This document shows, one piece after another, positions 1 to 64,000 of a stretch of 64,000 nucleotides of DNA. A program made the position numbers and the translations under genes. The stretch lies in NCBI RefSeq assembly GCF_017352095.1, contig NZ_CP071463.1, positions 1,922,001 through 1,986,000 of the forward strand, given 5' to 3'. This DNA is from Natrinema longum (lineage in GTDB: Archaea; Halobacteriota; Halobacteria; Halobacteriales; Natrialbaceae). Position 1 is the stretch's first letter. Each line of letters begins with the position of its first letter. The notes under the pieces are model-generated. The model saw only the letters and a list, made by a program, of their open reading frames with translations, was not told the origin of the DNA and searched no databases.

Positions 1-485
1 TCGGCGTCGTAGTCCTCGAGAATCGCTTCGTATTCCTCGAGATACTGCGACGGATCGAACACGACGGCGTCTCCGTCCGAGATGAGGACGTGCGAGAGGC
101 AGCCTTTCCCCGGACGTGCAACCTGAACGAGCGTGTCATCGAGATCGACAGGAACGGGTGCGTGCCGGTGGACACGACTCCAGCCGTTCATCCCGTCCGT
201 GAGCGTCTCGGCGTCGTACTCGAGTTCCTGCAGCACGTCCGTTGCGGTTTGCGACACGATGCCTGCAGTACAGACGGTAACGATCTCCATCCCATCTGGA
301 AGGTCTCCGAGGGCGTCCTTTGCCGCGTTCGGGTCGTCGGTTAGTTGGTCGTAGACGTCGACGTTAACGCTGTCCGGAATATGCCAGTCGTCGTACTCCT
401 CTTCGTGGCGAATATCAAGCACGAGCAGGCCGTCGTCGCCGGCCTGTAACCGTTCACTGAGCTTTTCAGGGCGTATCTCTGACAT
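1..485 (-). CDS. Rhodanese-domain / metallo-beta-lactamase-fold protein, C-terminus beyond window
   Basis: The gene starts at 485 (MSEIRPEKLSERL) and is open to the window edge, so about 161 residues are visible. The first ~110 residues form a rhodanese domain with the typical LDIRHEEEYDDWHIPDSVNV opening and an active-site-loop Cys in VCTAGIVSQTA. The chain then enters a stretch (ARPGKGCLSHVLISDGDAV) that I recognise as the beginning of a metallo-beta-lactamase fold; the zinc-binding HxHxDH lies outside the window. Rhodanese plus MBL fusions of this kind act on persulfides or other sulfane sulfur, cytosolic. The DsrE-like gene nearby supports a sulfur role. The order here is rhodanese first, MBL second. 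Substrate is not determinable. Confidence 0.8.
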   Translation of the reverse strand, partial: MSEIRPEKLSERLQAGDDGLLVLDIRHEEEYDDWHIPDSVNVDVYDQLTDDPNAAKDALGDLPDGMEIVTVCTAGIVSQTATDVLQELEYDAETLTDGMNGWSRVHRHAPVPVDLDDTLVQVARPGKGCLSHVLISDGDAVVFDPSQYLEEYEAILEDYDA

Positions 486-574
486 CGGTAGTCACTCGTA
501 CGAGAAGTAGTAGAATATGGGTAGTGCGGGACATGACCGGCACCGTTAATTTTCTTCAGACCATTTCTACGTGT

Positions 575-1309
575 ATGAGCCTTTACGAGGCCTCGTTTCG
601 GGTCAAACACGAGTGTCCGTACCGAGAAATCTCGGAGCAGTACCCGGACCTCACGATCCGTGAGTGGTACCTGAGCGACTGCCAAGTGATCGAAATCACC
701 TCCTCGGAATCTCCGGCCGACGAATTACTCGAGGAAATCGATCAGTTGGGGACGATCCTCCACAGATCGATCGACGAGTCCGGCCTCCACGTCGTCACGC
801 AGTCCTGTCTCTGTTCGTTAGAGGGCTCGATCATCGAACGGTTCGAGGAGTACAATTGCCTGTACCAGCCGCCGACGATTCATCGCCAGGGCTGGGAGCA
901 CTATACGATCATCGCGTTCGACGAGAGTGATATTCAGGCGCTCCATCACGATTTGGAGGCCGACCGTGATATCGAAGTGCTCTCGAAGACGGCGATTACG
1001 GAACAGCAAATCCCTCACAGTATGTTGGCTCCGGTCGATCAGTTGTTCGAAGACGTGACCGAACGGCAGATGGCGGCGCTTCGACTGGCGCTCGAAAGTG
1101 GATACTACGAACAACCACGGAAGACGTCGCTCCGGGACTTAGCCGATCGGACGGCCGTTGCTCGATCGACGTACGAGGAACACCTTCGAAAGGCAGAGAA
1201 CAAACTGCTCACCAACGCGGGACAGTTCTTGCGACTGGTCACCGCGACCTCGTCGGCCGATCCGCTACAAATAAAAAAGACAGGGCAGGCGGACCAGGCT
1301 GCCGACTAA
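575..1309 (+). CDS. HTH Bat-type (HTH_10) transcriptional regulator
   Basis: This encodes 244 aa from the start MSLYEASF; an upstream in-frame Met 17 codons earlier is less likely because the intervening residues do not fit the family. The N-terminal ~170 residues resemble the sensor half of haloarchaeal Bat-like regulators. The C-terminal ~60 residues (ERQMAALRLALESGYYEQ, then LADRTAVARSTYEEHLRKAE) are the bacterio-opsin-activator type HTH_10 DNA-binding domain. Cysteines near residues 13, 35 and 72-74 could sense redox or sulfur species, but this is inference. It is divergent from the rhodanese-MBL gene (90 bp apart), so it may control that gene. Confidence 0.85.
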   Translation: MSLYEASFRVKHECPYREISEQYPDLTIREWYLSDCQVIEITSSESPADELLEEIDQLGTILHRSIDESGLHVVTQSCLCSLEGSIIERFEEYNCLYQPPTIHRQGWEHYTIIAFDESDIQALHHDLEADRDIEVLSKTAITEQQIPHSMLAPVDQLFEDVTERQMAALRLALESGYYEQPRKTSLRDLADRTAVARSTYEEHLRKAENKLLTNAGQFLRLVTATSSADPLQIKKTGQADQAAD

Positions 1310-1342
1310 CTGAACGTGTGTCTTCGGAAACAGAGTCTTTGA

Positions 1343-1666
1343 CTAACCGATAGTAAGCACCTTATCTGCCTTCTCGATGATTCGGAGACAGTCTTCCATC
1401 GTTGCACGAGGCCTGAGGTCGTCCGCTTCGAGGTCGCGAGAATCGAGACACGTCCCGCAGGCGTAGCGCTGTCCCCCGTTTTGGACGTACTTGCGCATCA
1501 CGCCGTGTGGATTGAACTTCTGGTGTTCCAGGTCCGGTGCCTCGACGCCATCGCCGAGGAGAAAGACTTCGACTGTCTGATCCGAATCAAGCGCCGTGTT
1601 TGCGAGACGGAACGCGTTCCAGACACGCTCAGGGTCGTTGGTCTCCAGGATGATACCAAGGTGCAT
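1343..1666 (-). CDS. DsrE-family sulfur-relay-like protein
   Basis: This encodes 107 aa starting at MHLGIILETNDPERVWNAF; the reading frame stays open upstream but the sequence there does not fit the fold. The N-terminus has the DsrE/DsrF alternating hydrophobic strand and the phrase VEVFLLGDGVEAP. A CGTC pair lies near residue 70 in a position where DsrE-like proteins carry the sulfur-accepting Cys. Family members transfer persulfide sulfur in the cytosol. It converges with the Bat-type regulator and shares the sulfur theme of the rhodanese-MBL gene. The exact partner is not visible. Confidence 0.75.
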   Translation of the reverse strand: MHLGIILETNDPERVWNAFRLANTALDSDQTVEVFLLGDGVEAPDLEHQKFNPHGVMRKYVQNGGQRYACGTCLDSRDLEADDLRPRATMEDCLRIIEKADKVLTIG

Positions 1667-2039
1667 ACGAAAGCTTCGGTAGTGCGTTACTTGGGCCCTG
1701 GTGGTGATTCTCTCACAGGGGAAACCACGACCACTAATTATCATGGAGAACGGGTCAGAGTCACGTTGAAGCGTTCAAGAACGGATGCTGAGTCCGATAC
1801 GCTACTACGGCCTCGTTGAAACCCTCCGTCGGTGATCGGTTTCGGGATGTCTGCTGAATACGGAGCGCATATTAGTTACGAGATCGGCGTCGAAGTCAGT
1901 TCCAGCGAGGGCGTGTTCCTGCCGTTCAACGGCTCCCGTACCCGTCGAACGGGACTGATGCAGGGGATACCGGCCCACCGTGGTTGACCAATCGTTCAAT
2001 TAACTTACTCCGCTAGATCTGCTTTCCCGCCCGAATCGA
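1667..2039. other. Intergenic stretch with no convincing gene
   Basis: A 64-codon frame on the minus strand (1805-1999) lies here but shows no recognisable domain, lacks the acidic composition of neighbours and has no obvious promoter. I see no RNA gene. The AT-rich part at the right end belongs to the ars promoter. Confidence 0.5.
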
Positions 2040-2067
2040 CTATATGCCAGAACCATCCGGTATATAG
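2040..2067. promoter_or_regulatory. Imperfect inverted repeat upstream of arsR
   Basis: CTATATGCC (2040-2048) and GGTATATAG (2059-2067) form an inverted repeat matching at 8 of 9 positions with a 10-base spacer. It lies about 40 bases before the predicted arsR promoter. ArsR-family proteins bind AT-rich dyads, so this is a possible operator or an upstream promoter element. Inference only. Confidence 0.4.
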
Positions 2068-2080
2068 ATCCCGACCGAAA

Positions 2081-2103
2081 CTATTAATTGAGAAATCTCT
2101 CAA
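2081..2103 (+). promoter_or_regulatory. ars promoter: TATA-like box and perfect dyad
   Basis: CTATTAAT (2081-2088) is a TATA-like box centred about 24-27 bases before the arsR ATG, as expected for a leaderless haloarchaeal transcript. TTGAGA-AATC-TCTCAA (2088-2103) is a perfect inverted repeat between that box and the start codon, ideally placed for a repressor to block transcription initiation. Confidence 0.5.
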
Positions 2104-2107
2104 CTAT

Positions 2108-2512
2108 ATGCCGATGGCACAAGCGACGGACCGGTTACGGCGGTATCTCGAGGACGAACTCGAGGTGTGTCGCAGCGAGGACGTCGAACAGCGGCTCGAG
2201 GAACTCGAGACGCTCGAGGCAGCGCTCGGTGGTGATCGGGTCTCGGCCGAACTCGACGTGCTCTCGGCACTGGCAAACGAGACCCGATACACGCTCGTCC
2301 GCGTTCTCGTCGCGGCCGAGGAAGAGCTCTGTGTCTGTGAACTGAACGCGGTCGTCGACGTCAGCGAGAGCGGACTCAGCCACGCGCTCTCGGCGCTCGT
2401 CGACGCGGGGCTCGTCGACGCCGACAAGGACGGCCGCTGGAAGAAATACCGGGCGACGAACCGGGCGGTCGCCCTCGTGACGGTCCTCGAGGGGAGCGTA
2501 ACCGATGAGTAA
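2108..2512 (+). CDS. arsR: ArsR-family winged-helix repressor
   Basis: This encodes 134 aa ([12 protein letters not shown]; a second ATG two codons on is also possible). A charged coiled N-terminus of about 50 residues precedes a winged helix: [19 protein letters not shown], then [32 protein letters not shown]. The CVC motif in helix alpha3 is the classical arsenite-binding site of ArsR/SmtB repressors. Its stop overlaps the start of the ACR3 gene by 8 bases, so the two are translationally coupled. It most likely represses the operon until As(III) or Sb(III) binds; the dyad at 2088-2103 is the best operator candidate. Confidence 0.9.
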
Positions 2513-3664
2513 CGCGACTCACGAGCACGGACCGGACTGTGGCTGTGAGAGTTGTGGCGATCCGAGTTCGATGGCGTTTCTGGACAAGTATCTCACCCTC
2601 TGGATCGTCGCCGCGATGGCCGTCGGCGTCGGGCTCGGATACGTCGCGCCGTCGCTGACCGGGCCGATTCGGGACTTCCATCTCGTCGAGATCGGACTCG
2701 TGTTGATGATGTACCCGCCGCTGGCGAAAGCGGACTACTCGCGGCTGCCGACGGTCTTTCGCAACTGGCGCGTGCTCGGACTGAGCCTCGTCCAGAACTG
2801 GCTCATCGGGCCGACGCTGATGTTCGGGCTGGCGGTGTTCTTCTTCAGCGGACTCGTGCCCGGCCTGCCCGCTCGTCCCGAGTACTTCCTCGGACTCGTC
2901 TTCATCGGGATGGCCCGGTGTATCGCGATGGTGCTCGTCTGGAACGAACTCGCGGAGGGTTCGACCGAGTACGTGACCGGCTGGTCGCGTTCAACAGTCT
3001 CTTCCAGATCCTCACCTACGGTGTCTACGTCTGGTTCTTCGGCCTGTTTCTCCCGCCGCTGCTGGGACTGGAGGCGCTCGCCGACGGGATCACGACGTTC
3101 AACGTCTCGCCCGAGCAGGTGTTCTTCGCCATCGTGATCTTCCTCGGCATTCCCTTTGCGGGCGGGATCCTCACGCGCTACGTCGGCACCCGGACCAAAG
3201 GGAAGGAGTGGTACGACGAGGCGTTCGTGCCGAAAATAGATCCCGTGACGCTCGTCGCGCTGCTGTTTACCGTCGTCGTGATGTTCGCCACGCAGGGCGA
3301 GAACATCATCGCCGCGCCGGGTGACGTCCTCCTGATCGCCGTCCCGCTGACGATTTACTTCGTCGTGATGTTCCTCGTGAGCTTCGGTATGGGGCGGGGC
3401 ATCGGTGCCGACTACTCGACGACGACCGCGATCGGCTTTACGGCTGCATCGAACAACTTCGAACTGGCCATCGCCGTCGCCGTGGCGGTGTTCGGCGTCG
3501 GCTCGAGCGTCGCGTTCGCCACCGTCGTTGGCCCGCTCATCGAGGTGCCGGTGTTACTCGCCCTGGTCAACGTCGCGCTGTACTTCCAGCGAAAATTCGA
3601 CTGGCGCGGCCACGACACCGGTCGCCTCGACGCGACGACGACTGAATCACCGACCGACGACTGA
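2505..3664 (+). pseudogene. acr3: ACR3-family arsenite efflux permease, interrupted by a frameshift
   Basis: The protein begins [18 protein letters not shown], a metal-ligand-rich cytosolic head, followed by membrane helices typical of ACR3 ([37 protein letters not shown] with the conserved Cys). Around 2978-2982 homology jumps to another frame: the expected [10 protein letters not shown] is encoded only if one C is restored (ggctg instead of ggcctg). The second half ([17 protein letters not shown] to FDWRGHDTG) then runs intact to 3664, and the two halves together would make about 386 aa, close to the family length. Either a real single-base deletion inactivates the pump or it is a sequencing error; everything else looks conserved. 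It follows arsR and precedes arsC. Confidence 0.85.
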
Positions 3665-3697
3665 CCACCACACTACCCCATTCGTACTCCCACGATC

Positions 3698-4144
3698 ATG
3701 TCCACCACTACCGACTCCGACGACCCGATTCGTATCGCCTTCATGTGCGTCCAGAACGCCGGCCGTTCCCAGCTGTCGACCGCCTTCGCCGAGCGCGAAC
3801 GCGAGCGTCGCGGCCTCGAGGACCGCGTGGAGATCCTGACCGGGGGCACGGCTCCCGCCGAACGCGTCCACGAGGAGGTGATCGAAGTCACGGCGGAAGC
3901 CGGGTTCGATCTCTCGGAGCGAACGCCGCGGAAAATCACGCTCGAGGAACTCCGCTCGTGTGACGTCGTCGCGACGATGGGCTGTTCGACGCTCGACGTC
4001 GGCGACGTCGGGAGCGACGTCGACGTCCGCGACTGGGCGCTCGAGGATCCCGACGGACGGGACCTCGAGGCGGTACGAGAGATCCGCGACGAGATCGAAG
4101 AGCGGGTCGTCGCGCTGTTCGACGAGTTCAGCGACGCCCCCTGA
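3698..4144 (+). CDS. arsC: Low-molecular-weight phosphatase-type arsenate reductase
   Basis: This encodes 148 aa. The N-terminal P-loop FMCVQNAGRSQLS is the CX5R nucleophile loop shared by LMW protein tyrosine phosphatases and thioredoxin-type arsenate reductases; the second Cys lies in MGCSTLDVGDV. The family reduces As(V) to As(III) in the cytosol for export by ACR3. It starts 33 bases after the ACR3 stop, in the same operon as arsR. A protein-tyrosine phosphatase role cannot be excluded from sequence, but the context makes arsenate reduction the best call. Confidence 0.88.
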   Translation: MSTTTDSDDPIRIAFMCVQNAGRSQLSTAFAERERERRGLEDRVEILTGGTAPAERVHEEVIEVTAEAGFDLSERTPRKITLEELRSCDVVATMGCSTLDVGDVGSDVDVRDWALEDPDGRDLEAVREIRDEIEERVVALFDEFSDAP

Positions 4145-4157
4145 CGAATCACGACCC

Positions 4158-4664
4158 TTAGCGCCCGGTCGGCACGTACTCGCCGAACGTTCGCTCGTGG
4201 AGCAGGAGTTCGTGGACGCCAACGAGGACGACGACGGCGAGGACGATGAGCCCACCCTCGAGAATCGAGGTGAGCAGGCCCAGCGCGACGATCAGCGTCG
4301 TTGCACAGGCAGGCGGGTGGACCGTCTCGGTCGCGAGCATCCCGCCCGACGTCAAGACGACGGCGAGAACGCCGCTGGCGACCAACCGGAGCTGGTCGGT
4401 CGCGAGCATCGGTTCGGTCGTAACGACCACGAGCCCCGGGGCGATCGCGTGATACGCCACGAGCCCGGCGACGACACCGATACAGTGGCCACCGATCACT
4501 CGCCACGCAGCGGTGACTTCTCCGTCACGAACCGTCGCCAGGAGGAACGCGGACGGCCCCAGACTCGGAAAGAGCAGGGCCTGGCCGGTCACCCAGGCTA
4601 ACAGGCCCGGGACTACGAGCAGGACGCCGACGTACAGGGTCGAAAACGCCGCGTCCTCTCTCAT
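4158..4664 (-). CDS. HPP-family integral membrane protein
   Basis: This encodes 168 aa starting at MREDAAFSTLYVG, with four hydrophobic segments. It carries the two family signatures: FPSLGPSAFLL near residue 32 and the name-giving HPP in TVHPPACATTLIVAL near residue 116. HPP proteins are four-helix inner-membrane proteins; some relatives are nitrite transporters in chloroplasts and cyanobacteria, but the archaeal substrate is unknown. It converges with the ars operon, with only 13 bases between stops. Confidence 0.88.
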   Translation of the reverse strand: MREDAAFSTLYVGVLLVVPGLLAWVTGQALLFPSLGPSAFLLATVRDGEVTAAWRVIGGHCIGVVAGLVAYHAIAPGLVVVTTEPMLATDQLRLVASGVLAVVLTSGGMLATETVHPPACATTLIVALGLLTSILEGGLIVLAVVVLVGVHELLLHERTFGEYVPTGR

Positions 4665-4996
4665 GATCGCCGCCTTGTCAGCACGGACGGATATACTGTT
4701 CGTTGTTTCGACTCTCCTCGAGTGGCGACCGCGTCGCCACCATCTGCCGGGGCCGATTTCCCTCTCCGACGACCGTGACGGGCGCGTTATGACGACCCGT
4801 TCCCTGGCTGGGCTCGACGGCGTGACACCGGCCTGACTCGAGTCGTCGGATGCCGATCCGTCGGGCCGGGCGTGTTCGACCCCGGTTCGTCGTCCTCGGC
4901 GACCTCCTCTCCCCGAAGGCCGACCGCTCGCGGGCTTCGCTCGAGCCACGAATACGAGCCGAAAACGTAACACTCTCGCGCTCGAGATGCACAGCC

Positions 4997-6022
4997 GTGA
5001 CAGTTCCTGGCGTCTCGGCGACGGGTCCGGACCTCCTTCGACTCGTCGCCGTCCCCGTCTTCGCCTGGACCGCCTACCGCGACATCGAGACCAGACGGGT
5101 CTCGAGTACCGTCTGGATCCCCCTCTCGCTGCTGGCGACGATACTGTTGCTCTGGGAGGGCTGGCGGGCCTGGACGGCCGGTGGAGGCGTCTGGCCCTAC
5201 GAGTTTCTCGTCCCGACGGCGATCAGCCTTGGGCTGGTCGTTCCGATCGCCTACCTCTTCTGGTGGGTCGGCGGCTTCGGCGGTGCCGACGCGAAGGCGC
5301 TGCTCGTCCTCGCCGTCCTCTTCCCGACGTTCCCCGAGTACGCGCTCGGTTCGGTGACGCTGCCGCTCGAGACGACCCCAGTCGGGGCGTTCTCGTTTAC
5401 CATCCTGACCAACGCCGTCCTCGTCGCGATCCTCCTCCCGGTCGTCCTCGCGATCCGCAACGCCGCCGCCGGCCGGATCGCACCGGTCATGGTCGTCGGC
5501 TGGCCGGTCTCCTGGGAGCGCATCCCGGAGACCCACGGCCGTCTGCTCGAGACGCCGTCGGGGCTCTCGCGCGGTGGACTCGACCTCGATGCCCTCCGGA
5601 TGTACCTGCGCTGGCGGGGGCTCTCCCTGGCCGAGGTGCGCGACGACCCCGAGCGGTACCGCGACCCTGCGACATTGCCCGACGAGCCGAACCCGCCGAC
5701 CGACGGGGCAGTGACCGCAGCAGTGGGGACCCACAGCGACGGCGGTCGGCTCGAGTCGAGTTCCGACGGCGCTGCCGAGGCGGCTCGAGTCGGCGATTCC
5801 GAACCCGACGTGGACGACCCGTGGGGTGCCGACGCGTTTCTGGACGATATCGACGGGTCGGCCTACGGAACGTCGCCCGAGACGCTCCGTGACGGGCTCG
5901 CGGTACTCGCCGAGTCGGAGACGGTCTGGATCTCGCCGGGAACGCCGTTTCTCGTGCCGATCTTCGCCGGACTGGTGGTCGCCCTGATCTACGGCGATCT
6001 GCTCCTCGGGACGCTGTTCTGA
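4997..6022 (+). CDS. A24-family prepilin/preflagellin peptidase
   Basis: This is a membrane aspartyl protease that trims class III signal peptides from archaeal pilins and archaellins. The two catalytic Asp motifs are visible: YRDIETRRVS in the first cytosolic loop and GGFGGADAKALL in the second. I chose the GTG at 4997 (MTVPGVSATGPDLL) because the first helix follows directly; the frame is open to an ATG at 4850 but that stretch is Arg-rich and unlike a haloarchaeal N-terminus. The 341-aa length includes a long acidic cytosolic insert (about residues 190-300) before a last helix at the C-terminus. Confidence 0.85.
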   Translation: MTVPGVSATGPDLLRLVAVPVFAWTAYRDIETRRVSSTVWIPLSLLATILLLWEGWRAWTAGGGVWPYEFLVPTAISLGLVVPIAYLFWWVGGFGGADAKALLVLAVLFPTFPEYALGSVTLPLETTPVGAFSFTILTNAVLVAILLPVVLAIRNAAAGRIAPVMVVGWPVSWERIPETHGRLLETPSGLSRGGLDLDALRMYLRWRGLSLAEVRDDPERYRDPATLPDEPNPPTDGAVTAAVGTHSDGGRLESSSDGAAEAARVGDSEPDVDDPWGADAFLDDIDGSAYGTSPETLRDGLAVLAESETVWISPGTPFLVPIFAGLVVALIYGDLLLGTLF

Positions 6023-6032
6023 CGGGCCACTC

Positions 6033-6260
6033 CTACAGCGTTCGCTCGTAGAGGGGGACGACGACCGTCCAGAAGAGCACGAACGCGACGCCGACGCCGA
6101 CGAGTGTCAGCCACGCGTCCCCCCTGCCGGTCGGCACGCCACTCGAGAGGAGGAGGAAGGTTCCGGCGAACAGCAGACAACAGACGAGGACGCTCCCCAA
6201 CTCGAGGATCGCACCGACGGGGGCGGACCGAACCCGGGCGACGATACCGGCGAGGGTCAT
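6033..6260 (-). CDS. Small two-helix membrane protein of unknown function
   Basis: This encodes 75 aa (MTLAGIVARVRSAPVG). Two hydrophobic stretches, about residues 17-39 and 49-68, are joined by a short polar loop. I do not recognise a family. It converges with the prepilin peptidase, 10 bases between stops. The arrangement of two helices and a short basic/acidic tail is compatible with a small accessory membrane protein. Confidence 0.6.
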   Translation of the reverse strand: MTLAGIVARVRSAPVGAILELGSVLVCCLLFAGTFLLLSSGVPTGRGDAWLTLVGVGVAFVLFWTVVVPLYERTL

Positions 6261-6319
6261 ACGCGAGTCTCGTTCGGCGGCCGGAAAAACGTCACGACGG
6301 GTCGGCGACTATCTTCGGG

Positions 6320-6625
6320 TCACTCCACGACGTACGACTGGTGGTCGCCACGGGTTCGGGTATCGACGAACTGGTGGCGCGTCCCGTCCTCGAGATCCCC
6401 GGCGAAGGACGGATCGTCGCCGCCGGTGTCGTACTCCTCGTTCGCCCCCTGGAGATCGTGGTCGGCGAGCAGGTCCCGGAGTTCCCCCGGCAGCGAGTGC
6501 CCGTCCTCGAGATCGAGGATCAGGTGGCGGTCGGTGAAACTCTTCGCGAGGAAGGCGTCGTTGACGGCGTCGTACTCCCGGAGTCTTCTCGCGAGGTCCT
6601 GAAGAAGCGCCTCTCGATCGGTCAT
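6320..6625 (-). CDS. Small cytosolic haloarchaeal protein of unknown function
   Basis: This encodes 101 aa starting MTDREALLQDLARRLREYDAV. The sequence is acidic and soluble with a predicted helix at the N-terminus and a strand-rich centre (AKSFTDRHLILDLEDGHSLPGELRDLL). I know no named domain for it. The start was chosen at the Met that opens the conserved-looking helix; the longer upstream frame is Arg-rich shadow. It is upstream of the small membrane protein on the same strand, 59 bases apart. Confidence 0.6.
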   Translation of the reverse strand: MTDREALLQDLARRLREYDAVNDAFLAKSFTDRHLILDLEDGHSLPGELRDLLADHDLQGANEEYDTGGDDPSFAGDLEDGTRHQFVDTRTRGDHQSYVVE

Positions 6626-6774
6626 TCGGTCACAGCCTGGGGACGGGAGTGCAAGGATATCGGTGCGAACATCTTCGCTGGCGATCGCCGCGTTCGACGC
6701 CGTGGATTCGAGCGTCGCTCTCCGTGCGATCCCGGCGGCGAGGCCCGTCGCTCGACAGCGCTCCCTCGGTCGAC

Positions 6775-7194
6775 TCAGGCGCGAGACTCGATGTCCGCGG
6801 CGATGTCGTCGAGTTCGTCGTCCTCGAGGTCGGGCCGCTCGCCCGCGATGGCGTGGATGGGACCGCCGCCGTCGCCCTCGAAGCGGGGGACGATGTGACA
6901 GTGGACGTGGGGAACCTCCTGACCGGCGGCTTCGCCGTTGTTGAACGCGACGGTCGTCGCGTCGGCGTCGACGCTCTCTTCGACGGCGGGGACCATGCGG
7001 TGAACGGTCGCGTAGAGGTCCGCGGCGACGTCGTCGGGAACGTCGTTCAGCCGCTCGTACTCGTCTTTCGGAATCACCAGCGTGTGGCCGGGTGCCAGCG
7101 GATTGGCGTCGAGGAAGGCCACCGTCGTCTCGTCTTCGTACACGATTCGCGCGGGGATCTCCCCCTCCACGATCTGGCTGAAGATCGTACTCAT
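6775..7194 (-). CDS. HIT-family nucleotide hydrolase
   Basis: This encodes 139 aa beginning MSTIFSQIVEGEIPARIVYED, the standard opening of Hint-branch HIT proteins. The histidine triad itself is HVHCHIVPRF near residue 97, with the catalytic middle His. The family hydrolyses the phosphoramidate bond of AMP conjugates such as adenosine 5'-monophosphoramidate. Length fits a typical one-domain HIT protein with a short acidic C-terminal tail. Confidence 0.92.
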   Translation of the reverse strand: MSTIFSQIVEGEIPARIVYEDETTVAFLDANPLAPGHTLVIPKDEYERLNDVPDDVAADLYATVHRMVPAVEESVDADATTVAFNNGEAAGQEVPHVHCHIVPRFEGDGGGPIHAIAGERPDLEDDELDDIAADIESRA

Positions 7195-7496
7195 GCTCGA
7201 GTGTCTGTCGGCCTGCTGTAAGAAGCTTACTCGCCGTCTCGGTCGATCGGTGGCTGCCCACGAGATGCACGATCTGGCGGTTCTTCGGCGTCCCGTCCAC
7301 GCAGTCGAGACTGTCGTCGTATCCGGAAGTAACGGTCCGAGCGACCGTCGTTCGACGGATGACGCTGTAAACGTTATCGGACTGGCCGACGTACTCGGTC
7401 GTATCGGGTGGTTCGTTCGACGGCCTCTTCGACGTCGCGCGATCCCGTTGACCGGCCGAAACCGCCCAGCGGCACGCTCTTCGGTGAGTTCACAAC
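7195..7496. other. Intergenic stretch without a supported gene
   Basis: This separates the divergent HIT gene and the glycerophosphotransferase gene. Open frames here are shadows continuing from neighbours. TGTAAACGTTATCGG near 7366-7380 is AT-richer than its surroundings and could be a promoter for the plus-strand operon with a leader of about 100 bases, but this is weak. Confidence 0.4.
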
Positions 7497-8483
7497 ATGA
7501 CAGTGGTACTGTACGCGATCGAGCGACCGTTCATGCGGAAGACGTTCGAGGCGATCGACCGCCACGTCGACGTCGCGTCCGCGTTCCTCCCGGTTCGAGA
7601 CGATGCGCGCGGCTGTAGCGACCGCATCGACGAAATCGACGTCCGCAACCCCGACGCGGTCGACGAAAACGTGCGGGCGATCGATCCCGGCGTCGTCGTC
7701 TACAACCACCGATTCGGTATCGAACGGTTCACCTTCTACGAGGAGTATCCGCTCGTTCACCTGCGCCACGGTGCGTCGATCGGTCGCGGGGAGATCGAGG
7801 TCACGACGGCGACGATCCTCGAGCGCGTCGCCGCCGCGCTCGCACCCGGTGAGCGCTGGGCGCGGGCCTACCGGGCCGTTGCTCCCCGCGACGTACGGAT
7901 CGCCGTCGTGGGGATCCCGGAAGCCGACGAACTGGTCGACGCACCACCGCCCCGCGAACGCCGGATACTGTACGCGCCGACCAACTACAAGGTCGGCCGG
8001 GGCGCGTACGCGAACACCGCCCGCTCGGTCGTCGAGTGTTTCGCCGACACGGAGTACGAACTGCTCTTTCGACCCCATCCGACGGACAGACGCGAAGGGC
8101 CCGGTCTGTCGGTCACCCGAGAGTGTCGGGAACGGATCGCCGAGATACCGAACGTCGTCTTCGATACGGCCACGACGCCCACCGAGAGCATGCGTCGATC
8201 GGACGTGCTCGTCTCGGATTACTCCGGCGCGATTGCGGAGTGGCTCCACACGGGCCGGCCGCTCGTTCAACTGACGGCTATCGACGCGCCGGACCGCGAG
8301 GTTCCCCGAATCGGCGTCACGACGGATGCGATCGATCTCGAGCTGGTCGACGATCTGTACAGCAACGGCGAGCCTCCTGCCGCGAAGCGCCGGCGGGCGT
8401 CGTGGCTCGACCGTCTCGGGATCCCGATGGACGGACGTGCCGGCGAACGCGCTGCCAGGGAGGTGTGCCGATGCGCGGGGTGA
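7497..8483 (+). CDS. CDP-glycerol glycerophosphotransferase-like protein (TagF/TagB-type)
   Basis: This encodes 328 aa. The C-terminal half has the family hallmarks: ILYAPTNYKVGRGAY, then ELLFRPHPTDRR with the conserved HP motif, then RRSDVLVSDYSGAIAEWLHTGRPLV with the SDYSG motif. In bacteria such enzymes add glycerol-phosphate units from CDP-glycerol to wall teichoic acid linkers or polymers at the cytosolic membrane face. The N-terminal half is a divergent GT-B-like domain. The next gene overlaps by 13 bases and encodes a nucleotidyltransferase, a logical donor supplier. A haloarchaeal acceptor is unknown; a related polyol-phosphate transferase role is equally possible. Confidence 0.8.
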   Translation: MTVVLYAIERPFMRKTFEAIDRHVDVASAFLPVRDDARGCSDRIDEIDVRNPDAVDENVRAIDPGVVVYNHRFGIERFTFYEEYPLVHLRHGASIGRGEIEVTTATILERVAAALAPGERWARAYRAVAPRDVRIAVVGIPEADELVDAPPPRERRILYAPTNYKVGRGAYANTARSVVECFADTEYELLFRPHPTDRREGPGLSVTRECRERIAEIPNVVFDTATTPTESMRRSDVLVSDYSGAIAEWLHTGRPLVQLTAIDAPDREVPRIGVTTDAIDLELVDDLYSNGEPPAAKRRRASWLDRLGIPMDGRAGERAAREVCRCAG

Positions 8484-9151
8484 TCCTGGCCGCGGGCCGG
8501 GGTCGACGCATGGGCCACCACACCGACGATGTCCCGAAAGCCTTCCTCGAGTTCGACGGCCGGACGCTGTACGACCGACAGCGCACCCTGCTCGATTCAC
8601 ACGTGGACGGAACGAGCATCGTCCTCGGGTATCGCCACGAGACGGTCCTCGACAGGTACGATCCCGACGATCCGCTCGTCCTCGAGGGGTGGAACCGCTA
8701 CGAAAACGCCGCGTCGCTACTGCTGGCGCTCGAACGCATTCCGGACGATCTGCTGGTCATGAACGGCGACGTTCTCGTCGACGAGCGCGAGATCGGTCGG
8801 CTCGTGGGGACGTTCGAGTCCCTCACGGGACGTCTCAACCTCGTCGGCTGTATCCCGGGGCTTCAGGCCGACGAGACGGCGGTTCGCTGGGACGAGTCGG
8901 GTCGGGTGACGGAGTACGGACTCATCGAGGGCCACCAACACGCCGGGTTCGGTATCGTGAGCTGCGCTCACCGGACGGCGGCGATCCGGACCCTCCGAGA
9001 GCGACTCTCCGACTGGTATCCCTGCGTCTACCCTCGGATGCCGACCCGACCACTGTTGATCCCGGCCGAGCGACACATCGAGGTCAATCGCCCCGCCGAC
9101 CTCGAGCGGGCCCGAGCGTGGCTCGCATCCGAACGGATCCGGTCTGCGTGA
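8471..9151 (+). CDS. Sugar-phosphate/polyol-phosphate nucleotidyltransferase
   Basis: This encodes 226 aa starting MRGVILAAGRGRRMGHHTDDVPKAF, the glycine-rich NTP-binding loop with the trailing conserved Lys of NTP_transferase enzymes. A metal-binding Asp sits in LLVMNGDVLVDEREIG. The short single-domain form without a beta-helix tail resembles LicC/GlmU-type cytidylyl- or uridylyltransferases. It overlaps the CDP-glycerol glycerophosphotransferase-like gene, suggesting it makes the activated CDP- (or UDP-) donor for that enzyme. The base specificity cannot be read from sequence. Confidence 0.82.
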   Translation: MRGVILAAGRGRRMGHHTDDVPKAFLEFDGRTLYDRQRTLLDSHVDGTSIVLGYRHETVLDRYDPDDPLVLEGWNRYENAASLLLALERIPDDLLVMNGDVLVDEREIGRLVGTFESLTGRLNLVGCIPGLQADETAVRWDESGRVTEYGLIEGHQHAGFGIVSCAHRTAAIRTLRERLSDWYPCVYPRMPTRPLLIPAERHIEVNRPADLERARAWLASERIRSA

Positions 9152-9328
9152 GTGACGAACGGGCGAGGGACGGAATCCACGGCGATCCCACCGCTCCGTC
9201 GGCGAGGCTCGTTCACGCCCCGTCTCCGATAGCCGGACGTTCCACGTTCGACGAGTGTCTGCACGATTGAACGGAATACGGCGGGGAAACACAATATTGA
9301 TACCTACTGCCTGGTGGGAACCCAATAG

Positions 9329-10030
9329 ATGGAGATTATCGGCCATCGTGGCTGTGCAGATCAGTTTCCGGAGAACACCGTCCTCGCGATCCGTGAAGCC
9401 GCTAGACGGCTGCCCGCAGTCGAGATCGACGTTCGACGCTGTGCGTCGGGTGAACTGGTGGTGTTTCACGATGCCACCCTCGAGCGTGTCACCGACGCCG
9501 ACGGTCGGGTCTCGGAAACGCCGTGGACCGATCTCCGCGAGCTCACCGTGCTCGACTCCGGTGAACCGGTTCCGCGCCTCGAGTCGGTGCTGCGAGCCGT
9601 GCCGGACGGAACCACCGTCCAGATCGAGCTCAAAGACACCGGCGTCGCCGCGGACGCGATGCAACTCGCGATGGCGGCCGGTGTCGACGTCCGCGTGACG
9701 TCGTTCCTCCCGGCGGCGCTCGCGGAAGTCGAGGACTGCTGTCTGGACGTTCCCAACGGGCTCCTTTTCGGGGACGAGCCCGACGGCAACCTCTCCCGGG
9801 CGCTCGATCTCGAGTGTTCACACGTGTTTCCCCACTACGACCTCTGCGTCGGCACTGACGTCGTTTCCGCCGCCCGCGACCACGGATTCGACGTCATCGC
9901 CTGGAAGGCCGCGCGGACGGTCGACGACCTCCGCGCGCTCCGGGCGGCCGGTGTCGACGGCGTCACTGCGGATCGGTGGGACATCGAGCCGCCGTCGATC
10001 GAGTCGACGCCCCCCTCACAGGGGCTGTAG
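9329..10030 (+). CDS. Glycerophosphodiester phosphodiesterase
   Basis: This encodes 233 aa. The GDPD active-site motifs are clear: IGHRGCADQFPENT at the N-terminus with catalytic His and the Arg/Glu pair, EIDVRRCASGELVVFHDATLERVT with metal ligands and the second His, and QIELKDTG. The TIM-barrel ends with GVDGVTADRWD. It hydrolyses glycerophosphodiesters to glycerol-3-phosphate (or its stereoisomer) and an alcohol. AATATTGA at 9293-9300 is a plausible TATA box about 30 bases before the ATG. It follows two glycerol-phosphate-related genes but has its own promoter. Confidence 0.92.
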   Translation: MEIIGHRGCADQFPENTVLAIREAARRLPAVEIDVRRCASGELVVFHDATLERVTDADGRVSETPWTDLRELTVLDSGEPVPRLESVLRAVPDGTTVQIELKDTGVAADAMQLAMAAGVDVRVTSFLPAALAEVEDCCLDVPNGLLFGDEPDGNLSRALDLECSHVFPHYDLCVGTDVVSAARDHGFDVIAWKAARTVDDLRALRAAGVDGVTADRWDIEPPSIESTPPSQGL

Positions 10031-10132
10031 CGACGCTCCTTGCGGCGAGCGATCTACACACGGGTCGGCTGTCGATGTGGGGGTCCGGCCCCGGAGCCTC
10101 GAACCGCCCGTTTCCCGCCCCGACGAACGGCG

Positions 10133-10822
10133 CTATCGGTCAGTGCCGCGGTCACAGCACTCCTCGAGCGCCTCGCCGATCGCCGCGAGATACGCCTCGG
10201 GCTCGTATCCCAGCCGGCCGATCCAGACGTCCTGATACGATGGGTGGAGGATCGGTACGAGCCACACGTCCAGTCGCGTACACCACACCGGCTCGAGCAC
10301 GCTGTCGACGAATCCTCCGAGTTCGCGACCTTCGGCCGCGAGCACGGTTTTCGTCGCGTGTTTGCCGGTCGCGAGTACGACCGCCGGATCGACCGCCTCG
10401 AGTTCGGTCAGCAGATGTGTCCGGCAGGTCGCTCGTTCCTCGGCGGTGGGCTCACGGTTCGTCGTCGGATCGGCTGGATCGGCTGGAAAACACTTCACCG
10501 CGTTCGTGTAGTAGGCGTCGCCGTAGCCGACCCGCTCGAGCATGCGGCGGATGCGGCGACCGGAGTGACGCGAGGTGTAGGCCCTGCCGGTCCAGTTGCC
10601 GCCCCGCCAGCGGTCCGCTTCGGGAGTGCCGCGGCCGGGGGCCTCGCCGACGACCACGACCTCGGCGTCGCGATCGCCGGTCCCCCACGAGATGCACTCG
10701 CGGGAGTCGACGAGCGCCGGGCAGCGATCGCAGTCGGGCTCGAGGACGTTTCGACTGGTCGGATAGGCGGGCTCGTCGGTCCCACCCGAATCGGGGTCCG
10801 GGTCGGGGTCAGACGCGGGCAC
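10133..10822 (-). CDS. Uracil-DNA glycosylase, family 4 (Fe-S) type
   Basis: This is a DNA repair enzyme that excises uracil. Motif A GEAPGRG and the C-terminal LHPSYQD are diagnostic. Four Cys suited to a [4Fe-4S] cluster are seen: CDRC near residue 30, C in TNAVKCFP, and C in ERATCRTHL. I favour the GTG at 10822 (MPASDPDPDPDS, 229 aa) because the frame upstream overlaps the neighbouring small gene on the other strand and looks unlike coding sequence; an ATG at 10945 remains possible. It is convergent with the phosphodiesterase gene. Confidence 0.85.
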   Translation of the reverse strand: MPASDPDPDPDSGGTDEPAYPTSRNVLEPDCDRCPALVDSRECISWGTGDRDAEVVVVGEAPGRGTPEADRWRGGNWTGRAYTSRHSGRRIRRMLERVGYGDAYYTNAVKCFPADPADPTTNREPTAEERATCRTHLLTELEAVDPAVVLATGKHATKTVLAAEGRELGGFVDSVLEPVWCTRLDVWLVPILHPSYQDVWIGRLGYEPEAYLAAIGEALEECCDRGTDR

Positions 10823-10938
10823 GCTCGGGGATACGTCCCCGAGGGCATATGCGAGTCGGTTCGGCGCGCTCGGCGCGTGTCGTTGTGTCGCACACGAGGG
10901 GACAGGTTTACGTGTGGTGGGTGGGTACGGGGACGATA

Positions 10939-11169
10939 ATGACATCGCTTGGCCCGGAACTGATCGCGGAATCGCTCTCACTGGTCGTTTACACCGTCGT
11001 CGCCGGCCTGTTGACGGTCGGTGGCGTCCTCGTCGAGCAGGCGAGCCTCCAGCATCTCGGCTCCGGCGAGGCGATGATCGCGGTCTGGCTGGCCGTCCTC
11101 GGCGGCGTCATGCTCTACGCCGGCGCGTACGGACTGGGCTACCAGAAAGTCCTCTCGCAGTACGTCTGA
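10939..11169 (+). CDS. Small two-helix membrane protein of unknown function
   Basis: This encodes 76 aa starting MTSLGPELIAESLSLVVYTVVAG. Two long hydrophobic helices (about residues 8-32 and 42-68) flank a short polar loop, followed by YQKVLSQYV. I recognise it as a conserved haloarchaeal small membrane protein type but know no function. It is divergent from the uracil-DNA glycosylase gene and 79 bases upstream of ileS. Confidence 0.7.
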   Translation: MTSLGPELIAESLSLVVYTVVAGLLTVGGVLVEQASLQHLGSGEAMIAVWLAVLGGVMLYAGAYGLGYQKVLSQYV

Positions 11170-11248
11170 GCGACGCGATCGCGACTGGTTTTTGCGAGCG
11201 ACCCGAGATATCGATTCCTCTTTACTGCCGGAGGCGATTAAGTCGGGT

Positions 11249-14200
11249 ATGAGCAGGTTCGACGAGGTCGACGACCAGTACGACCCACACGAACTCGAGC
11301 AACGGGTCTTCGAGTACTGGGACGATGTCGATGCTTACGAACAGACGGTCGAGCACCGCTCGGACGGTGAGTCCTTTTTCTTCGTCGACGGCCCGCCGTA
11401 CACGTCGGGGTCGGCGCACATGGGAACCACCTGGAACAAGTCGCTGAAGGACGTCTATCTGCGCTTCCTTCGGATGCAGGGGTACGACGTCACCGACCGG
11501 CCGGGCTACGACATGCACGGCCTCCCGATCGAGACCCGCGTCGAGGAGCGTCTGGGCTTCGAGAACAAGAAAGACATCGAGGAGTTCGGCGAGGAGAACT
11601 TCATCCAGGAGTGCAAGGATTACGCCAACGAGCAACTCGAGGGGCTCCAGGAGGACTTCCAGGACTTCGGCGTCTGGATGGACTGGGACGACCCCTATAA
11701 GACGGTCAACCCGGAGTACATGGAAGCGGCCTGGTGGGGCTTTTCGAAGGCCGCCGACCGCGGCTTAGTCGAGAAAGGCAACCGGTCGATTTCGCAGTGT
11801 CCACGCTGTGAGACTGCCATCGCGAACAACGAGGTCGAGTACGAGGACGTCGAGGATCCCTCGATCTACGTCAAGTTCGATCTCGAGGACCGGGACGGGA
11901 AACTCGTCATCTGGACGACGACCCCGTGGACGGTTCCGGCGAACACCTTCGTCGCCGTCGACGAGGACGGCGACTACGTCGGCGTGCGCGCGCAAAAGGA
12001 TGGCGAGGAGGAACTCCTCTACCTCGCCGACGCGAAACACGAAGACGTTCTGAAAGAGGGCCGCTACGACGACTACGAGGTGGTAGCGGAAGTCACCGGC
12101 GAGGAACTGATCGGCTGGTCCTACGAGCACCCCCTCGCGGAGGAGGTGCCCGACCACGTCGACGCCGAGGGCGCGTTCGAGGTCTACGACGCCGACTACG
12201 TCGACACGCACGGCGACGGCACCGGGCTGGTCCACTCCGCGCCCGGTCACGGTGAGGTGGACTTCGAGCGCGGTCGCGAACTCGGCTTCCCGATCTTCTG
12301 TCCCGTCGGCGGCGACGGCGTCTACACCGAGGAAGCCGGCAAGTACGCGGGTCGGTTCGTCAAAGACGCCGACGACGAGATTATAGCCGACCTCGAGGAC
12401 AACGGCGCGCTCCTCGCGTCGGGGACCGTCAACCACAGCTACGGCCACTGCTGGCGGTGTGACACCGGCGTGCTCCAGATCGTCACCGATCAGTGGTTCA
12501 TCACGGTTACGGACGTCAAAGACGACCTCCTCGCGAACATCGGCGACAGCGAGTGGCATCCCGACTGGGCTCGCAACAACCGGTTTCGCGACTTCGTCGA
12601 GGAGGCACCCGACTGGAACGTCTCCCGGCAGCGCTACTGGGGGACCCCGCTCCCGGTCTGGACGCCCGAGGACCGTGACGACGACGAAGACATGATCGTC
12701 ATCGGGACGCGCGAGGAACTCGCCGAACGCGTCGATCAAGACATCGATCCCGAGACGGTCGACCTCCACAAGGGAACCGTCGACGACCTCACGATCACCG
12801 AGAACGGGACCACCTATACCCGCGTTCCCGATGTCTTCGACGTCTGGCTCGACGCCTCGGTCGCATCGTGGGGCACCCTGAACTACCCCTCGGACGACAG
12901 CACGTTCGACGAGCTCTGGCCTGCCGACTTCATCCTCGAGGCCCACGACCAGACCCGGGGCTGGTTCTGGTCCCAGCTGGGAATGAGTACCGCCGCGCTG
13001 GGCGAGAGCCCCTATCAGGAGGTCCTGATGCACGGCCACGCGCTGATGCCCGACGGTCGCGCGATGAGCAAGTCCAAGGACATCCTGATCGACCCCCACG
13101 AGGCGATCGACCGCCACGGCCGGGACGTGATGCGCATGTTCCTCCTCTCGAACAACCCGCAAGGCGAGGACATGCGCTTCGACTGGGACGGGATGCAGAC
13201 GATGGAGAACCACCTCCGGACGCTGTGGAACGTCTTCCGGTTCCCGCTGCCGTACATGCGACTCGACGAGTTCGACCCGCAGGAGACGACGCTGGACGAT
13301 GTCGATTCCGACCTCGAGTTGATCGACGAGTGGGTGCTCGCCCGCTTGCAGTCCACGAAGGCGGCGATGACCGAGGCCTTCGAGGATCGCCGGCAGGACC
13401 GCGCGCTCGAGGCGCTCATCGAGTTCGTCGTCGAGGACGTCTCCCGGTTCTACGTCCAGGCGGTCCGCGAACGCATGTGGGCCGAGGAGGACAGCGGCTC
13501 GAAACGGGCCGCCTACGCGACGATCTATCGGGTGCTCCGGGAGAGCGTCGCGCTGCTCGCACCCTATGCGCCGTTCATCAGCGAGCAGATCTACGGCACG
13601 CTGACCGGCGACGACGGGTTCGACACCGTCCACATGGAAGACTGGCCCGCAGTCGACGAGTACTGGGAGGACGAACAGCTCGAGGTCGACGTCGCCATCC
13701 TCCGCGCGATCGAGGAGGCCGGCGCGAACGCCCGCCAGCAGGCCGGCCGCAAGCTTCGCTGGCCCGTTCCGCGGGTCGTCGTCGCGGCCGACGACGAGCG
13801 CGTCGTCGACGCCGTTTCCCGCCACACCGACCTGCTCGAGGATCGGCTCAACGCCCGCGAGATCGAACTGGTCTCGCCGGACGCCCGCTGGGAGGAACTC
13901 CAGTACAGCGCCGAGGCGGACATGAGCGAACTCGGCCCGGCCTTCGGCGACCGCGCCGGGCAGGTCATGAACGCGCTCAACGAGGCTCGCATCGACGAGC
14001 CGAGCCTCGAAGCGATCGAGGACGCCGTCGCGGACGTGCTCGAGGCCGACGAGGGGATCACCGACGAGATGGTTTCCTTCGTGACCCAGACGCCCGACAG
14101 CGTCGCCGGCACCGCGTTCAGCACCGACGGCGACGACCGCGGCGTCGCCTACGTCGACGCCTCGCTGACCGACGACATCGAGAGCGAGGGCTACGCCCGC

Positions 14201-14455
14201 GAGGTCATCCGCCGCGTTCAGGAGATGCGCAAGGACCTCGAGCTCGACGTCGACGAACGGATCGCACTCGAGTTCGCGATCGACGACGACCGGATCGCCG
14301 ACCTCGTCGCCGAGCGCGAGGAGCTGATCAGCGGGGAGGTTCGAGCCGACGAACGCCGCCCGGTCGAGGACGGCCACCGCAAGGAGTGGGACGTCGACGG
14401 TGTGACGATGGAAATCGCGATCGAGCCGCTGGCGGCTGCGGAAGCGTCGGACTAG
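11249..14455 (+). CDS. ileS: Isoleucyl-tRNA synthetase
   Basis: This charges tRNA-Ile. The 1068-aa class I synthetase starts MSRFDEVDDQYDPHELEQRV; an earlier in-frame start 19 codons upstream is unlike the family. The HIGH-like motif is GSAHMGTTWNK (residues about 58-68), the editing (CP1) domain follows, and the KMSKS-like motif is AMSKSKDIL near residue 609. WNVSRQRYWGTPLPVW and GWFWSQLGMS are characteristic of IleRS. The archaeal/eukaryotic-type length fits. The last 39 bases of the gene are repeated exactly at 14594-14632. Confidence 0.97.
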   Translation: MSRFDEVDDQYDPHELEQRVFEYWDDVDAYEQTVEHRSDGESFFFVDGPPYTSGSAHMGTTWNKSLKDVYLRFLRMQGYDVTDRPGYDMHGLPIETRVEERLGFENKKDIEEFGEENFIQECKDYANEQLEGLQEDFQDFGVWMDWDDPYKTVNPEYMEAAWWGFSKAADRGLVEKGNRSISQCPRCETAIANNEVEYEDVEDPSIYVKFDLEDRDGKLVIWTTTPWTVPANTFVAVDEDGDYVGVRAQKDGEEELLYLADAKHEDVLKEGRYDDYEVVAEVTGEELIGWSYEHPLAEEVPDHVDAEGAFEVYDADYVDTHGDGTGLVHSAPGHGEVDFERGRELGFPIFCPVGGDGVYTEEAGKYAGRFVKDADDEIIADLEDNGALLASGTVNHSYGHCWRCDTGVLQIVTDQWFITVTDVKDDLLANIGDSEWHPDWARNNRFRDFVEEAPDWNVSRQRYWGTPLPVWTPEDRDDDEDMIVIGTREELAERVDQDIDPETVDLHKGTVDDLTITENGTTYTRVPDVFDVWLDASVASWGTLNYPSDDSTFDELWPADFILEAHDQTRGWFWSQLGMSTAALGESPYQEVLMHGHALMPDGRAMSKSKDILIDPHEAIDRHGRDVMRMFLLSNNPQGEDMRFDWDGMQTMENHLRTLWNVFRFPLPYMRLDEFDPQETTLDDVDSDLELIDEWVLARLQSTKAAMTEAFEDRRQDRALEALIEFVVEDVSRFYVQAVRERMWAEEDSGSKRAAYATIYRVLRESVALLAPYAPFISEQIYGTLTGDDGFDTVHMEDWPAVDEYWEDEQLEVDVAILRAIEEAGANARQQAGRKLRWPVPRVVVAADDERVVDAVSRHTDLLEDRLNAREIELVSPDARWEELQYSAEADMSELGPAFGDRAGQVMNALNEARIDEPSLEAIEDAVADVLEADEGITDEMVSFVTQTPDSVAGTAFSTDGDDRGVAYVDASLTDDIESEGYAREVIRRVQEMRKDLELDVDERIALEFAIDDDRIADLVAEREELISGEVRADERRPVEDGHRKEWDVDGVTMEIAIEPLAAAEASD
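14417..14455 (+). repeat. 39-bp direct repeat, copy 1 (3' end of ileS)
   Basis: This stretch encodes the last residues AIEPLAAAEASD and the TAG stop of IleRS. An exact copy of all 39 bases occurs 177 bases downstream at 14594-14632, in the same orientation, ending at the same stop codon. Confidence 0.95.
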
Positions 14456-14542
14456 CGTCTGGCAAGCGTTGCAAGGGGATACTCCCAGAACGGGAGGAGA
14501 AGCCGACCGTTCTGCTTTTTGGTCCAGATTTTTCGAGGAGGG

Positions 14543-14632
14543 ATGAGCGAGTATACGAGCGAATCCGACGAGAAAAAGGTGGATGCCGAGATGGCGATCG
14601 AGCCGCTGGCGGCTGCGGAAGCGTCGGACTAG
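14543..14632 (+). CDS. 29-codon ORF ending in a duplicate of the IleRS C-terminus
   Basis: An ATG at 14543 preceded by a purine-rich GAGGAGGG opens a frame reading MSEYTSESDEKKVDAE and then exactly the IleRS tail AIEPLAAAEASD and TAG. The 3' 39 bases are identical to the ileS end. It may be a translated mini-protein, a relic of a tandem duplication at the ileS terminus, or the leftover of a gene-end capture. T-rich runs (CTTTTT and ATTTTT around 14515-14532) precede it and could terminate ileS transcription. No promoter is evident. Confidence 0.35.
   Translation: MSEYTSESDEKKVDAEMAIEPLAAAEASD
14594..14632 (+). repeat. 39-bp direct repeat, copy 2
   Basis: This is identical over 39 bases to 14417-14455. 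The similarity ends sharply on both sides, except that the preceding few codons are also similar in sense (MEI versus AEM). Confidence 0.95.
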
Positions 14633-14822
14633 TCGCCGACGAGCGAGGCGAGGTCGTTCCTTCGTTCGGACTTCGGAGACGCGAATAGCCAGAGACGCTC
14701 CCTTCTTTAGACCACGCGAGCGGATGGGGAACTGAGTGACCCGCGAGCAGCGAGGGAGTTTCCGTTCGCCTCTCCGGTGATTCCGTGGAACGTGATAGTA
14801 CTCCCGTAAGAAGCGTCTTTAC

Positions 14823-14848
14823 CACTGACTCGTTAGAACGGGTCAGTG
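14823..14848. promoter_or_regulatory. Inverted repeat spanning the start of the surface protease gene
   Basis: CACTGAC (14823-14829) and GTCAGTG (14842-14848) are perfect reverse complements separated by 12 bases; the right arm contains the GTG start codon. GTCTTTACC just upstream may be the TATA region of a leaderless transcript, so the dyad could be an operator or an mRNA hairpin hiding the start. Confidence 0.35.
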
Positions 14849-16936
14849 CAATCCCGCGTCGCCGTGCTCGCGTTCGTCGTGTTGCTCCTCGGCAGTTGCC
14901 CGGCCGCCGTCGGTGCCCTCGAGCCGGCACGACCGATCGATGGGACAGTCGCCGCTGACTCGAGCGGCGGGTCCGGCGAGTCGCTGCCCTCGGTCGGAAC
15001 GAACAGCGAGGCGGTCGCGACGAGTCACGCCGAGGACGTGCTCTCCCGGACGACCGTCCTTCGGCACCGGCCGGCCGATCCCGACGTGTTCGAAGCGACG
15101 TTGACCGTCGGCGTTCCGGATTCGGTGACGGAACTCGAGATCGAACTCGAGCGGGGTGCAACCGTCGAGTCGATGGCGGGCTTCGAACGGACCGGCGAGC
15201 GGACGTTCCGGTGGACGGAGGACCGCGAGGAGGCGACGATCCGGTATACGATGCCGGCGGATCGGCGGGGCGAGGGCGAGCGAGGCGGGGCCCGCTCGGC
15301 GAGTGACGGCTACGCGTTCGTCGACACCGGTGACTGGGGCGTCGTGGCGGTCCCCGACGTCGGACTCTCGCTGCGCCGAACCGAACCGGTCGGGCTCGAG
15401 AAGACGGTTCGGGTCGACGGATCGGGGGCGACCGGCGGCGACATCGCCTTCTTCGGTTCGGTTCGGGAGTACGAGCGAGCCGTCGACGGCGGGACGATCA
15501 GGCTGGTCGTCCCCGACGCGGCGACGCTTCGGGAGTCCCCGGACGCGATCCTCACGAGCCTCGCCGACGCACGCGAGCGCCTCGAGGTCGGGGCGCGAAA
15601 CGACGAGGTGTTCGTGGTCGCGGTCCCACACGAGGTCGACTGGGGATCTCGCGGGATTCAGTACGGGCAGTCGGACGCGTGGGTCGTCGACGATGCCACC
15701 CTCGACGATCCGAACCCGGTGTGGCTCCACGAGTACGTCCACACTCGCCAGCGCTTCTCCGGGCCGGAGACGGGGATCGAACCGGAGGCGGAGTGGATCG
15801 TCGAAGGACAGGCGGACTACTATGCGGGGCTGCTCGCACTCGAGAACGGTCGGACCGAGTTCGACGAGTTCAAGCGGCTCCTCGAGCGGGGTGAGCAGTC
15901 TCCCGACGCCGACGGGACGCTCGTCGACCGCTCGACCTGGGGCGACGAACGGACCCACTACGTGAAAGGGGCACTCGTCTACGGCGAGATCGACCGCCGG
16001 CTCCGGCTCGAGACGGACGGCGACCGGACGCTCGCGGACGTGTTCCGATCGTTGAACGCCCACGAAGAGGCGGTGACCGAGGCGCAGTTCCTGGCGGCGA
16101 TCGAGGACGCCGGCGGTGTGACGGTTCGTGCCGTCGCCGAGCGGTACACGCGGACCAACGCGAGCCCGGAGATGTGGACCCGGAGCCAGCACGCCGCCGC
16201 CTTCGACCAGCCGGTCGCGGTCTTCGAGTACGGGCTCGGACCCGGCTCGCTCGAGGTGGCGGACGGCGCGTGGGAACGGGAGCTCCCGCTGGCGTCGGCC
16301 GATACTGACAGCGAGGAGCGCGACGCGATCGCGATCCCGGTCGGTGAATCCGTTACGATTCCGGGCAGAGTCTCGAACGTCGGCGAGCGCGAGGGTGTCT
16401 ACGATGCGACCCTCCAGGTCGACGGACGGGTAGTCGATCACTACTCGGGGCGGCTCACACCTGGCGCGGAGACGAGCCATCGGTTCTCGTGGACGCCGTC
16501 CGAGCCCGGGGAGTACGAGGTTCGTGTCGGTTCGGAGCGGCTGCCCGTCGTCGTCCGCTCGTCGGCGAGCGTGACCGTCACCGACCTGCGGGTTACGCCC
16601 GACAGCACCGACCCCGGCGAGCCGGTCACCGCGACGGCGACGGTCGAGGCCGCCGACGACCGACCGGCCGCGGCGATCCTCGCGTTCAAAACCGTCGACG
16701 GGGTCGTCGCTGAGCGCCCGGTCGCGATCCGGCCCGGCGAGACGGCGACGGTCGATGCCGACCTCCGGTTCGACGAGGACGGGCGGTACGAGATCGCCGT
16801 CGGCGAACGGACCGCCACGGTCAGTGTCGGCGGCCCGCTGACGACGCTCGAGGAGATGCCCGGCTTCGGCCTCTCGGCGGCGCTCGCTGCCGTCGGCATC
16901 GTGTGTGTCCGGCTAGTGCTGGCGCGTCGTCGCTGA
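14846..16936 (+). CDS. Secreted gluzincin-like metalloprotease anchored by PGF-CTERM
   Basis: This encodes 696 aa from a GTG start. A Sec signal (VAVLAFVVLLLGSCPAAVGAL) is followed by a ~230-residue strand-rich region, then the zinc motif HEYVH near residue 295 and a downstream E in WIVEGQADYYAG, the HExxH...E pattern of gluzincins (M1/M61 clan-like). Two CARDB/Ig-like repeats follow (about residues 490-560 and 570-655). The end MPGFGLSAALAAVGIVCVRLVLARRR is a PGF-CTERM sorting signal cut by archaeosortase A with lipid attachment, so the enzyme sits on the outer surface. Substrate unknown. An inverted repeat surrounds its start codon. Confidence 0.8.
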   Translation: MQSRVAVLAFVVLLLGSCPAAVGALEPARPIDGTVAADSSGGSGESLPSVGTNSEAVATSHAEDVLSRTTVLRHRPADPDVFEATLTVGVPDSVTELEIELERGATVESMAGFERTGERTFRWTEDREEATIRYTMPADRRGEGERGGARSASDGYAFVDTGDWGVVAVPDVGLSLRRTEPVGLEKTVRVDGSGATGGDIAFFGSVREYERAVDGGTIRLVVPDAATLRESPDAILTSLADARERLEVGARNDEVFVVAVPHEVDWGSRGIQYGQSDAWVVDDATLDDPNPVWLHEYVHTRQRFSGPETGIEPEAEWIVEGQADYYAGLLALENGRTEFDEFKRLLERGEQSPDADGTLVDRSTWGDERTHYVKGALVYGEIDRRLRLETDGDRTLADVFRSLNAHEEAVTEAQFLAAIEDAGGVTVRAVAERYTRTNASPEMWTRSQHAAAFDQPVAVFEYGLGPGSLEVADGAWERELPLASADTDSEERDAIAIPVGESVTIPGRVSNVGEREGVYDATLQVDGRVVDHYSGRLTPGAETSHRFSWTPSEPGEYEVRVGSERLPVVVRSSASVTVTDLRVTPDSTDPGEPVTATATVEAADDRPAAAILAFKTVDGVVAERPVAIRPGETATVDADLRFDEDGRYEIAVGERTATVSVGGPLTTLEEMPGFGLSAALAAVGIVCVRLVLARRR

Positions 16937-17017
16937 CGCTCGAGTGCTGGTGGGCGTCGCGCGTCGACCGTCGTAGGCGTACGAACGCTGATATGGTACG
17001 GCTGCTATCTGTCGTGC

Positions 17018-18043
17018 ATGAGTGGATCCGACGAACTCGCCCTTCTCGCGATCGACACGCTCGATTCGGAGGTGGCGATCGTCGATTCCGACGGATTGAT
17101 CGTCTACACGAACGCGGCGTGGCAGGAATTCGCGCTCGAGGGCGGGTTTCCCGCCGATCCTGCGATGGTCGGCTCGAACTATCTCGAGGTCTGTGAATCG
17201 AGTCGCGACGACGATCCGTACGCCGAACGGGCCTGTGAGGACATCGAAGCGCTGCTCGACGGCCGCGAGGAACACGTCCAACTGGAGTATCCCTGTCCGA
17301 CGCCCGAGGACCCGCTCTCGTGGTTTCTGATGTGGGCGACGACGTTCGAACGCGATGGGGAGCTGTACGTTCTCGTCGAACATTTCGATATCTCCGATCG
17401 AAAGCGGATCGAACGCGAGATCGAGGAGCGAAACGAACGCCTCTCGACGGTGTCGCGTGTCCTGTCACACGACCTCCGAAACCCGCTGGCGGTCGCGCTT
17501 GGCTACACGGAACTGCTCGCGACGGACCCGTCACCGGAGACCGTCGCGGCCGTCCGCGCCGCTCTCCACCGGATGGACGCCATCATCGACGACGCGGTGA
17601 CGCTCTCGAAGCAGGAACTCGACGACGTCCACGTCGTCGATCTGCACAGCGTCGTCGAGGACGTGTGGACGGTCATCGAGACCGACGGGGCGACCCTCGA
17701 ACGCGGTGAGACGATCGCGTTCGAGGCGGACCGGAGTATCCTCTCGAGTATCTTCCAGAACCTCTTTCGGAACGCGATCGAACACGGCGGCGACGGCGTT
17801 ACCATCGGCGTCGGTGCGCTCGAGGACGTTCGCGGGTTCTACGTCGAAGACGACGGGCCCGGCATTCCGGCCGACCGTCGTGAGGACGCGTTCGAAGTCG
17901 GCTACTCGTCGGGGTCGACCCGCGACAACACCGGACTCGGCCTGTCGATCGTCACGAACGCGGTCGACGTCCACGACTGGCGGATCGACGTGCTGGAGTC
18001 TCGATCCGGCGGTGCTCGGTTCGAGATCACGGTGGCCGACTAA
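17018..18043 (+). CDS. PAS-domain sensor histidine kinase
   Basis: This encodes 341 aa, soluble. A PAS domain covers about residues 8-130 (SEVAIVDSDGLIVYTNAAWQEF opening, ending in VEHFDISDRKR). The HisKA helix carries the phospho-accepting His in VLSHDLRNPLAVALGY near residue 150. The HATPase_c domain has N-box FQNLFRNAIEHG, G1 box DDGPGIP and G2 box GLGLSI. It lacks membrane helices, so it senses a cytosolic signal. No response regulator lies beside it, as is common for orphan haloarchaeal kinases. Its neighbour on the other side of a convergent hairpin is an H-NOX-like protein. Confidence 0.92.
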   Translation: MSGSDELALLAIDTLDSEVAIVDSDGLIVYTNAAWQEFALEGGFPADPAMVGSNYLEVCESSRDDDPYAERACEDIEALLDGREEHVQLEYPCPTPEDPLSWFLMWATTFERDGELYVLVEHFDISDRKRIEREIEERNERLSTVSRVLSHDLRNPLAVALGYTELLATDPSPETVAAVRAALHRMDAIIDDAVTLSKQELDDVHVVDLHSVVEDVWTVIETDGATLERGETIAFEADRSILSSIFQNLFRNAIEHGGDGVTIGVGALEDVRGFYVEDDGPGIPADRREDAFEVGYSSGSTRDNTGLGLSIVTNAVDVHDWRIDVLESRSGGARFEITVAD

Positions 18044-18054
18044 TCGGCCATCGG

Positions 18055-18141
18055 CGCTCGTGCGGTCTGCTGTCACTGGATCCCGGCGCACCCGCGACTC
18101 GCCGTGTAGATGTGCCGGCACCGACTGACGGTCGTCCGTCT
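18055..18141. terminator. Imperfect hairpin element between convergent genes
   Basis: An arm beginning CTGTCACTGG and containing CCGGCGCAC (around 18069-18091) is an imperfect reverse complement of GTGCCGGCACCGACTGACGG (about 18112-18131). The structure lies between two converging stop codons and could stop both transcripts. Its right part resembles 22168-22191. Confidence 0.4.
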
Positions 18142-18680
18142 CACTCGAGGACGACGCGGAACTGACAGGTATCGGCCCCGTCGTCGACACACTCCGTTTC
18201 CGTGACGGTCGCGTCGGCGTCGAACGCGGTGGCGAGTCCCTCGAGGATGCCGTGGGCGAGCCCGCAGTACTGCTGGTCCCGGGCGGTATCGTACGTGACG
18301 GTTACGGAATCGGACTCGCGTGTCGCGGATACCGCGGGGAGCGATGTCTCTTCGGTGGCGGTGTTGATGTTGCTGTAGGCGTCCTCGAGTCCGACCAGCA
18401 GTTCCGGCAGGCCCTGGTCCCGCTGGACGTGTGCGCTAAACGTCGAGAGCAGTTCGGGGGCGAGGGTCTTGCCGAAATCGCGTTCGATCGCCCGCCGATC
18501 CTGGGTGGCCATCGTCGAGAGCGTTTCGAGGATGGCGTCGATTTCCTCGTCCTCGTAATGAGAGACGGGGAGGTAGAGCTTCGGCTCGAGACCGGACTGC
18601 TCGACGATCGTATCCCAGGTGCCGTCGTCGGTTCGGTCGACGACGTACTCCTTGAGCGTCTTGTGGACGATTCCGTGCAT
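18141..18680 (-). CDS. H-NOX (heme NO-binding)-like sensor protein with atypical ligand position
   Basis: This encodes 179 aa. The opening MHGIVHKTLKEYVVDRTDDGTW and the following LYLPVSHYEDEEI are typical of the alpha-helical N-terminus of heme-nitric-oxide-binding domains. The C-terminal part (YCGLAHGILEGLATAF ... ECVDDGADTCQFRVVLE) matches the Cys-containing alpha/beta half, related to 4VR folds. In canonical H-NOX the proximal heme His near position 102 follows a LxxLxxLH pattern; here the equivalent segment LLVGLEDAYSNI has Tyr102. Thus heme may be Tyr-ligated or absent. It could transmit NO, O2 or redox signals to a partner such as the convergent kinase; this is inference. Confidence 0.75.
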   Translation of the reverse strand: MHGIVHKTLKEYVVDRTDDGTWDTIVEQSGLEPKLYLPVSHYEDEEIDAILETLSTMATQDRRAIERDFGKTLAPELLSTFSAHVQRDQGLPELLVGLEDAYSNINTATEETSLPAVSATRESDSVTVTYDTARDQQYCGLAHGILEGLATAFDADATVTETECVDDGADTCQFRVVLE

Positions 18681-18803
18681 CCCAACCCGTTGATCAGTTC
18701 CCGCAGTGTCTCCGCCGATCGGTTCGTCGGTGCCGTGGCCGAGCCGAGCTCGTGCCAGGCGATAACAACTAGACCAGTGTCCGGGGAGTACTTAATCGTT
18801 TAC

Positions 18804-19661
18804 TTACAGGTACTGTGCGAGCGTGGGGGCGACGGAGACCGTCTCGACCCCGCGCTCGAGGGTGTCGGTGCCGTAGATCGCTTCCACGCCGGCTCGAGAG
18901 AGCTTCGTGACGGCGTTGCGAGCGAGCAGCGGGTGGACGCAGGTCACGAACACCCGACCGACGTCGCGATCCTCGAGAACCGCGACGGCTTCGCTCATCG
19001 TCGACCCCGTCGCGATGATGTCGTCGACGACGACGACGTCGCGGCCGGCGACGTCGACGTCGCTCGGCGAAACCTCGACCTCGGTGCCCGAATGGCGGGT
19101 CTTCTCGAAGTAGTCGGTCTCGCCCGCGCTGTAGCTGTCGCGGGCCGTCTCGGCGAGTTCGACGGCCCCCGCATCCGGCGCGAGGAAGACCGGATCCGCG
19201 AGGTCGTCGGGCAGGGGTTCGGCCAGTCGCCCGGCCGCGTCGACCGCCGTCGCCGCCGGCTCGAAGAACTCGCAGACGGCCGTCTCGTGGGGGTTGACGG
19301 TCAGGATCCGGTCCGTCCCGGTCGAAATCGCGCGGGCGACCGCTCGCGCGGAGACGGGATGGCCCGGCTCGAAGGCCGCGTCCTGTCGCCCATAGCCCAT
19401 GTAGGGCAGGACGGTGACGACCTCCGCGACGCCGGCCTCGCGGACGGCGTCTTGCAACTGGAGCACCTCGAGGTGGGCGTCGCTCGAGACCGTCGAGGCG
19501 ACGATCACTGCCCGATCGGGCTCGGTCTCGGCGACGCCGGGGACGGCGGCGAGCAGTTCGCCGTCGGGAAAGCGGTCGTACTCGACGGCGGCGAGCGGTT
19601 CCTCGAGTTCACGTGCGAGCGCGGCGGCCAGAGCCTGCGACGCGGATCCGCTGACGATCAT
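18804..19661 (-). CDS. prs: Ribose-phosphate diphosphokinase (PRPP synthetase)
   Basis: This makes 5-phosphoribosyl-1-diphosphate from ribose-5-phosphate and ATP for nucleotide, His and Trp synthesis. The 285-aa protein starts MIVSGSASQALAAALAREL. Visible signatures are the N-terminal FPDGEL, the catalytic flexible loop LPYMGYGRQDAAF, and the PRPP loop VVVVDDIIATGSTMSEAV. The length is typical of class III archaeal enzymes. hisI and hisG, which use PRPP-derived products or PRPP, occur elsewhere in this window. Confidence 0.95.
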   Translation of the reverse strand: MIVSGSASQALAAALARELEEPLAAVEYDRFPDGELLAAVPGVAETEPDRAVIVASTVSSDAHLEVLQLQDAVREAGVAEVVTVLPYMGYGRQDAAFEPGHPVSARAVARAISTGTDRILTVNPHETAVCEFFEPAATAVDAAGRLAEPLPDDLADPVFLAPDAGAVELAETARDSYSAGETDYFEKTRHSGTEVEVSPSDVDVAGRDVVVVDDIIATGSTMSEAVAVLEDRDVGRVFVTCVHPLLARNAVTKLSRAGVEAIYGTDTLERGVETVSVAPTLAQYL

Positions 19662-19746
19662 AGTCGGTTGGACAGGCCGGGGGGTAAACCAGTTTTCGTT
19701 CTCCCGGCTCCTATCGTCGGATGGTCCCGTCGCCGACGAGAGCCAG

Positions 19747-20631
19747 CTACCTCGCAGGGCTGTCGGTTTTTGGCGGTGTCGTCGCGGGGACGGCCATCCC
19801 GACGACGTCGGTGACGCCCAGTAGTCGCCGTCGCCACCCGTCCTCGCTCGAGGATCGGAAGGTCCCGGTCTCCGTGACGGCGTAGGTTTCGTCGCCGTAC
19901 CCGAAGCCGACGATTCGATCGCTCGCGTCGTCGTCGGCGAGCCACTCGCCGTCCCCCGTCGACGCGTAGATCGTCTCCCCCGAAACGGCGTGTGCGCGCT
20001 CGATGTGGCCACGTCGGGACCGTGGATCCGCCGCGACGGTGTCGAACGACCCCTCGAGGACCGCCATCCAGCCGTTGCCGAGCTTGTAGAGTCCATCGGC
20101 GGTGGCGGCCAGCGGCACGCCGGCAGCCGAGACGTCCCGCACGTCGGTCAGTCCGGCGTGATCGAGCCCGCCGCCGTGGACGCGGAAGACGCCACGATCG
20201 GCCCCGACGAGGTCGCCGTCGATCGCTCGGACCGTCTCGACGGCCTCGTCCTCGAGCGTGACCCATTCCTCGCTCCCGCCCGCTCGACGCGCAACGCGGC
20301 CCTCCGGGTCGGCCCCGATCAAATCGCCGCCGTCGTACCCGACGGCGACCGCCGGGCCGAATCCGGTTTCGACGAACGTCTCGTCCTCGCTGGCTGTCCC
20401 GTCGTCGCGCTCGCTCTCGAGCGGACACACGCGGATGTCCCGGTCGGTCGCGATGGCGACGGCGTCGCGGGTCGCTGCGATGTCCCGGACCGCACAGCGC
20501 TCGCAGAGGCCGAATTCGCCGACGGTGTCGCCGGCGACGCGGACGCGAACGACGCCCATCGCGCTCGCGACGTAGGCCGTGATCGCCCCTTCGCGGTCGC
20601 CGTAGACGCGCTTTTCCTCGATCGAATCCAT
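19747..20631 (-). CDS. HVO_0234-family beta-propeller protein
   Basis: This encodes 294 aa starting MDSIEEKRVYGDREGAITAYVAS. Repeating units such as GVVRVRVAGDTVGEFGL, GADPEGRVARRAGG and AATADGLYKLGNGW suggest a multi-blade beta-propeller without a signal peptide. I recognise it as the conserved haloarchaeal family named after Haloferax HVO_0234; function is unknown. It ends 86 bases before prs on the same strand, so the two may be co-transcribed. A CERC pair near residue 43 might bind metal. Confidence 0.75.
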   Translation of the reverse strand: MDSIEEKRVYGDREGAITAYVASAMGVVRVRVAGDTVGEFGLCERCAVRDIAATRDAVAIATDRDIRVCPLESERDDGTASEDETFVETGFGPAVAVGYDGGDLIGADPEGRVARRAGGSEEWVTLEDEAVETVRAIDGDLVGADRGVFRVHGGGLDHAGLTDVRDVSAAGVPLAATADGLYKLGNGWMAVLEGSFDTVAADPRSRRGHIERAHAVSGETIYASTGDGEWLADDDASDRIVGFGYGDETYAVTETGTFRSSSEDGWRRRLLGVTDVVGMAVPATTPPKTDSPAR

Positions 20632-20734
20632 ACGGGAACGTGGCGAGGGTGGGCCGAAAACGTTCCGCCCCGTCGCCGTCGCGTCGGGACAGGTTGCGGA
20701 ATCCCTTTGGGGAGTCCGGTCAGACTAGCGCGTA

Positions 20735-22111
20735 ATGCAAGTCTTCGGATCGAGTGGGACGCGGGGCGTCGCCAACGAGGAGCTGACGCCTGCGTTCGTC
20801 CTTCGCGTCGCGAAAGCGGCGGGGACGACCTGGCGCGACGGTCACGGTGGGGACCGCGTCGCGATCGCCCGCGACACGCGCTACACGGGGCGGATGCTGG
20901 CCGACGCGGCCGCCAGCGGGCTGGCGAGTACCGGGACCGACGTCGACCGCCTCGGGATCGTCCCCACGCCGGGCGCACAGGCCTACGCCGAACGGGAAGG
21001 GGTGCCGGTGATGGTCATCACGGCCTCACACAACCCGCCCCAGTACAACGGCGTCAAACTCGTCGGGGCCGACGGCGTCGAACTCTCGATCGCCGCCCTC
21101 GAGTCGATCGAGGAACGGCTGCTCGCGGAATCGTTCACCGTCGCCCCCTGGGACGAAACGGGACGCGTCCGGGAGGTAGCGGGCGTCCGGCGGGCCTACG
21201 TCGACGACCTGCTCGCCGCTGCCGAGCGGGAGCGGATCGCCGACGCCGACCTCACCGTCGCGCTCGATCCGGGTCACGGGGCTGGCTCGCTGACCAGTCC
21301 CGAGTTCTTCCGCGAACTGGGCTGTCGCGTCGTGACAGTCAACGGCCAGCCCGACGGTCACTTCCCGGGCCGTGACCCCGAGCCCGTCCCCGACAACCTC
21401 ACGGACCTCGGCAGGCTCGTCCGGGCCACCGACGCCGACGTCGGCATCGCCCACGACGGCGACGCCGATCGGGCCATCTTCTTCGACGAGACCGGCGAGT
21501 ACGTCGAGGGCGATGCCACCCTCGCCGCCCTCGCCGCGGCCGAACTCGAGGCCGGCGACACCACCGTCTCGGCGGTCAACGTCTCCCAGCGGCTCGTCGA
21601 CGTCGTCGGCGAGGTCGGGGCCGAACTCGAGCTCACGCCGATCGGTTCGACGAACATCATCACCCGCATCGAGGAACTCGAGGCCAACGGCCGGCGGGTC
21701 CCGATCGCGGGCGAGGGCAACGGAGGGATCTTCTTCCCCAACCACCGGCTCTCGCGCGATGGGGCCTACACGGCCGCGCGATTCCTCGAGTTGGTCGCCC
21801 AGCGGCCGGTCAGCGAGATCGTCGCCCCCTACGACGGCTACGTCAACGTCCGGCGCAACCTCGAGTACGAGTCGACGGCGGAACGCGACGCGATGCTCGA
21901 TGCGGCCGCCAACCAGGCCCAGGCCGCCGACGCGGACCTCAACACGCGCGACGGCTACCGGCTGGATTACGGCGACGCCTGGGTGCTGGCCCGCCCCTCC
22001 GGGACCGAACCGCTCGTCCGGATCTACGCCGAAGCCCGCGACGCCGACCGCGCCGAGCGGCTCGTCGACGACATGTACGACGCGCTAGCGGCTGCGAAGG
22101 CCGACGCCTGA
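20735..22111 (+). CDS. glmM: Phosphoglucosamine mutase / phosphohexomutase
   Basis: This encodes 458 aa of the alpha-D-phosphohexomutase superfamily. The phosphoserine loop is TASHNPPQYNG near residue 95, the Mg-binding loop is HDGDADRAIF near 235, the sugar-binding loop is GEGNGG near 322, and the C-terminal phosphate loop is RPSGTEPLVRIYAE. The archaeal GlmM-type interconverts glucosamine-6-phosphate and glucosamine-1-phosphate for UDP-GlcNAc; a phosphoglucomutase or phosphomannomutase role cannot be excluded. It is divergent from the HVO_0234-type gene, with about 100 bases between. Confidence 0.9.
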   Translation: MQVFGSSGTRGVANEELTPAFVLRVAKAAGTTWRDGHGGDRVAIARDTRYTGRMLADAAASGLASTGTDVDRLGIVPTPGAQAYAEREGVPVMVITASHNPPQYNGVKLVGADGVELSIAALESIEERLLAESFTVAPWDETGRVREVAGVRRAYVDDLLAAAERERIADADLTVALDPGHGAGSLTSPEFFRELGCRVVTVNGQPDGHFPGRDPEPVPDNLTDLGRLVRATDADVGIAHDGDADRAIFFDETGEYVEGDATLAALAAAELEAGDTTVSAVNVSQRLVDVVGEVGAELELTPIGSTNIITRIEELEANGRRVPIAGEGNGGIFFPNHRLSRDGAYTAARFLELVAQRPVSEIVAPYDGYVNVRRNLEYESTAERDAMLDAAANQAQAADADLNTRDGYRLDYGDAWVLARPSGTEPLVRIYAEARDADRAERLVDDMYDALAAAKADA

Positions 22112-22167
22112 GACGATCCTCTGTCTCGAGCGACCGGCGACCCCACGACCCGTCCCTGGGGCCGCCG

Positions 22168-22191
22168 ACACTGACTGACAGCGGTCCGTCT
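22168..22191 (+). repeat. Short repeated element near a 3' end, related to 18118-18141
   Basis: This 24-base stretch matches 18118-18141 at 19 positions (shared GACTGAC and GTCCGTCT). Both lie just beyond the 3' end of a plus-strand gene facing a minus-strand gene, which suggests a dispersed terminator-like element. Confidence 0.4.
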
Positions 22192-22368
22192 GAGGGTGGT
22201 TTCTGCGACCCGCTCGATCGCCCATCAGTTACGACCACCCCATTGCGGGGAACGGCTGAATAGCAGTCGACACCCGAAAACTCACACTCACGATAACGGC
22301 AGGAGTATTCAAGATACGACCGTTTCGGAGGCGACGCCAGGTGACCCGTACGGATCGATCGGGCGGAC

Positions 22369-22593
22369 TCAGCCCTCTTCAGTCGGCTGGTGGAGCCCAA
22401 ACACGTACTCCAAACCGAACATGACGAGAGCCATCGTGAGCGCCTGAACGAGAAGGAATTTCCCACCCAACAGCAGGCCGACTACGAGAACGCCGACACC
22501 TACCGACACCCCTAAGCAGATCGCATACTCCCCCTGAGAGCGGTCCAGCAGCCACTCATCAGTGCGGTTGTAGAGACGTTTCGCAGCACTCAT
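22369..22593 (-). CDS. Small two-helix membrane protein of unknown function
   Basis: This encodes 74 aa (MSAAKRLYNRTDEWLLDRSQGEY). Two hydrophobic helices, about residues 25-45 and 46-68, make a tight hairpin in the membrane. I recognise no family. Base composition is slightly less GC-rich than the flanking housekeeping genes. It converges with glmM across a 257-base gap. Confidence 0.6.
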   Translation of the reverse strand: MSAAKRLYNRTDEWLLDRSQGEYAICLGVSVGVGVLVVGLLLGGKFLLVQALTMALVMFGLEYVFGLHQPTEEG

Positions 22594-22805
22594 ATCCGAA
22601 CTAGATTGTTCCTCCCGATAAAGTTATTCCGAGAACAGGTCGAGGGACGAAGTGCCGTTCTTCTTTACAGGTAGACTGGTCGAACTGCCGCGGTCAGTGT
22701 CTCTCTCTGCCCTCCTCTGATGGGCATCGTACCCTGATCGGACGACAGGTCGCGATCAGCGTGGCGATCGTGTCAGTAGCGACTCTCCGTGACCATCACA
22801 CGCTG

Positions 22806-23201
22806 TCACGGCACGATCGTCACCGGAACCTCGGCGCGCCGCGTGACCGCCTCCGCGACGCTGCCCAGCAGCATCCGCGAGACGCCCGCTTTCCCCTCGC
22901 TGCCCATCACGATCGCGTCGATGTCCGCCTCGTCGACGTACTCGAGGATCGCGTCCGCCGCTCCGCCGCCCTCGACGACGGTGGTCTCGACCGATCGCTC
23001 GTACTCGGCGGCGGTTTCCCGGACCGCGGCGAAGAACGCGGGCTCGTCGTTTTCCGACACCACACCGGCGTAGTCCGCCTCGAGGTCGTCGATCGCGTGG
23101 ACGACCGTCACTCGATCGGCGGGCACCCACTCGATGGCGTGCTCGAGGGCCGCCCGGGCCGGCTCGGAGTCGTCGACCGGGACGAGGACGTGTCTGGCCA
23201 T
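22806..23201 (-). CDS. Universal stress protein (UspA family)
   Basis: This encodes 131 aa with the classical UspA pattern: N-terminal ARHVLVPVDDSEPARAALEHAI, internal VTVVHAIDD, and the C-terminal nucleotide loop DAIVMGSEGKAGVSRMLLGSVAEAVTRRAEVPVTIV, containing G-x2-G-x9-G(S/T)-like ATP-binding residues. Family members are cytosolic and bind ATP, influencing stress survival. It lies 77 bases after the coiled-coil protein in the hisI gene cluster, possibly the same transcript. Confidence 0.93.
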   Translation of the reverse strand: MARHVLVPVDDSEPARAALEHAIEWVPADRVTVVHAIDDLEADYAGVVSENDEPAFFAAVRETAAEYERSVETTVVEGGGAADAILEYVDEADIDAIVMGSEGKAGVSRMLLGSVAEAVTRRAEVPVTIVP

Positions 23202-23278
23202 GGTCGATCCTTCGAGCGGCGGCGGCTAAAGTGCGGGGCCGTCGTCGCGGACGATGGGTTTCGCCGTCGTCGCGCCGC

Positions 23279-24454
23279 TCAGACCGGGTCGTCGACCTCG
23301 AGTGCGTCCTCGAGTCGCTCCCGTTCGGTTCGCAGGCGTTCGAGCTCGTCCGCGATGCGACCGTCGGACAGCCGCTCGCGCTCGGCGGGGGTGAGCTGGA
23401 CGACGGCCTGAGCTGCGGTCTGCAGGCGGTCGTAGTCGGGGTCGGTCGCGAGGAGGCCGACCTCGCGCAACGTTGCGACGGTCTCCTCGCCGGCCACCCG
23501 CGCGACGAAGGGGCGATACTCCCGCACCCGGCGGCGCAACGCGCCCGCCGGTTCCGGCGGCCAGTCGATCGTCAGCGGCTCGGCGTCGATACCGTCGAGA
23601 TACGTCTGCTGGGTCGCGACCGACCGCTTGAGTTCGTCCGCGCTCTCGACGTAGTGGGAGAGCTTCGACCGGGAATAGTCGGCGTACTCGAGCAACTCGG
23701 GGATCGTGTACTCGCCGGCCGGGTTCTCGCGGACGTAGTCCAATAGCTCGTCGGGCGGCTGCTCGTAGGTCACGAACGGATACCACGTACTTCGCTCGAG
23801 AAGGTCGAACACCTCGCGTGCGCTGGCCGAGAGCCGGTAGTCCTCGAACGCCTCGCGGACGGCCTCGTTGTAGCGCTCGATGGGGTCCCGGAGCCGGTCG
23901 ACCGGCGCGTCCAGATCGGCAGTCGAGAGCTCGAGCAGCCGCTCGTGGTCGTCGATCTCGTCGTCGATGGCCCGCAGGCGCTTGTTCGCGTTCTTGCGGG
24001 CCTCGACCAGCGCTTCGCGAGCGGCCTCCCGTTCTTCGAGCAGGTCGGCGTACGCGGCGGCCGGCTCGAGGGCGTCGGTGGCCCGTTCGAAGTCCGATTC
24101 GCTGAGCCGGCGTTTGTCGATCGCCTCGAGGGCGTCCTCGAAGGCCTCCCGTTCCGGGAGGTCGTCCGACAGGCTCGAGACCAGCCCGTCGAATTTCCCC
24201 TCGAGTTGGATGTACGCCTGGAAGTTCTCCTTGCCGGTCCCGGTCGCGCGGTCGACGTAGTCGTCTAACAGCGTCGTCGCGTTTCGATAGGCGGTCGCGA
24301 CCTCGTCGACGGTTTCCTCGCCGTGGTCTTCGATCCGGCCGTTGCTCTCCGCGAGACGGGTTCGGGCGGCCTCGAGTTCCTCGAGCGGTGTCGATTCGTC
24401 GCTCCCGGCGGCAGTGTTCGAGCGGTCGTCGGAGGGATGGACGCGCTCGCTCAT
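23279..24454 (-). CDS. Haloarchaeal coiled-coil protein (DUF7118-like)
   Basis: This encodes 391 acidic residues, no membrane segment or signal. Heptad-rich helices at about residues 20-60, 105-210 and 365-390 suggest a long coiled coil; a central block (STWYPFVTYEQPPDELLDYV ... YADYSRSKLSHYV) looks like a small winged-helix or globular insert. Its ATG follows the hisI stop by one base (TAAGATG), so it is translationally coupled to histidine synthesis, although no functional link is known. DUF number is recalled, not searched. Confidence 0.7.
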   Translation of the reverse strand: MSERVHPSDDRSNTAAGSDESTPLEELEAARTRLAESNGRIEDHGEETVDEVATAYRNATTLLDDYVDRATGTGKENFQAYIQLEGKFDGLVSSLSDDLPEREAFEDALEAIDKRRLSESDFERATDALEPAAAYADLLEEREAAREALVEARKNANKRLRAIDDEIDDHERLLELSTADLDAPVDRLRDPIERYNEAVREAFEDYRLSASAREVFDLLERSTWYPFVTYEQPPDELLDYVRENPAGEYTIPELLEYADYSRSKLSHYVESADELKRSVATQQTYLDGIDAEPLTIDWPPEPAGALRRRVREYRPFVARVAGEETVATLREVGLLATDPDYDRLQTAAQAVVQLTPAERERLSDGRIADELERLRTERERLEDALEVDDPV

Positions 24455-24455
24455 C

Positions 24456-24824
24456 TTACTCGTAGACTGTCTCCGGATCGAACACCCGTTCGCCGACCTG
24501 CTCGCCGTCGATCGTCCGGTAGAAACACGACCGGTGGCCGGTGTGGCACGCGCCGCCCTCCTGGTCGACCAGGTAGAGGAGGGTGTCGGCGTCGCAGTCG
24601 ACTCGTACCTCCGTGACCTCCTGGACGTGGCCGCTCGTCGCGCCCTTCTCCCAGAGTTCCTCGCGACTGCGGGAGTAGTAGTGTGCGCGGCCGGTCTCGC
24701 GGGTCCGCTCGAGGGCGTCCGGCGAGACGTACGCGACCATCAGTACCTCGCCGGTGTCGGCGTCCTGTGCCACGGCGGGGACGAGTCCGTCCTCGCCGAA
24801 ATCGACCGAAACGTCGTCGTCCAT
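24456..24824 (-). CDS. hisI: Phosphoribosyl-AMP cyclohydrolase
   Basis: This is the third step of histidine biosynthesis, opening the purine ring of PR-AMP. The 122-aa enzyme contains the diagnostic zinc- and Mg-binding residues: [31 protein letters not shown], with the metal DxDxD and Cys/His ligands. The stand-alone HisI (without HisE) form is the archaeal norm. It heads a minus-strand operon with the coiled-coil protein and is divergent from the cupin gene. Confidence 0.96.
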
Positions 24825-24953
24825 ACTCGAGACGTTGTTCGTCTGAGCGATAGGTCTTTTGCTGATCGGCACACCGACGGTGAACGCTCGCCATCCGGTC
24901 AGGACGTGGGTACCGTCAACGTTTATTGTGCGCCGTGTGGGCAGGTGTCCGTG

Positions 24954-25274
24954 ATGTCCGACTACACCAAAGTGAACTACCACGACGCCGACGATCGGAA
25001 CGGGATGTACTTCCTCCGTGACGAACTGGATTGCGAGAACATGGGCGTGACCGTCGTCGAGTGCGACCCCGGCTGGGAGGGCAAGGAACACGCCCACGAG
25101 GAGGAAGGCCACGAAGAGGTCTACCTGCTGATGGAGGGCGAAGCGACGGTCACGGTCGAAGACGAGTCGATCGAGATGAACCCGGGCGACGCGATCCGGA
25201 TCGCACCGGACACGACCCACCGGATCCACAACGGCGACACCGAGAGTCGGTTCGTGCTGATGGGCGCACCGTGA
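24954..25274 (+). CDS. Single-domain cupin protein
   Basis: This encodes 106 aa starting [17 protein letters not shown]. The cupin barrel motif 1 is seen as [27 protein letters not shown] (His/His/Glu metal ligands) and motif 2 as [20 protein letters not shown] (His ligand). Small cupins of this type have diverse metal-dependent functions; no substrate can be assigned. An in-frame GTG one codon upstream is an alternative start. AACGTTTATT at 24919-24928 is a reasonable TATA region 27-34 bases upstream. Confidence 0.88.
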
Positions 25275-25308
25275 TCGCCGGCGTCGACCGTCGTGAGCGG
25301 CTGTCTCC

Positions 25309-26112
25309 TCAGGGTCGTTCGTACTCGACGCCGTCGGCTGTCACGACGGCGACCGTCACACTGCGAGCCAGCCGTCCGCCAGTTTTGACGTGGTGCTCGG
25401 GCAGCAAGGGCAGCGATACTGGTCGGTAGGCGTTGCCCTTCATGGCGGCGATGCCGGCGTAGCGACCGACTTCGCGGTCCCGATCGAAGACGTGGATGCG
25501 CTTGTCCGCACCGCGGCCGTACCGGTAGGGGAACGCGTCCGGGTCGGGACCGGGACAGGTCAGCGCGTCGGCTGCGAGGGCGGCCTGAACCGTGCCGTCG
25601 GCCTTGAGCACGAGTCGTGGCTCGTCGGTCCCCGTCCGATCGCGCCCGTCCTCGATCGACGGCTCCGCACGCCCCGCCTCGAGCGCGGTCGCCGTGGTCA
25701 CCGACTCCTCCCGCCACTGCGGGTTCGCGTCGGTTCGCACGCAGGCGTACCGCCCGTCGGTCAGCGCGATCCGGTCCGGAATCGAGTACAACCGGCGGCG
25801 TCCATCCCTCCGACCGCGGAGCAAGAACGGCTCGCCGAGGACGGCCCGGGCGTCCTCGACCCCCCACTCGTCGACGACGAGAACCGGCGCGTGACCGGCG
25901 TGGGCGGCGTCCGCCAGGCCGCTGACGAGCGACAGCGGCGTGACCTCCCGAACGCGCTCGACCGACAGCGGTGCGTCCGGACCGTCCGCAGGGTGGTCGC
26001 CACCGGTCGCCACGACCGGCGCTTCGACGTCGACCGGATCAGGGCAGCGGTAGCCGCGGTCACGGAGGTCAGCGAGGACGGCCGCGAGCCGCGAGATCTC
26101 GGGGGAGTTCAT
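25309..26112 (-). CDS. Haloarchaeal protein of unknown function
   Basis: This encodes 267 aa starting [23 protein letters not shown], chosen because it lies directly before the conserved-looking region; nine extra N-terminal codons are possible. It is soluble and acidic with a P-loop-free Rossmann-like stretch ([22 protein letters not shown]) in the middle and a strand-rich C-terminal half ([36 protein letters not shown]). I do not recognise a named family. It is divergent from a methyltransferase gene, 116 bases apart. Confidence 0.65.
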
Positions 26113-26228
26113 CGCCCCCGCTACGACGCCGACGGACAAGAGCGTACGGCCAACGCGGTCGACTGGCCCGACCCACTGTCGTCCCCGTTTGGCACCAGCG
26201 ACATGCCCTCTGGGGACCTCTCCCGCCC

Positions 26229-26837
26229 ATGGACCGACGAGAACTCCGACGAGCGTGGGACGCCGTCGCCGACGACTACGCCAGGAACCGCCGGGCCGAC
26301 GGGGAAGACGCCGCCCTGATCGACGACCTGCTCGCGGCGCTTCCCGCGGACGCGACCGTTCTCGACGTCGGCTGTGGCGACGGGATGCGCACGCTCGCGA
26401 ACCTCACCGGGGTCGACCGGATCGGTCTCGACCTCTCGGGCCGCCAGCTCGAGCTGTCGGCGGCCAACGTCCCCGACGCTCACCTCGTCCAGGGCGAGAT
26501 GACGTCCCTCCCGATCGCGGCGAACTCGGTCGACGGGATCACGGCGTACCACGCCGTCTTCCACGTTCCCCGAGCGGACCATCCGGCCGTCTACGCGGAG
26601 TTCGCGCGTGTCCTCCGACCGGGCGGTCGGCTCCTCACGACGGTCGGCTCGAGTAGTTACGAGACGGTCCGGCGCGACTGGCTCGGGAGCGGCCGATCGA
26701 TGTTCTTCAGCACGCATGGCCGGCAGCGGACCCGTAGCGCGCTCGAAACGGCCGGTTTCGAGATCGTCTGGGAGCGCCGCGTCGACGATCCGCTCGGGAG
26801 TTCGGTCCCGTTCGTGATGGCCGAGTACCGGGGGTAG
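26229..26837 (+). CDS. Class I SAM-dependent methyltransferase
   Basis: This encodes 202 aa. It opens MDRRELRRAWDAVADDYARNR, and SAM-binding motif I is TVLDVGCGDGMRTLANL, motif II is GLDLSGRQLELS, and the post-motif GITAYHAVFHV followed by RVLRPGGRLLTTVG is the Methyltransf_11 (UbiE/TrmN-like) pattern. Small-molecule, quinone or tRNA methylation (ALKBH8/Trm9-like) are possible; the sequence does not decide. It begins with a likely leaderless ATG. Confidence 0.85.
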   Translation: MDRRELRRAWDAVADDYARNRRADGEDAALIDDLLAALPADATVLDVGCGDGMRTLANLTGVDRIGLDLSGRQLELSAANVPDAHLVQGEMTSLPIAANSVDGITAYHAVFHVPRADHPAVYAEFARVLRPGGRLLTTVGSSSYETVRRDWLGSGRSMFFSTHGRQRTRSALETAGFEIVWERRVDDPLGSSVPFVMAEYRG

Positions 26838-26966
26838 TTCGAACGCGGGCTGACAGTATCAACCAGGATTCTGGGTCGGGGGTTTAGCTCCGCTGTCGAG
26901 GCCGCGGATACGAAACTGCACGGAACGAACGGAAAACGGCGAACGCCGACGCGGTCGTTCGACCGC

Positions 26967-28553
26967 TCAGGCCTGCCCGTTCAGCGTGATGTCGCTGATG
27001 CCGATGATTCGCTCGTCGGCCTCGAGCTCCTCCTTGGCTTCGGCGGGGACCTCGCTGTCGACGTTGTAGACGGTCAGCGCCTCGCCGCCGATCGTTTCGC
27101 GGGCGTTGAACATGCCGGCGATGTTGACGTCGTGTTTGCCCATGACGCTCCCGATGAGACCGATGACGCCGGGTTCGTCCGTGTTCCGCGCGATGACCAT
27201 CCGGCCGTGGGGGATCGCGTCGACGCGGTAGCCGTCGATACGGACGATGCGTGGATCGTCACCGGCGAAGAGGGTGCCGTCGACGGAGACCTCGTCGTCG
27301 CCGTTGCTGACGGTCACGGAGACCAGGCTCTGGAAGTCCTCGGCCTGTCGCGTCTTGGACTCGGTGACGTCGACGCCGCGATCCTCGGCGATCTGTGGGG
27401 CGTTGACCGCGTTGACCTGCCACTCGAGTGGTTCGAAGACGCCTTTGAGCGCGCTCGCGGTGACGAACTCCACGTCCTCGTCGGCGATGTCGCCTTCGTA
27501 GACGACTTCGATGTCTTCGATGCGGCCCTCGAGGAGCTGGGCGGCGACCTTGCCGGCGGTCTCCGCGAGGTCGATGTAGGGTTCGACGCGTGGGAACGCG
27601 CTCTCGTCGATCGACGGCGCGTTCAGGGCGTTCGCGACCGGTTCGCCCACCAGTGCGGCGTTGACCTGTTTGGCCGTCGAGGTGGCGACGTTCTCCTGTG
27701 CGGCCTCCGTCGAGGCACCGAGGTGGGGCGTGACGATGATGTCGTCGTGCTCGAGGAGCGGCGAGTCAGCGGGCAGCGGTTCCTCGGCGAAGACGTCGAT
27801 CGCCGCGCCGGCGAGCGTTCCGTCCTCGACCTTGGCGGCCAGTGCGTCCTCGTCGACGACGCCGCCACGGGCGCAGTTGACCAGGTAGCCGTCGCCCAGC
27901 AACGCCAGTTCGTCCTCGCTGATCAGCCCCTCGGTCTCCGGGGTGAGGGGGGTATGGACGGTGAGGAAGTCCGCACGCTCGAGACACGGCTCGAACTCGA
28001 CGAGTTCGGCACCGATGCGGTCGGCGCGCTCCTCGCTGATGTAGGGATCGTAGGCGACGATGTCCATGCCAAGGGAGTCGAGTTTCTTGGCGACCTCCTG
28101 GCCGACGCGGCCGAGCCCGACGACGCCCAGGGTCTTGCCGTTGAGTTCGGTCCCGAGATAGTCGCTTTTCGCCCACTCGCCGTTTTTCAGGCGGATGTGG
28201 GCCTGCGGGATCGATCGAGCGGTCGCGAACGTCATCGCGACGGTGTGTTCGGCGGCCGCCCGAACGTTCCCTTCGGGAGCATTGGCGACGATGACACCGT
28301 GATCTTTCGCGGCGTCGATGTCGATGTTGTCGACGCCGATCCCGGCTCGACCGACGATAGCCAGTTCGTCCGCGGCGTCGAGAACCTCCTCGGTGACTTC
28401 GGTCCCGGAGCGAACGATCAGCCCGTTGGCGTCGGAGACCGCCTCGAGGAGTGCATCGCCCTCGAGTTCGTAACCCGTCTCGACTTCGTGGCCGGCGTCT
28501 CTGAGTACGTCCAGACCCGCATCCGCGATCGGATCCGTGACGAGAACCTTCAT
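26967..28553 (-). CDS. serA: D-3-phosphoglycerate dehydrogenase
   Basis: This is the first committed step of serine synthesis, oxidising 3-phosphoglycerate with NAD+. The 528-aa enzyme starts MKVLVTDPIADAGLDVLRD. The NAD-binding Rossmann motif is TLGVVGLGRVGQEVAKKL; the catalytic Arg, Glu and His fall in NCARGGVVDEDAL, AIDVFAEEP and VTPHLGAST. An intervening ~130-residue ASB domain and a C-terminal ACT domain (RMVIARNTDEPGVIGLIGSV) follow, the type 1 architecture. The start was moved from an upstream frame extension because it opens the catalytic fold. serB lies 1.5 kb away. Confidence 0.96.
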   Translation of the reverse strand: MKVLVTDPIADAGLDVLRDAGHEVETGYELEGDALLEAVSDANGLIVRSGTEVTEEVLDAADELAIVGRAGIGVDNIDIDAAKDHGVIVANAPEGNVRAAAEHTVAMTFATARSIPQAHIRLKNGEWAKSDYLGTELNGKTLGVVGLGRVGQEVAKKLDSLGMDIVAYDPYISEERADRIGAELVEFEPCLERADFLTVHTPLTPETEGLISEDELALLGDGYLVNCARGGVVDEDALAAKVEDGTLAGAAIDVFAEEPLPADSPLLEHDDIIVTPHLGASTEAAQENVATSTAKQVNAALVGEPVANALNAPSIDESAFPRVEPYIDLAETAGKVAAQLLEGRIEDIEVVYEGDIADEDVEFVTASALKGVFEPLEWQVNAVNAPQIAEDRGVDVTESKTRQAEDFQSLVSVTVSNGDDEVSVDGTLFAGDDPRIVRIDGYRVDAIPHGRMVIARNTDEPGVIGLIGSVMGKHDVNIAGMFNARETIGGEALTVYNVDSEVPAEAKEELEADERIIGISDITLNGQA

Positions 28554-28799
28554 GCGCGAGACAACCGTGCGGAGCACGTAAACCCTTCCGTTGTGCTCGG
28601 GGCCGGCAAAAAATACCGGTGTTCCGCCCGTGCAGACGACGGTCCCGGCTGGCCGAGACGCGCTATCCCCACGGCGGTTTGTCTCCTGACCGTTCTGTCC
28701 GTACGGATCTCGCCCGAACGATGCCGATTTCGACTCCATGGCTCCCGCGCACCGGGAACATTGAACAGTATTATCCGTCAACACGACGTCTCTCGAACC

Positions 28800-29252
28800 A
28801 TGTACGATCGAATCCTACTGCCGACCGATGCGGAAGACGGGACGGAACTCGCGGTCGAGCACGCCATCGCCGTCGCCGAACAAACCGACGCGGAACTCCA
28901 CTTGCTGTACGTCGTCGACAGCGACGTGTACAGTACCTACAGTGGCGACGAGTACGTCCACGAGTTCGAAAGCCTCGAGGCGGCCCTCGAGCAGGTGGGC
29001 GAGGACGCGCTCGAATCGGCTTCCGAAGCGGCCCACGAGGCGGGCCTCGAGTCGACGACGGTCGTCCGGCATGGCTCCCCCCACGAGGAGATCCTCGACT
29101 ACGCCGACGAGGCGGACGTCGACCTGCTCGTCATGGGATCGAAGGAGCGGTCCGGCGAGTATCGCCAGCTACTCGGCAGCGTCACGGATCGCGTCGCACG
29201 CCTCTCCTCGCGACCGATAACGATCGTCAAAACGCCGGTCGAATCGAACTGA
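28800..29252 (+). CDS. Universal stress protein (UspA family)
   Basis: This encodes 150 aa beginning MYDRILLPTDAEDGTELAVEHAIAVAEQ. The ATP loop is LLVMGSKERSGEYRQLLGSVTDRVARLSSRPITIV, which retains the G-x2-G...GS pattern in modified form. ATTATCCG at about 28768-28775 can serve as the TATA region of a leaderless transcript. It is unrelated in position to the other UspA gene and only about 35% similar by eye. Confidence 0.92.
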   Translation: MYDRILLPTDAEDGTELAVEHAIAVAEQTDAELHLLYVVDSDVYSTYSGDEYVHEFESLEAALEQVGEDALESASEAAHEAGLESTTVVRHGSPHEEILDYADEADVDLLVMGSKERSGEYRQLLGSVTDRVARLSSRPITIVKTPVESN

Positions 29253-29269
29253 TCCATCGGGACAGCGAC

Positions 29270-29971
29270 TTATCGGTCGACGGCCAGTAGCCGTGGGAGG
29301 CCGGCCACGGCGGCCCCGACGGCGACGAAGACGAGCGCAGTGGTCCCGATCGAGAGCACCGCGCCGAGATCGGTCGCGGCGGCAATCGTCGCTGCCTCGT
29401 CGGTGCCATTGGCCGTCCGTTCGGGCGTCCACCGAGCGATCATCGAGAGGCCGGTCATCAGGACGACGTAGCTGCCGACCAGCGAGCCGAGTGCGAGACC
29501 GGCAACCCGGCGCGTCCGGAGGTGAACGTATCGGACGAGGAGGAAGCCAGCGACTGCCAAGATGACGGGCGGAACCAGCGCGGTCACGTGTGAGGTGAGG
29601 CCCGCGCTGGCCGCGTACCTGACCGCCGCCTCGATCGGTTCGCCACCCTCTTCGATCGTCACGCCGTGACTCGCTAGGCTGGTCAGCCCCGCGATCACGA
29701 CGCGACTCGGGTCGGTCTCCCCGCCCGAGTACGCGCCCATCGCGTACATCGACCCGACGATCTGGTAGATCACGGCGAAGCAGACCGCGAACGCGCTCAC
29801 ACCGGCGACTGTCCCGGCTTTCCAGCCGGCGACGATTGCGACCCGCCGATCGCTCTCTGCCGGCTCGTCCCGATTGCCCTCGTCGTCACCGTCGGAATCG
29901 GTCCCGGTCGTCGATTCCGCCGCCTCGAGATCGGGTCCCTTGTCGTACTCGAATCGTCGATCTGACGACAT
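29270..29971 (-). CDS. Haloarchaeal polytopic membrane protein of unknown function
   Basis: This encodes 233 aa starting MSSDRRFEYDKGPDLEAA. A 45-residue acidic cytosolic head precedes about five hydrophobic segments (VAGWKAGTVAGVSAFAVCFAVIYQ, LTSHVTALVPPVILAVAGFLLV, GLALGSLVGSYVVLMTGLSMI, AVLSIGTTALVFVAVGAAVAG). The motif WKAGTVAGV before the first helix recurs in a family of haloarchaeal transporter-like hypothetical proteins; the minus-strand gene at 31435 has a similar KQGAVFGA opening. Converges with the stress protein gene. Confidence 0.75.
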   Translation of the reverse strand: MSSDRRFEYDKGPDLEAAESTTGTDSDGDDEGNRDEPAESDRRVAIVAGWKAGTVAGVSAFAVCFAVIYQIVGSMYAMGAYSGGETDPSRVVIAGLTSLASHGVTIEEGGEPIEAAVRYAASAGLTSHVTALVPPVILAVAGFLLVRYVHLRTRRVAGLALGSLVGSYVVLMTGLSMIARWTPERTANGTDEAATIAAATDLGAVLSIGTTALVFVAVGAAVAGLPRLLAVDR

Positions 29972-30093
29972 GTACTCGGCAACGAAGGCGGGTCGATAAT
30001 ACGTTACGATCGCTCGAAGCGTGGAAGCAGCGCCGCGGTCGCCACGAGAGGAAACCTGAACTGGTTTATCCGGGGACCGACAACCGGGGCACA

Positions 30094-30738
30094 ATGACAG
30101 TCGTCGCTTTCGACTTCGATGGGACGCTTTCTGACTCGGAAATGACCGTACTGCTCGGTGATCGGCGGAGCGTCGCCGATGACATGGCGGAGATCACCGA
30201 CCGCGCGATGAACGACGAGATCGGCTACGCCGAGAGCCTGCGCAAACGCGCGGCCCTGCTCGAGGGGCTTCCCCAGGCGGAGGCCGAGGCCGCCTTCGAC
30301 GAGGTCGTCCTGCGCGAGGGTGCCGCCGACCTCATCGCCGAACTCAACGATGCCGGCGTCACGACCGCCATCCTCACCGGCGGGTTCGAACGCGGCGTCG
30401 CGGCGGCCCTCGAGCGCGAGGACGTCTCCGTCGATCACATCGTCTCGAATCGACTCCCGATGAACGGGGGCGAGCTGACGGGCGCAGTCGAAGGGCCCCT
30501 GATCGAAGGCACCAAAGACGACGCGCTCGAGGACCTCGCCGCCGACGTCGGCGTCGACCTCGCGGACACCGTGGCAGTCGGCGACGGTGCCAACGACCTG
30601 CCGATGCTCGAGGTCGCCGGCCTGGCGATCGGCTTCGAACCGAAACCGGCCGTCGAACCCCACTGTGACGTCGTCGTCACGTCGATGGCCGAGGCTCGCG
30701 AGACGCTGGTCGACGACGGCGTGCTCGCCGACCGTTGA
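30094..30738 (+). CDS. serB: Phosphoserine phosphatase (HAD superfamily)
   Basis: This is the last step of serine synthesis, hydrolysing phosphoserine. The 214-aa protein starts MTVVAFDFDGTLSDSEMTVLLG. HAD motif I is DFDGTLSD (nucleophile Asp), motif II is TAILTGGFERG, motif III Lys lies in EGTKDDALEDL, and motif IV is AVGDGANDLPML. Together with serA in this window it covers two of three serine pathway steps. A closely related HAD phosphatase role on another substrate is possible. Confidence 0.9.
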   Translation: MTVVAFDFDGTLSDSEMTVLLGDRRSVADDMAEITDRAMNDEIGYAESLRKRAALLEGLPQAEAEAAFDEVVLREGAADLIAELNDAGVTTAILTGGFERGVAAALEREDVSVDHIVSNRLPMNGGELTGAVEGPLIEGTKDDALEDLAADVGVDLADTVAVGDGANDLPMLEVAGLAIGFEPKPAVEPHCDVVVTSMAEARETLVDDGVLADR

Positions 30739-30923
30739 GGCGGGTTCGGGTCGGTCCGGTTTGGCCCCGTAATCGCTGGTTGTGCTCATAGGACCCCGTC
30801 CTGTGGCTCGCGGTCTCCCGACCACTGCTCTGACCGTATCGTCCGTTTTCGGCAACTGTCAGGCCCAATGACCGATTTCGAGACCAACGACGTTATTAAC
30901 TCGTGACCGAGTAAGTTGTTTTG

Positions 30924-31301
30924 ATGATGTGGCAAGACTTCGTATTCATGGTTGGAAGCGGCCTCTCGATCGTCTTTCTCGCGCCGACGTTGCGCGACTC
31001 GAGTGCGCGGGTTCCGCTCGGCACGAGCCTGCCGTCGATGGGGATCGGGTTCGTGTACGGACTGACCTTCGTTACGCTGGGGATGCGCTTCTCCGCGGCG
31101 GGTGCGGTCGCCGCAGGAACGATGTGGTCGCTGATCGCCCTGTTCCGCTCGCCACAGGGGATCTCGATCGCGCTGCTGGGCCGCCAAAACCTCGCGCTGT
31201 TCGTTTCCGACGTCCACTACTGGTTCGCGCGCCGGCGCTCGGACCGATCTCACGCCGAACAGTACGTCTCGCTCGATCGCGGCCACGACCAACAGTACTG
31301 A
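30924..31301 (+). CDS. Small membrane protein of unknown function
   Basis: This encodes 125 aa starting MMWQDFVFMVGSGLSIVFLAP (a second ATG follows immediately). Three hydrophobic helices at about residues 5-22, 35-55 and 58-75 are followed by a cytosolic tail. TTATTAAC at 30891-30898 is a TATA-like box 26-33 bases before the start, as expected for a leaderless gene. I recognise the pattern FVFMVGSGLSI...TLRD from other haloarchaea but no function. Confidence 0.75.
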   Translation: MMWQDFVFMVGSGLSIVFLAPTLRDSSARVPLGTSLPSMGIGFVYGLTFVTLGMRFSAAGAVAAGTMWSLIALFRSPQGISIALLGRQNLALFVSDVHYWFARRRSDRSHAEQYVSLDRGHDQQY

Positions 31302-31434
31302 TCCTCGAACGCTGCCTCGAGTCGGTTCGCTCGACGATCGCTCCGGGAGCCCGTTCGAACGCGCTCGTCTCGTCCCGCGCGAGAAAAACGGCGGGTTCGA
31401 TCAGTCGATCGACTCAGTTCCGCATGTCCCGTCG

Positions 31435-31803
31435 CTACCGGACTTTCGCCATCACTGCCTCGAGGGCGTCACGAGGCTGGGTAAGTAGACCACCGACCGT
31501 TACGAGAAAGAGGAACAGCGTCGAGAGGCCGAACGCGCTGCTCGGGCTACCCGCGAACGCGGCACCGTGATTCGGGGCGTCACCGAGCGTCGCGGCTTCA
31601 CCGTCGACTTCGAACTCCGTACCGAACACGCCGAGGTAACTCCAGCCCGCAGCTTTCCAGGAACTGACCAGTTCCGTGACGATCAGCGATGCGTCGTCAC
31701 CGACTCCGATGGATGCGACTTCGGGACGAACCTGTGCCGTCGTAATCGCCGTCAGGAACAGGTGCGTGAGATACGTTGCGATCACCGTGATCGCCCCGAA
31801 CAC
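31435..31803 (-). CDS. Haloarchaeal membrane protein, 5' end uncertain
   Basis: From a GTG at 31803 this reads MFGAITVIATYLTHLFLTAITTAQ and ends TLFLFLVTVGGLLTQPRDALEAVMAKVR, with two hydrophobic helices. The frame is open further upstream and encodes QQVPKEGQSDLPIKQGA, which looks like the true N-terminal region of this family (KxGA before helix 1), but no in-frame ATG or GTG is found there. An ATG at about 31845 lies in another frame and would fit if one base were missing near 31840. So the gene is either started at an unusual codon or frameshifted. A GGAG just before the GTG is a possible ribosome site. Confidence 0.55.
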   Translation of the reverse strand: MFGAITVIATYLTHLFLTAITTAQVRPEVASIGVGDDASLIVTELVSSWKAAGWSYLGVFGTEFEVDGEAATLGDAPNHGAAFAGSPSSAFGLSTLFLFLVTVGGLLTQPRDALEAVMAKVR

Positions 31804-32085
31804 GGCTCCCTGTTTGATCGGCAGGTCGCTTTGTCCCTCCTTCGGTACCTGTTGTACCGATCGATTCCGTTCATCCTTCGTCGATTTCTCCCGTATTTGA
31901 CTTGACCTTCTATAGATATGATCTGCACATAATATACTGTCGTATTATAAGTTACGACAATCTATAGCTGTATTATCGCAAATATCAACCGGGCGGGACC
32001 GGCCGAGGAGCGGTCGTGTAGAGGTGTCCGTCTTCGACGACCATAAGAGTCGACTCGCGTTCGATGCCACGTCGACCCGACAGCC

Positions 32086-33291
32086 TCACTCGGAAAACAG
32101 ACTCGTGTGAACCGGCGCGAACTCCCCCGTGTCGTCGGTTTCGGGAGCCGTATCGGTGATCGCACGGCCGGCGAGCCCCGCCTCGAGCAGATCCGCGAGC
32201 GGCGGGCCGACCTTTTCGGGTTCGACGAGGAACGCGTCGTGGCCGTGGTCGGATTCGACGACGTGATGGGCGACGTCGACGCCGGCCTCGCGGCTGGCCT
32301 CGGCCAGGGCTTCGGCCTGCTCGACGGTGAAGTGCCAGTCGCCGGTAAAGGAGAGAACGAGGAGCTCCCCCTCGAAGGCTGCCAGGGCGTCGGCGTCGGA
32401 TTCGTACCCCGCCGACAGGTCGAAGTCGTCCATCGCACGGGTCATGTAGAGATAGCTGTTCGCGTCGAATCGGTCCGTGAACTTGTCGGCCTGATAGTCC
32501 AGATATGACTCGACCTCCCGATAGGGGAAGAAGGCGGCCGCGGGATCCGGCGGCTCCTCGCGGACCGCCTCTCGACCCGCAGAGCGCCGACCGAACTTGC
32601 GCCCCATGGAGTCCTTCGAGAGATACATGATGTGGCCGATCTGGCGGGCTCGAGCCAGCCCTTCCTCGGGTTCCGGCCCGCCGTAGTAGTGGCCGTCGTT
32701 CCAGTTGGGGTCGCCCGTAATCGCTCGCTTGGCGACGGTATCGAGCGCGAGACACTGTGCGTCGAGTCGGGACGCGGTCGCGACCGCACCGGCGCGTTCG
32801 ACGTCGTCGGGGAACCGGCGCAGCCAGTCGAGGACGTTCATCCCGCCGACGCTGCCGCCGACGACGGCGTGGAGTCGCCCGACGCCGAGTTCGTCCAGCA
32901 GCGCTCGCTGGGCGCGCGACCAGTCGCCGACCGTCACCGGGGGGAAATCGGTCCCGTAGGGCTCGCCCGTTTCGGGGTTCTCGCTCGCGGGCCCCGTCGT
33001 CCCGTAACACGACCCCGGCGCGTTCGCACAGACGACGTAGTACTCCGTCGTATCGATCGCCTTCCCTGGGCCGACGACGTCGCCCCACCAGGCGCGAGCC
33101 TGTCCCGCCGTGTCGCCGCCTGCATCCGGCCGGCGGGCGACGTGGGCGCTGCCGGTCAGCGCGTGACAGACCAACACCGCGTTGTCGCCGGTGAAGTCGC
33201 CGTACGTCTCGTATGCCATCTCGAGGTTCGGGATCGACTCCCCCGAGAGGAACTGGAACTCGCCGAGGTCGATCGTGTTCTTGGTCGTCAC
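32086..33291 (-). CDS. metX: Homoserine O-acetyltransferase (alpha/beta hydrolase)
   Basis: This activates homoserine with acetyl-CoA for direct sulfhydrylation to homocysteine. The 401-aa protein begins [31 protein letters not shown]. The nucleophile elbow is [14 protein letters not shown] near residue 147, the oxyanion region HALTGSAH near 43, and the catalytic His falls in [14 protein letters not shown] near the end. Its start codon overlaps the metY stop by 4 bases (ATGA), so it is translated from the same message. The length fits MetX rather than serine acetyltransferase paralogues. Confidence 0.93.
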
Positions 33292-34625
33292 CGCGTCTCA
33301 CCCGCCGATCGACAGGCCCGCGTCGCCGCGGCGATCGCTCCCTCGAGGTCGGCCAGAACGTCCTCGGGGTCCTCGATCCCGACGGACATCCGGATCAGGT
33401 CGGCCGTGACGCCGGCCTCATCGCGTTCTTCGGGCGAGAGTTGCCCGTGGGTCGTACTCGCGGGGTGGATCACGAGCGTCTTCGCGTCGCCGATGTTCGC
33501 GAGGAACTGGGCGAGTTCGACGTTCTCGCAGAAGGCCTTGCCCGCCTCGAACCCCTCTTCGAGTCCGAACGCGACCATCCCGCCGTAATCCTCGAGGTAT
33601 CGCCGCGCGTTGTCGTGGGTCGGGTGGTCGGCGAGTCCCGGATACGTGACCCAGGCGACGTCTTCGTGGTCGTCGAGGTAGTCCGCCACGACCTGCGCGT
33701 TCTCGCAGTGTCGCTCGACGCGCAGGGGCATCGACTCGAGGCCCTGCAGCGTCTGCCAGGCGTCGAACGGCGACTGCTGGTTGCCCAGACTGCGCAGCGA
33801 GCGATAGCGGGCCGTCGCGGCGAAGGGGGCCTCGGGGAAGTCCCGCGAGAAGTCGACGTCGTGGTAGGCGTGGTTCTGGCCGGCGATCTCGTCGTAACCG
33901 TGCTCGCCCCAGGGGAAGGAGCCGCCGTCGACGAGGACGCCGCCGACGGTCGTGCCCGATCCGTGGAGCCACTTGGTCGTCGACTCCCAGACGACGTCGG
34001 CCCCGTGCTCGAGGGGGCGACAGAGCGCCGGCGTCGCGAAGGTGTTGTCCACGACCAGCGGCACGCCGTTCTCGTGGGCGATCTCGGCGACCCGCTCGAA
34101 GTCGGGCGTCACCAGCGAGGGGTTGCCGATCGTCTCGACGTGGACGAACGCGGTGTCCTCGTCGATGGCCGCCTCGTAGGCGTCGTACTCGAGGGTTGGG
34201 ACGAATTTCGGCTCGATGTTCCGGCGCGTCGCCGTCTTCGAGAAGTAGGTGGTCGTCCCGCCGTAGGTGTCGGTCGAACAGACCACGTTGTCGCCCGCCT
34301 CGGCGAGGATCAGCACTGCGGAGTCCAGCGCGGCCATGCCGCTGCCCGTCGCGACCGCGCCCACACCGCCCTCGAGGTCGGCGAGGCGGTCCTCGAGGAT
34401 CTCGACCGTCGGGTTGGCGATCCGGGAGTAGATGTAGCCGTCGTCCTCGAGGGCGTAGCGGTCGGCGGCGGTGTCGGCGTCCTCGAAGACGTAGGAGGTC
34501 GTCTGATAGATCGGCGGTGCCATCGCACCGGTTTCCGGATCGGGGGACTGGCCGGCGTGGACGCTCCGCGTGCCGAGTCCGCGCTCGCGGTCCCCGTCGT
34601 GCTCGTCGCTCGCGTCGTCGCTCAT
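33288..34625 (-). CDS. metY: O-acetylhomoserine sulfhydrylase (PLP-dependent)
   Basis: This makes homocysteine from O-acetylhomoserine and sulfide. The 445-aa Cys/Met metabolism PLP enzyme has the pocket [22 protein letters not shown], the cofactor stacking/phosphate motif [12 protein letters not shown], and the Schiff-base Lys in [19 protein letters not shown] near residue 223. The adjoining metX makes its substrate, which supports sulfhydrylase over cystathionine gamma-synthase. A GTATGCATAC palindrome lies 6 bases before the start codon. Confidence 0.94.
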
Positions 34626-34630
34626 GTTTA

Positions 34631-34640
34631 GTATGCATAC
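34631..34640. promoter_or_regulatory. 10-bp perfect palindrome in the metY-metX promoter
   Basis: GTATGCATAC is a perfect palindrome 6 bases upstream of the metY ATG (minus strand). A TATA-like CATATGA sits about 27 bases before the start, so the palindrome covers the expected transcription start, a typical archaeal repressor site. Which regulator binds is unknown. Confidence 0.45.
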
Positions 34641-34803
34641 TTCTCCACGTTCATATGCGTCTCAGTAACGGCAAAAAACGTAGGCGAGAGAATGACACGC
34701 ACGAATCGCTCGGGCGCTCCCGCGATCCCTCGAGCGGCGAGTTCGCCGGGGCGCTTCGTTTGCAGGCTCAACTCCTATCGGGAGCGGAGTGGGTCCTCGA
34801 CAC

Positions 34804-35142
34804 GTGCAGACAGTTTTCCACCTCATCGCCGACGACCCGACGCAACGAGAGACCGCGCTCACGATCGCCGAAAACCTCACCATGGACGACTCCGTCGAGA
34901 TCGACGATATCGCGATCGTCGCCCAGGCCGAGGGGATCGAGCCGTTGACGGCCGGCGGTGACGGCAGCGACACGGTCGAATCCCTGCTCGAGACCGGCAT
35001 CTCGGTCAAAGCCTGTGGCAACACGCTCGAGTTGAAAGACCTCGCGGAATCCGACCTCGTCGAGGGCGTCGAAACCGTTCCCTCCGGTGGCGGCGAACTC
35101 ACTCGGCTCCAGAGCGAGGGGTACGCCTACATCCGGCCGTAG
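34804..35142 (+). CDS. DsrE-fold small protein
   Basis: This encodes 112 aa from a GTG at 34804 (MQTVFHLIADDPTQRETALTIAENL), preferred over an upstream GTG because it opens the first strand. The pattern VEIDDIAIVAQAEGIEPLTAGG ... LLETGISVKACGNTLELKDL is that of DsrE/DsrF-like proteins with the active Cys in KACGNTL. Such proteins relay sulfur or are signalling paralogues. It is divergent from the metY-metX operon, hinting at a sulfur link. Confidence 0.75.
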   Translation: MQTVFHLIADDPTQRETALTIAENLTMDDSVEIDDIAIVAQAEGIEPLTAGGDGSDTVESLLETGISVKACGNTLELKDLAESDLVEGVETVPSGGGELTRLQSEGYAYIRP

Positions 35143-35298
35143 CAGTCCCGAAGCGGATCCGGGTTTCGAACGCGGCCGTTACCCCGTTCGGTACACCTGG
35201 CGGGATCGAACGGCCGGTCCTCCCCGTCGACGGTCGTCCCGACAGGTGCAAGCACTCTCGTTTTCTCCGAATGGGGGCTACCGCGGCGTGACGAACTT

Positions 35299-35730
35299 AT
35301 GAGTGACACACCAACCGACACCGGCCGTGAGACCCGGACCGACTACAACTCGCTCAACACGGATGCGATGCAGTGGGTGAGCGCCCTCGTCGCGCTGATC
35401 GGGCTCTCTCTCGTCGCCTTGCCGTTCCTCTTCCAGTCCACGGACGCGGCGGTCTGGAACGATACCCTGACCGGAACGGCGATCTTCCTGCTCGCCGGCT
35501 ACAACTTCTATCGGCTGTCGCGGGATCGATTAGCGAGCGTCGGCGTCGCGTCGCTCGCCGTCGTGCTCGGCCTGTGGGCGCTCGTTTCGCCTTCCGTCAT
35601 CGAGATGGGGAGCACCCAACTCGCGACCGGGACCGCGATCTCCGGCTTGCTCGTGGCCCTCCTCTCGGCCTACAACGCCTACGCGAACAACAAAGCCGAC
35701 ACGCCCGAACGAACCCGCGCTCGAGCCTGA
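35299..35730 (+). CDS. SPW-repeat membrane protein
   Basis: This encodes 143 aa. After a polar head (MSDTPTDTGRETRTDYN) come four helices arranged as two SPW-like repeats: WVSALVALIGLSLVALPFLF with AAVWNDTLTGTAIFLLAGYNFY, and SVGVASLAVVLGLWALVSPSVIEMG with ATGTAISGLLVALLSAYNAY. The canonical SPW is degenerate (SPS here). SPW proteins are two-fold repeated four-helix membrane proteins of unknown role. Confidence 0.85.
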   Translation: MSDTPTDTGRETRTDYNSLNTDAMQWVSALVALIGLSLVALPFLFQSTDAAVWNDTLTGTAIFLLAGYNFYRLSRDRLASVGVASLAVVLGLWALVSPSVIEMGSTQLATGTAISGLLVALLSAYNAYANNKADTPERTRARA

Positions 35731-35990
35731 CTTCTCCTGCTCGTCGCCTGCGAGGCGGCCTGGGGCTCGATGCTTCCGACTTCGCACTCGGTGATCGCTC
35801 CTCCCGTACTCGGCGACCTCCCGTCCCGTTCAGGTGTGACAGCCGACGGTTTTCCGCTGAACGGTGCCGGGATCAGTGTGGGAACTCTGTTCGCTCCGAC
35901 GGCGGACATCGGCACAGACAGGACGTCTACGTATCACCTCCGACCGACAACTGGCATGTGGTGGCGCGCGCCGTGCCGCGGTGAGCTACT

Positions 35991-36086
35991 GTGAACCGCG
36001 GCTCGAAGCCGTGCGAGGGACGAACGAGCACAGCGAGTGAGTCGGTTGGGGAGGGAGTGGCCACTCCCCGTTGCCACGATAACAGG
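35991..36086 (+). repeat. Dispersed repeat, copy A
   Basis: The core TCGGTTGGGGAGGGAGTGGC (36042-36061) recurs with one or two changes at 51113-51132, and the companion motif TGCCACGATAACAG (36072-36085) recurs at 51143-51156 with the same 30-base offset. A GAACCGCG box lies upstream in both. The same spurious peptide (WQ.G.ATPSPTDS) appears on the minus strand at both sites. It is in the intergenic space after the SPW gene. Confidence 0.7.
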
Positions 36087-36145
36087 ACCTCTCTAACAGG
36101 ACGCCACCTTCTGGTGGTCTTTCGCTTCGAACGGGTCGTTCCATG

Positions 36146-36166
36146 CACGTGACTATCGATCACGTG
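36146..36166. repeat. Perfect 7-bp inverted repeat
   Basis: CACGTGA (36146-36152) and TCACGTG (36160-36166) form a perfect dyad around a 7-base loop. No gene starts immediately next to it; it may be a small hairpin or a binding site. Confidence 0.5.
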
Positions 36167-36260
36167 GTTCGCGGGCGATTTCGCCGACGACTACCGTGTG
36201 TCGGTAGCCGCGACCGGACTCGAGGCCCGGTTCCGAGCCGACCGGCCGGTCGATCGTATC

Positions 36261-36294
36261 GACGGCGTGGTGGTGTCGACGGCGTGGTGGTGTC
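36261..36294 (+). repeat. 17-bp perfect tandem duplication
   Basis: GACGGCGTGGTGGTGTC occurs twice in immediate succession (36261-36277, 36278-36294). It lies in non-coding sequence just downstream of the small zinc-finger gene. Confidence 0.8.
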
Positions 36295-36353
36295 ATCGAC
36301 TCGCGACGGCGACCGGTCGACTGCTCGTCGGGGCTCGAGCGCCGAGCCCCGGG

Positions 36354-36596
36354 TTACTCGCCGGTCCCGTCGTCGCGCTCGTGATGGACGCTGGTGTCGC
36401 TCTCGTGGTGAATGCCGCTATCGCGCTCGCGGTGGATCAGCCCAGGTGCGACCGAACAGCCACAGGGCCTGACGACGCCGGTATGGGGCCCGGTCGACGT
36501 CAGCCCGGTGATGGGCTGGCCGCAACTGGGACACGAGAGCAGCGCCGAGTCGTCCACTCGTCGGTCATCGCCAGCCGTCGTCTCCTCGCTACACAT
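36354..36596 (-). CDS. Small CPxCG-type zinc-finger protein
   Basis: This encodes 80 aa (MCSEETTAGDDRRVDDSAL). A CPSCGQPITGL knuckle near residue 22 and a CGC pair near residue 45 provide Cys ligands for one zinc, the pattern of the many small haloarchaeal zinc-finger proteins. The His- and acid-rich tail (GLIHRERDSGIHHESD) might also bind metal. Function unknown; such microproteins often modulate stress or motility regulation in haloarchaea. Confidence 0.65.
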   Translation of the reverse strand: MCSEETTAGDDRRVDDSALLSCPSCGQPITGLTSTGPHTGVVRPCGCSVAPGLIHRERDSGIHHESDTSVHHERDDGTGE

Positions 36597-36665
36597 CGCG
36601 ATCGCACCTCCCGATCGAGCGCGGCGTCGAGACTGGTCGCGTCTGGCGATTCTGTCGTCGTGCGG

Positions 36666-36680
36666 GACGTTTATATCCCG
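36666..36680 (+). promoter_or_regulatory. Strong TATA-like promoter element
   Basis: GACGTTTATATCCCG contains a TTTATAT box (36670-36676) centred 25 bases before an ATG at 36698 and has no annotated downstream gene. Position and composition are those of a leaderless haloarchaeal transcript. Confidence 0.55.
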
Positions 36681-36697
36681 GTAGAATCAACGTAATC

Positions 36698-36808
36698 ATG
36701 CTTCGAAACCCTCGTGGGTTTGGAAGCGAGTCTCGGGTGCCACTACACCCGGGGCATTTCGATACAGCCCCCTCGTCGCTGGAGACCGGCTTCCGATTTC
36801 CTGTTTGA
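36698..36808 (+). other. Leaderless 36-codon ORF or structured small RNA
   Basis: An ATG at 36698 opens MLRNPRGFGSESRVPLHP and runs 36 codons to TGA at 36806. The same DNA folds into two adjacent hairpins: GCTTC/GAAGC plus AAACCC/GGGTTT around a TCGT loop (36700-36727), and CTCGGGTG/CACCCGGG around CCACTA (36732-36753). A possible third pairing joins GGGGC and GCCCC. A TATA box lies at the right distance upstream. I cannot tell a basic microprotein from an sRNA; the stem strength favours RNA, the intact frame from the first ATG favours protein. Confidence 0.45.
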
Positions 36809-36953
36809 CTCGTTGTGACTTATATCTACTGCCAATCGGACGTAACGAGGTCGGACCAGGTGCGCCCTCGAGACGACCGGCGAGCTATGAAACTCGAACC
36901 CGGGGACCGACCGTCGGCGCTCGAGGGAACTCGACGCGGCATCGGTTCGCGTC

Positions 36954-37268
36954 CTAGATCCAGTTCTCGGGGAGTTCGTCTCGGTGGTTCACCATCAACT
37001 CCAAGAGCGGTCTGATCTCGTCGAACTGTGGCCCCTTCGTCACCTCGTGAGTATCTCGGTCCCAGTTGATGAACCCGTAGTCTTCCAACAGCGGCAGATG
37101 CGTGTGTTCCATCTCGGTGAGAAGTGCTTCCAGTTCCTCGTCGGTCGTTTCAGTATCGCCGATGTATAGTTTCGAGTCGTCCTCCGGATTGTGGTCTAAC
37201 ATATGGACTAACAACCGACGACGTTGAATACTCGAAATTGATCGGAAAAACCGGTCGACCTTTGACAT
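36954..37268 (-). CDS. Winged-helix DNA-binding protein (DUF7344/ArsR-like)
   Basis: This encodes 104 aa starting MSKVDRFFRSISSIQRRRLLVHML. A winged-helix fold is suggested by the helical opening, LEALLTEMEHTHLPLLEDYGFINWDRDTHEV (recognition helix and wing), and a C-terminal dimer helix. The HTHLPLLEDYG phrase also occurs, as THLPLLEEHE, in the gene at 53439. Haloarchaeal regulators of this group have no known ligand. Lower GC content near its start gives AT-rich promoter sequence around 37280-37300. Confidence 0.78.
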   Translation of the reverse strand: MSKVDRFFRSISSIQRRRLLVHMLDHNPEDDSKLYIGDTETTDEELEALLTEMEHTHLPLLEDYGFINWDRDTHEVTKGPQFDEIRPLLELMVNHRDELPENWI

Positions 37269-37354
37269 ACTGGTGATTAATACCCAACGTAGTTAAGCCA
37301 TAGCTGTTTTCACCCGAGCAAGTTCTTTTGATTAACCGAGTGACAACGGCCCGC

Positions 37355-38011
37355 TCACTCGTGCTCGACCGACTCGAGCATGGTCCGAACGAACCCGGAT
37401 TCGGCCTCGAGTCCCTGTAGTTGCGGGTAGACCGCGACACAGATCGCGAAGTCGTCGCCGTGAGCGACGGGTTCGCTGAGTGCCAGGTAGACGTCGAGCG
37501 TGGTCCCCGCAGTGATGAGGCGAGCGCTGGCCCGATACCGGGCGAGCGTCGTTTCGGTTCCCAGCACGGCGACCGATTCCTCGTCGGCGTATTCGACGTC
37601 CTCGAGGCGGTCGTACCGGTTCTGGATCAGTTCGACGAGGTCGTCGGTCGAGTAGTTGCCGACGGGATTGAACGTCTTCCCGAGCACCGACACCTGTGGC
37701 GTGGTCAACACGGAGACGACCGCCGCCTGGATGCGCGTCAGGCCGAGCGAATCGAGCGCGATCGCGCGGTCGTACTCGGCGTACCAGTTGCTGGCCTCGA
37801 TCGAGCGCTCGATCCCGAACCGGCCGACGGTTCGTTCGACGACGACCTCCTCGACAGTGTGTTCGTCGTAGCCCGTCTCCTCGAGTGCCGCCGCCGAGAC
37901 GGTCCCCGGCGTCGACGAGAGCGAGTCCCGAACCAGCCCGGTACAGCCGGCAACGACCCCGGTTCCTGCGGCCGCTCCCGTGGCGAGCAGCTGCCGACGC
38001 GTGAGTGTCAT
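37355..38011 (-). CDS. Tat-exported lipoprotein (DUF6517-like)
   Basis: This encodes 218 aa. It begins MTLTRRQLLATGAAAGTGVVAGCTG: a twin-arginine signal plus a lipobox AGC, so it is folded in the cytosol, exported and lipid-anchored outside. The mature domain (VEEVVVERTVGRFGIERSIEASNWYAEYDR ... VSVLGKTFNPVGNYSTDDLVELIQNRYDRL) is the haloarchaeal DUF6517 pattern as I recall it. Function unknown. The start was set at the Met before the RR; a longer frame upstream is divergent-promoter sequence. Confidence 0.85.
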   Translation of the reverse strand: MTLTRRQLLATGAAAGTGVVAGCTGLVRDSLSSTPGTVSAAALEETGYDEHTVEEVVVERTVGRFGIERSIEASNWYAEYDRAIALDSLGLTRIQAAVVSVLTTPQVSVLGKTFNPVGNYSTDDLVELIQNRYDRLEDVEYADEESVAVLGTETTLARYRASARLITAGTTLDVYLALSEPVAHGDDFAICVAVYPQLQGLEAESGFVRTMLESVEHE

Positions 38012-38153
38012 CGGTAGCGACAGGTCGCCGGGACGGGAAAACACGTCGATTTCGGGGCTATCAGTTCGTGATGTTGACACCGTGGGCGAGAAACGGGATC
38101 GGCGTTCGATCGAGACGAACGAGTTGATACTTCCGGAGCACCAACGGTCGGCC

Positions 38154-39386
38154 GTGCACTCGAGTGACCGCGATCGGGTCGTCCTCGCCGCCCTCGTCTT
38201 CGCGGTGTTGTTCTCGCAAGTGCTGCTCTATCCGGGCGTCGCGACGCTCGTGGAGACGCTGGGGGCCGATGCGGCCACGTCCGCGTTCGCAGCGACGCCC
38301 CTCGATGCGAGCATGTGGTTTCTGGTCGCCGAATTCGCCGCCTACGTGACGTTCGTCGGCGTCTGGGGTATCGCGAGCGACGCGACCGGGCGGCGAACGC
38401 CGTTCATCGTCGTCGGGTCCCTCGCCGGCGCGCTCGGCTACGGGACGCTCGCTGCCGTTCCGTCGGTCGGCTCGGTCAGCTTCGAGGGCGTCCTCCTCCT
38501 GCGCGTCTTCCAGGGGGCGATGACCATCGGCGCGTTCTCCCTGACGATGACGATGTTGATGGATCTCGAGGGTGGTCACGGCCGGAACATGGGTGCTGCG
38601 GGGATCGCAATCGGGCTCGGTGCCGCGCTCGGTGCGCCCGTCGGCGGGCAACTGACCGAACTCGACCCGCGTGCGCCGCTGGTCGTCGCCGCCGGCCTGC
38701 TCGTCTGTGTCGGCGGTCTCGTCTCGCTCGCCGGCGATCGAACTCCCGAGGGGAGTCGGTCCGTGCGAGCGCTCGTCGACGGTGTCCGGCGACGGCCGGT
38801 GCTGTCGCTGCCGTACGCTTTCGGTTTCGTCGACCGGCTCACCGCGGGCTTTTTTGCGCTCGTCGGGACGCTCTACTTCCAGGAGGCCTTCGACCTCGAC
38901 GCCGGGATGACCGGGCTCTTGCTGGCGTGTTTTTTCGCTCCCTTCGCGTTGTTGCAGTATCCGATGGGGGCTCTCTCGGATCGGTTCGGCCGGACGGTCC
39001 CGATCGTCGTCGGCTCGGCGTGTTACGGCGGGGGAATCCTCCTCGTCGGGGCGTCGCCGTCGGTTCCGACCGCAGCGATCGCGATGATCGGCGTCGGGAT
39101 CCTCGGCGCGCTCGTCGCCCCTGCGACGATGGCGCTGGTCACCGATCTCGCCGACGAGAGCGAGCGCGGAACTGCCATGGCCGGGTTCAACCTCGCCGGA
39201 AGCCTCGGATTCCTCTGTGGATTCCTCGTCGGCGGAACGATCGCCGGCACCTACGGCTACGGACTCGCGTTCGTCGTCGTCGGTGGCCTCGAGATCGCGA
39301 TCGCGCTCATCACGGTGCCGGCGTTCCTGCGCCTTTCCGTCGACCGGACCGAGGGGTTCCACGCGGGAGACCGTGGTGATGCCTGA
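38154..39386 (+). CDS. Major facilitator superfamily transporter
   Basis: This encodes 410 aa from a GTG (MHSSDRDRVVLAALVFAVLFSQVLLYPG); a longer in-frame upstream region is less hydrophobic and not family-like. Twelve helices are evident. The MFS motif A appears as GIASDATGRRTPFIV between helices 2 and 3 and again as GALSDRFGRTVPIVV between 8 and 9. Drug/metabolite efflux is typical for this size; substrate unknown. It is divergent from the Tat lipoprotein gene. Confidence 0.88.
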   Translation: MHSSDRDRVVLAALVFAVLFSQVLLYPGVATLVETLGADAATSAFAATPLDASMWFLVAEFAAYVTFVGVWGIASDATGRRTPFIVVGSLAGALGYGTLAAVPSVGSVSFEGVLLLRVFQGAMTIGAFSLTMTMLMDLEGGHGRNMGAAGIAIGLGAALGAPVGGQLTELDPRAPLVVAAGLLVCVGGLVSLAGDRTPEGSRSVRALVDGVRRRPVLSLPYAFGFVDRLTAGFFALVGTLYFQEAFDLDAGMTGLLLACFFAPFALLQYPMGALSDRFGRTVPIVVGSACYGGGILLVGASPSVPTAAIAMIGVGILGALVAPATMALVTDLADESERGTAMAGFNLAGSLGFLCGFLVGGTIAGTYGYGLAFVVVGGLEIAIALITVPAFLRLSVDRTEGFHAGDRGDA

Positions 39387-39559
39387 GACGGTTTGCTGTC
39401 CCGGTCCCACCGGTAATGACGGACAGGAGGCCGTACGAATCCCCGGATGCGGGAGCGACGACACTCGCGCTGCCGAGGTCTATATTGTGGCATGTATTCT
39501 CATAACATCGTGGTGGTAGAAGGTATCAATTTTTATGTGCTCAGGCCCAACCTCCGGTG

Positions 39560-40054
39560 ATGGCACGAGATAATGCGGTTTCGCGGCGGACAGCGCTGAA
39601 GCTCACGGGCGCAGCGGCATCGACGGCGCTCGTCGCTGGCTGTGGCGGGAGCGGTAACGGTGATGGCAACGGCAACGGCAACGGTAACGGCAACGGCAAC
39701 GGCGGCGGTGCAAGCGAGTACGAAGCCGAAGCCGGCGAGGAGATCATGTTCAGCGCACAGACCAGTCACTGGGAGGGTGTGAGCCCGTCGGCGATCGAGG
39801 GCTCGGAGAACCCGACCATCGTCCTCTCGGAGGGTGAGGAGTACACGATCGGCTGGAACCAGGGCAACGGCCAGCCACACAACATCGAGATCGTCGACAG
39901 CGACGACAGCGTCGTCAACGACCTCTCGACCGAACAGGTCTCCGACGAAGAGCCGTCGGACCAGACGCTGACCTTCACGGCGAACTCCGACATGGCCGAG
40001 TACGTCTGCCGTCCCCACCAGACGCAGATGCGGGGCACCCTGCAGGTCGAATAA
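39560..40054 (+). CDS. Blue (type 1) copper protein, halocyanin-like Tat lipoprotein
   Basis: This encodes 164 aa starting MARDNAVSRRTALKLTGAAAST. A twin-arginine motif SRRTALKL and lipobox VAGCGG show lipid-anchored export. A low-complexity (GN)n linker follows. The cupredoxin domain has the N-terminal His ligand in NGQPHNIEIV and the C-terminal Cys/His/Met in YVCRPHQTQMRGTLQVE, all four type 1 copper ligands. Halocyanins shuttle electrons at the outer membrane face. TTTTTATG at 39531-39538 serves as the promoter box for a leaderless ATG. Confidence 0.9.
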   Translation: MARDNAVSRRTALKLTGAAASTALVAGCGGSGNGDGNGNGNGNGNGNGGGASEYEAEAGEEIMFSAQTSHWEGVSPSAIEGSENPTIVLSEGEEYTIGWNQGNGQPHNIEIVDSDDSVVNDLSTEQVSDEEPSDQTLTFTANSDMAEYVCRPHQTQMRGTLQVE

Positions 40055-40258
40055 CGCACTCGAGTACCCCGTCTCCGTTCGACGTTGGTATCGTCGATCG
40101 ACGGACCCTATATCCGTGAGGGGGTCCGTCGGTCACCACGCGGGGATTTCGTTTTACTACCCCGCGTTCATCACGTTCGTAGTGACTCCTGTCGCTGGTC
40201 GGGTCGAGAATCGTTCGACCGCTAAAATTATTGAGCTCACATTAACTTTCCGACAGGT

Positions 40259-40769
40259 ATGCGTATCTGTCCGGGACGGACGAGTCGTCGCTCGTCGAAC
40301 AGTGCTGAAACTCGCGAGCGTCGCGACGGCGAGTGCGGGACTCGCGGGATGTCTCGAGGACGGCGGTGGGACCGACGAGCCCGCCACGATTCCCGAGGAC
40401 GGAACCGGCGACGAGGGCGAGTCGGCGGCCGACGGCTATCACATCGAGCCCGGAACGGAGATCACGCTCAGCGGCCAGACGAGCCACTGGGAGGGGGGTA
40501 CGCCGTCCGACATCGAGGGTCGAGCAAACCCGACGCTCGTTCTCGAGGCGGATGCCGAGTACGTGATCGGCATGGTCGACGGCAACGGCCAGCCACACAA
40601 CGTCGGGATCCGAGGGGACGACGACGAGTTGATCGATGGCCTCGAAACGGAACCTGTCGCGGAGCCGGCGGGCGACCGGCTCCTCGAGTTCACGGCGAGT
40701 AGCGAGATGGTCGCATACGTTTGCAACCCACATCAGACGACGATGAGGGGTCCCCTTCAGGTCGAATAC
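40259..40769 (+). pseudogene. Second halocyanin-like copper protein, apparently frameshifted and lacking its stop
   Basis: The body is highly similar to the gene at 39560: ARRTVLKLASVATASAGLAGCLED (Tat lipobox), SGQTSHWEGGTPSDIEG, NGQPHNVGI and YVCNPHQTTMRGPLQVE with all copper ligands. Two defects are visible. No start codon exists in this frame near the expected start, while the well-placed ATG at 40259 (TATA-like CTAAAATTATTG upstream) is one base out of frame. At the end, the position of the paralogue's TAA stop is TAC (40767-40769), so the frame runs on through the next gene. It may be decayed or may contain sequencing errors. Confidence 0.65.
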
Positions 40770-40911
40770 CGGAGCCGTCCCCCGACCCGGCGGCTGCCGG
40801 TATCGGCGATTTCAGAATCGGACTTCTCACGGCTCCGACAGCCGGTCCCGGTGTGGCATCAAAAGTACCATACCGCCTCGCTACGCAGTGGGCCGTACCG
40901 AGGTGGTTTGC

Positions 40912-42024
40912 GTGACCAAGAAACGCGAATACAAAGACAACTATCCCGACAAAACGCTGTATATTCCAGGTCCGACGGAGGTTCGCGACGACGTGATCGA
41001 GGCGATGGCCGAGCCGATGTTCGGCCACCGGATGGACCGAATGACGGACCTGTACACGACCATCGTCGAGGACACCAAGGAGTTCCTCGGCACCGACAAC
41101 GAGGTTGTCATCCTGACGGGATCGGGCACCGAGTTCTGGGAGGCCTCGACGCTCAATCTCGTCGACGACGACATTCTCGTCCCGACCTGTGGGAGCTTCA
41201 GCGAGCGCCACGCCAACGTCGCCGAGCGACTGGGCAAGAACGTCGACAGGCTCGAGTACGAGTGGGGACAGGCGATCAAGCCCGAGGACATCCGGGAGAC
41301 GCTCGAGGAGAGCGACAAGCACTACGATGTCGTCGCGACCGTGATGAACGAGAGTTCGACCGGCGTCCGGAATCCCATCGAGGAGATCGGCGACGTCGTC
41401 GCCGAGTATCCGGACACCTATTTCGTCGTCGACGCGGTTTCCTCGCTGGGCGGGGACTACGTCGATATCGACGACCACAACATCGACGTCATCTTCGCAT
41501 CGAGCCAGAAGGCGTTCGCGATGCCGCCGGGGCTGGCGATCTGCGTCGTCAGCGACGACGCCTACGAGCGCGAACTCGAGAAGGACTCCGCGTCGTGGTA
41601 TGGTGGCTTCCAGCGGACGATCGACTACTACGACCGAAAAGGCCAGACTCACTCGACGCCCGCCATCCCGATCATGCTCGCCTACCGCAAGCAGATGAAG
41701 TACATGCTCGAGGAGGGCCACGACGCCCGGGACCAGCGCCACCGCGAGATGGCCGAGTACACCCGCGAGTGGGCCCGCGAGCACTTCGACATGTTCCCCG
41801 AGGTGGGGTACGAATCGCAGACGGTGTCCTGCATCGAGAACACGCAGGGCATCGACGTCGCCGCAACTATCGACGCCGTGAGCGAGGAGTACGACTTCGT
41901 CTTCTCGAACGGCTACGGCTCGCAACTCGGCGAGGAGACGTTCCGCATCGGTCACATGGGCGAACATGACCTCGAGAGCATCAAGAAACTGACCGACGCG
42001 ATCGAGGACGTCGCCGGGCTGTAA
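40912..42024 (+). CDS. Class V PLP-dependent aminotransferase (alanine-glyoxylate/serine-pyruvate type)
   Basis: This encodes 370 aa from a GTG at 40912 (MTKKREYKDNYPDKTLYIPGPTEV); a GTG eight codons earlier is also possible. IPGPTEVRDDVIEAMAEPMFGHR is the class V opening, TGSGTEFWEASTLNL holds the PLP phosphate, VDAVSSLGGDYVD gives the Asp, and the Schiff-base Lys is in FASSQKAFAMPPGLA near residue 201. Roles include serine-glyoxylate and alanine-glyoxylate transamination. Closest recognisable relatives are archaeal phosphoserine/alanine-glyoxylate aminotransferases, which could fill the missing serC step. Confidence 0.9.
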   Translation: MTKKREYKDNYPDKTLYIPGPTEVRDDVIEAMAEPMFGHRMDRMTDLYTTIVEDTKEFLGTDNEVVILTGSGTEFWEASTLNLVDDDILVPTCGSFSERHANVAERLGKNVDRLEYEWGQAIKPEDIRETLEESDKHYDVVATVMNESSTGVRNPIEEIGDVVAEYPDTYFVVDAVSSLGGDYVDIDDHNIDVIFASSQKAFAMPPGLAICVVSDDAYERELEKDSASWYGGFQRTIDYYDRKGQTHSTPAIPIMLAYRKQMKYMLEEGHDARDQRHREMAEYTREWAREHFDMFPEVGYESQTVSCIENTQGIDVAATIDAVSEEYDFVFSNGYGSQLGEETFRIGHMGEHDLESIKKLTDAIEDVAGL

Positions 42025-42177
42025 TCCGGTATTTGATATCTCGATTGATCGAACCGAAACGAACTAGTAGAGCGAAGCCGTCGATCGACGTACTGCTTTC
42101 TCGGTGATAGTCACGCAACTATCACTGGCCGATAGTACCGCTCGCAGAACGCCATCCGCAGCGAGGGGTGACGAGTG

Positions 42178-43023
42178 ATGGAGCCAGTTCCGCTCGACGC
42201 CCTGCCGAAATACTCCGACTGGGCGGCGTATCTACTCGACCCGAGCGGGGAGCCGCCAAGTGACTCGACCGCCTACATCGGTACCGAAACCTACGAGGAA
42301 ATCTACGCTCGTCTTCTCGAGAGCTACCGCGACCACCCGCTTCCCCCGATCGACGCCGTCAAAGAAATACGCTCGCACGGTCGTTCGGACGGCGATCTCG
42401 TCTCGGAGGACCAGACTCTCTATCGAGTTGGAGTAGCCGAACTCGTTGAACGAGAGTACGACACAGTCCAGACGGCCCTCGAACCGCTCCTCGAGGGGGA
42501 CGAAACGGTCCTGGATCTCGGATGCGGGTGGGGCTGGACGCTGGATGCGATCGCGTCTAAATTTCCCGGCGTCCGCGTCGTCGGCGGCGAGTACGTCCTG
42601 GCCGGCGTCGAATTCGCCCGCGAAGTGTTCGTCGACGGGCGCGACCGAGAGCGGATCGCGGTCGACCAGTTCGACTTCTTCGGCGAGTGGGAGATCGTTG
42701 ACGCCGTCGATGGCAACTGTGTCGTCTTCACCAAGGGAACGCTGGTCACGCTCTCGGAGACGGAGTCGGTCGTCGAACGGCTTGAGACCCTCGCAGCCGA
42801 GCGATCGGTGACGGCCGGCGTTCACCTCGAGCAGGTGGGTCCGCCCCCGGAGACCGTGCTCGGCCACCTTCGTCGACGGTATTTACGGGAACGCGGGTAC
42901 GCCGATGCCGTTCTCGACCGGCTTCACGACTCTCCAGAACTGGACGTTATCGACGTCACCTACGACGTCCACGGCTCGAACCCGTTGCATCCCCTGACGC
43001 GGGTTCGATGGCAGGCCCGGTGA
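42178..43023 (+). CDS. SAM-dependent methyltransferase, divergent
   Basis: This encodes 281 aa starting MEPVPLDALPKYSDWAAYLLD, with GCGAGGGG ten to seventeen bases upstream as possible ribosome site. The SAM motif is TVLDLGCGWGWTLDAI near residue 121, followed by VVGGEYVLAGVEFAR. The N-terminal 100 residues are unusual; the C-terminus (LRRRYLRERGYADAVLDRL) may be substrate-binding. The length and layout do not match the small methyltransferase at 26229. Target unknown. Confidence 0.78.
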   Translation: MEPVPLDALPKYSDWAAYLLDPSGEPPSDSTAYIGTETYEEIYARLLESYRDHPLPPIDAVKEIRSHGRSDGDLVSEDQTLYRVGVAELVEREYDTVQTALEPLLEGDETVLDLGCGWGWTLDAIASKFPGVRVVGGEYVLAGVEFAREVFVDGRDRERIAVDQFDFFGEWEIVDAVDGNCVVFTKGTLVTLSETESVVERLETLAAERSVTAGVHLEQVGPPPETVLGHLRRRYLRERGYADAVLDRLHDSPELDVIDVTYDVHGSNPLHPLTRVRWQAR

Positions 43024-43130
43024 TTGACCGGGAGCAGTCAAATCGCATATGGCTATTGTCGGCGAGCGAGCGGTTCGAAGAACCCGAGCGACGCCGTTCA
43101 CCGCTCGCGCCTGGGGCGCGAGCGAGCCGA

Positions 43131-43236
43131 CGACTGACTCGGAACGAACGGAGTGAGTGGAGAGGAAGGAGGAGTGCTTTTAGTCGAGTTTTTGCCGAGT
43201 GCGGTCGCTTCGCGACCGCACGCAGCGCAAAAAGTC
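43131..43236. repeat. Intergenic repeat-like element with extended hairpin
   Basis: A direction-neutral hairpin lies between converging genes: GTGCGGTCGC (43199-43208) and GCGACCGCAC (43212-43221) pair perfectly, and an outer TTTTTGC/GCAAAAA pairing encloses it. Upstream runs GAACGAACGGAGTGAGTGG, a sequence style I have seen repeated next to many haloarchaeal genes. It may terminate both transcripts. Confidence 0.5.
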
Positions 43237-43240
43237 GTTC

Positions 43241-43531
43241 TTATTGGATGTGGCCTTCCCGACGGAGTTGGTCCGCGTCGCTTTTCTCGTAGCGCCAGGT
43301 GATGTCGGCCTTTTCGTCCTGCCAGTCCCAGGGTTCGACGAGGACGACGTCGTCTTCCCGGATCCAGATGCGTTTTTGCATCTTGCCCGGAATGCGCGCG
43401 GTGCGTTCCGTCCCGTCGGCACAGCGTACTTTGACCCGATTCGCCCCGAGCATGTTCGTGACGGTCGCGAAGACCTCGTCGTCCTCGGGCATTCGGAGGT
43501 TCTTCCGACCGCCCTCGCCGTCGTCGCTCAT
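43241..43531 (-). CDS. eif1A: Translation initiation factor aIF-1A
   Basis: This is the archaeal eIF1A orthologue that helps bind initiator tRNA and scan on the small ribosomal subunit. The 96-aa OB-fold protein starts [29 protein letters not shown]; the S1/IF1 core [42 protein letters not shown] is complete. Length is typical. A strong hairpin follows its stop. Confidence 0.96.
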
Positions 43532-43668
43532 GGCCGTCGATTGGCGTTCGAGGGGTTTAACACTTTACCGATTCGATCGCCGAAACCGGGATCCGTCGCT
43601 ACGGTGTTCCGCCGTCGCGAGCCCTCGAAACCACGCCGTTTATTTCGCTTGGCTCTGCACCCGTGGGT

Positions 43669-43848
43669 ATGTTGCGAAACCTCGGCGCGCTCGGTATCGC
43701 GGGTCTTGTGATCCTGCTGGCCGGCATCGGGCTCATCGCGTACGCGGATCCGGTGATCGCCGCGGGGATGGCACTCGTCATCGCCGGTCTCGGACTGGTC
43801 GTCAGATCGCTGATCTCCGGCCTGCTCCAGAATTTCGGGATGTTTTGA
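43669..43848 (+). CDS. Small two-helix membrane protein (DUF7470-like)
   Basis: This encodes 59 aa starting MLRNLGALGIAGLVILLAGIGLIAYADP. Two hydrophobic helices separated by a short turn make a membrane hairpin. GTTTATTTC at 43638-43646 is a TATA-like box 27 bases before the ATG, supporting that start over the GTG two codons upstream. It is divergent from eif1A. Function unknown. Confidence 0.75.
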   Translation: MLRNLGALGIAGLVILLAGIGLIAYADPVIAAGMALVIAGLGLVVRSLISGLLQNFGMF

Positions 43849-43914
43849 TTGTCTCCGGTAGAAGCCGTGTACAGCGGCTCAAGCGTTTTACCCCTGTCCC
43901 TCGTTATCTCCCGT

Positions 43915-44175
43915 ATGGGACGAACGCTTCATTACTACGACCTCGTGTTGGTCGCTATCGCCGCGAGTCTCGGAGCCGGTGCCGTCGTCGGGTACGCCAC
44001 GATGATTCCGTATCCGGCCGCGATCGCCGCGCTGGGAATCGTCGCGATCGGCTTCATTGGCCACGCGCTGTTCGTCAACGGACCGGTCGACGACCCCGCG
44101 GATCTCACCGAGGAGGTCGCGCTCGAGGAGGTGCCGACGGCGCTGTCGCCGATGACGTCGGGGCCAGACGCGTAA
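43915..44175 (+). CDS. Small two-helix membrane protein of unknown function
   Basis: This encodes 86 aa starting MGRTLHYYDLVLVAIAASLGAG, with helices at about 7-28 and 34-55 and an acidic cytosolic tail. The pattern YDLVLVxIAASLGxGxxxG is familiar from haloarchaeal hypothetical proteins. CGTTTTACC at 43884-43892 is a promoter box 27 bases before the ATG. It converges with the DUF460 gene. Confidence 0.75.
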   Translation: MGRTLHYYDLVLVAIAASLGAGAVVGYATMIPYPAAIAALGIVAIGFIGHALFVNGPVDDPADLTEEVALEEVPTALSPMTSGPDA

Positions 44176-44197
44176 CGATCGGTCTTCGAACGGACTG

Positions 44198-46171
44198 TCA
44201 GACTTCGTTGTCGCCGGCCCGGTGCTCGCTGATGAGCTGGTCGACCATCGCGGCTTTGCGGTCCCGCTTTCGGTCTTCGGCGCGTTCGCGCCAGTCGTCG
44301 ATGGCCGCTTCGACGTCGTCTTCGCGGGCGACGGCGAGTTCGTCGACCTCCTGCATCGCGACGTCGTCGGCGGGACCGACCGGAATCTCGCTCTCGAAGA
44401 GGATCTCGTCGGCGATCTCGGACAGGCCGCCGTCTTTGAGGATGACGCGAGGCTCGAACTCCGCCATGAGTTCGGCCGTGGATCGGCCCGCGCCGCTGGC
44501 ATCCCGGATGTAGACCACGTCGCCGGCCGCGATCCCGTACTGATCGTCGGCCTCGCGGATCGCCCCTTTCGTGAACTTCTCGACGACCTTGACCGGGACC
44601 AGACCCTCCTTTTCGGCGGACACGTCGCTGAAGTTCGAGTGATCGAGTTTCCAGAGGGCTTTCATCCGTTCGACCTTTCGCTCGAGGGTCTCGATGTCTT
44701 CCTGGGCTTCGTCGCGTTCGCGCTCGAGGCGGTTTGCCTTCCGTTCGAGGCGGCTCACCTCGCGGTTCCGGCGGACCTCCTTGCGCTCCTCGCGGCGGGC
44801 GACGCCGAGTTCGGTCTCGAGTTCGTCGATGCGGTCGTCGCGGTCCTCGATACGGCCCTCGAGGGTCTCGACGTGTGACTGGAGCCGTTCGACCTGTCGT
44901 TCCAGGTCCTTGATTCGTTTTTCCTCCTCGGTCAGTTCGCGTGGCTCGTGTTCGGTGGATTCCGCTTCGGGCTCCTCGTCGTCGTCGAGGTCCCGCAGGA
45001 CGGCTTCGACGCTTTCCTCGCCGGCGACGACGCGGGCAGTGACCTCGCCGCGATCGATACCCGGCGGGAGTTTGTCGGCGATGCGGTCGAACTGATCCTC
45101 GTGGGCGTCGAGGGCGTACAGTGCGGCGGCCATCGCGTCGCGCTGGTGGTCGTCGTCGTAGGGATGGTCGCGCGTGCGATGTTGTTTCTCGTCGACCGGG
45201 AGGTCGCTCTCGGGTGTCCATCCCGCGGCGTCGAAACTCCGGCGGAACTTCTCGACCGTTTCGGGCATCGGCGTCACGTCCGCCGCGACGATGATCGGCC
45301 GCCCGCGCTCGACGATCCACTCGATCACCCCGGCGGTGTCGCTGGTTCGGGAACTCCAGACGTCGAGCACCGTTCCCTCGAGGCCGACGATGGCGACGGC
45401 GGTCGTCGTTCCGGGGTCGATACCGACGATGACGTGGTCGCGTCGTTTGACGAGCGGCTCGAACTCGATGCCGTCGCGGCGCTGGCGCTCGATCTCGACG
45501 CGAACGTCGCCCGCCCGATTTCGGGAGACGGGGATGTCGCTGGGGCGGGCGTGGACGGTGAAGACGGCGTTGGCGAAGCCGCCGTAGGATTCCCGCACGT
45601 CTTTCTCGTACTCGAGGTTGGCGTCCTCGAGTTCGGACTCGACCTCGCGGGCTCGTTTCCTGACCGAGCCGTGGATGCGGCGGGTGTAACGGTCCTCGCT
45701 CCAGCCGCCGCTGCCCGTCGAGCGCCCGCGTGCGACCTTGACTTCCGTCGTGTCGGTAAAGGCCGAGACCTCGTGGCCGACGTTGTGGGCGGCCAGTCGG
45801 GCGGCGGCTTCGGCCTCCTGCATCGGATCCTTCCCGTAGGGGACGTTGTGACGGTTCGCGACGCGGGAGAGCGGCTCGGGCTGTTCGGCACCCGTTACCT
45901 GGACGAGCTTCGTCCCGGCGGGGAGGGTTCCGAGGAAGTGGATCAGCTGGTCCTTGTCGGCAGCCAACTCGTACATGTTGTCCGTCGCGACGATCGCCGG
46001 CTCCTCGTCGTCGATCAGTCGCCGGAGTTTCCGATGGGTAACGACGTCTCTGGTGATGTCCTCGCCATCGAAGACGGCCAGTGCGTACGATGGTGCATCG
46101 CCGCGCACGTCACCGCTCTGAATATCGACACCGAAGACGACCGCATCGAGCGCACTCGTTCGCGTACTCAC
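44198..46171 (-). CDS. DUF460 family protein with RNase H-like nuclease fold and coiled coil
   Basis: This encodes 657 aa. The N-terminal part (AVVFGVDIQSGDVRGDAPSYALAVFDG) and the central HVIVGIDPGTTTAVAIVGLEGTVLDV carry DxxxG-type acidic motifs of RNase H-like nucleases (RuvC/YqgF relatives). A DDDHQRDAMAAALYAL acidic site follows near residue 345. A charged coiled coil spans about residues 410-510, and a C-terminal domain (AGDVVYIRDASGAGRSTAELM) ends the protein. DUF460 proteins are widespread in archaea; a nucleic-acid processing role is inferred. GTATAAAT at 46195-46202 is its likely TATA box. Confidence 0.88.
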   Translation of the reverse strand: MSTRTSALDAVVFGVDIQSGDVRGDAPSYALAVFDGEDITRDVVTHRKLRRLIDDEEPAIVATDNMYELAADKDQLIHFLGTLPAGTKLVQVTGAEQPEPLSRVANRHNVPYGKDPMQEAEAAARLAAHNVGHEVSAFTDTTEVKVARGRSTGSGGWSEDRYTRRIHGSVRKRAREVESELEDANLEYEKDVRESYGGFANAVFTVHARPSDIPVSRNRAGDVRVEIERQRRDGIEFEPLVKRRDHVIVGIDPGTTTAVAIVGLEGTVLDVWSSRTSDTAGVIEWIVERGRPIIVAADVTPMPETVEKFRRSFDAAGWTPESDLPVDEKQHRTRDHPYDDDHQRDAMAAALYALDAHEDQFDRIADKLPPGIDRGEVTARVVAGEESVEAVLRDLDDDEEPEAESTEHEPRELTEEEKRIKDLERQVERLQSHVETLEGRIEDRDDRIDELETELGVARREERKEVRRNREVSRLERKANRLERERDEAQEDIETLERKVERMKALWKLDHSNFSDVSAEKEGLVPVKVVEKFTKGAIREADDQYGIAAGDVVYIRDASGAGRSTAELMAEFEPRVILKDGGLSEIADEILFESEIPVGPADDVAMQEVDELAVAREDDVEAAIDDWRERAEDRKRDRKAAMVDQLISEHRAGDNEV

Positions 46172-46433
46172 GGACGGTCATAGGTGCGAGTCGAGTATAA
46201 ATCCGGCGCGCGTTCGGTTCCGGATCGCTCGAGGAACACCTCGATTCCCGTCGAACAGTATTACCGAACCGGCACGTACCGTCTCGTGGGCTTCCACCGC
46301 CACCGGGACGACGGCGAACTCGAGTGGATCCCGATACGGGCGAACCGAATCAGGGCGACTATAGGAGGTGTCCAACGAGCCAACGGAGTCCGTCGGACGA
46401 GAGTCGAAGCCGCGCCGCGAACGCCCCCCCCGG

Positions 46434-47360
46434 TCAGTCCTCCGGGTAGGGAATCTCGACGTTCTCACCGTCGTCGGGGACGAACGCGTCTTCGCCGAAG
46501 ACGTCACGAGCCTGCCGTTCGTGATCCTCGGTATAGCCTGCATACCGGGAGGAGAGATGCAACAGCGCGAGCCGATCCGCGCCGGCACGGTTCGCGATTT
46601 CGGCGGCCTGGCGAGCCGTCGAGTGGGCGGTCTCGGCGGCGCGCTCGGCGCGGTCGTCGGCGAAGGTCGCGTCGTGGATCACCAGATCGGGGTCGTCGGC
46701 GACCTCGATCGTCGCCGCCGTGGGACGGGTGTCGCCGGTGTAGACGATCGATCGGCCCGGCCGCGGATCGCCGACGACCTGCTCGGGGTCGACGACGGTC
46801 CCGTCCTCGAGTTCGACGGGCTCGCCCTCGTGGAGCCGCGAGAACTTCGGGCCGACCGGAACGCCCAGCTCTTCGGCGCGCTCGCGGTCGAACCGGCCCT
46901 TGCGGTCGTCCTCGACGAGCGCGTAGCCGACCGAGCGGGTGTCGTGGTCGGTCTCGAACGCACGGACCTCGTACTCCTCGGCCCGATAGGCGACGTCGCC
47001 GTCGCCGATCTCGCTGATCCGGACGGGAAACGAGGGTCGGTTCCCGAGGGCGTTCACGAGCGATTTCAGCTGTCGGCGCGTGCCGTGGGGCGTGTGGATC
47101 GCGAGCGGCTCCTCGCGGTCGTTGAACGCCATCGTCTGGAGCAAGCCCGGAATCCCGAGGACGTGGTCGCCGTGGAGGTGCGTGACGAACAGGTGGGAGA
47201 CGGCAAACCCAGTGCCAAACCGCATCATCTGGCGCTGCGTCCCCTCGCCGGCGTCGAACAGCAACCCCTCTCCTTCGCGGGCGACGAAGACGCTACTCGG
47301 GTTCCGCTCGGTCGTCGGAATCGCCCCGGCCGTCCCTAGAAACGTCACGCGCAGTGGCAT
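46434..47360 (-). CDS. rnz: Ribonuclease Z
   Basis: This is a metallo-beta-lactamase-fold endonuclease that matures the 3' ends of tRNA precursors. The 308-aa short form starts MPLRVTFLGTAGAIPTTERNPSS. Zinc ligands lie in HLFVTHLHGDHVLGIPGLL (HxHxDH near residue 61-66), IVYTGDTRPT and LLHLSSRY. The exosite-like insert (GVPVGPKFSRLHEGEPVELEDG) is the tRNase Z signature. It is transcribed toward the 46.3 kb gap. Confidence 0.95.
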   Translation of the reverse strand: MPLRVTFLGTAGAIPTTERNPSSVFVAREGEGLLFDAGEGTQRQMMRFGTGFAVSHLFVTHLHGDHVLGIPGLLQTMAFNDREEPLAIHTPHGTRRQLKSLVNALGNRPSFPVRISEIGDGDVAYRAEEYEVRAFETDHDTRSVGYALVEDDRKGRFDRERAEELGVPVGPKFSRLHEGEPVELEDGTVVDPEQVVGDPRPGRSIVYTGDTRPTAATIEVADDPDLVIHDATFADDRAERAAETAHSTARQAAEIANRAGADRLALLHLSSRYAGYTEDHERQARDVFGEDAFVPDDGENVEIPYPED

Positions 47361-47725
47361 CGGTAGCTCTTCGGCGGGCCGCGACTAAACCGGCTTCGGA
47401 TCGCTCGAGCGCTCGTCCCGGTTTCGGTGCCTCCTATCGCACGTGGAAGTCGCCGTTGCTGGCGTTCGATCGGTCGCTGGTGGCCCCTCGAGTCGATCTT
47501 TCCGTCGGTTGCTCGCGGTCTGGGGCACCGGGCTGTTGGACGGGAAGACCGGCCACTCGGGGAGCGATCCGGTTCGACGCTGTCCGTTCGATTCGGTGAA
47601 CGGGGCCAGAGACGAACCCAACTGGCGGCGATTCGAGTGAACCGGGGTGGCTCGACTCGCCAGCCTGCGAACGGACTGCGCGTTTTACGTCCCTCGAGTA
47701 CGAAAGCGAAGACGACGACCCCCCA
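47361..47725. other. Divergent promoter region without a supported gene
   Basis: This 365-base gap separates rnz and the surface protein gene. Frames here lack family features. CGTTTTACG at about 47680-47688 is a possible TATA box for the plus-strand gene with a leader of roughly 10-15 bases. Confidence 0.4.
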
Positions 47726-48847
47726 ATGAGTTCGAGACTGACGTTCGGCACGCTCAAGCGAATCGCCGGCATCCTGATCGCGATCGCGATCGTGCTCGCC
47801 GCCGGTATCGTGGTCGGTCAGGCACCCGCCATATTCGGCGTCGAGGAAGACCCCGAGGCGTCGATCACCTTCGAGGACCAGCACGGCGAGGGGACGAACG
47901 TCACGATCCGCGAGGTCTCGCTTTCGGACGGCGGCTACGTCGTCGTTACCGACGGTGGCGACGAACCGCTGGCCGTCTCCGATCGCCTCGAGGCCGGCAG
48001 CCACGAGAACGTCACCGTCGAGCGCGACGACGACGCGAACCGCGAACTCGTGGGCCAGCTCACGGCGACAGTCCATCGAGATACCTCCGACGACGAAGGA
48101 TACGCGTACGGCGCGACCGACGGCGAGGAGGACCGGCCCTACCTCGAGGACGGGTTCCCGGTCAGCGACACCGCGACGGTGACGACGACCGAGACGGACG
48201 CCATCGGTGACTCGTTCCGCGTCGAATCGATCGATGCGCCCGCGACGGCGACGACCAACGAGACGATCGCGGTCAACGCGACGATCCGCAATCCGACCGA
48301 GTTCCAGACCCAACAATCCGTCACGGTTCGCATCGACGGGGCCGTCTTCGAGCGACAGGTACTGGAGCTCGAGGGCGGCGAATCCCGGACCGTGAGCTTC
48401 GAGACGGACACGAGCGGCGCGCCACCCGGCAACCGGACGATCGGCGTCTACACCGACGGCGACGGCGCGGTCGCCGATATCGATCTCGCGTTCCACACCG
48501 ATCCCGGCGTCACGATCGACGACGTGAGCACGGATCGCGTCACGGTCTCCGCGGCGATTCCCGAGGCGGGATTCGTCGCCGTCGAGCGCAACGACACGGT
48601 GCTCGGGACCAGCGGCGGGCTCGAGGCCGGCGAGCACGAGAACGTCACCATCGACCTTTCCGACGACGCCGCCGTCGACGAGGGCGACGAACTGACGGCG
48701 GCGCTTTACGCCGGTGATCCGGGCGACGTCGATTCGGCGTCGCCGATCGAACACCAGGGCGAGCCCGTCCGAACGACGGGAACGGTCACCGACGGGGACT
48801 CGGACGATGGCGCGACCGGTGGTGGGAACGAGTCGTCCGACGAGTAG
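47726..48847 (+). CDS. Membrane-anchored surface protein with DUF7282-type and CARDB-like domains
   Basis: This encodes 373 aa with an N-terminal signal anchor (IAGILIAIAIVLAAGIVVGQAPAIF). Two similar domains, about residues 45-155 (ASITFEDQHGEGTNVTIREVSLSDGGYVVVTD) and 270-345 (VSTDRVTVSAAIPEAGFVAVERND), flank a CARDB-like Ig fold (NETIAVNATIRNPTEFQTQQSVTVRIDG). The repeated LEAGxHENVT phrase marks the DUF7282 repeat family as I recall it. A polar acidic tail ends the protein. Likely exposed on the cell surface; function unknown. Confidence 0.8.
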   Translation: MSSRLTFGTLKRIAGILIAIAIVLAAGIVVGQAPAIFGVEEDPEASITFEDQHGEGTNVTIREVSLSDGGYVVVTDGGDEPLAVSDRLEAGSHENVTVERDDDANRELVGQLTATVHRDTSDDEGYAYGATDGEEDRPYLEDGFPVSDTATVTTTETDAIGDSFRVESIDAPATATTNETIAVNATIRNPTEFQTQQSVTVRIDGAVFERQVLELEGGESRTVSFETDTSGAPPGNRTIGVYTDGDGAVADIDLAFHTDPGVTIDDVSTDRVTVSAAIPEAGFVAVERNDTVLGTSGGLEAGEHENVTIDLSDDAAVDEGDELTAALYAGDPGDVDSASPIEHQGEPVRTTGTVTDGDSDDGATGGGNESSDE

Positions 48848-48898
48848 CCGGTCGCTCAACCGACCGATTCTTACCCGCCCCACACCTAGCCGCTGGCG

Positions 48899-49903
48899 AT
48901 GGACGCGCCGCTGTGGACCGAAACCCACGCCCCGGAGCTGGCCGAGTTGCCACAGGACGACGCTCGCGAGTACTTACAGCGAGCGGTCGAGGAGCCGATC
49001 AACCTCCTCCTGCAGGGCCCGCCCGGGAGCGGGAAGACCGCGGCGGCACGCGCACTGGCCCGCGAGGCACACGACGATCCGGACAACGATTTCGTCGAGA
49101 TCAACGTCGCCGACTTCTTCGGCCGAACCAAGACCGAGATCAAGAACGATCCCCGCTTCGAGCACTTCCTCGTCGGTCGCTCGTCGATGTCGAAACGGGA
49201 CATGATCAACCACGTCCTCAAGGAGTCCGCCAGCTACGCGCCCGTCTCGGGCGGCTATACCACGATCTTGCTCGACAACGCCGAGGACGTCCGCGAGGAC
49301 TTCCAGCAGGCCCTGCGCCGGATCATGGAGCAACACCACCGGACGACCCAGTTCGTCGTCGCCACGCGCCAGCCGACCAAGCTCATTCCGCCGATCCGCT
49401 CGCGGTGTTTCCCCGTCTCCCTGCCCTCGCCGACCAGCGAGCAGATCGTGACCGTCCTCGAGCGCATCGTCGAGGCCGAGGGGGTCGACTACGACGCCGA
49501 CGGCCTCGAGTTCGTCGCGGGCTACGCGAACGGCAACCTCCGGCAGGCGATCCTGGCGGCCCAGACGACCGTCGAGGACGCGGGCGAACTCACGATGAGC
49601 GCGGCCTACGAGACGATCGGCGAGGTCGGCCTCGAGGACGAAATCGAGTCGATGCTCGACGACGCCGAAGCCGGCGACTTTACGGACGCCCGGTCGACGC
49701 TGGACGACCTGCTCGTCGACGAAGGACTGGACGGCAACGAGGTGCTCGAGGCGATCCTCCGGATCGCTCGCAAGCGGTATCAGGGCGAGCGGCTCGCCCA
49801 GATCCACCAGCTAGCCGCGGACATCGACTTCGAGATGCACGAGGGAACGAGCGATCGGATCCACGTCTCGCACCTGCTGGCGGAACTCGGTCGAGACGCC
49901 TGA
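48899..49903 (+). CDS. Replication factor C small-subunit paralogue (AAA+ clamp loader)
   Basis: This encodes 334 aa. Walker A is LLLQGPPGSGKTAAA near residue 38, sensor-1 region is TTQFVVATRQPTKLIPPIRSRCFP with the SRC arginine-finger motif, and NGNLRQAILAAQ is sensor 2. The Walker B box reads TILLDNAED rather than the usual DEAD-type, suggesting altered ATP hydrolysis. Haloarchaea carry two RFC small-subunit genes; this resembles the second (RfcC-type). It helps load the PCNA clamp at primer ends. Confidence 0.88.
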   Translation: MDAPLWTETHAPELAELPQDDAREYLQRAVEEPINLLLQGPPGSGKTAAARALAREAHDDPDNDFVEINVADFFGRTKTEIKNDPRFEHFLVGRSSMSKRDMINHVLKESASYAPVSGGYTTILLDNAEDVREDFQQALRRIMEQHHRTTQFVVATRQPTKLIPPIRSRCFPVSLPSPTSEQIVTVLERIVEAEGVDYDADGLEFVAGYANGNLRQAILAAQTTVEDAGELTMSAAYETIGEVGLEDEIESMLDDAEAGDFTDARSTLDDLLVDEGLDGNEVLEAILRIARKRYQGERLAQIHQLAADIDFEMHEGTSDRIHVSHLLAELGRDA

Positions 49904-49929
49904 GAACTGTCTCCTGTCGCAATTCACAG

Positions 49930-50412
49930 ATGACGGACGATCCGATCGACGAACGGCTCGCCGACCTCGAGACGGAGGAAGCGGCGGAACCGCCACCGGT
50001 CGGCGAGGGCTCGTCGGTCGACTCGAGCGAGCCTTCGACATCGATCTCGGTGTGGACCCGCTTCTGGGCCGCGTCCACGCTCGTGGCACACGTTGGTGTT
50101 TCACTCTCGATCGCGCCTGGTACCGGCGAGTTTCCCACGGACCGATCCGTGCTTCTCGCCTCGCTGGTCGGCAGTGTCGTCGTCGCCGAAGTCCTCCTTC
50201 GATGGTTCGGACCGGGCCTCACGTCGGCGCTCTGGGACGGGACCGTCACTGCGATCCTGGTAGTTATGGGAACCGTTTTGCTGTGGACGATCGCTACCGG
50301 TTCGTCTCCTCCAGACGGTGTATCCGGTCTGGGATTCCTCGTCGTCAGCGCCGTCGTCACCGTCCACCGGTTCGAGCGGCCGGGGACTCGGCTAACACCG
50401 TCGACGGCGTGA
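49930..50412 (+). CDS. Haloarchaeal membrane protein of unknown function
   Basis: This encodes 160 aa: an acidic cytosolic head of about 45 residues (MTDDPIDERLADLETEEAAEPPP), then four hydrophobic helices (FWAASTLVAHVGVSLSI, VLLASLVGSVVVAEVLL, GTVTAILVVMGTVLLWTIA, GLGFLVVSAVVTVHRF). It begins 26 bases after the RFC paralogue stop and may share its message. No family recognised. Confidence 0.72.
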   Translation: MTDDPIDERLADLETEEAAEPPPVGEGSSVDSSEPSTSISVWTRFWAASTLVAHVGVSLSIAPGTGEFPTDRSVLLASLVGSVVVAEVLLRWFGPGLTSALWDGTVTAILVVMGTVLLWTIATGSSPPDGVSGLGFLVVSAVVTVHRFERPGTRLTPSTA

Positions 50413-50517
50413 GATCGGGCGGCCCGGTTTCGAGGCGGCGATCACGACGCTGCCGCATTCACCGGCCAATATGGGGCCGGTACGGACCGTTATCCGATCG
50501 CCGGCCGAAGGGTGGGT

Positions 50518-50955
50518 ATGCCAACGCTTCTCGAGACACGGATCAAGAACCGGTTTCGCGTCCAGCCCAATCACGCGAACAACAACGACACGCTCCACGG
50601 CGGCAATCTGATGAAGTGGCTCGACGAGGTGAGCGCGATGTCGGCGATGCGATTCGCCGGCGAGACCTGCGTCACCGCCCGCGTGAACGAACTCGACTTC
50701 GAGCGCCCGATCCGGATCGGCGACACCGCCCTCGTGGAGGCCTACGTCTACGATTCGGGCCGGACGAGCGTCCACGTCGCGCTGCGGGCCTGGCGCGAGG
50801 AACCCCGCAGCGGCGAGACCGAGAAGACGACCGAGTCGACGTTCACGTTCGTCGCGATCGACGAGACCGGCGAGACGGTCCCCGTTCCGGACCTCTCCGT
50901 CGAGACCGAGGACGGGGAGCGCCTTCGGGATCGCGTCCACGAGATCGAGGAGTGA
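50518..50955 (+). CDS. Hotdog-fold acyl-CoA thioesterase
   Basis: This encodes 145 aa starting MPTLLETRIKNRFRVQPNHANNNDTLHGGNLMKWLDEV. The HGGNLMKWLDE segment is the conserved active-site loop of the YciA/BACH-type hotdog thioesterases (catalytic Asp in LDE), and the sheet AGETCVTARVNELDFERPIRIGD completes the fold. It hydrolyses acyl-CoA thioesters in the cytosol. A GTG two codons upstream is a weaker start. Confidence 0.9.
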   Translation: MPTLLETRIKNRFRVQPNHANNNDTLHGGNLMKWLDEVSAMSAMRFAGETCVTARVNELDFERPIRIGDTALVEAYVYDSGRTSVHVALRAWREEPRSGETEKTTESTFTFVAIDETGETVPVPDLSVETEDGERLRDRVHEIEE

Positions 50956-51057
50956 TGACCCGCGGACGGTCGAATCACCAGCGTCTCGAATCGCCTCGGC
51001 GGGCGGCTGACTGTCCGATGCCGATGCTGGCGCGCTGGGTCGCGGTTCGTCGTCGAC

Positions 51058-51157
51058 GAACCGCGACGCGATATCGCGAGGGATGAGTGAGTGAACGAAG
51101 TGAACGAACGAATCGGTTGGGGAGGGCGTGGCGATTCCGTGCTGCCACGGTAGCAGC
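51058..51157 (+). repeat. Dispersed repeat, copy B
   Basis: The core TCGGTTGGGGAGGGCGTGGC (51113-51132) and TGCCACGGTAGCAG (51143-51156) match copy A at 36042-36061 and 36072-36085 with the same 30-base spacing. A run of GTGAACGAAGTGAACGAACG upstream is directly repetitive. It lies between the thioesterase and the TrmG10 gene. Confidence 0.7.
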
Positions 51158-51206
51158 GCACTCACCGCATCAGTAACCCAACTAGTCGCTTCGATACGAA
51201 CGGAAA

Positions 51207-52301
51207 CTACGACGATCGCCGCTCGAGGACCAGCACGTACCGCGTCAGCGACCGATGCACGCGGCGTTCGAAGGCCGACTCGACCTCCCAGCCCGCGGCC
51301 CGCGCTTCGCCAGCCCACGAGCGATCGGCGACGACGACCGCCCGCGGCGCGACCCGACAGGCCTCGGCGAGCGCACCCGAAACGAGATCCTCGAGGCGAT
51401 GCGTCTCGATCTTCGACTGGCGGCCGTAGGGCGCGTCGAAGACGACGCCGTCGACGGCGTCGTCCGCCAGGGGCAACCGCGTCGCGTCACCGCGGCCGAC
51501 GTGCCACGACCCCCGCTCGAGACCGGTCGGCGAGGGCGCGTCGCGCTCGAGGAAGTGGGTCAGGTTCTCGCGCGCGCCCCGGACCATCTTCGCCTGCGCG
51601 TCGGTGCCGATCACGTCCGCGCCGACCAGCCCGGCCTCGACGAGGCCGCCGCCGGTCCCACACATCGGATCGAGGATCGTCGCCCCCGCTCGAGCGCCCG
51701 CCATGTTCGCGACGGCGCGCGCGAGCAGGGGATCCATGCTGCCGGGCTGGAAGAAGGGTTTGTCCGTCGGTGCCCGGGTCCCGAAATCGCGGACGCTCTC
51801 GGCTGCAAGCCAGCCCAGCGCACAGACGGAGACGCGCTCGCCCGTCGGCTTCTCGGGCCCGTCTCCCCCGGCGCGCTCGAGGACGGGTCCCCCCGCATCG
51901 GCCTCGAGATTCCCCGCCGAAAAGACGACCCGCAGGAGGTGATCGGGATCGTCGAGATCCACCGACAACCCGCGATCAACCAGGATTCCACCGAGTTCGC
52001 GTTCCGCCCGTTCCGTGCTCACGCCGCTCGAGCCGTGGACATCCGTCGCCCGCACCGCGATCGACCCCTCGCGGTCGATCGATGCGGCCTCGAGGACGGC
52101 CCGGGCGCTCGCGAGATCGGCCGCGCCCCGCCCCAGCAACTCGCTCGCGCGGTGGGTGTAGGCGAGGCCGCGAATGCGCCGGGGGACGATTCCCCCTGCA
52201 ACGGCGAGTCCGGGCGCGATTCGGCGGAGTCCGGTCGCCGCGCTGGCCGCCTCGCGGGCTGCGAACGCGTCGTCCTCGCCGCCGAGCTCGAGCAGATACA
52301 C
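51207..52301 (-). CDS. trmG10: tRNA (guanine-10) dimethyltransferase
   Basis: This methylates N2 of G10 in archaeal tRNAs. The 364-aa enzyme, read from a GTG at 52301 (MYLLELGGEDDAFAAREAAS), has an N-terminal THUMP-like domain (about residues 50-160) and a Rossmann methyltransferase domain with motif I TILDPMCGTGGGLVEAGLVGADVIGTD. The catalytic motif usually reads DPPYG; here it is DAPYGRQSK, which is common in haloarchaeal members. Upstream in-frame codons to 52373 look like promoter rather than protein. It is divergent from tbp. Confidence 0.88.
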   Translation of the reverse strand: MYLLELGGEDDAFAAREAASAATGLRRIAPGLAVAGGIVPRRIRGLAYTHRASELLGRGAADLASARAVLEAASIDREGSIAVRATDVHGSSGVSTERAERELGGILVDRGLSVDLDDPDHLLRVVFSAGNLEADAGGPVLERAGGDGPEKPTGERVSVCALGWLAAESVRDFGTRAPTDKPFFQPGSMDPLLARAVANMAGARAGATILDPMCGTGGGLVEAGLVGADVIGTDAQAKMVRGARENLTHFLERDAPSPTGLERGSWHVGRGDATRLPLADDAVDGVVFDAPYGRQSKIETHRLEDLVSGALAEACRVAPRAVVVADRSWAGEARAAGWEVESAFERRVHRSLTRYVLVLERRSS

Positions 52302-52465
52302 GGTGGATGGTCGCTTCGGGGCGGCTATGAGCCTACCGTTTTTCACGAATCGGGCCGATCGGTTCGATACCAAATATCACACCTGTGACCCGTCAAACGC
52401 CCGAAAACCGCGCATCCCGGAATCGCCGCGGATCGTATAAACCGGATATATCAGGTGGCGGTACT

Positions 52466-52490
52466 AACCTTTATAAACCTTAAATACGTC
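52466..52490 (+). promoter_or_regulatory. tbp promoter TATA elements
   Basis: CCTTTATAAACC (52469-52480) followed by TTAAATACG lies 25-35 bases before the tbp ATG at 52505. Several further TATA-like boxes (GTATAAACC, GGATATATC) sit 30-70 bases further upstream, so there may be multiple promoters or room for TBP autoregulation. Confidence 0.6.
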
Positions 52491-52504
52491 TTTTTAAGCG
52501 ACTA

Positions 52505-53065
52505 ATGACGGATCCGAAGGACACCATCAACATCGAAAACGTGGTGGCGTCGACCGGCATCGGGCAGGAACTCGACCTCCAGAGTGTCGCGATGGACCTC
52601 GAGGGGGCCGACTACGACCCCGAGCAGTTCCCCGGTCTCGTCTACCGAACCCAGAATCCCAAATCCGCCGCCCTGATCTTCCGCTCGGGGAAGATCGTCT
52701 GTACCGGCGCGAAAAGCACCGACGACGTCCACGAGAGCCTGCGCATCGTCTTCGACAAGCTCCGTGAACTCCAGATCCAGGTCAACGAGGACCCCGAGAT
52801 CGTCGTCCAGAACATCGTCACCTCGGCCGATCTGGGCCGCAACCTCAACCTGAACGCGATCGCCATCGGGCTGGGACTGGAGAACATCGAGTACGAACCC
52901 GAGCAGTTCCCCGGCCTCGTCTATCGACTCGACGATCCCGAGGTCGTCGCCCTGCTGTTTGGCTCCGGGAAACTCGTTATTACCGGCGGCAAACAGCCCG
53001 TCGACGCCGAACACGCCGTCGACAAGATCGTCTCCCGACTCGAGGATCTGGGCCTCCTCGAGTAA
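52505..53065 (+). CDS. tbp: TATA-box-binding protein (general transcription factor)
   Basis: This binds promoter TATA elements with TFB to recruit RNA polymerase. The 186-aa saddle has two direct repeats: IENVVASTGIGQELDLQSVAMDL ... EQFPGLVYR and VQNIVTSADLGRNLNLNAIAIGLG ... EQFPGLVYR. Both halves retain the SGKIVCTGAK and SGKLVITGGK strands that contact DNA. The acidic C-terminus is short. Haloarchaea often have several tbp genes; this one is complete and highly acidic. Confidence 0.97.
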   Translation: MTDPKDTINIENVVASTGIGQELDLQSVAMDLEGADYDPEQFPGLVYRTQNPKSAALIFRSGKIVCTGAKSTDDVHESLRIVFDKLRELQIQVNEDPEIVVQNIVTSADLGRNLNLNAIAIGLGLENIEYEPEQFPGLVYRLDDPEVVALLFGSGKLVITGGKQPVDAEHAVDKIVSRLEDLGLLE

Positions 53066-53438
53066 CGCCGTCCGGCCCGTTTCGTTCGTGCTCGACCGAC
53101 TCGAGCGGTGCCCACGCCGCCACTGCCCGGTTACCGCCACCGTCCGCTCACCGACGCATCTCCGGTGGTGGATCGACCGACAGCACTTCAGCCGTCTTCC
53201 ATCTCACCGCCGTTCCTGACGACTCGCTGGTAAGCTAAACTTACGCGTTTTCGAGCCGCCGGAGCGGCCGTGGATCTCCACCAGCGTCCCTACACACTGC
53301 CCGGATTACGGTCTCTTCGAGCGAGTTATCGATCGTTCAATCCCATCCGAGCAGGGCTGATTCGACTGAATCGACTGTGACTCGACGAAACGACCGCTCG
53401 CGTTTATTCGGGATCGCGGCCCTGACTCTCACGTGCCC
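53066..53438. other. Intergenic stretch without a supported gene
   Basis: This lies between tbp and the DUF7344 gene. I see no convincing frame, RNA or long repeat. GCGTTTATTCG around 53399-53409 is a TATA-like box 30-40 bases before the next ATG. Confidence 0.45.
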
Positions 53439-53858
53439 ATGACGATCCACCCAGATCGAACGACACCCGCTTCGGATCGGTTTCACCTCGGCGGCGACGG
53501 CGCGCCCGGTCGGCGACCACTCGCACGCGAGACGATCACTCAGGTACTGGACAGCGATCGTCGGCGGGAAGTGCTCCGGTGCGTGCTCGCCGCGGACGAT
53601 CCGATCGCGGTGCGGACGCTGGTCGCTCGACTCGCCGATGCCGAGCACGATCCGACCGTCGGAACGACGATCCACCAGCTGCGCCAGCGAATCCACACCT
53701 CGCTGTGTGAAACCCATCTCCCGTTGCTCGAGGAACACGAGATCGTTCTCTACGATCGCGTCCGGAACCTCGTCGCCCCGGCAGCGAACTGTAGCGCGTT
53801 CGACTCGCTCCTCGAGTTCGACTCCCTCGAGCGACCGATCGCTGCTCGACTCGAGTAA
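53439..53858 (+). CDS. DUF7344 winged-helix protein
   Basis: This encodes 139 aa starting MTIHPDRTTPASDRFHLGGDG. The domain ITQVLDSDRRREVLRCVLAADDPIAVRTLVARLADAEH ... IHTSLCETHLPLLEEHEIVLYDRVRNLV is a haloarchaeal winged-helix, DUF7344 as I recall it. It resembles the protein encoded at 36954. Such genes are probable transcription factors without known signals. The GTG two codons upstream is a weaker start. Confidence 0.78.
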   Translation: MTIHPDRTTPASDRFHLGGDGAPGRRPLARETITQVLDSDRRREVLRCVLAADDPIAVRTLVARLADAEHDPTVGTTIHQLRQRIHTSLCETHLPLLEEHEIVLYDRVRNLVAPAANCSAFDSLLEFDSLERPIAARLE

Positions 53859-53922
53859 TCCGAATCCCCTCGATCCGCGTCTCCGGGTCTTGTTCCCTCC
53901 CTCGAGCGACCGACCGAACCGG

Positions 53923-54783
53923 CTATTCGACGAGCCGCTCGATCTCGGTCACCAAAATGTCGCTCGCGCCGGCCGCTTTCACTTCGGTGATCGTCTCGAA
54001 GACGTCCCGTTCGTTGACGACGGCGTGAACCGCGACTTTGGACTCCGCGTCGGTTTCGTCGGCGATATCCATGATCGTCGGGCCACCGAGGCCCGGAATG
54101 ACGTCGCGGACCTCCTCGAGTCGATCCCGCGGAACGTTCATCATCAGATAGCGCTTGCCTTCGGCCTGCTTGACCGAGGAGAGAGCGGTTCGAACCTCGC
54201 CGACCTTGGGGTCGTCGAGCACGTCCTCCCGCCCGAACAGTCGGACGGAACTCGCGAGGACCTCCTCGACGACGGCCAGCCGGTTCATCTTCAGCGTGGT
54301 CCCGGTGCTCGTGATGTCGACGATGGCGTCGGCCATCTCGACGTGGGGCGTGAGCTCCGTCGCCCCCGAAACCTCGACGATGTCGGGCTCGACGCCGGTA
54401 TCCGCGAAGAAGTCCGCGGTGATGTTCGGGAACTCGGTCGCGACCGTTTTCCCCGCCAGATCCTCGAGGGTCGTGATGTCACCGTCTTCGGGTGCTGCCA
54501 GCACGAGTCGGCACCGGCCGAACTCGAGGTCGAGCAGTTCGGAGACGTTGTCGACGCGGGCCTCCTGTACCTGGTCGAACCCCGTAATCCCGAGATCGGC
54601 CGCGCCGTCGGCGACGTATTCCGGGATGTCGGCCGCGCGGGCGAACAGCACGGTCACGTCGGGGTCGACGGTATCCGCGTAGAGCTTTCGGTCGGCACCG
54701 TTCTCGAGGTGGAGCCCCGCCCGCTCGAGAAGGTCGATCGTCGGCTCGTGCAGGCGGCCCTTGTTGGGAACGGCGATTCGCAT
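53923..54783 (-). CDS. hisG: ATP phosphoribosyltransferase, long form
   Basis: This is the first step of histidine synthesis, joining ATP and PRPP. The 286-aa enzyme starts [23 protein letters not shown]. The two-domain catalytic part has [14 protein letters not shown] and the PRPP loop [12 protein letters not shown] near residue 156-167; the C-terminal ~75 residues ([28 protein letters not shown]) are the regulatory HisG_C domain that binds histidine. Long form without HisZ, typical of archaea. The downstream sequence turns AT-rich. Confidence 0.96.
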
Positions 54784-55106
54784 ATGGCCAGTCTTCGGTA
54801 TCGGCGGGCAATTGTCTTTTCATCCCGGGGATTCCTCCCCGCCGCATTGGATTCGCCGTATCGTACGGCTGCAGGGGGATACTCGGCGGCGGTACGGCGG
54901 TATAGCGTGGTGTCGGATGTTCCGGCTGCCCAAAAAGTGGTGAAAATCGTCGTCACGTCACTGGTTTTGAACGGTGCCGAGAAGTAGCCAGAAGAATACT
55001 GTTATCGAGGTTTTTGCTCGATTTGGCGATACACGAGACCTGGACCACGAACACGGTACCGTGTTTTTCACGGAGATAGTATGAGTATATTTTGGGTGCT
55101 CACTCG
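54784..55106. other. AT-rich transition region at the left edge of a compositional islet
   Basis: GC content falls abruptly from about 54950 onward. The gap holds no supported gene; frames crossing it are extensions of shadows. A possible terminator for hisG or the islet genes was not recognised. Confidence 0.45.
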
Positions 55107-55346
55107 TTATCTCAAAAGAAAAACCATATCGTAGATTAAAAGAACTGTCGCTCCGAGCCCGATCGAGATGAGTATTGTCGTCACAGTGGTTGACAGCGAG
55201 GCAAAGACATGGAACTGTGAGAGGACCATGATTCCAAGCCAACTGAGTAGTTGATATTCTGACGTTGTGACCCCTATTGTATATCGGGCTATAATAATCA
55301 GAAGTGGAGCAACTATTGCAATCCCAAACACAATAGCATAATTCAT
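55107..55346 (-). CDS. Three-helix small membrane protein in an AT-rich islet (candidate immunity protein)
   Basis: This encodes 79 aa (MNYAIVFGIAIVAPLLIIIARYTIG). Three hydrophobic helices are evident: residues 2-24, 30-50 and 54-77. The composition is AT-rich with Ile and few acidic residues, unlike the rest of the window. It lies 64 bases downstream of the Tat-exported protein gene on the same strand, so the two may be co-transcribed. If that protein is a bacteriocin, this would be the natural immunity protein; that is inference only. Confidence 0.6.
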   Translation of the reverse strand: MNYAIVFGIAIVAPLLIIIARYTIGVTTSEYQLLSWLGIMVLSQFHVFASLSTTVTTILISIGLGATVLLIYDMVFLLR

Positions 55347-55410
55347 ATCTATTTTAAGATAATTTATGAAATTTTGTAGTTAGGAACTATTCGATCACAG
55401 AGATACAAAA

Positions 55411-56502
55411 TCACTCACACCAAGGGAACGCAGTTGCTGTGACCTCCTCTGGATCGTCAAGATCAGTATTAGCAAATATGTATGCATAGCGGACACTACA
55501 ATCCACAGCATCCTTAACAAAGTGGTTGATAGCACCGTAGATCGTGCATCCTGCCGTAACTACACCTGCGAACGCAACCGCTATCGGAGATGCAGCGACA
55601 CCTACTCCGCTAAGTATGAGAGCTCCGACTCCTGATAATGATCCAAGGCTTACATAAACACAGGATTTCGTCAGATCGACCGTTGCGATATGCTCTTGTC
55701 CCTGGTTATTCATCGCCTCCTCGAGTTCTTCCGGCGGTTCACGTCCGTTAACGGGGCTAAAAACATCAACACCGAAGTCATACGCGTCGTCGCTGAGTTC
55801 ACGAACTGTATCAACCTTATCGTCTGCTTCATTGTATGCCCAGTCAGATAGATCGCTGAATTTGTCTTCGCCGTGCTCTTTTAATTCTCTTCCTTCCTCA
55901 ATAGCGTCGTCAATTAGGTCACGGACATCATCAAAGTCGGGAAGAGGATCAAAGATAGAACTAGGAGTAACCAAATCACTGTCGTGGTGTCCTAAGGCAG
56001 TGTGACTACTGGTGAATCCCTCTGATGTCTCAATCAAATCACTATCCGTATATAAGAAACCAACTACGACGTCGTCAACCTTAGCTTCGGCTTGTAGCTT
56101 CAATTCATCAGGATTATCGTCCGGTACGAAGGCAGTCAATTCAACGCTTGCATCATCGTTCTGTGCATTTTTTGTGGGGATTATAACGACAAGACCGGAA
56201 CTCTCTCTGTCGTCTTCCGACGGTTCGAATTTGGACACTTCTGCTTGGTTGAATTGTGGCTGGAATCCACCGTCAACAACTGGATTATCTAACGCATCAT
56301 ATTGTTCGGATTTCTTAACGACCTCAATCACATCTGACTGTTCGCGATCACTAATAGATGTGTGTGGTTCATCAGCAGCGACGAGTCCAGTATGGGCAAG
56401 ACCAGCGAATCCAAGACCGGCTGTTGCTGTTGATCGGAGGAATTTCCGTTTTGATATATTCTGTAGTCCTGCTCCGTAATCCGTTATTTTCTGACCAGAC
56501 AT
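55411..56502 (-). CDS. Tat-exported protein with hydrophobic, glycine-rich, Cys-containing C-terminal domain (possible halocin-like)
   Basis: This encodes 363 aa starting MSGQKITDYGAGLQNISKRKFLRSTATAGLGFAG: a twin-basic Tat-type signal (KRKFLRS) ending near AADE. The middle (about residues 40-270) is acidic and includes a charged helical region (DDVRDLIDDAIEEGRELKEHGEDKF). The last ~90 residues hold four Cys with a hydrophobic Gly/Ala/Val-rich core (GALILSGVGVAASPIAVAFAG, then GCTIYGAIN). The layout recalls the halocin C8 precursor, but I could not compare sequences. Codon use is AT-richer than neighbours. The IS lies 10 bases before the ATG. An alternative start at 56547 lies inside the IS end. 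Confidence 0.6.
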   Translation of the reverse strand: MSGQKITDYGAGLQNISKRKFLRSTATAGLGFAGLAHTGLVAADEPHTSISDREQSDVIEVVKKSEQYDALDNPVVDGGFQPQFNQAEVSKFEPSEDDRESSGLVVIIPTKNAQNDDASVELTAFVPDDNPDELKLQAEAKVDDVVVGFLYTDSDLIETSEGFTSSHTALGHHDSDLVTPSSIFDPLPDFDDVRDLIDDAIEEGRELKEHGEDKFSDLSDWAYNEADDKVDTVRELSDDAYDFGVDVFSPVNGREPPEELEEAMNNQGQEHIATVDLTKSCVYVSLGSLSGVGALILSGVGVAASPIAVAFAGVVTAGCTIYGAINHFVKDAVDCSVRYAYIFANTDLDDPEEVTATAFPWCE

Positions 56503-56503
56503 T

Positions 56504-56511
56504 GATCGAAC
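56504..56511 (+). repeat. Target site duplication, left copy
   Basis: GATCGAAC directly abuts the left end of the insertion sequence and is repeated exactly at 57452-57459 on its other side. Eight bases is the length typical for the ISH1 group of IS5. Confidence 0.9.
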
Positions 56512-57451
56512 GGCTGTGTTGAATCGCCATACAGCGGTGGATTTCACTGTTTGACGGCCCGCTTGATGTTATAGACGACACACATCAGGGTAATTTCACG
56601 GAACTCTCGATACCAAGTACGCGCTCGCACGGCGTAGCCGAGCGAGCGCTTGATTGCGGAGTTCACTGTTTCAGTCATTGACCGCTGAGCGTACCGATCG
56701 TCGTCAATACGGGCGTTGTGAGCGTGATCGTAGGGAGCGAAGATCCGGTGTTTGATCAGCGGGCGAATGTCGAGTTTGCGGAGCTGGTCGCGGAGCGCTT
56801 GCTTATCGTAGCCCTTGTCAGCGGCAAGGGATCGCAGATCGCCCGCGTTCCGGCGGGCGATCTGCTCGGCGAGGTCTGCGTCGCTTCCTTCTAACGTCGT
56901 CGAGCAGTGAAGATCGAGAACAGCTTGCGTTGCTGTATCGACGAGTTTTGTGACTTTGAGCGTTTGAACGCGGTAATTTGTTCGGTGGCAGTAGTGGCGG
57001 CTCGCACGATCACGTTCGTAGAATGTTGCGTCGATAGCAGCGTGTTCAGAGGTGTCGTGCAACTGCGCCGACTGGCGCAGTAGCACTCGACAGACACCCA
57101 TTTCGATCCGATCAAACGCCTTACACAGCGTAGATGGAGCGGGGAGATCGGCCACGTCAAGGCCGATCTCCCCTGTTATTTGCGGCATTTCCTTCAACAG
57201 ATCGATCGTCATCCGGTAGGACGTATCGAGGTAAATCCGGAGGCAATGCAGCGAAATGAGGGCATAGTCGGCGAATCCGCCGCCACCAGTTGGGGCAGCG
57301 GATTCGCCTCGTTCACCCGTAACTCTTTGTGCAATCGAGACGCAACGCTCGGTGAAGCGGGAGATTTGTGTCATGGACAACCAAATTTTCCCGCTTCAAC
57401 TCCTTCGATTTACTGACCTTCCCCGACGCCGTCTAGTGATTCAACGCAGCC
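56512..57451 (-). mobile_element. IS5-family (ISH1-type) insertion sequence, complete, 940 bp
   Basis: The element is bounded by imperfect terminal inverted repeats: GGCTGTGTTGAATC at the left and, read inward from the right, GGCTGCGTTGAATC (13 of 14 identical, weaker similarity continuing for about 15 more bases). Exact 8-bp duplications GATCGAAC flank it. One intact transposase gene fills it. Its left end sits 10 bases upstream of the start codon of the exported-protein gene, separating it from the AT-rich sequence likely to have held its promoter. Confidence 0.92.
56544..57380 (-). CDS. IS5-family DDE transposase
   Basis: This encodes 278 aa (MSMTQISRFTERCVSIAQRV). The DDE triad is D117 (HAAIDATFYE), D188 (LAADKGYDKQ) and E237 in the C1 signature YAQRSMTETVNSAIKR, which fits Y-2-R-3-E-6-K exactly. 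No frameshift or stop is visible, so the element may be active. It is transcribed toward the exported-protein gene, so transcription might continue into it. It catalyses cut-and-paste transposition. Confidence 0.93.
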   Translation of the reverse strand: MSMTQISRFTERCVSIAQRVTGERGESAAPTGGGGFADYALISLHCLRIYLDTSYRMTIDLLKEMPQITGEIGLDVADLPAPSTLCKAFDRIEMGVCRVLLRQSAQLHDTSEHAAIDATFYERDRASRHYCHRTNYRVQTLKVTKLVDTATQAVLDLHCSTTLEGSDADLAEQIARRNAGDLRSLAADKGYDKQALRDQLRKLDIRPLIKHRIFAPYDHAHNARIDDDRYAQRSMTETVNSAIKRSLGYAVRARTWYREFREITLMCVVYNIKRAVKQ

Positions 57452-57459
57452 GATCGAAC
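57452..57459 (+). repeat. Target site duplication, right copy
   Basis: GATCGAAC directly abuts the right inverted repeat (which ends CAGCC at 57451) and equals the left copy at 56504-56511. Confidence 0.9.
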
Positions 57460-57775
57460 AGTTACTGTGTTTCTTGTCATCTAATTCGGTGTTAATGTAA
57501 TTTCTATATAAATGTTAAGAATTTGTATAGGGTATTGTCTATAGATATTGCAGTAGTGTCGAGTTGAGCTAATTTGAGGACCGAGCTGGTCGTTGAGTGT
57601 ATTGATTAAGATACTCGCAGAACTCCTTACCACGAGTTACGAGGCGAATTTAGACGGATATTAGGAGAATAAGCGAATGGTAAACGGTCGCCTCGTGAGG
57701 TAGGCGCGTCCCCGGGAGTGGCTTGCCGCACTTCCTTGGTTCACGACCGCATAGCACTCGAGCGGGACCCGATCG
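57460..57775. other. AT-rich non-coding flank of the islet
   Basis: This holds AT-rich sequence between the IS and the P-type ATPase gene. On the minus strand CATTTATATAGAAA (about 57500-57513) is a promoter-like box which, before the IS inserted, would have been about 55-60 bases upstream of the exported-protein gene. GC content rises again after about 57690. No gene is supported. Confidence 0.5.
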
Positions 57776-60040
57776 ATGGACAACCACGACCGCCGAACCG
57801 AGGACGATCCGGAGCCAGCGGATACCGCTCGAGCCGACGGTGACCGGTCGGACCGGGTCGAGGAATCCCTGTTCGAGGACGAGGCCGCCGACGCCGAACG
57901 AGGACGCGACGAGATCCGCGACCGGCAGGAGAACGGCGGAGACCACGCCGAAGCGGGCGGTCACGATCACGGCGGCCACGAGGCTGGCGGTGATCACGGT
58001 AACGGTGGCGACCACGGCGGCGGCATGCACGCCGGCCACGAAACGATGTTCCGGCGGCGGTTTTTCGTCTCGACGGGGCTCTCGATTCCCGTCCTCCTCT
58101 ACAGCGAGACGCTCCAGGCGTGGCTCGGCTTTTCCGTGCCGGCGTTTCCCGGCAGCGAGTGGCTCACTCCCGTCTTCGCGGTGATCGTCTTCGCCTACGG
58201 GGGCGTTCCATTCCTCCGGATGGCCGTTCCGGAACTGCGCGATCGCGCGCCGGGGATGATGACGCTCATCTCGATGGCCATCACCGTCGCGTTCGTCTAC
58301 AGCCTCGCGAGCCTCGCGGTCCCCACCGAGTCCGCGTTCTTCTGGGAACTGGTGACGCTGATCGACATCATGCTGCTTGGCCACTGGATCGAGATGCGCA
58401 GCGTCCGCCGGGCCTCGAGCGCGCTAGACGAGCTGGCCCAGCTCATGCCGGACACTGCCGAACGGATCACTGACGGCGGGGAGACCGAAGAAATCCAGGC
58501 GAGCGAACTCGAGGCGGGGGATCTCGTCCTGGTCCGGCCCGGCGCGAGCGTGCCCGCCGACGGCGTCATCGAGGAGGGCGACTCGGACGTCGACGAATCG
58601 ATGATTACCGGCGAGTCGACGCCGGTCTCGAAGGAGTCCGGCGACGAGGTGATCGGCGGGACGGTCAACGGCGACGGCAGCCTCCGCGTGCGCATCAGTG
58701 CGACGGGCGAGGAGACGACGCTGGCGGGCATCATGCGCCTCGTCGAGGAAGCTCAGGAAAGCGAGTCGCGGACGCAGGCCCTCGCCGACCGCGCTGCGGG
58801 CTGGTTGTTCTACGTCGCTCTCGGCGCGGCCGTCGTCACGGCGATCGCGTGGACGATCGCGACGGGGTTCGATTCGGCGGTGATCGAGCGCGTCGTCACC
58901 GTCCTCGTCATCGCCTGTCCGCACGCGCTCGGGCTGGCGATTCCGCTGGTGGTCGCGATCAACACCTCGCTGGCCGCGCGTAACGGGATGCTCGTCCGGG
59001 ATCGGATCGCCATGGAGCGGGCTCGAACCCTCGACACCGTCGTCTTCGACAAGACCGGGACGCTCACCGAGGGCGAGCAGGGCGTGGTCGATATCGAGAC
59101 CGTCGACGGCGTCTCCGACGAAACGGCCCTGCGGCTCGCTGCGACCGTCGAAGGCGACTCGGAGCACATGATCGCCCAAGCCGTTCGCGAGGCGGCCGAC
59201 GAACGCGACGTCTCGAGGGGGGCTGCTACGGAGTTCGAGGCGCTGAAGGGACGCGGGGCTCGGGCGACGGTCGATGGCGAGCGGATCCACGTCGGCGGCC
59301 CGAACCTGCTCTCGGAGCTCGAGGGGGACGTACCCGCGGCTCTCGAGCGCTTCGCCGATCGGGCCGGCGAGAACGCGCAAACCGTCGTCTATCTCGTTCG
59401 CGAGGGCGACCCGATCGCCGCGTTCGCGCTCGCGGACGTGATTCGCGAGGAGAGCTATCGGGTCGTCGACGCGCTCCACGAGTTGGGACTCGAGGTGGCG
59501 ATGCTGACCGGCGACTCCGAGGATGTGGCCCACGCGGTGGCGGCCGACCTCGGGATCGACACCGTCTTCGCCGAGGTGTTGCCCGAAGACAAAGACGAGA
59601 AGATCACCGAATTACGGGAGCAGGGCAAGTCGGTCGCGATGGTCGGCGACGGCGTCAACGACGCGCCGGCGCTCACCAGAGCCGACATCGGCATCGCGAT
59701 CGGCAGCGGGACGGACGTCGCCGTCCAGTCGGCGGACATCATCCTCGTCCAGAACAACCCGATGGACGTGGTCCGACTCGTGAAACTGAGCCGCGCGAGC
59801 TACCGGAAGATGCAACAGAACCTCGTCTGGGCCGCGGGCTACAACGTCTTCGCGCTTCCGCTGGCGGCCGGGATCCTCGCACCGATCGGCATCCTCCTCT
59901 CGCCGGCCGTCGGCGCGCTGCTCATGTCGCTCAGCACGGTAATCGTCGCGATCAACGCGCAGTTCCTCCGCCGCGTGGATCTCTCGGTGCCGAGTCTGCC
60001 GGGAGTCTCCGTGTCCGGGGAACCGCGCCCGGCGGACTGA
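57776..60040 (+). CDS. Heavy-metal P1B-type ATPase, CPH (CopB-like) class
   Basis: This encodes 754 aa. The N-terminus (residues about 50-90) is rich in His and Gly ([20 protein letters not shown]), a metal-binding tail. The phosphatase TGES lies near 278, the intramembrane metal motif is ACPHALGLA near 380, the phosphorylated Asp is in [12 protein letters not shown] near 424, and the hinge is [13 protein letters not shown] near 622. CPH marks the P1B-3 class that exports Cu(I)/Cu(II) or Ag(I). It likely pumps copper out of the cell and heads the metal-resistance block to the right. Confidence 0.92.
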
Positions 60041-60155
60041 CTCGCCGATCGAACTGGTTCACTCCCGGCGGTTCGAGGCCGCGGACCTCGGCTGCTCGCG
60101 CTCGACGGGTCGCTCTCGCGTCCGGGGCGGTTCTACCGGGTTCGAACGAGCGCGC

Positions 60156-61616
60156 TCAGCCCGGGAACTCCGCTCGAATCGACTCGAGCGCGAGCCGGCT
60201 CAACAGCCGCGCCGGTCCCCGTTTGGGCAGGTCGCGAGCCAGTTCCAGGGGGCCCGGCGGCTCGCCGCCGCCGGCGTGGAGGTTCCAGCCGGTCTCGTCG
60301 GCGAACCGCTCGACCGCGCGTTCGACCCGGGACCGGACGCCGTCGGCGTCCATCGTCGCGACGCGGCCGTCCTCGACGACCACCTCGCCGTCGACGAGAA
60401 CCGTCTCGACGTCGCCGGCACCGGCGCTGTTGGCGACGCGGGCGGGGACGTTCGTCAGGGGCGCGAACTTCGGCGTGTCGACCGCGAGCAGGACGACGTC
60501 GGCCCGCTTTCCGACCGCGAGGCTGCCGAGTTCGTCGCCGACGCCCAGCGCACGCGCGCCCTCGATCGTCAGCAGCCGGACCAACTCCATCGACGAGAGC
60601 CGCCCCGTCCCCTCGAGGGACGCCACGAGACGGGCCTGCCGGGCCTCGCCGAACAGGTCGTAGGAGTCGTGCCAGTAGTGGTCGTCGATCCCCAGCCCGA
60701 CGTCGACGCCGGCCGCCCGGAGTTCGGGAACCGGGGTCCACTGGAGCTCCGGGTCGGGGTTCCAGTAGGCGAAGACCGACGGACAGTGGACCACGCCGGC
60801 GTCGGCCGCGGCGGTCCGACGGACGTCGTCCCGGTCGGCGACCCGGAAGTGGGCGGCCACTAATCGGTCGTCGAGCAGTCCGACCTCCTCGAGCAGCGAC
60901 AGCGAGTCCGCGGCCCCGTTCGCCCGCGCCATCGCGTTGCTCGCCTCGAGTTCGAGCAGGTGCGTGTGGACGGGCAACTCGGGGTACTCCGCGGCGAGGG
61001 AGGCGGTCCGCTCCCAGAGGTCGCGGGTACACGACCAGTCGTCGTGCGGGCAGATCGCCGCCCGGATCCGGCCGTCGTAGGTCCCGTGATACTCCTCGAT
61101 GAATCGCCGGGCGCGGGCGAATTGCTCGTCGACCGACCGGTCCCAGAAGAGGTCGCTCAGCGCCGGGCCGAAGAATCCACGGAGGCCGGCCTCGCCGAAC
61201 GTGTCCGCGCCGACGCGCGGCCGGACGTCCATCGCGTTGACGGTCGTGACACCGCCCGCGAGGAAGTTGTACGCGGCGAGTTCGTACCCCGCCTCGAGCA
61301 GGTAGTCGAACTCGCCCTCGGCGATGCGCTCGTAGACGGCCGTCATGGCCGCCAGTAGCTCGGTCAGTTCGAGGTCACTGAACGCGCCGATCAGCGGCGT
61401 CAGCTCGAGGTGCGTGTGGGCGTTGATCAGTCCCGGTAGCGCCAGGGAGCCGCTGCCGTCGATGACCCGGTCGGCGTCGATCGCGGTGTCGTCGGCTCGA
61501 GCGGCGCGCACGGCCGTGATGACGCTGTCTTCGATCTCGATCGTGCCGCGTTCGAACAGTCGGTTCTCCTCGTCGGCCGTGAGTACGATCGCGTCGCGAA
61601 TGGCGATGTCCGTCAT
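60156..61616 (-). CDS. Amidohydrolase (cytosine deaminase/chlorohydrolase superfamily)
   Basis: This encodes 486 aa. Metal ligands are visible as LINAHTHLELTPLIGA near residue 66, HTHLLELEASNAM near 217, HFRVADRDDV near 256 and the Asp in GLGIDDHYWHDSYDLF near 308. These and the length suit the SsnA/TrzN/MtaD-like amidohydrolase group that deaminates or dechlorinates purines, pyrimidines or triazines. It is convergent with the P-type ATPase and starts 6 bases before the end of the membrane protein gene. Substrate unknown. Confidence 0.85.
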   Translation of the reverse strand: MTDIAIRDAIVLTADEENRLFERGTIEIEDSVITAVRAARADDTAIDADRVIDGSGSLALPGLINAHTHLELTPLIGAFSDLELTELLAAMTAVYERIAEGEFDYLLEAGYELAAYNFLAGGVTTVNAMDVRPRVGADTFGEAGLRGFFGPALSDLFWDRSVDEQFARARRFIEEYHGTYDGRIRAAICPHDDWSCTRDLWERTASLAAEYPELPVHTHLLELEASNAMARANGAADSLSLLEEVGLLDDRLVAAHFRVADRDDVRRTAAADAGVVHCPSVFAYWNPDPELQWTPVPELRAAGVDVGLGIDDHYWHDSYDLFGEARQARLVASLEGTGRLSSMELVRLLTIEGARALGVGDELGSLAVGKRADVVLLAVDTPKFAPLTNVPARVANSAGAGDVETVLVDGEVVVEDGRVATMDADGVRSRVERAVERFADETGWNLHAGGGEPPGPLELARDLPKRGPARLLSRLALESIRAEFPG

Positions 61617-61622
61617 GCGTCG

Positions 61623-62267
61623 TCAGTGCGGTGTGGTGGTCGTTCGTCGATACCCCGCGGCGAGCGCGGGCAGTCCGAGCGGGAACGCGAGCAGTCCGAA
61701 CGCGACGATTGCGGGCGGTGCGAGCCCGTGGCGTCGAACCGCGAGCGCCGTCGCCCCGAGCCCGAGCAGTGCCACGGCGTAGGCGGCGTTGCTCCAGAGC
61801 GGATCGTAGGACGAACAGTACAGCCAACAGACCAGCGTGTACGACGGCGCGTTCCACGTCGCGGGCTCGAGTGTCGGCCAGAAGAACCGGCAGTAGGTCG
61901 TCCACCCGAGCATCGCGAGCGCCGGGAGGCCGACGAGCCACAGGTCGGCCCCGCGCCGGAACCGCGAGCCCCACCGCCGGTAGCCGGCCAAAAATAGCGC
62001 CGGGAAACAGCCGATCCACAGCCAGATCCCGACCGTGTAGCTGACCGGCCAGTGTTCGATGCGGGGCTGTTCGATCGGGAGCCGGAGCGAGGGCGGCAGC
62101 GTCAGCCACGGAAACGACGGGTCGGGGACCGGGTTCGTCACGAGCGCCGCGAGACAGAGCCCCGTCCCGACGACGAGCCCGACGAGTCCGACCGCCGTAT
62201 ACCGCTCGAGCCACCGCGGGACCGCGGGTCCTTCGGGACCAGCGACCGCCGTGCTAGTGCTGGACAT
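61623..62267 (-). CDS. Membrane protein of unknown function
   Basis: This encodes 214 aa (MSSTSTAVAGPEGPAVPRWLERY). Five hydrophobic segments can be seen: LVGLVVGTGLCLAALVTN, VGIWLWIGCFPALFLAGY, LWLVGLPALAMLGWTTY, YAVALLGLGATALAV and PAIVAFGLLAFPLGLPALAAGY. Trp- and Pro-rich external loops (FFWPTLEPATWNAPSY) and paired cysteines CWLYCSS stand out. I do not know a family. It lies between a SHOCT protein and the amidohydrolase in one operon-like row. Confidence 0.7.
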   Translation of the reverse strand: MSSTSTAVAGPEGPAVPRWLERYTAVGLVGLVVGTGLCLAALVTNPVPDPSFPWLTLPPSLRLPIEQPRIEHWPVSYTVGIWLWIGCFPALFLAGYRRWGSRFRRGADLWLVGLPALAMLGWTTYCRFFWPTLEPATWNAPSYTLVCWLYCSSYDPLWSNAAYAVALLGLGATALAVRRHGLAPPAIVAFGLLAFPLGLPALAAGYRRTTTTPH

Positions 62268-62277
62268 CGGCCCCCGC

Positions 62278-62646
62278 TTACTCGTTTCGTTCGAGCACGT
62301 TTCGCCGCTGTTCGTACTCCTCGTCGCTCAGTTCGCCGCGAGCGTACGCCGCCCGCAGTTCCTCGAGCGCCCGGTCGGTGCCGTCCGTCCCGGCGATCGC
62401 CCGGTAGACGAGGTAGCCGCCGCCGACGACGGCGGCGACGAACAGGAGCTGCACCAGACCGGCTGCGAGCGGCAGCCAGCCGGGTGCCGTTCCGCCGCCC
62501 CACATGCCGTGGCCCCACATGCCGCCCATCATCGGGCCGAATCCCATCGTTCCGAACCCCATGAACGCCATCGGCAGTACCACGAGGGCACCGATGGCGA
62601 CGAGGACGATCGTGGCGAGTCGCGTGTTGCGTGTGTCAGTTGCCAT
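62278..62646 (-). CDS. SHOCT-domain membrane protein
   Basis: This encodes 122 aa. A helix (LATIVLVAIGALVVLPMAF) is followed by a Met/Gly/Trp-rich stretch (MGFGTMGFGPMMGGMWGHGMWGGG), a second helix, and a C-terminal SHOCT domain (ALEELRAAYARGELSDEEYEQRRNVL). Methionine- and His-rich segments are common in copper-handling proteins, and the CopB-like ATPase and YHS permease nearby support a metal role. It begins the minus-strand row to the amidohydrolase. Confidence 0.82.
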   Translation of the reverse strand: MATDTRNTRLATIVLVAIGALVVLPMAFMGFGTMGFGPMMGGMWGHGMWGGGTAPGWLPLAAGLVQLLFVAAVVGGGYLVYRAIAGTDGTDRALEELRAAYARGELSDEEYEQRRNVLERNE

Positions 62647-63052
62647 GAGTTCTCACCGGTGACGGAACGGTCCGCCTCCGGCTAGAGATAGGGGCTCGTG
62701 ACTCAATGCGATTATCACTTGGAATCCAATGTTTGAGCGTCGACCCCACTTCGAATTTCACAGTTCTATTCCCGGAAACTGGTGTTATCGAACCGCGATT
62801 CGTCGATGTCACAGTGTGGCGTTCACCGCCCGATCGGGGTTTCGAAGCGAGGCGGCCACAAAGGGACGATGCTGGAAATCCGGAATCACCGCTTAGATCC
62901 CCGAAACGGGGCGCTGAGACGCCGACGGGCGGTCGGTACCGTGCCACCGAAGCGCGGTTCGGCGACCGCTTTCGACTCCGTCGTTTCGGACCGGGAACCC
63001 CACCGGTTTTCCAAGGGAAATCGCAATAGCCGATTCCCACGACGTCTTACAC
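62647..63052. other. Divergent promoter region of the metal genes
   Basis: The 406-base gap between the SHOCT gene and the permease contains no supported gene. CAATGCGATTATCACTTGG (62705-62723) is followed by AATCCAATG; the TTGG-AAT-CCAA dyad about 70 bases before the SHOCT start could be a regulatory site for metal control. Confidence 0.4.
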
Positions 63053-64000
63053 ATGGAACCAGCACTCGTCCAGGGCGTCCTCGAGTCGCTCCGGATCGGC
63101 GTCGGCTTCCTCTGGACGGCCGCGTGGGCGATCATCATGGGGCTCGCGATTACGAGTCTCGTGCAGGTCTACGTCTCGAAGGAGCGAATGGCACGCGTGC
63201 TCGGGGAGAGCGACCTCTCGAGTCTGACGAAGGCGACGGCGTTCGGCGCGGCGAGCAGCGGCTGTAGCTTCGGTGCCGTCGCAATCGGCAAGGGACTGTT
63301 CGCGAAGGGCGCGCACGCGGTCAATTTCCTCGCGTTCATGTTCGCGTCGACGAACCTCATCGTCGAACTCGGATTGATGATCCTGCTCCTGCTGGGGTGG
63401 GAGTTCCTCGTCGCGGAACTCCTCGGCGGACTCGTCCTCATCGCGGTCATGGCCGTCATCGTCCGCCTGACCCTTCCGGAGACGCTGTTCGAAGAGGTCC
63501 GCGCGGAACTCGAGCGCGAGGACCGCGAGAGCGGCGGGATGACGGACCCGACCTGCGGCATGGAGGGATCGGACGAACACGCGATCGTGACCGACGGCGG
63601 CGAAACGTTGCGGTTCTGCTCCGAGGGCTGTCTCGAAACCTATCGGCAGCAGACGGCAAGCAGCGGCGCGTGGCACGACGACCTCCGGTCGTGGGGCGGC
63701 TGGTACAAACTCGGGAATCAGTACCGCAAGGAGTGGTCGATGATCTGGACGGACGTCGTCGCGGGGTTTCTCGTCTCGGGCTTTGTCATCGTCTTCGTCC
63801 CGCAGTGGGTCTGGAACGCGCTCTTTCTCGAAGGCGATGGCCTGCTCGTGACCGCCGAGAACGCGGTCATGGGCGTCGCGATCGCCGTCATCAGCTTCGT
63901 CGGGAGCATGGGGAACGTCCCCTTCGCGGTCGCCCTCTGGGGTGGCGGGATCAGTTTCGCCGGCGTCATCGCGTTCGTCTACGCCGATCTCATCACGATT
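63053..64000 (+). CDS. Permease (DUF318/ArsP-like) with embedded YHS/TRASH-type metal-binding motif, 3' end outside window
   Basis: From MEPALVQGVLESLRIGVGFLW the frame is open to the last base (316 codons). The helices carry GAASSGCSFGAVAIGKGLFAKG, a signature of the predicted permease family DUF318 (ArsP/CopF-like). After about residue 160 a cytosolic insert reads MTDPTCGMEGSDEHAIV ... ETLRFCSEGCLETYRQ, the Cys pattern of YHS/TRASH metal-sensing domains. A second helix bundle follows (MIWTDVVAGFLVSGFVIVF ... GSMGNVPFAVALWGGGISFAGVIAF). It probably exports or senses copper or arsenic species with the neighbouring CopB-like pump. Confidence 0.85.
   Translation, partial: MEPALVQGVLESLRIGVGFLWTAAWAIIMGLAITSLVQVYVSKERMARVLGESDLSSLTKATAFGAASSGCSFGAVAIGKGLFAKGAHAVNFLAFMFASTNLIVELGLMILLLLGWEFLVAELLGGLVLIAVMAVIVRLTLPETLFEEVRAELEREDRESGGMTDPTCGMEGSDEHAIVTDGGETLRFCSEGCLETYRQQTASSGAWHDDLRSWGGWYKLGNQYRKEWSMIWTDVVAGFLVSGFVIVFVPQWVWNALFLEGDGLLVTAENAVMGVAIAVISFVGSMGNVPFAVALWGGGISFAGVIAFVYADLITI

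Follow-up and report, generated by a model that had tools for sequence, protein, structure and literature searches.

A probable bistable cis-regulatory leader RNA with putatively uORF-coupled zinc-ribbon translation in haloarchaea

In PMC8241225 (2021), the fluoride riboswitch of Thermococcus kodakarensis, a cis-acting leader thought to act on translation, is cited as the only experimentally determined natural archaeal riboswitch; the haloarchaeal riboswitch cited there is solely a predicted, c-di-AMP-like one. Structured ribosomal-protein leaders, among them that of S15, are known in Halobacteria (PMC7247131), and Haloferax volcanii possesses very small proteins with CPxCG-type cysteines, the C(P)XCG micro-proteins (PMC11241148; PMC6562870). 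Overlapping gene pairs proved mostly strictly coupled in experiments in H. volcanii and Escherichia coli (PMC6728339). In the ppe2 B12 riboswitch of Mycobacterium tuberculosis (PMC11260477), a structured leader is followed by a short uORF, the stop codon of which overlaps the start of the gene after it (AUGA), and the main gene is translated by termination-reinitiation.

A 64,000-nucleotide stretch of the Natrinema longum chromosome (hereafter, the window) contains a locus, unannotated in the relative that was checked, which probably encodes on its minus strand a bistable cis-regulatory leader RNA followed by a uORF to which translation of a zinc-ribbon gene would be coupled. We regard it as a new leader family because Rfam offers no match, overlapping genes are coupled in Haloferax and ppe2 provides an analogue of the uORF relay. 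At the gathering score, Rfam has zero matches in the window; permissive thresholds return hits at chance level (E 0.8-2.1) with no credible family among them, and the window holds no tRNA or tmRNA. As far as Rfam and open-access papers go, the RNA is apparently undescribed.

The leader and its two predicted pairings

At the level of sequence, comparison among copies establishes the strand and the position of the promoter, the set of helices, and the operon with its start/stop overlap; from this arrangement we infer switching between the two forms in the cell, control of translation by that switching, and a signal behind it. The RNA would be the roughly 95-nt 5' leader of a minus-strand mRNA, folded into a three-way junction (P4, P3 and P2) and a hairpin, P1 (Table 1).

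Table 1. Elements of the proposed unit, in window coordinates
Feature	Position	Strand	Remark
Predicted leader promoter: BRE-like CAGTAG and TATA box ATATAAG	36819..36831	-	fixed distance from P4a
P4a (C-GGAAGCCGGUCUCC), first of the two closing-helix strands	36781..36795	-	predicted to begin at or next to +1
P3 hairpin, GGGGCUG...AUGCCCC	36751..36771	-	compensatory pairs; conserved GAAA on the 3' side
P2 hairpin, CGGGUG-(6-7 nt loop)-CACCCG	36734..36751	-	stem invariant in 54 divergent copies
P4b, GAGACUCGCUUCC	36722..36734	-	partner P4a or H1b
P1 hairpin, AAACCC/GGGUUU	36706..36721	-	from aligned copies
H1, alternative long hairpin, GCUUCC...GAAGC	36700..36727	-	directly before the AUG; family-level three-way covariation
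uORF, 36 aa, MITLILPGYKRPARRQNRQTRPVSTPRSIGRCDRDV	36589..36699	-	start at conserved CATG; basic, short
H0 hairpin, CGGGAU-AUAAAC-GUCCCG, uORF codons 7-12	36663..36680	-	antisense of the TATA-like box of the first-pass annotation
Shine-Dalgarno-like GGGAGGTG of the zinc-ribbon gene	36605..36612	-	motif within the uORF
Zinc-ribbon micro-protein gene, 80 aa, CPSCG...GP...PCGC	36354..36596	-	from family alignment
Conserved 3' region, Natrinema copies	36190..36353	-	GGGGCUCG/CGAGCCCC hairpin after the zinc-ribbon stop

In the structure alignment of 54 divergent copies, 88.3% of cells are paired and 58 show changes on both sides, a count for which shuffles give 23.1 +/- 3.5 (none of 500 reached the real value); when the partner strand is slid, pairing falls to 48% at most. 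P3 alone occurs as GGGCAU/AUGCCC, GGGCGU/ACGCCC, GGACGU/ACGUCC and GGGCAC/GUGCCC. The three-way junction thereby presents the aptamer-like, covarying domain in a 5' UTR that is expected of a riboswitch. The P2 loop (36740-36745 in the window) is 6-7 nt long and hypervariable on its invariant stem, and loops such as CTGGAAC and GAACCAG are nearly reverse complements, as if the loop could flip. An alignment of three families, A3, was dropped for modelling, its P4b being too poorly registered.

TATA bases occupy fixed positions, 26-29 counted from P4a, in about 137-142 of 155 copies, as compared with 3 of 155 in control windows. A distance of 26-29 nt is usual between an archaeal TATA box and the transcription start. 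The start is therefore predicted at P4a, its exact position probably being near 36795 on the minus strand. In some copies on Haladaptatus plasmids (e.g., L208, upstream of 1501), a palindrome, ACCATATCCCATGTGGGATATGGT, sits between TATA and the RNA start; these palindromes differ from copy to copy, like private operators.

Two stretches are complementary to P4b (GCUUCC), namely P4a and the bases that immediately precede the AUG of the uORF. The second pairing, H1, corresponds to the first of the hairpins proposed by the first-pass annotation, on the opposite strand, and would hide the start codon. Within Natrialbaceae alone this helix is 72% paired and covaries no better than slid controls. 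In the distant homologues found with the covariance model R1, sequences differ and the P4a, P4b and pre-AUG strands change together, giving the sets GGAAGCC/GGCUUCC/GAAGCC, GGAAGACC/GGUCUUCC/GAAGACC and GGAAAGCC/GGCUUUCC/GAAAGCC; in one more group the strands are GGGAAC/GUUCCC, and some of its members have AACCC ahead of the AUG, and a further set, CGGAGGCCAG/CUGGCUUCCG, includes L255 and L256 of the genome studied here. L255 and its relatives carry a nine-pair hairpin, GCUUCCGUA/UACGGAAGC, that ends at the AUG. Contiguous pairing averages 5.94 in the real sets versus 3.98 in shuffled ones, a value reached by 1.5% of shuffles, with six P4b types only entering the comparison. The predicted energy difference between the forms averages -3.0 +/- 3.35 kcal/mol in favour of P4 (113 copies), and this copy is predicted at -53.3 versus -50.5 for the two forms. 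Covariation of three strands between families, weak within Natrialbaceae, and close energies make this a candidate expression platform, in which mutually exclusive helices would control initiation.

In the proposed mechanism, transcription would start about 26 nt downstream of the TATA box, at P4a, and the leader would fold into the three-way junction, in which P4 closes P3 and P2, and then into P1. When P4b pairs back with P4a, the uORF start codon would be open; when P4b pairs forward with the GAAGC directly before the AUG, the start codon would be hidden. Translation of the short, basic uORF would then feed the overlapping zinc-ribbon gene through termination-reinitiation.

The uORF and the genes behind the leader

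The uORF of the window begins MITLILPGYKRPARRQNR, and its stop overlaps the zinc-ribbon start by 8 nt. For 128 copies with a CxxC ORF at the end of the uORF, the offset between that end and the start of the second ORF is -4 (ATGA) in 66 copies, -8 in 51, -11 in 6 and +1 or -1 in the other 5, which gives 117 of 128 with the -4 or -8 overlap; these counts lean towards overlap, since the script picked the start nearest to it, and independently listed starts agree. In the scan, 32 of 160 copies lack a CxxC ORF at the uORF end, some of these loci being cut or followed by other gene types. A Shine-Dalgarno-like motif stands ahead of the second ORF in 113 of 123 copies and ahead of the uORF in 58 of 123. 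An overlap combined with a Shine-Dalgarno motif inside the upstream ORF is the structure expected of a termination-reinitiation pair.

Coding constraint is distributed unevenly along the uORF. Codons 2-6 show some of it, with a synonymous fraction of 0.302 in frame against out-of-frame values of 0.191 and 0.217; it is absent from codons 14-20; and in the H0 codons the third positions are the most conserved. This pattern suggests that the uORF counts less for the peptide it encodes than for being translated and for the RNA structure it contains. H0 has 90.7% of cells paired and both sides changed in three of its six pairs. This conserved coding-region structure keeps a constant distance to the AUG; codons 9-10 of the uORF are UAUAAA, CAUAAA, CUUAAA or CAAAAA in 150 of 153 Natrialbaceae copies, and many distant copies have a loop of the UUGAA type.

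In the zinc-ribbon family alignment, CPxC, P and CGC are invariant. AlphaFold predicts with confidence a beta-hairpin core alone, at residues 21-50 (pLDDT about 87-90); the protein has no Pfam or NCBIfam match above cut-off, and Foldseek found no significant structural relative. With 80 aa, one CPxCG and a CGC, set against the under 70 aa and two C(P)XCG motifs of the C(P)XCG micro-proteins, it falls outside a strict definition of that class, although it looks like a zinc ribbon. The conserved region after its stop, which in Natrinema copies also has paired GCCGGCCGGUCGG blocks, is possibly a regulatory 3' UTR or a terminator. The neighbouring minus-strand gene at 36954-37268 belongs to DUF7344 (PF24035, E 4.9e-8) and is probably unrelated to the unit, because the copies most similar to this one do not share its region.

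Elsewhere, the leader precedes PCGC zinc ribbons, CxRC-CCPDC fingers, HalOD1 proteins, SWIM zinc-finger proteins (many of these copies on Haladaptatus plasmids), a PadR regulator (L202) and phage-type integrases. Copies of the SWIM group have no uORF: there, the AUG behind the leader is the start codon of the main gene. The gene downstream of L256 looks PadR- or winged-helix-like by eye and has no Pfam hit, which leaves L202 as the only PadR supported by Pfam.

It is conceivable, though we hold it only tentatively, that these leaders constitute a native riboswitch class of Halobacteria in which one shared signal (an ion, a metal or a metabolite) gates zinc-finger, regulator and recombinase operons, often via a uORF relay; under the same tentative reading, one architecture would recur from once to 25 or more times in a genome, on chromosomes and plasmids as well as on at least one viral contig. 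The name riboswitch, in the strict sense, depends on a ligand. A leader bound by a protein, for example by the zinc-ribbon protein itself, would be autoregulated and respond to protein instead of sensing a ligand. Most copies lie ahead of small zinc-binding proteins, zinc ribbons can bind RNA, the Foldseek hits, though weak and non-significant, are for the most part ribosomal zinc ribbons, and ribosomal-protein leaders have the Halobacteria precedent cited above; however, the downstream families listed here are unrelated, so one self-binding protein cannot serve all copies, and we judge this explanation unlikely.

A still less probable explanation is that the leader is released as a trans-acting RNA, for instance as the partner of a zinc protein, and that its position before a gene is secondary. 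A hypervariable P2 loop on an invariant stem does resemble the recognition loops of antisense or kissing RNAs, but the AUG lies directly behind the alternative helix, which changes together with P4 between families, and this fits control in cis. A type-I-like toxin-antitoxin arrangement was also considered and set aside, the conservation being explicable without an antisense partner transcript.

Distribution of the copies and strand of the RNA

The unit is dispersed, with about 160 copies collected in Natrialbaceae (Natrinema and relatives). A DNA search with window positions 36600-36860 gave many dispersed matches within the genus, five of them in this genome, where at least 5 copies are found by DNA match or motif and 6 and 8 by the covariance models. 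A motif scan of public genomes returned at least 120 stretches; the 80 records among the matches listed are all from Natrialbaceae, including Natrinema, Natrialba, Halovivax, Halopiger, Halostagnicola, Natronorubrum and other genera. The covariance model R1 finds the leader in 82 of the family's 125 genomes (24 of 29 genera), scoring up to 25 matches in a single genome, and the broader R2 matches 197 of 392 genomes of the order Halobacteriales (64 of 95 genera) and none in a 247-genome sample of the phylum outside the order; E-values here are rough and the copies are related, so the counts are not independent. Phage records contain no DNA match to the unit. A viral contig, L051, carries the leader at 8513-8647 in front of an unknown gene; an integrase-like and a SWIM-like protein are encoded there too.

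Two distant homologues lie in the window's own genome: L255 (G000:C1:2586647-2586796), with an integrase-like gene downstream after small ORFs, and L256 (1337402-1337547), which precedes the small winged-helix-like protein. The leader and SWIM zinc-finger genes are greatly expanded on Haladaptatus plasmids, e.g., at 29 places in NZ_CP085339.1. A separate dispersed repeat at 35934-36088 of the window (CGGCTCGAAGCCGTGCGAGGGACGAACGAGC...) is also seen, in either orientation, close to other copies of the unit.

Such dispersal, with flanks that the copies do not share, large numbers on plasmids and one viral contig, would also be expected of a dispersed repeat or miniature mobile element with palindromes and no regulatory role. 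Wobble covariation on one strand, fixed promoter spacing and preserved frame overlaps are unexpected of a non-functional repeat, and mobility and regulation can coexist; a repeat or mobile element and nothing more is accordingly very improbable.

The first-pass annotation placed a promoter-driven, leaderless microgene on the plus strand. Its elements can all be read from the sequence: the TATA-like box TTTATAT at 36669-36676, an ATG at 36698-36700 at a good spacing from it, a 36-codon frame ending in TGA at 36806-36808, and both hairpins, at 36700-36727 and about 36730-36755. That the sequence is real and not due to chance follows from the fold scores (z -3.8 for the plus strand, with 0 of 200 shuffles as stable, and z -3.1 for the minus strand, also beyond chance), from the hairpin-2 motif, which occurs once in the window against 0.00 expected, and from the conserved, multi-copy family.

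The strand is a different matter. P4 pairs 0-3 contain 102 minus-strand G-U versus 7 A-C among the aligned copies (about 160 distinct), and P3 pairs 0-4 contain 65 versus 11; the RNA is assigned to the minus strand by this asymmetry, by the constant spacing of 25-26 nt between the TATA box and the first helix, and by gene order. Whole-sequence MFE disagrees: of 152 copies, 110 have the lower value on the plus strand, where hairpin 2 can be lengthened by U.G pairs, and we judge the comparison confounded by this lengthening. The annotation was thus right about a conserved, structured RNA that has a promoter of its own and includes a tiny ORF, and wrong about the strand. Sequence conservation in relatives and compensatory changes in the helices, which the annotation had proposed as a check, are found; the plus-strand frame is not conserved. 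Its lengths span 15-78 aa over the 10-90% range of copies, and the frame beginning MLRNPRGFGSESR ends after 15 codons in L002 and meets a stop at codon 6 in another copy. The supposed promoter at 36669 is the loop of H0 within the minus-strand uORF, and in distant homologues it is replaced by UUGAA and similar sequences that are not TATA-like. The ATG persists because it is part of the palindrome CATG, where the minus-strand uORF starts. Seen from the plus strand, a second TATA-like element, TTATAT at 36819-36825, lies downstream of the 36-codon frame and ends the conserved block.

An initial idea, a plus-strand sRNA divergent from the zinc gene with a TATA box flanked by a covarying operator, was dropped because P4 and P3 have their G-U pairs on the minus strand and the palindrome falls inside the uORF at a fixed spacing. 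A plus-strand sRNA or leaderless microprotein driven from 36669, in spite of its good TATA/ATG spacing, its stable fold and the lower MFE in most copies, is the least credible reading, given A-C where the minus strand has G-U, a frame and a TATA-like loop that are not kept, and promoter spacing and operon order that match the minus strand.

Comparison with known systems

About half of the Halobacteriales genomes sampled contain the leader, frequently as multiple copies (up to 25 or more per genome), and Rfam lacks it. If confirmed, it would represent a large native class of RNA switches in salt-loving archaea, a group without any proven one. It would offer a native system for work at molar salt on RNA switching and on translation coupled to a uORF, and would open a way into unannotated zinc-ribbon gene families; its predictions are direct and testable.

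Like the T. kodakarensis fluoride riboswitch (cited in PMC8241225), the minus-strand leader would be an archaeal cis-acting element affecting translation; unlike it, it precedes other genes and matches no Rfam model in the window. With the S15 leader (PMC7247131) it shares a structured cis-regulatory character within Halobacteria, whereas that leader stands ahead of ribosomal protein genes and this one ahead of zinc-ribbon, SWIM, PadR and integrase genes. The zinc-ribbon protein shares with the C(P)XCG micro-proteins of H. volcanii (PMC11241148; PMC6562870) very small size and CPxCG-type cysteines; it differs by its single CPxC(G) and single CGC, by occurring as several paralogues per genome and by the leader RNA that these have in common. 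Among working systems, the ppe2 riboswitch (PMC11260477) comes closest. The leader described here has no match to the B12 riboswitch of Rfam, would begin at the aptamer-like helix itself and exists in many copies per genome; yet it has the same succession of a structured leader, a short uORF and a stop overlapping the next start, from which the main gene of ppe2 is translated by termination-reinitiation.
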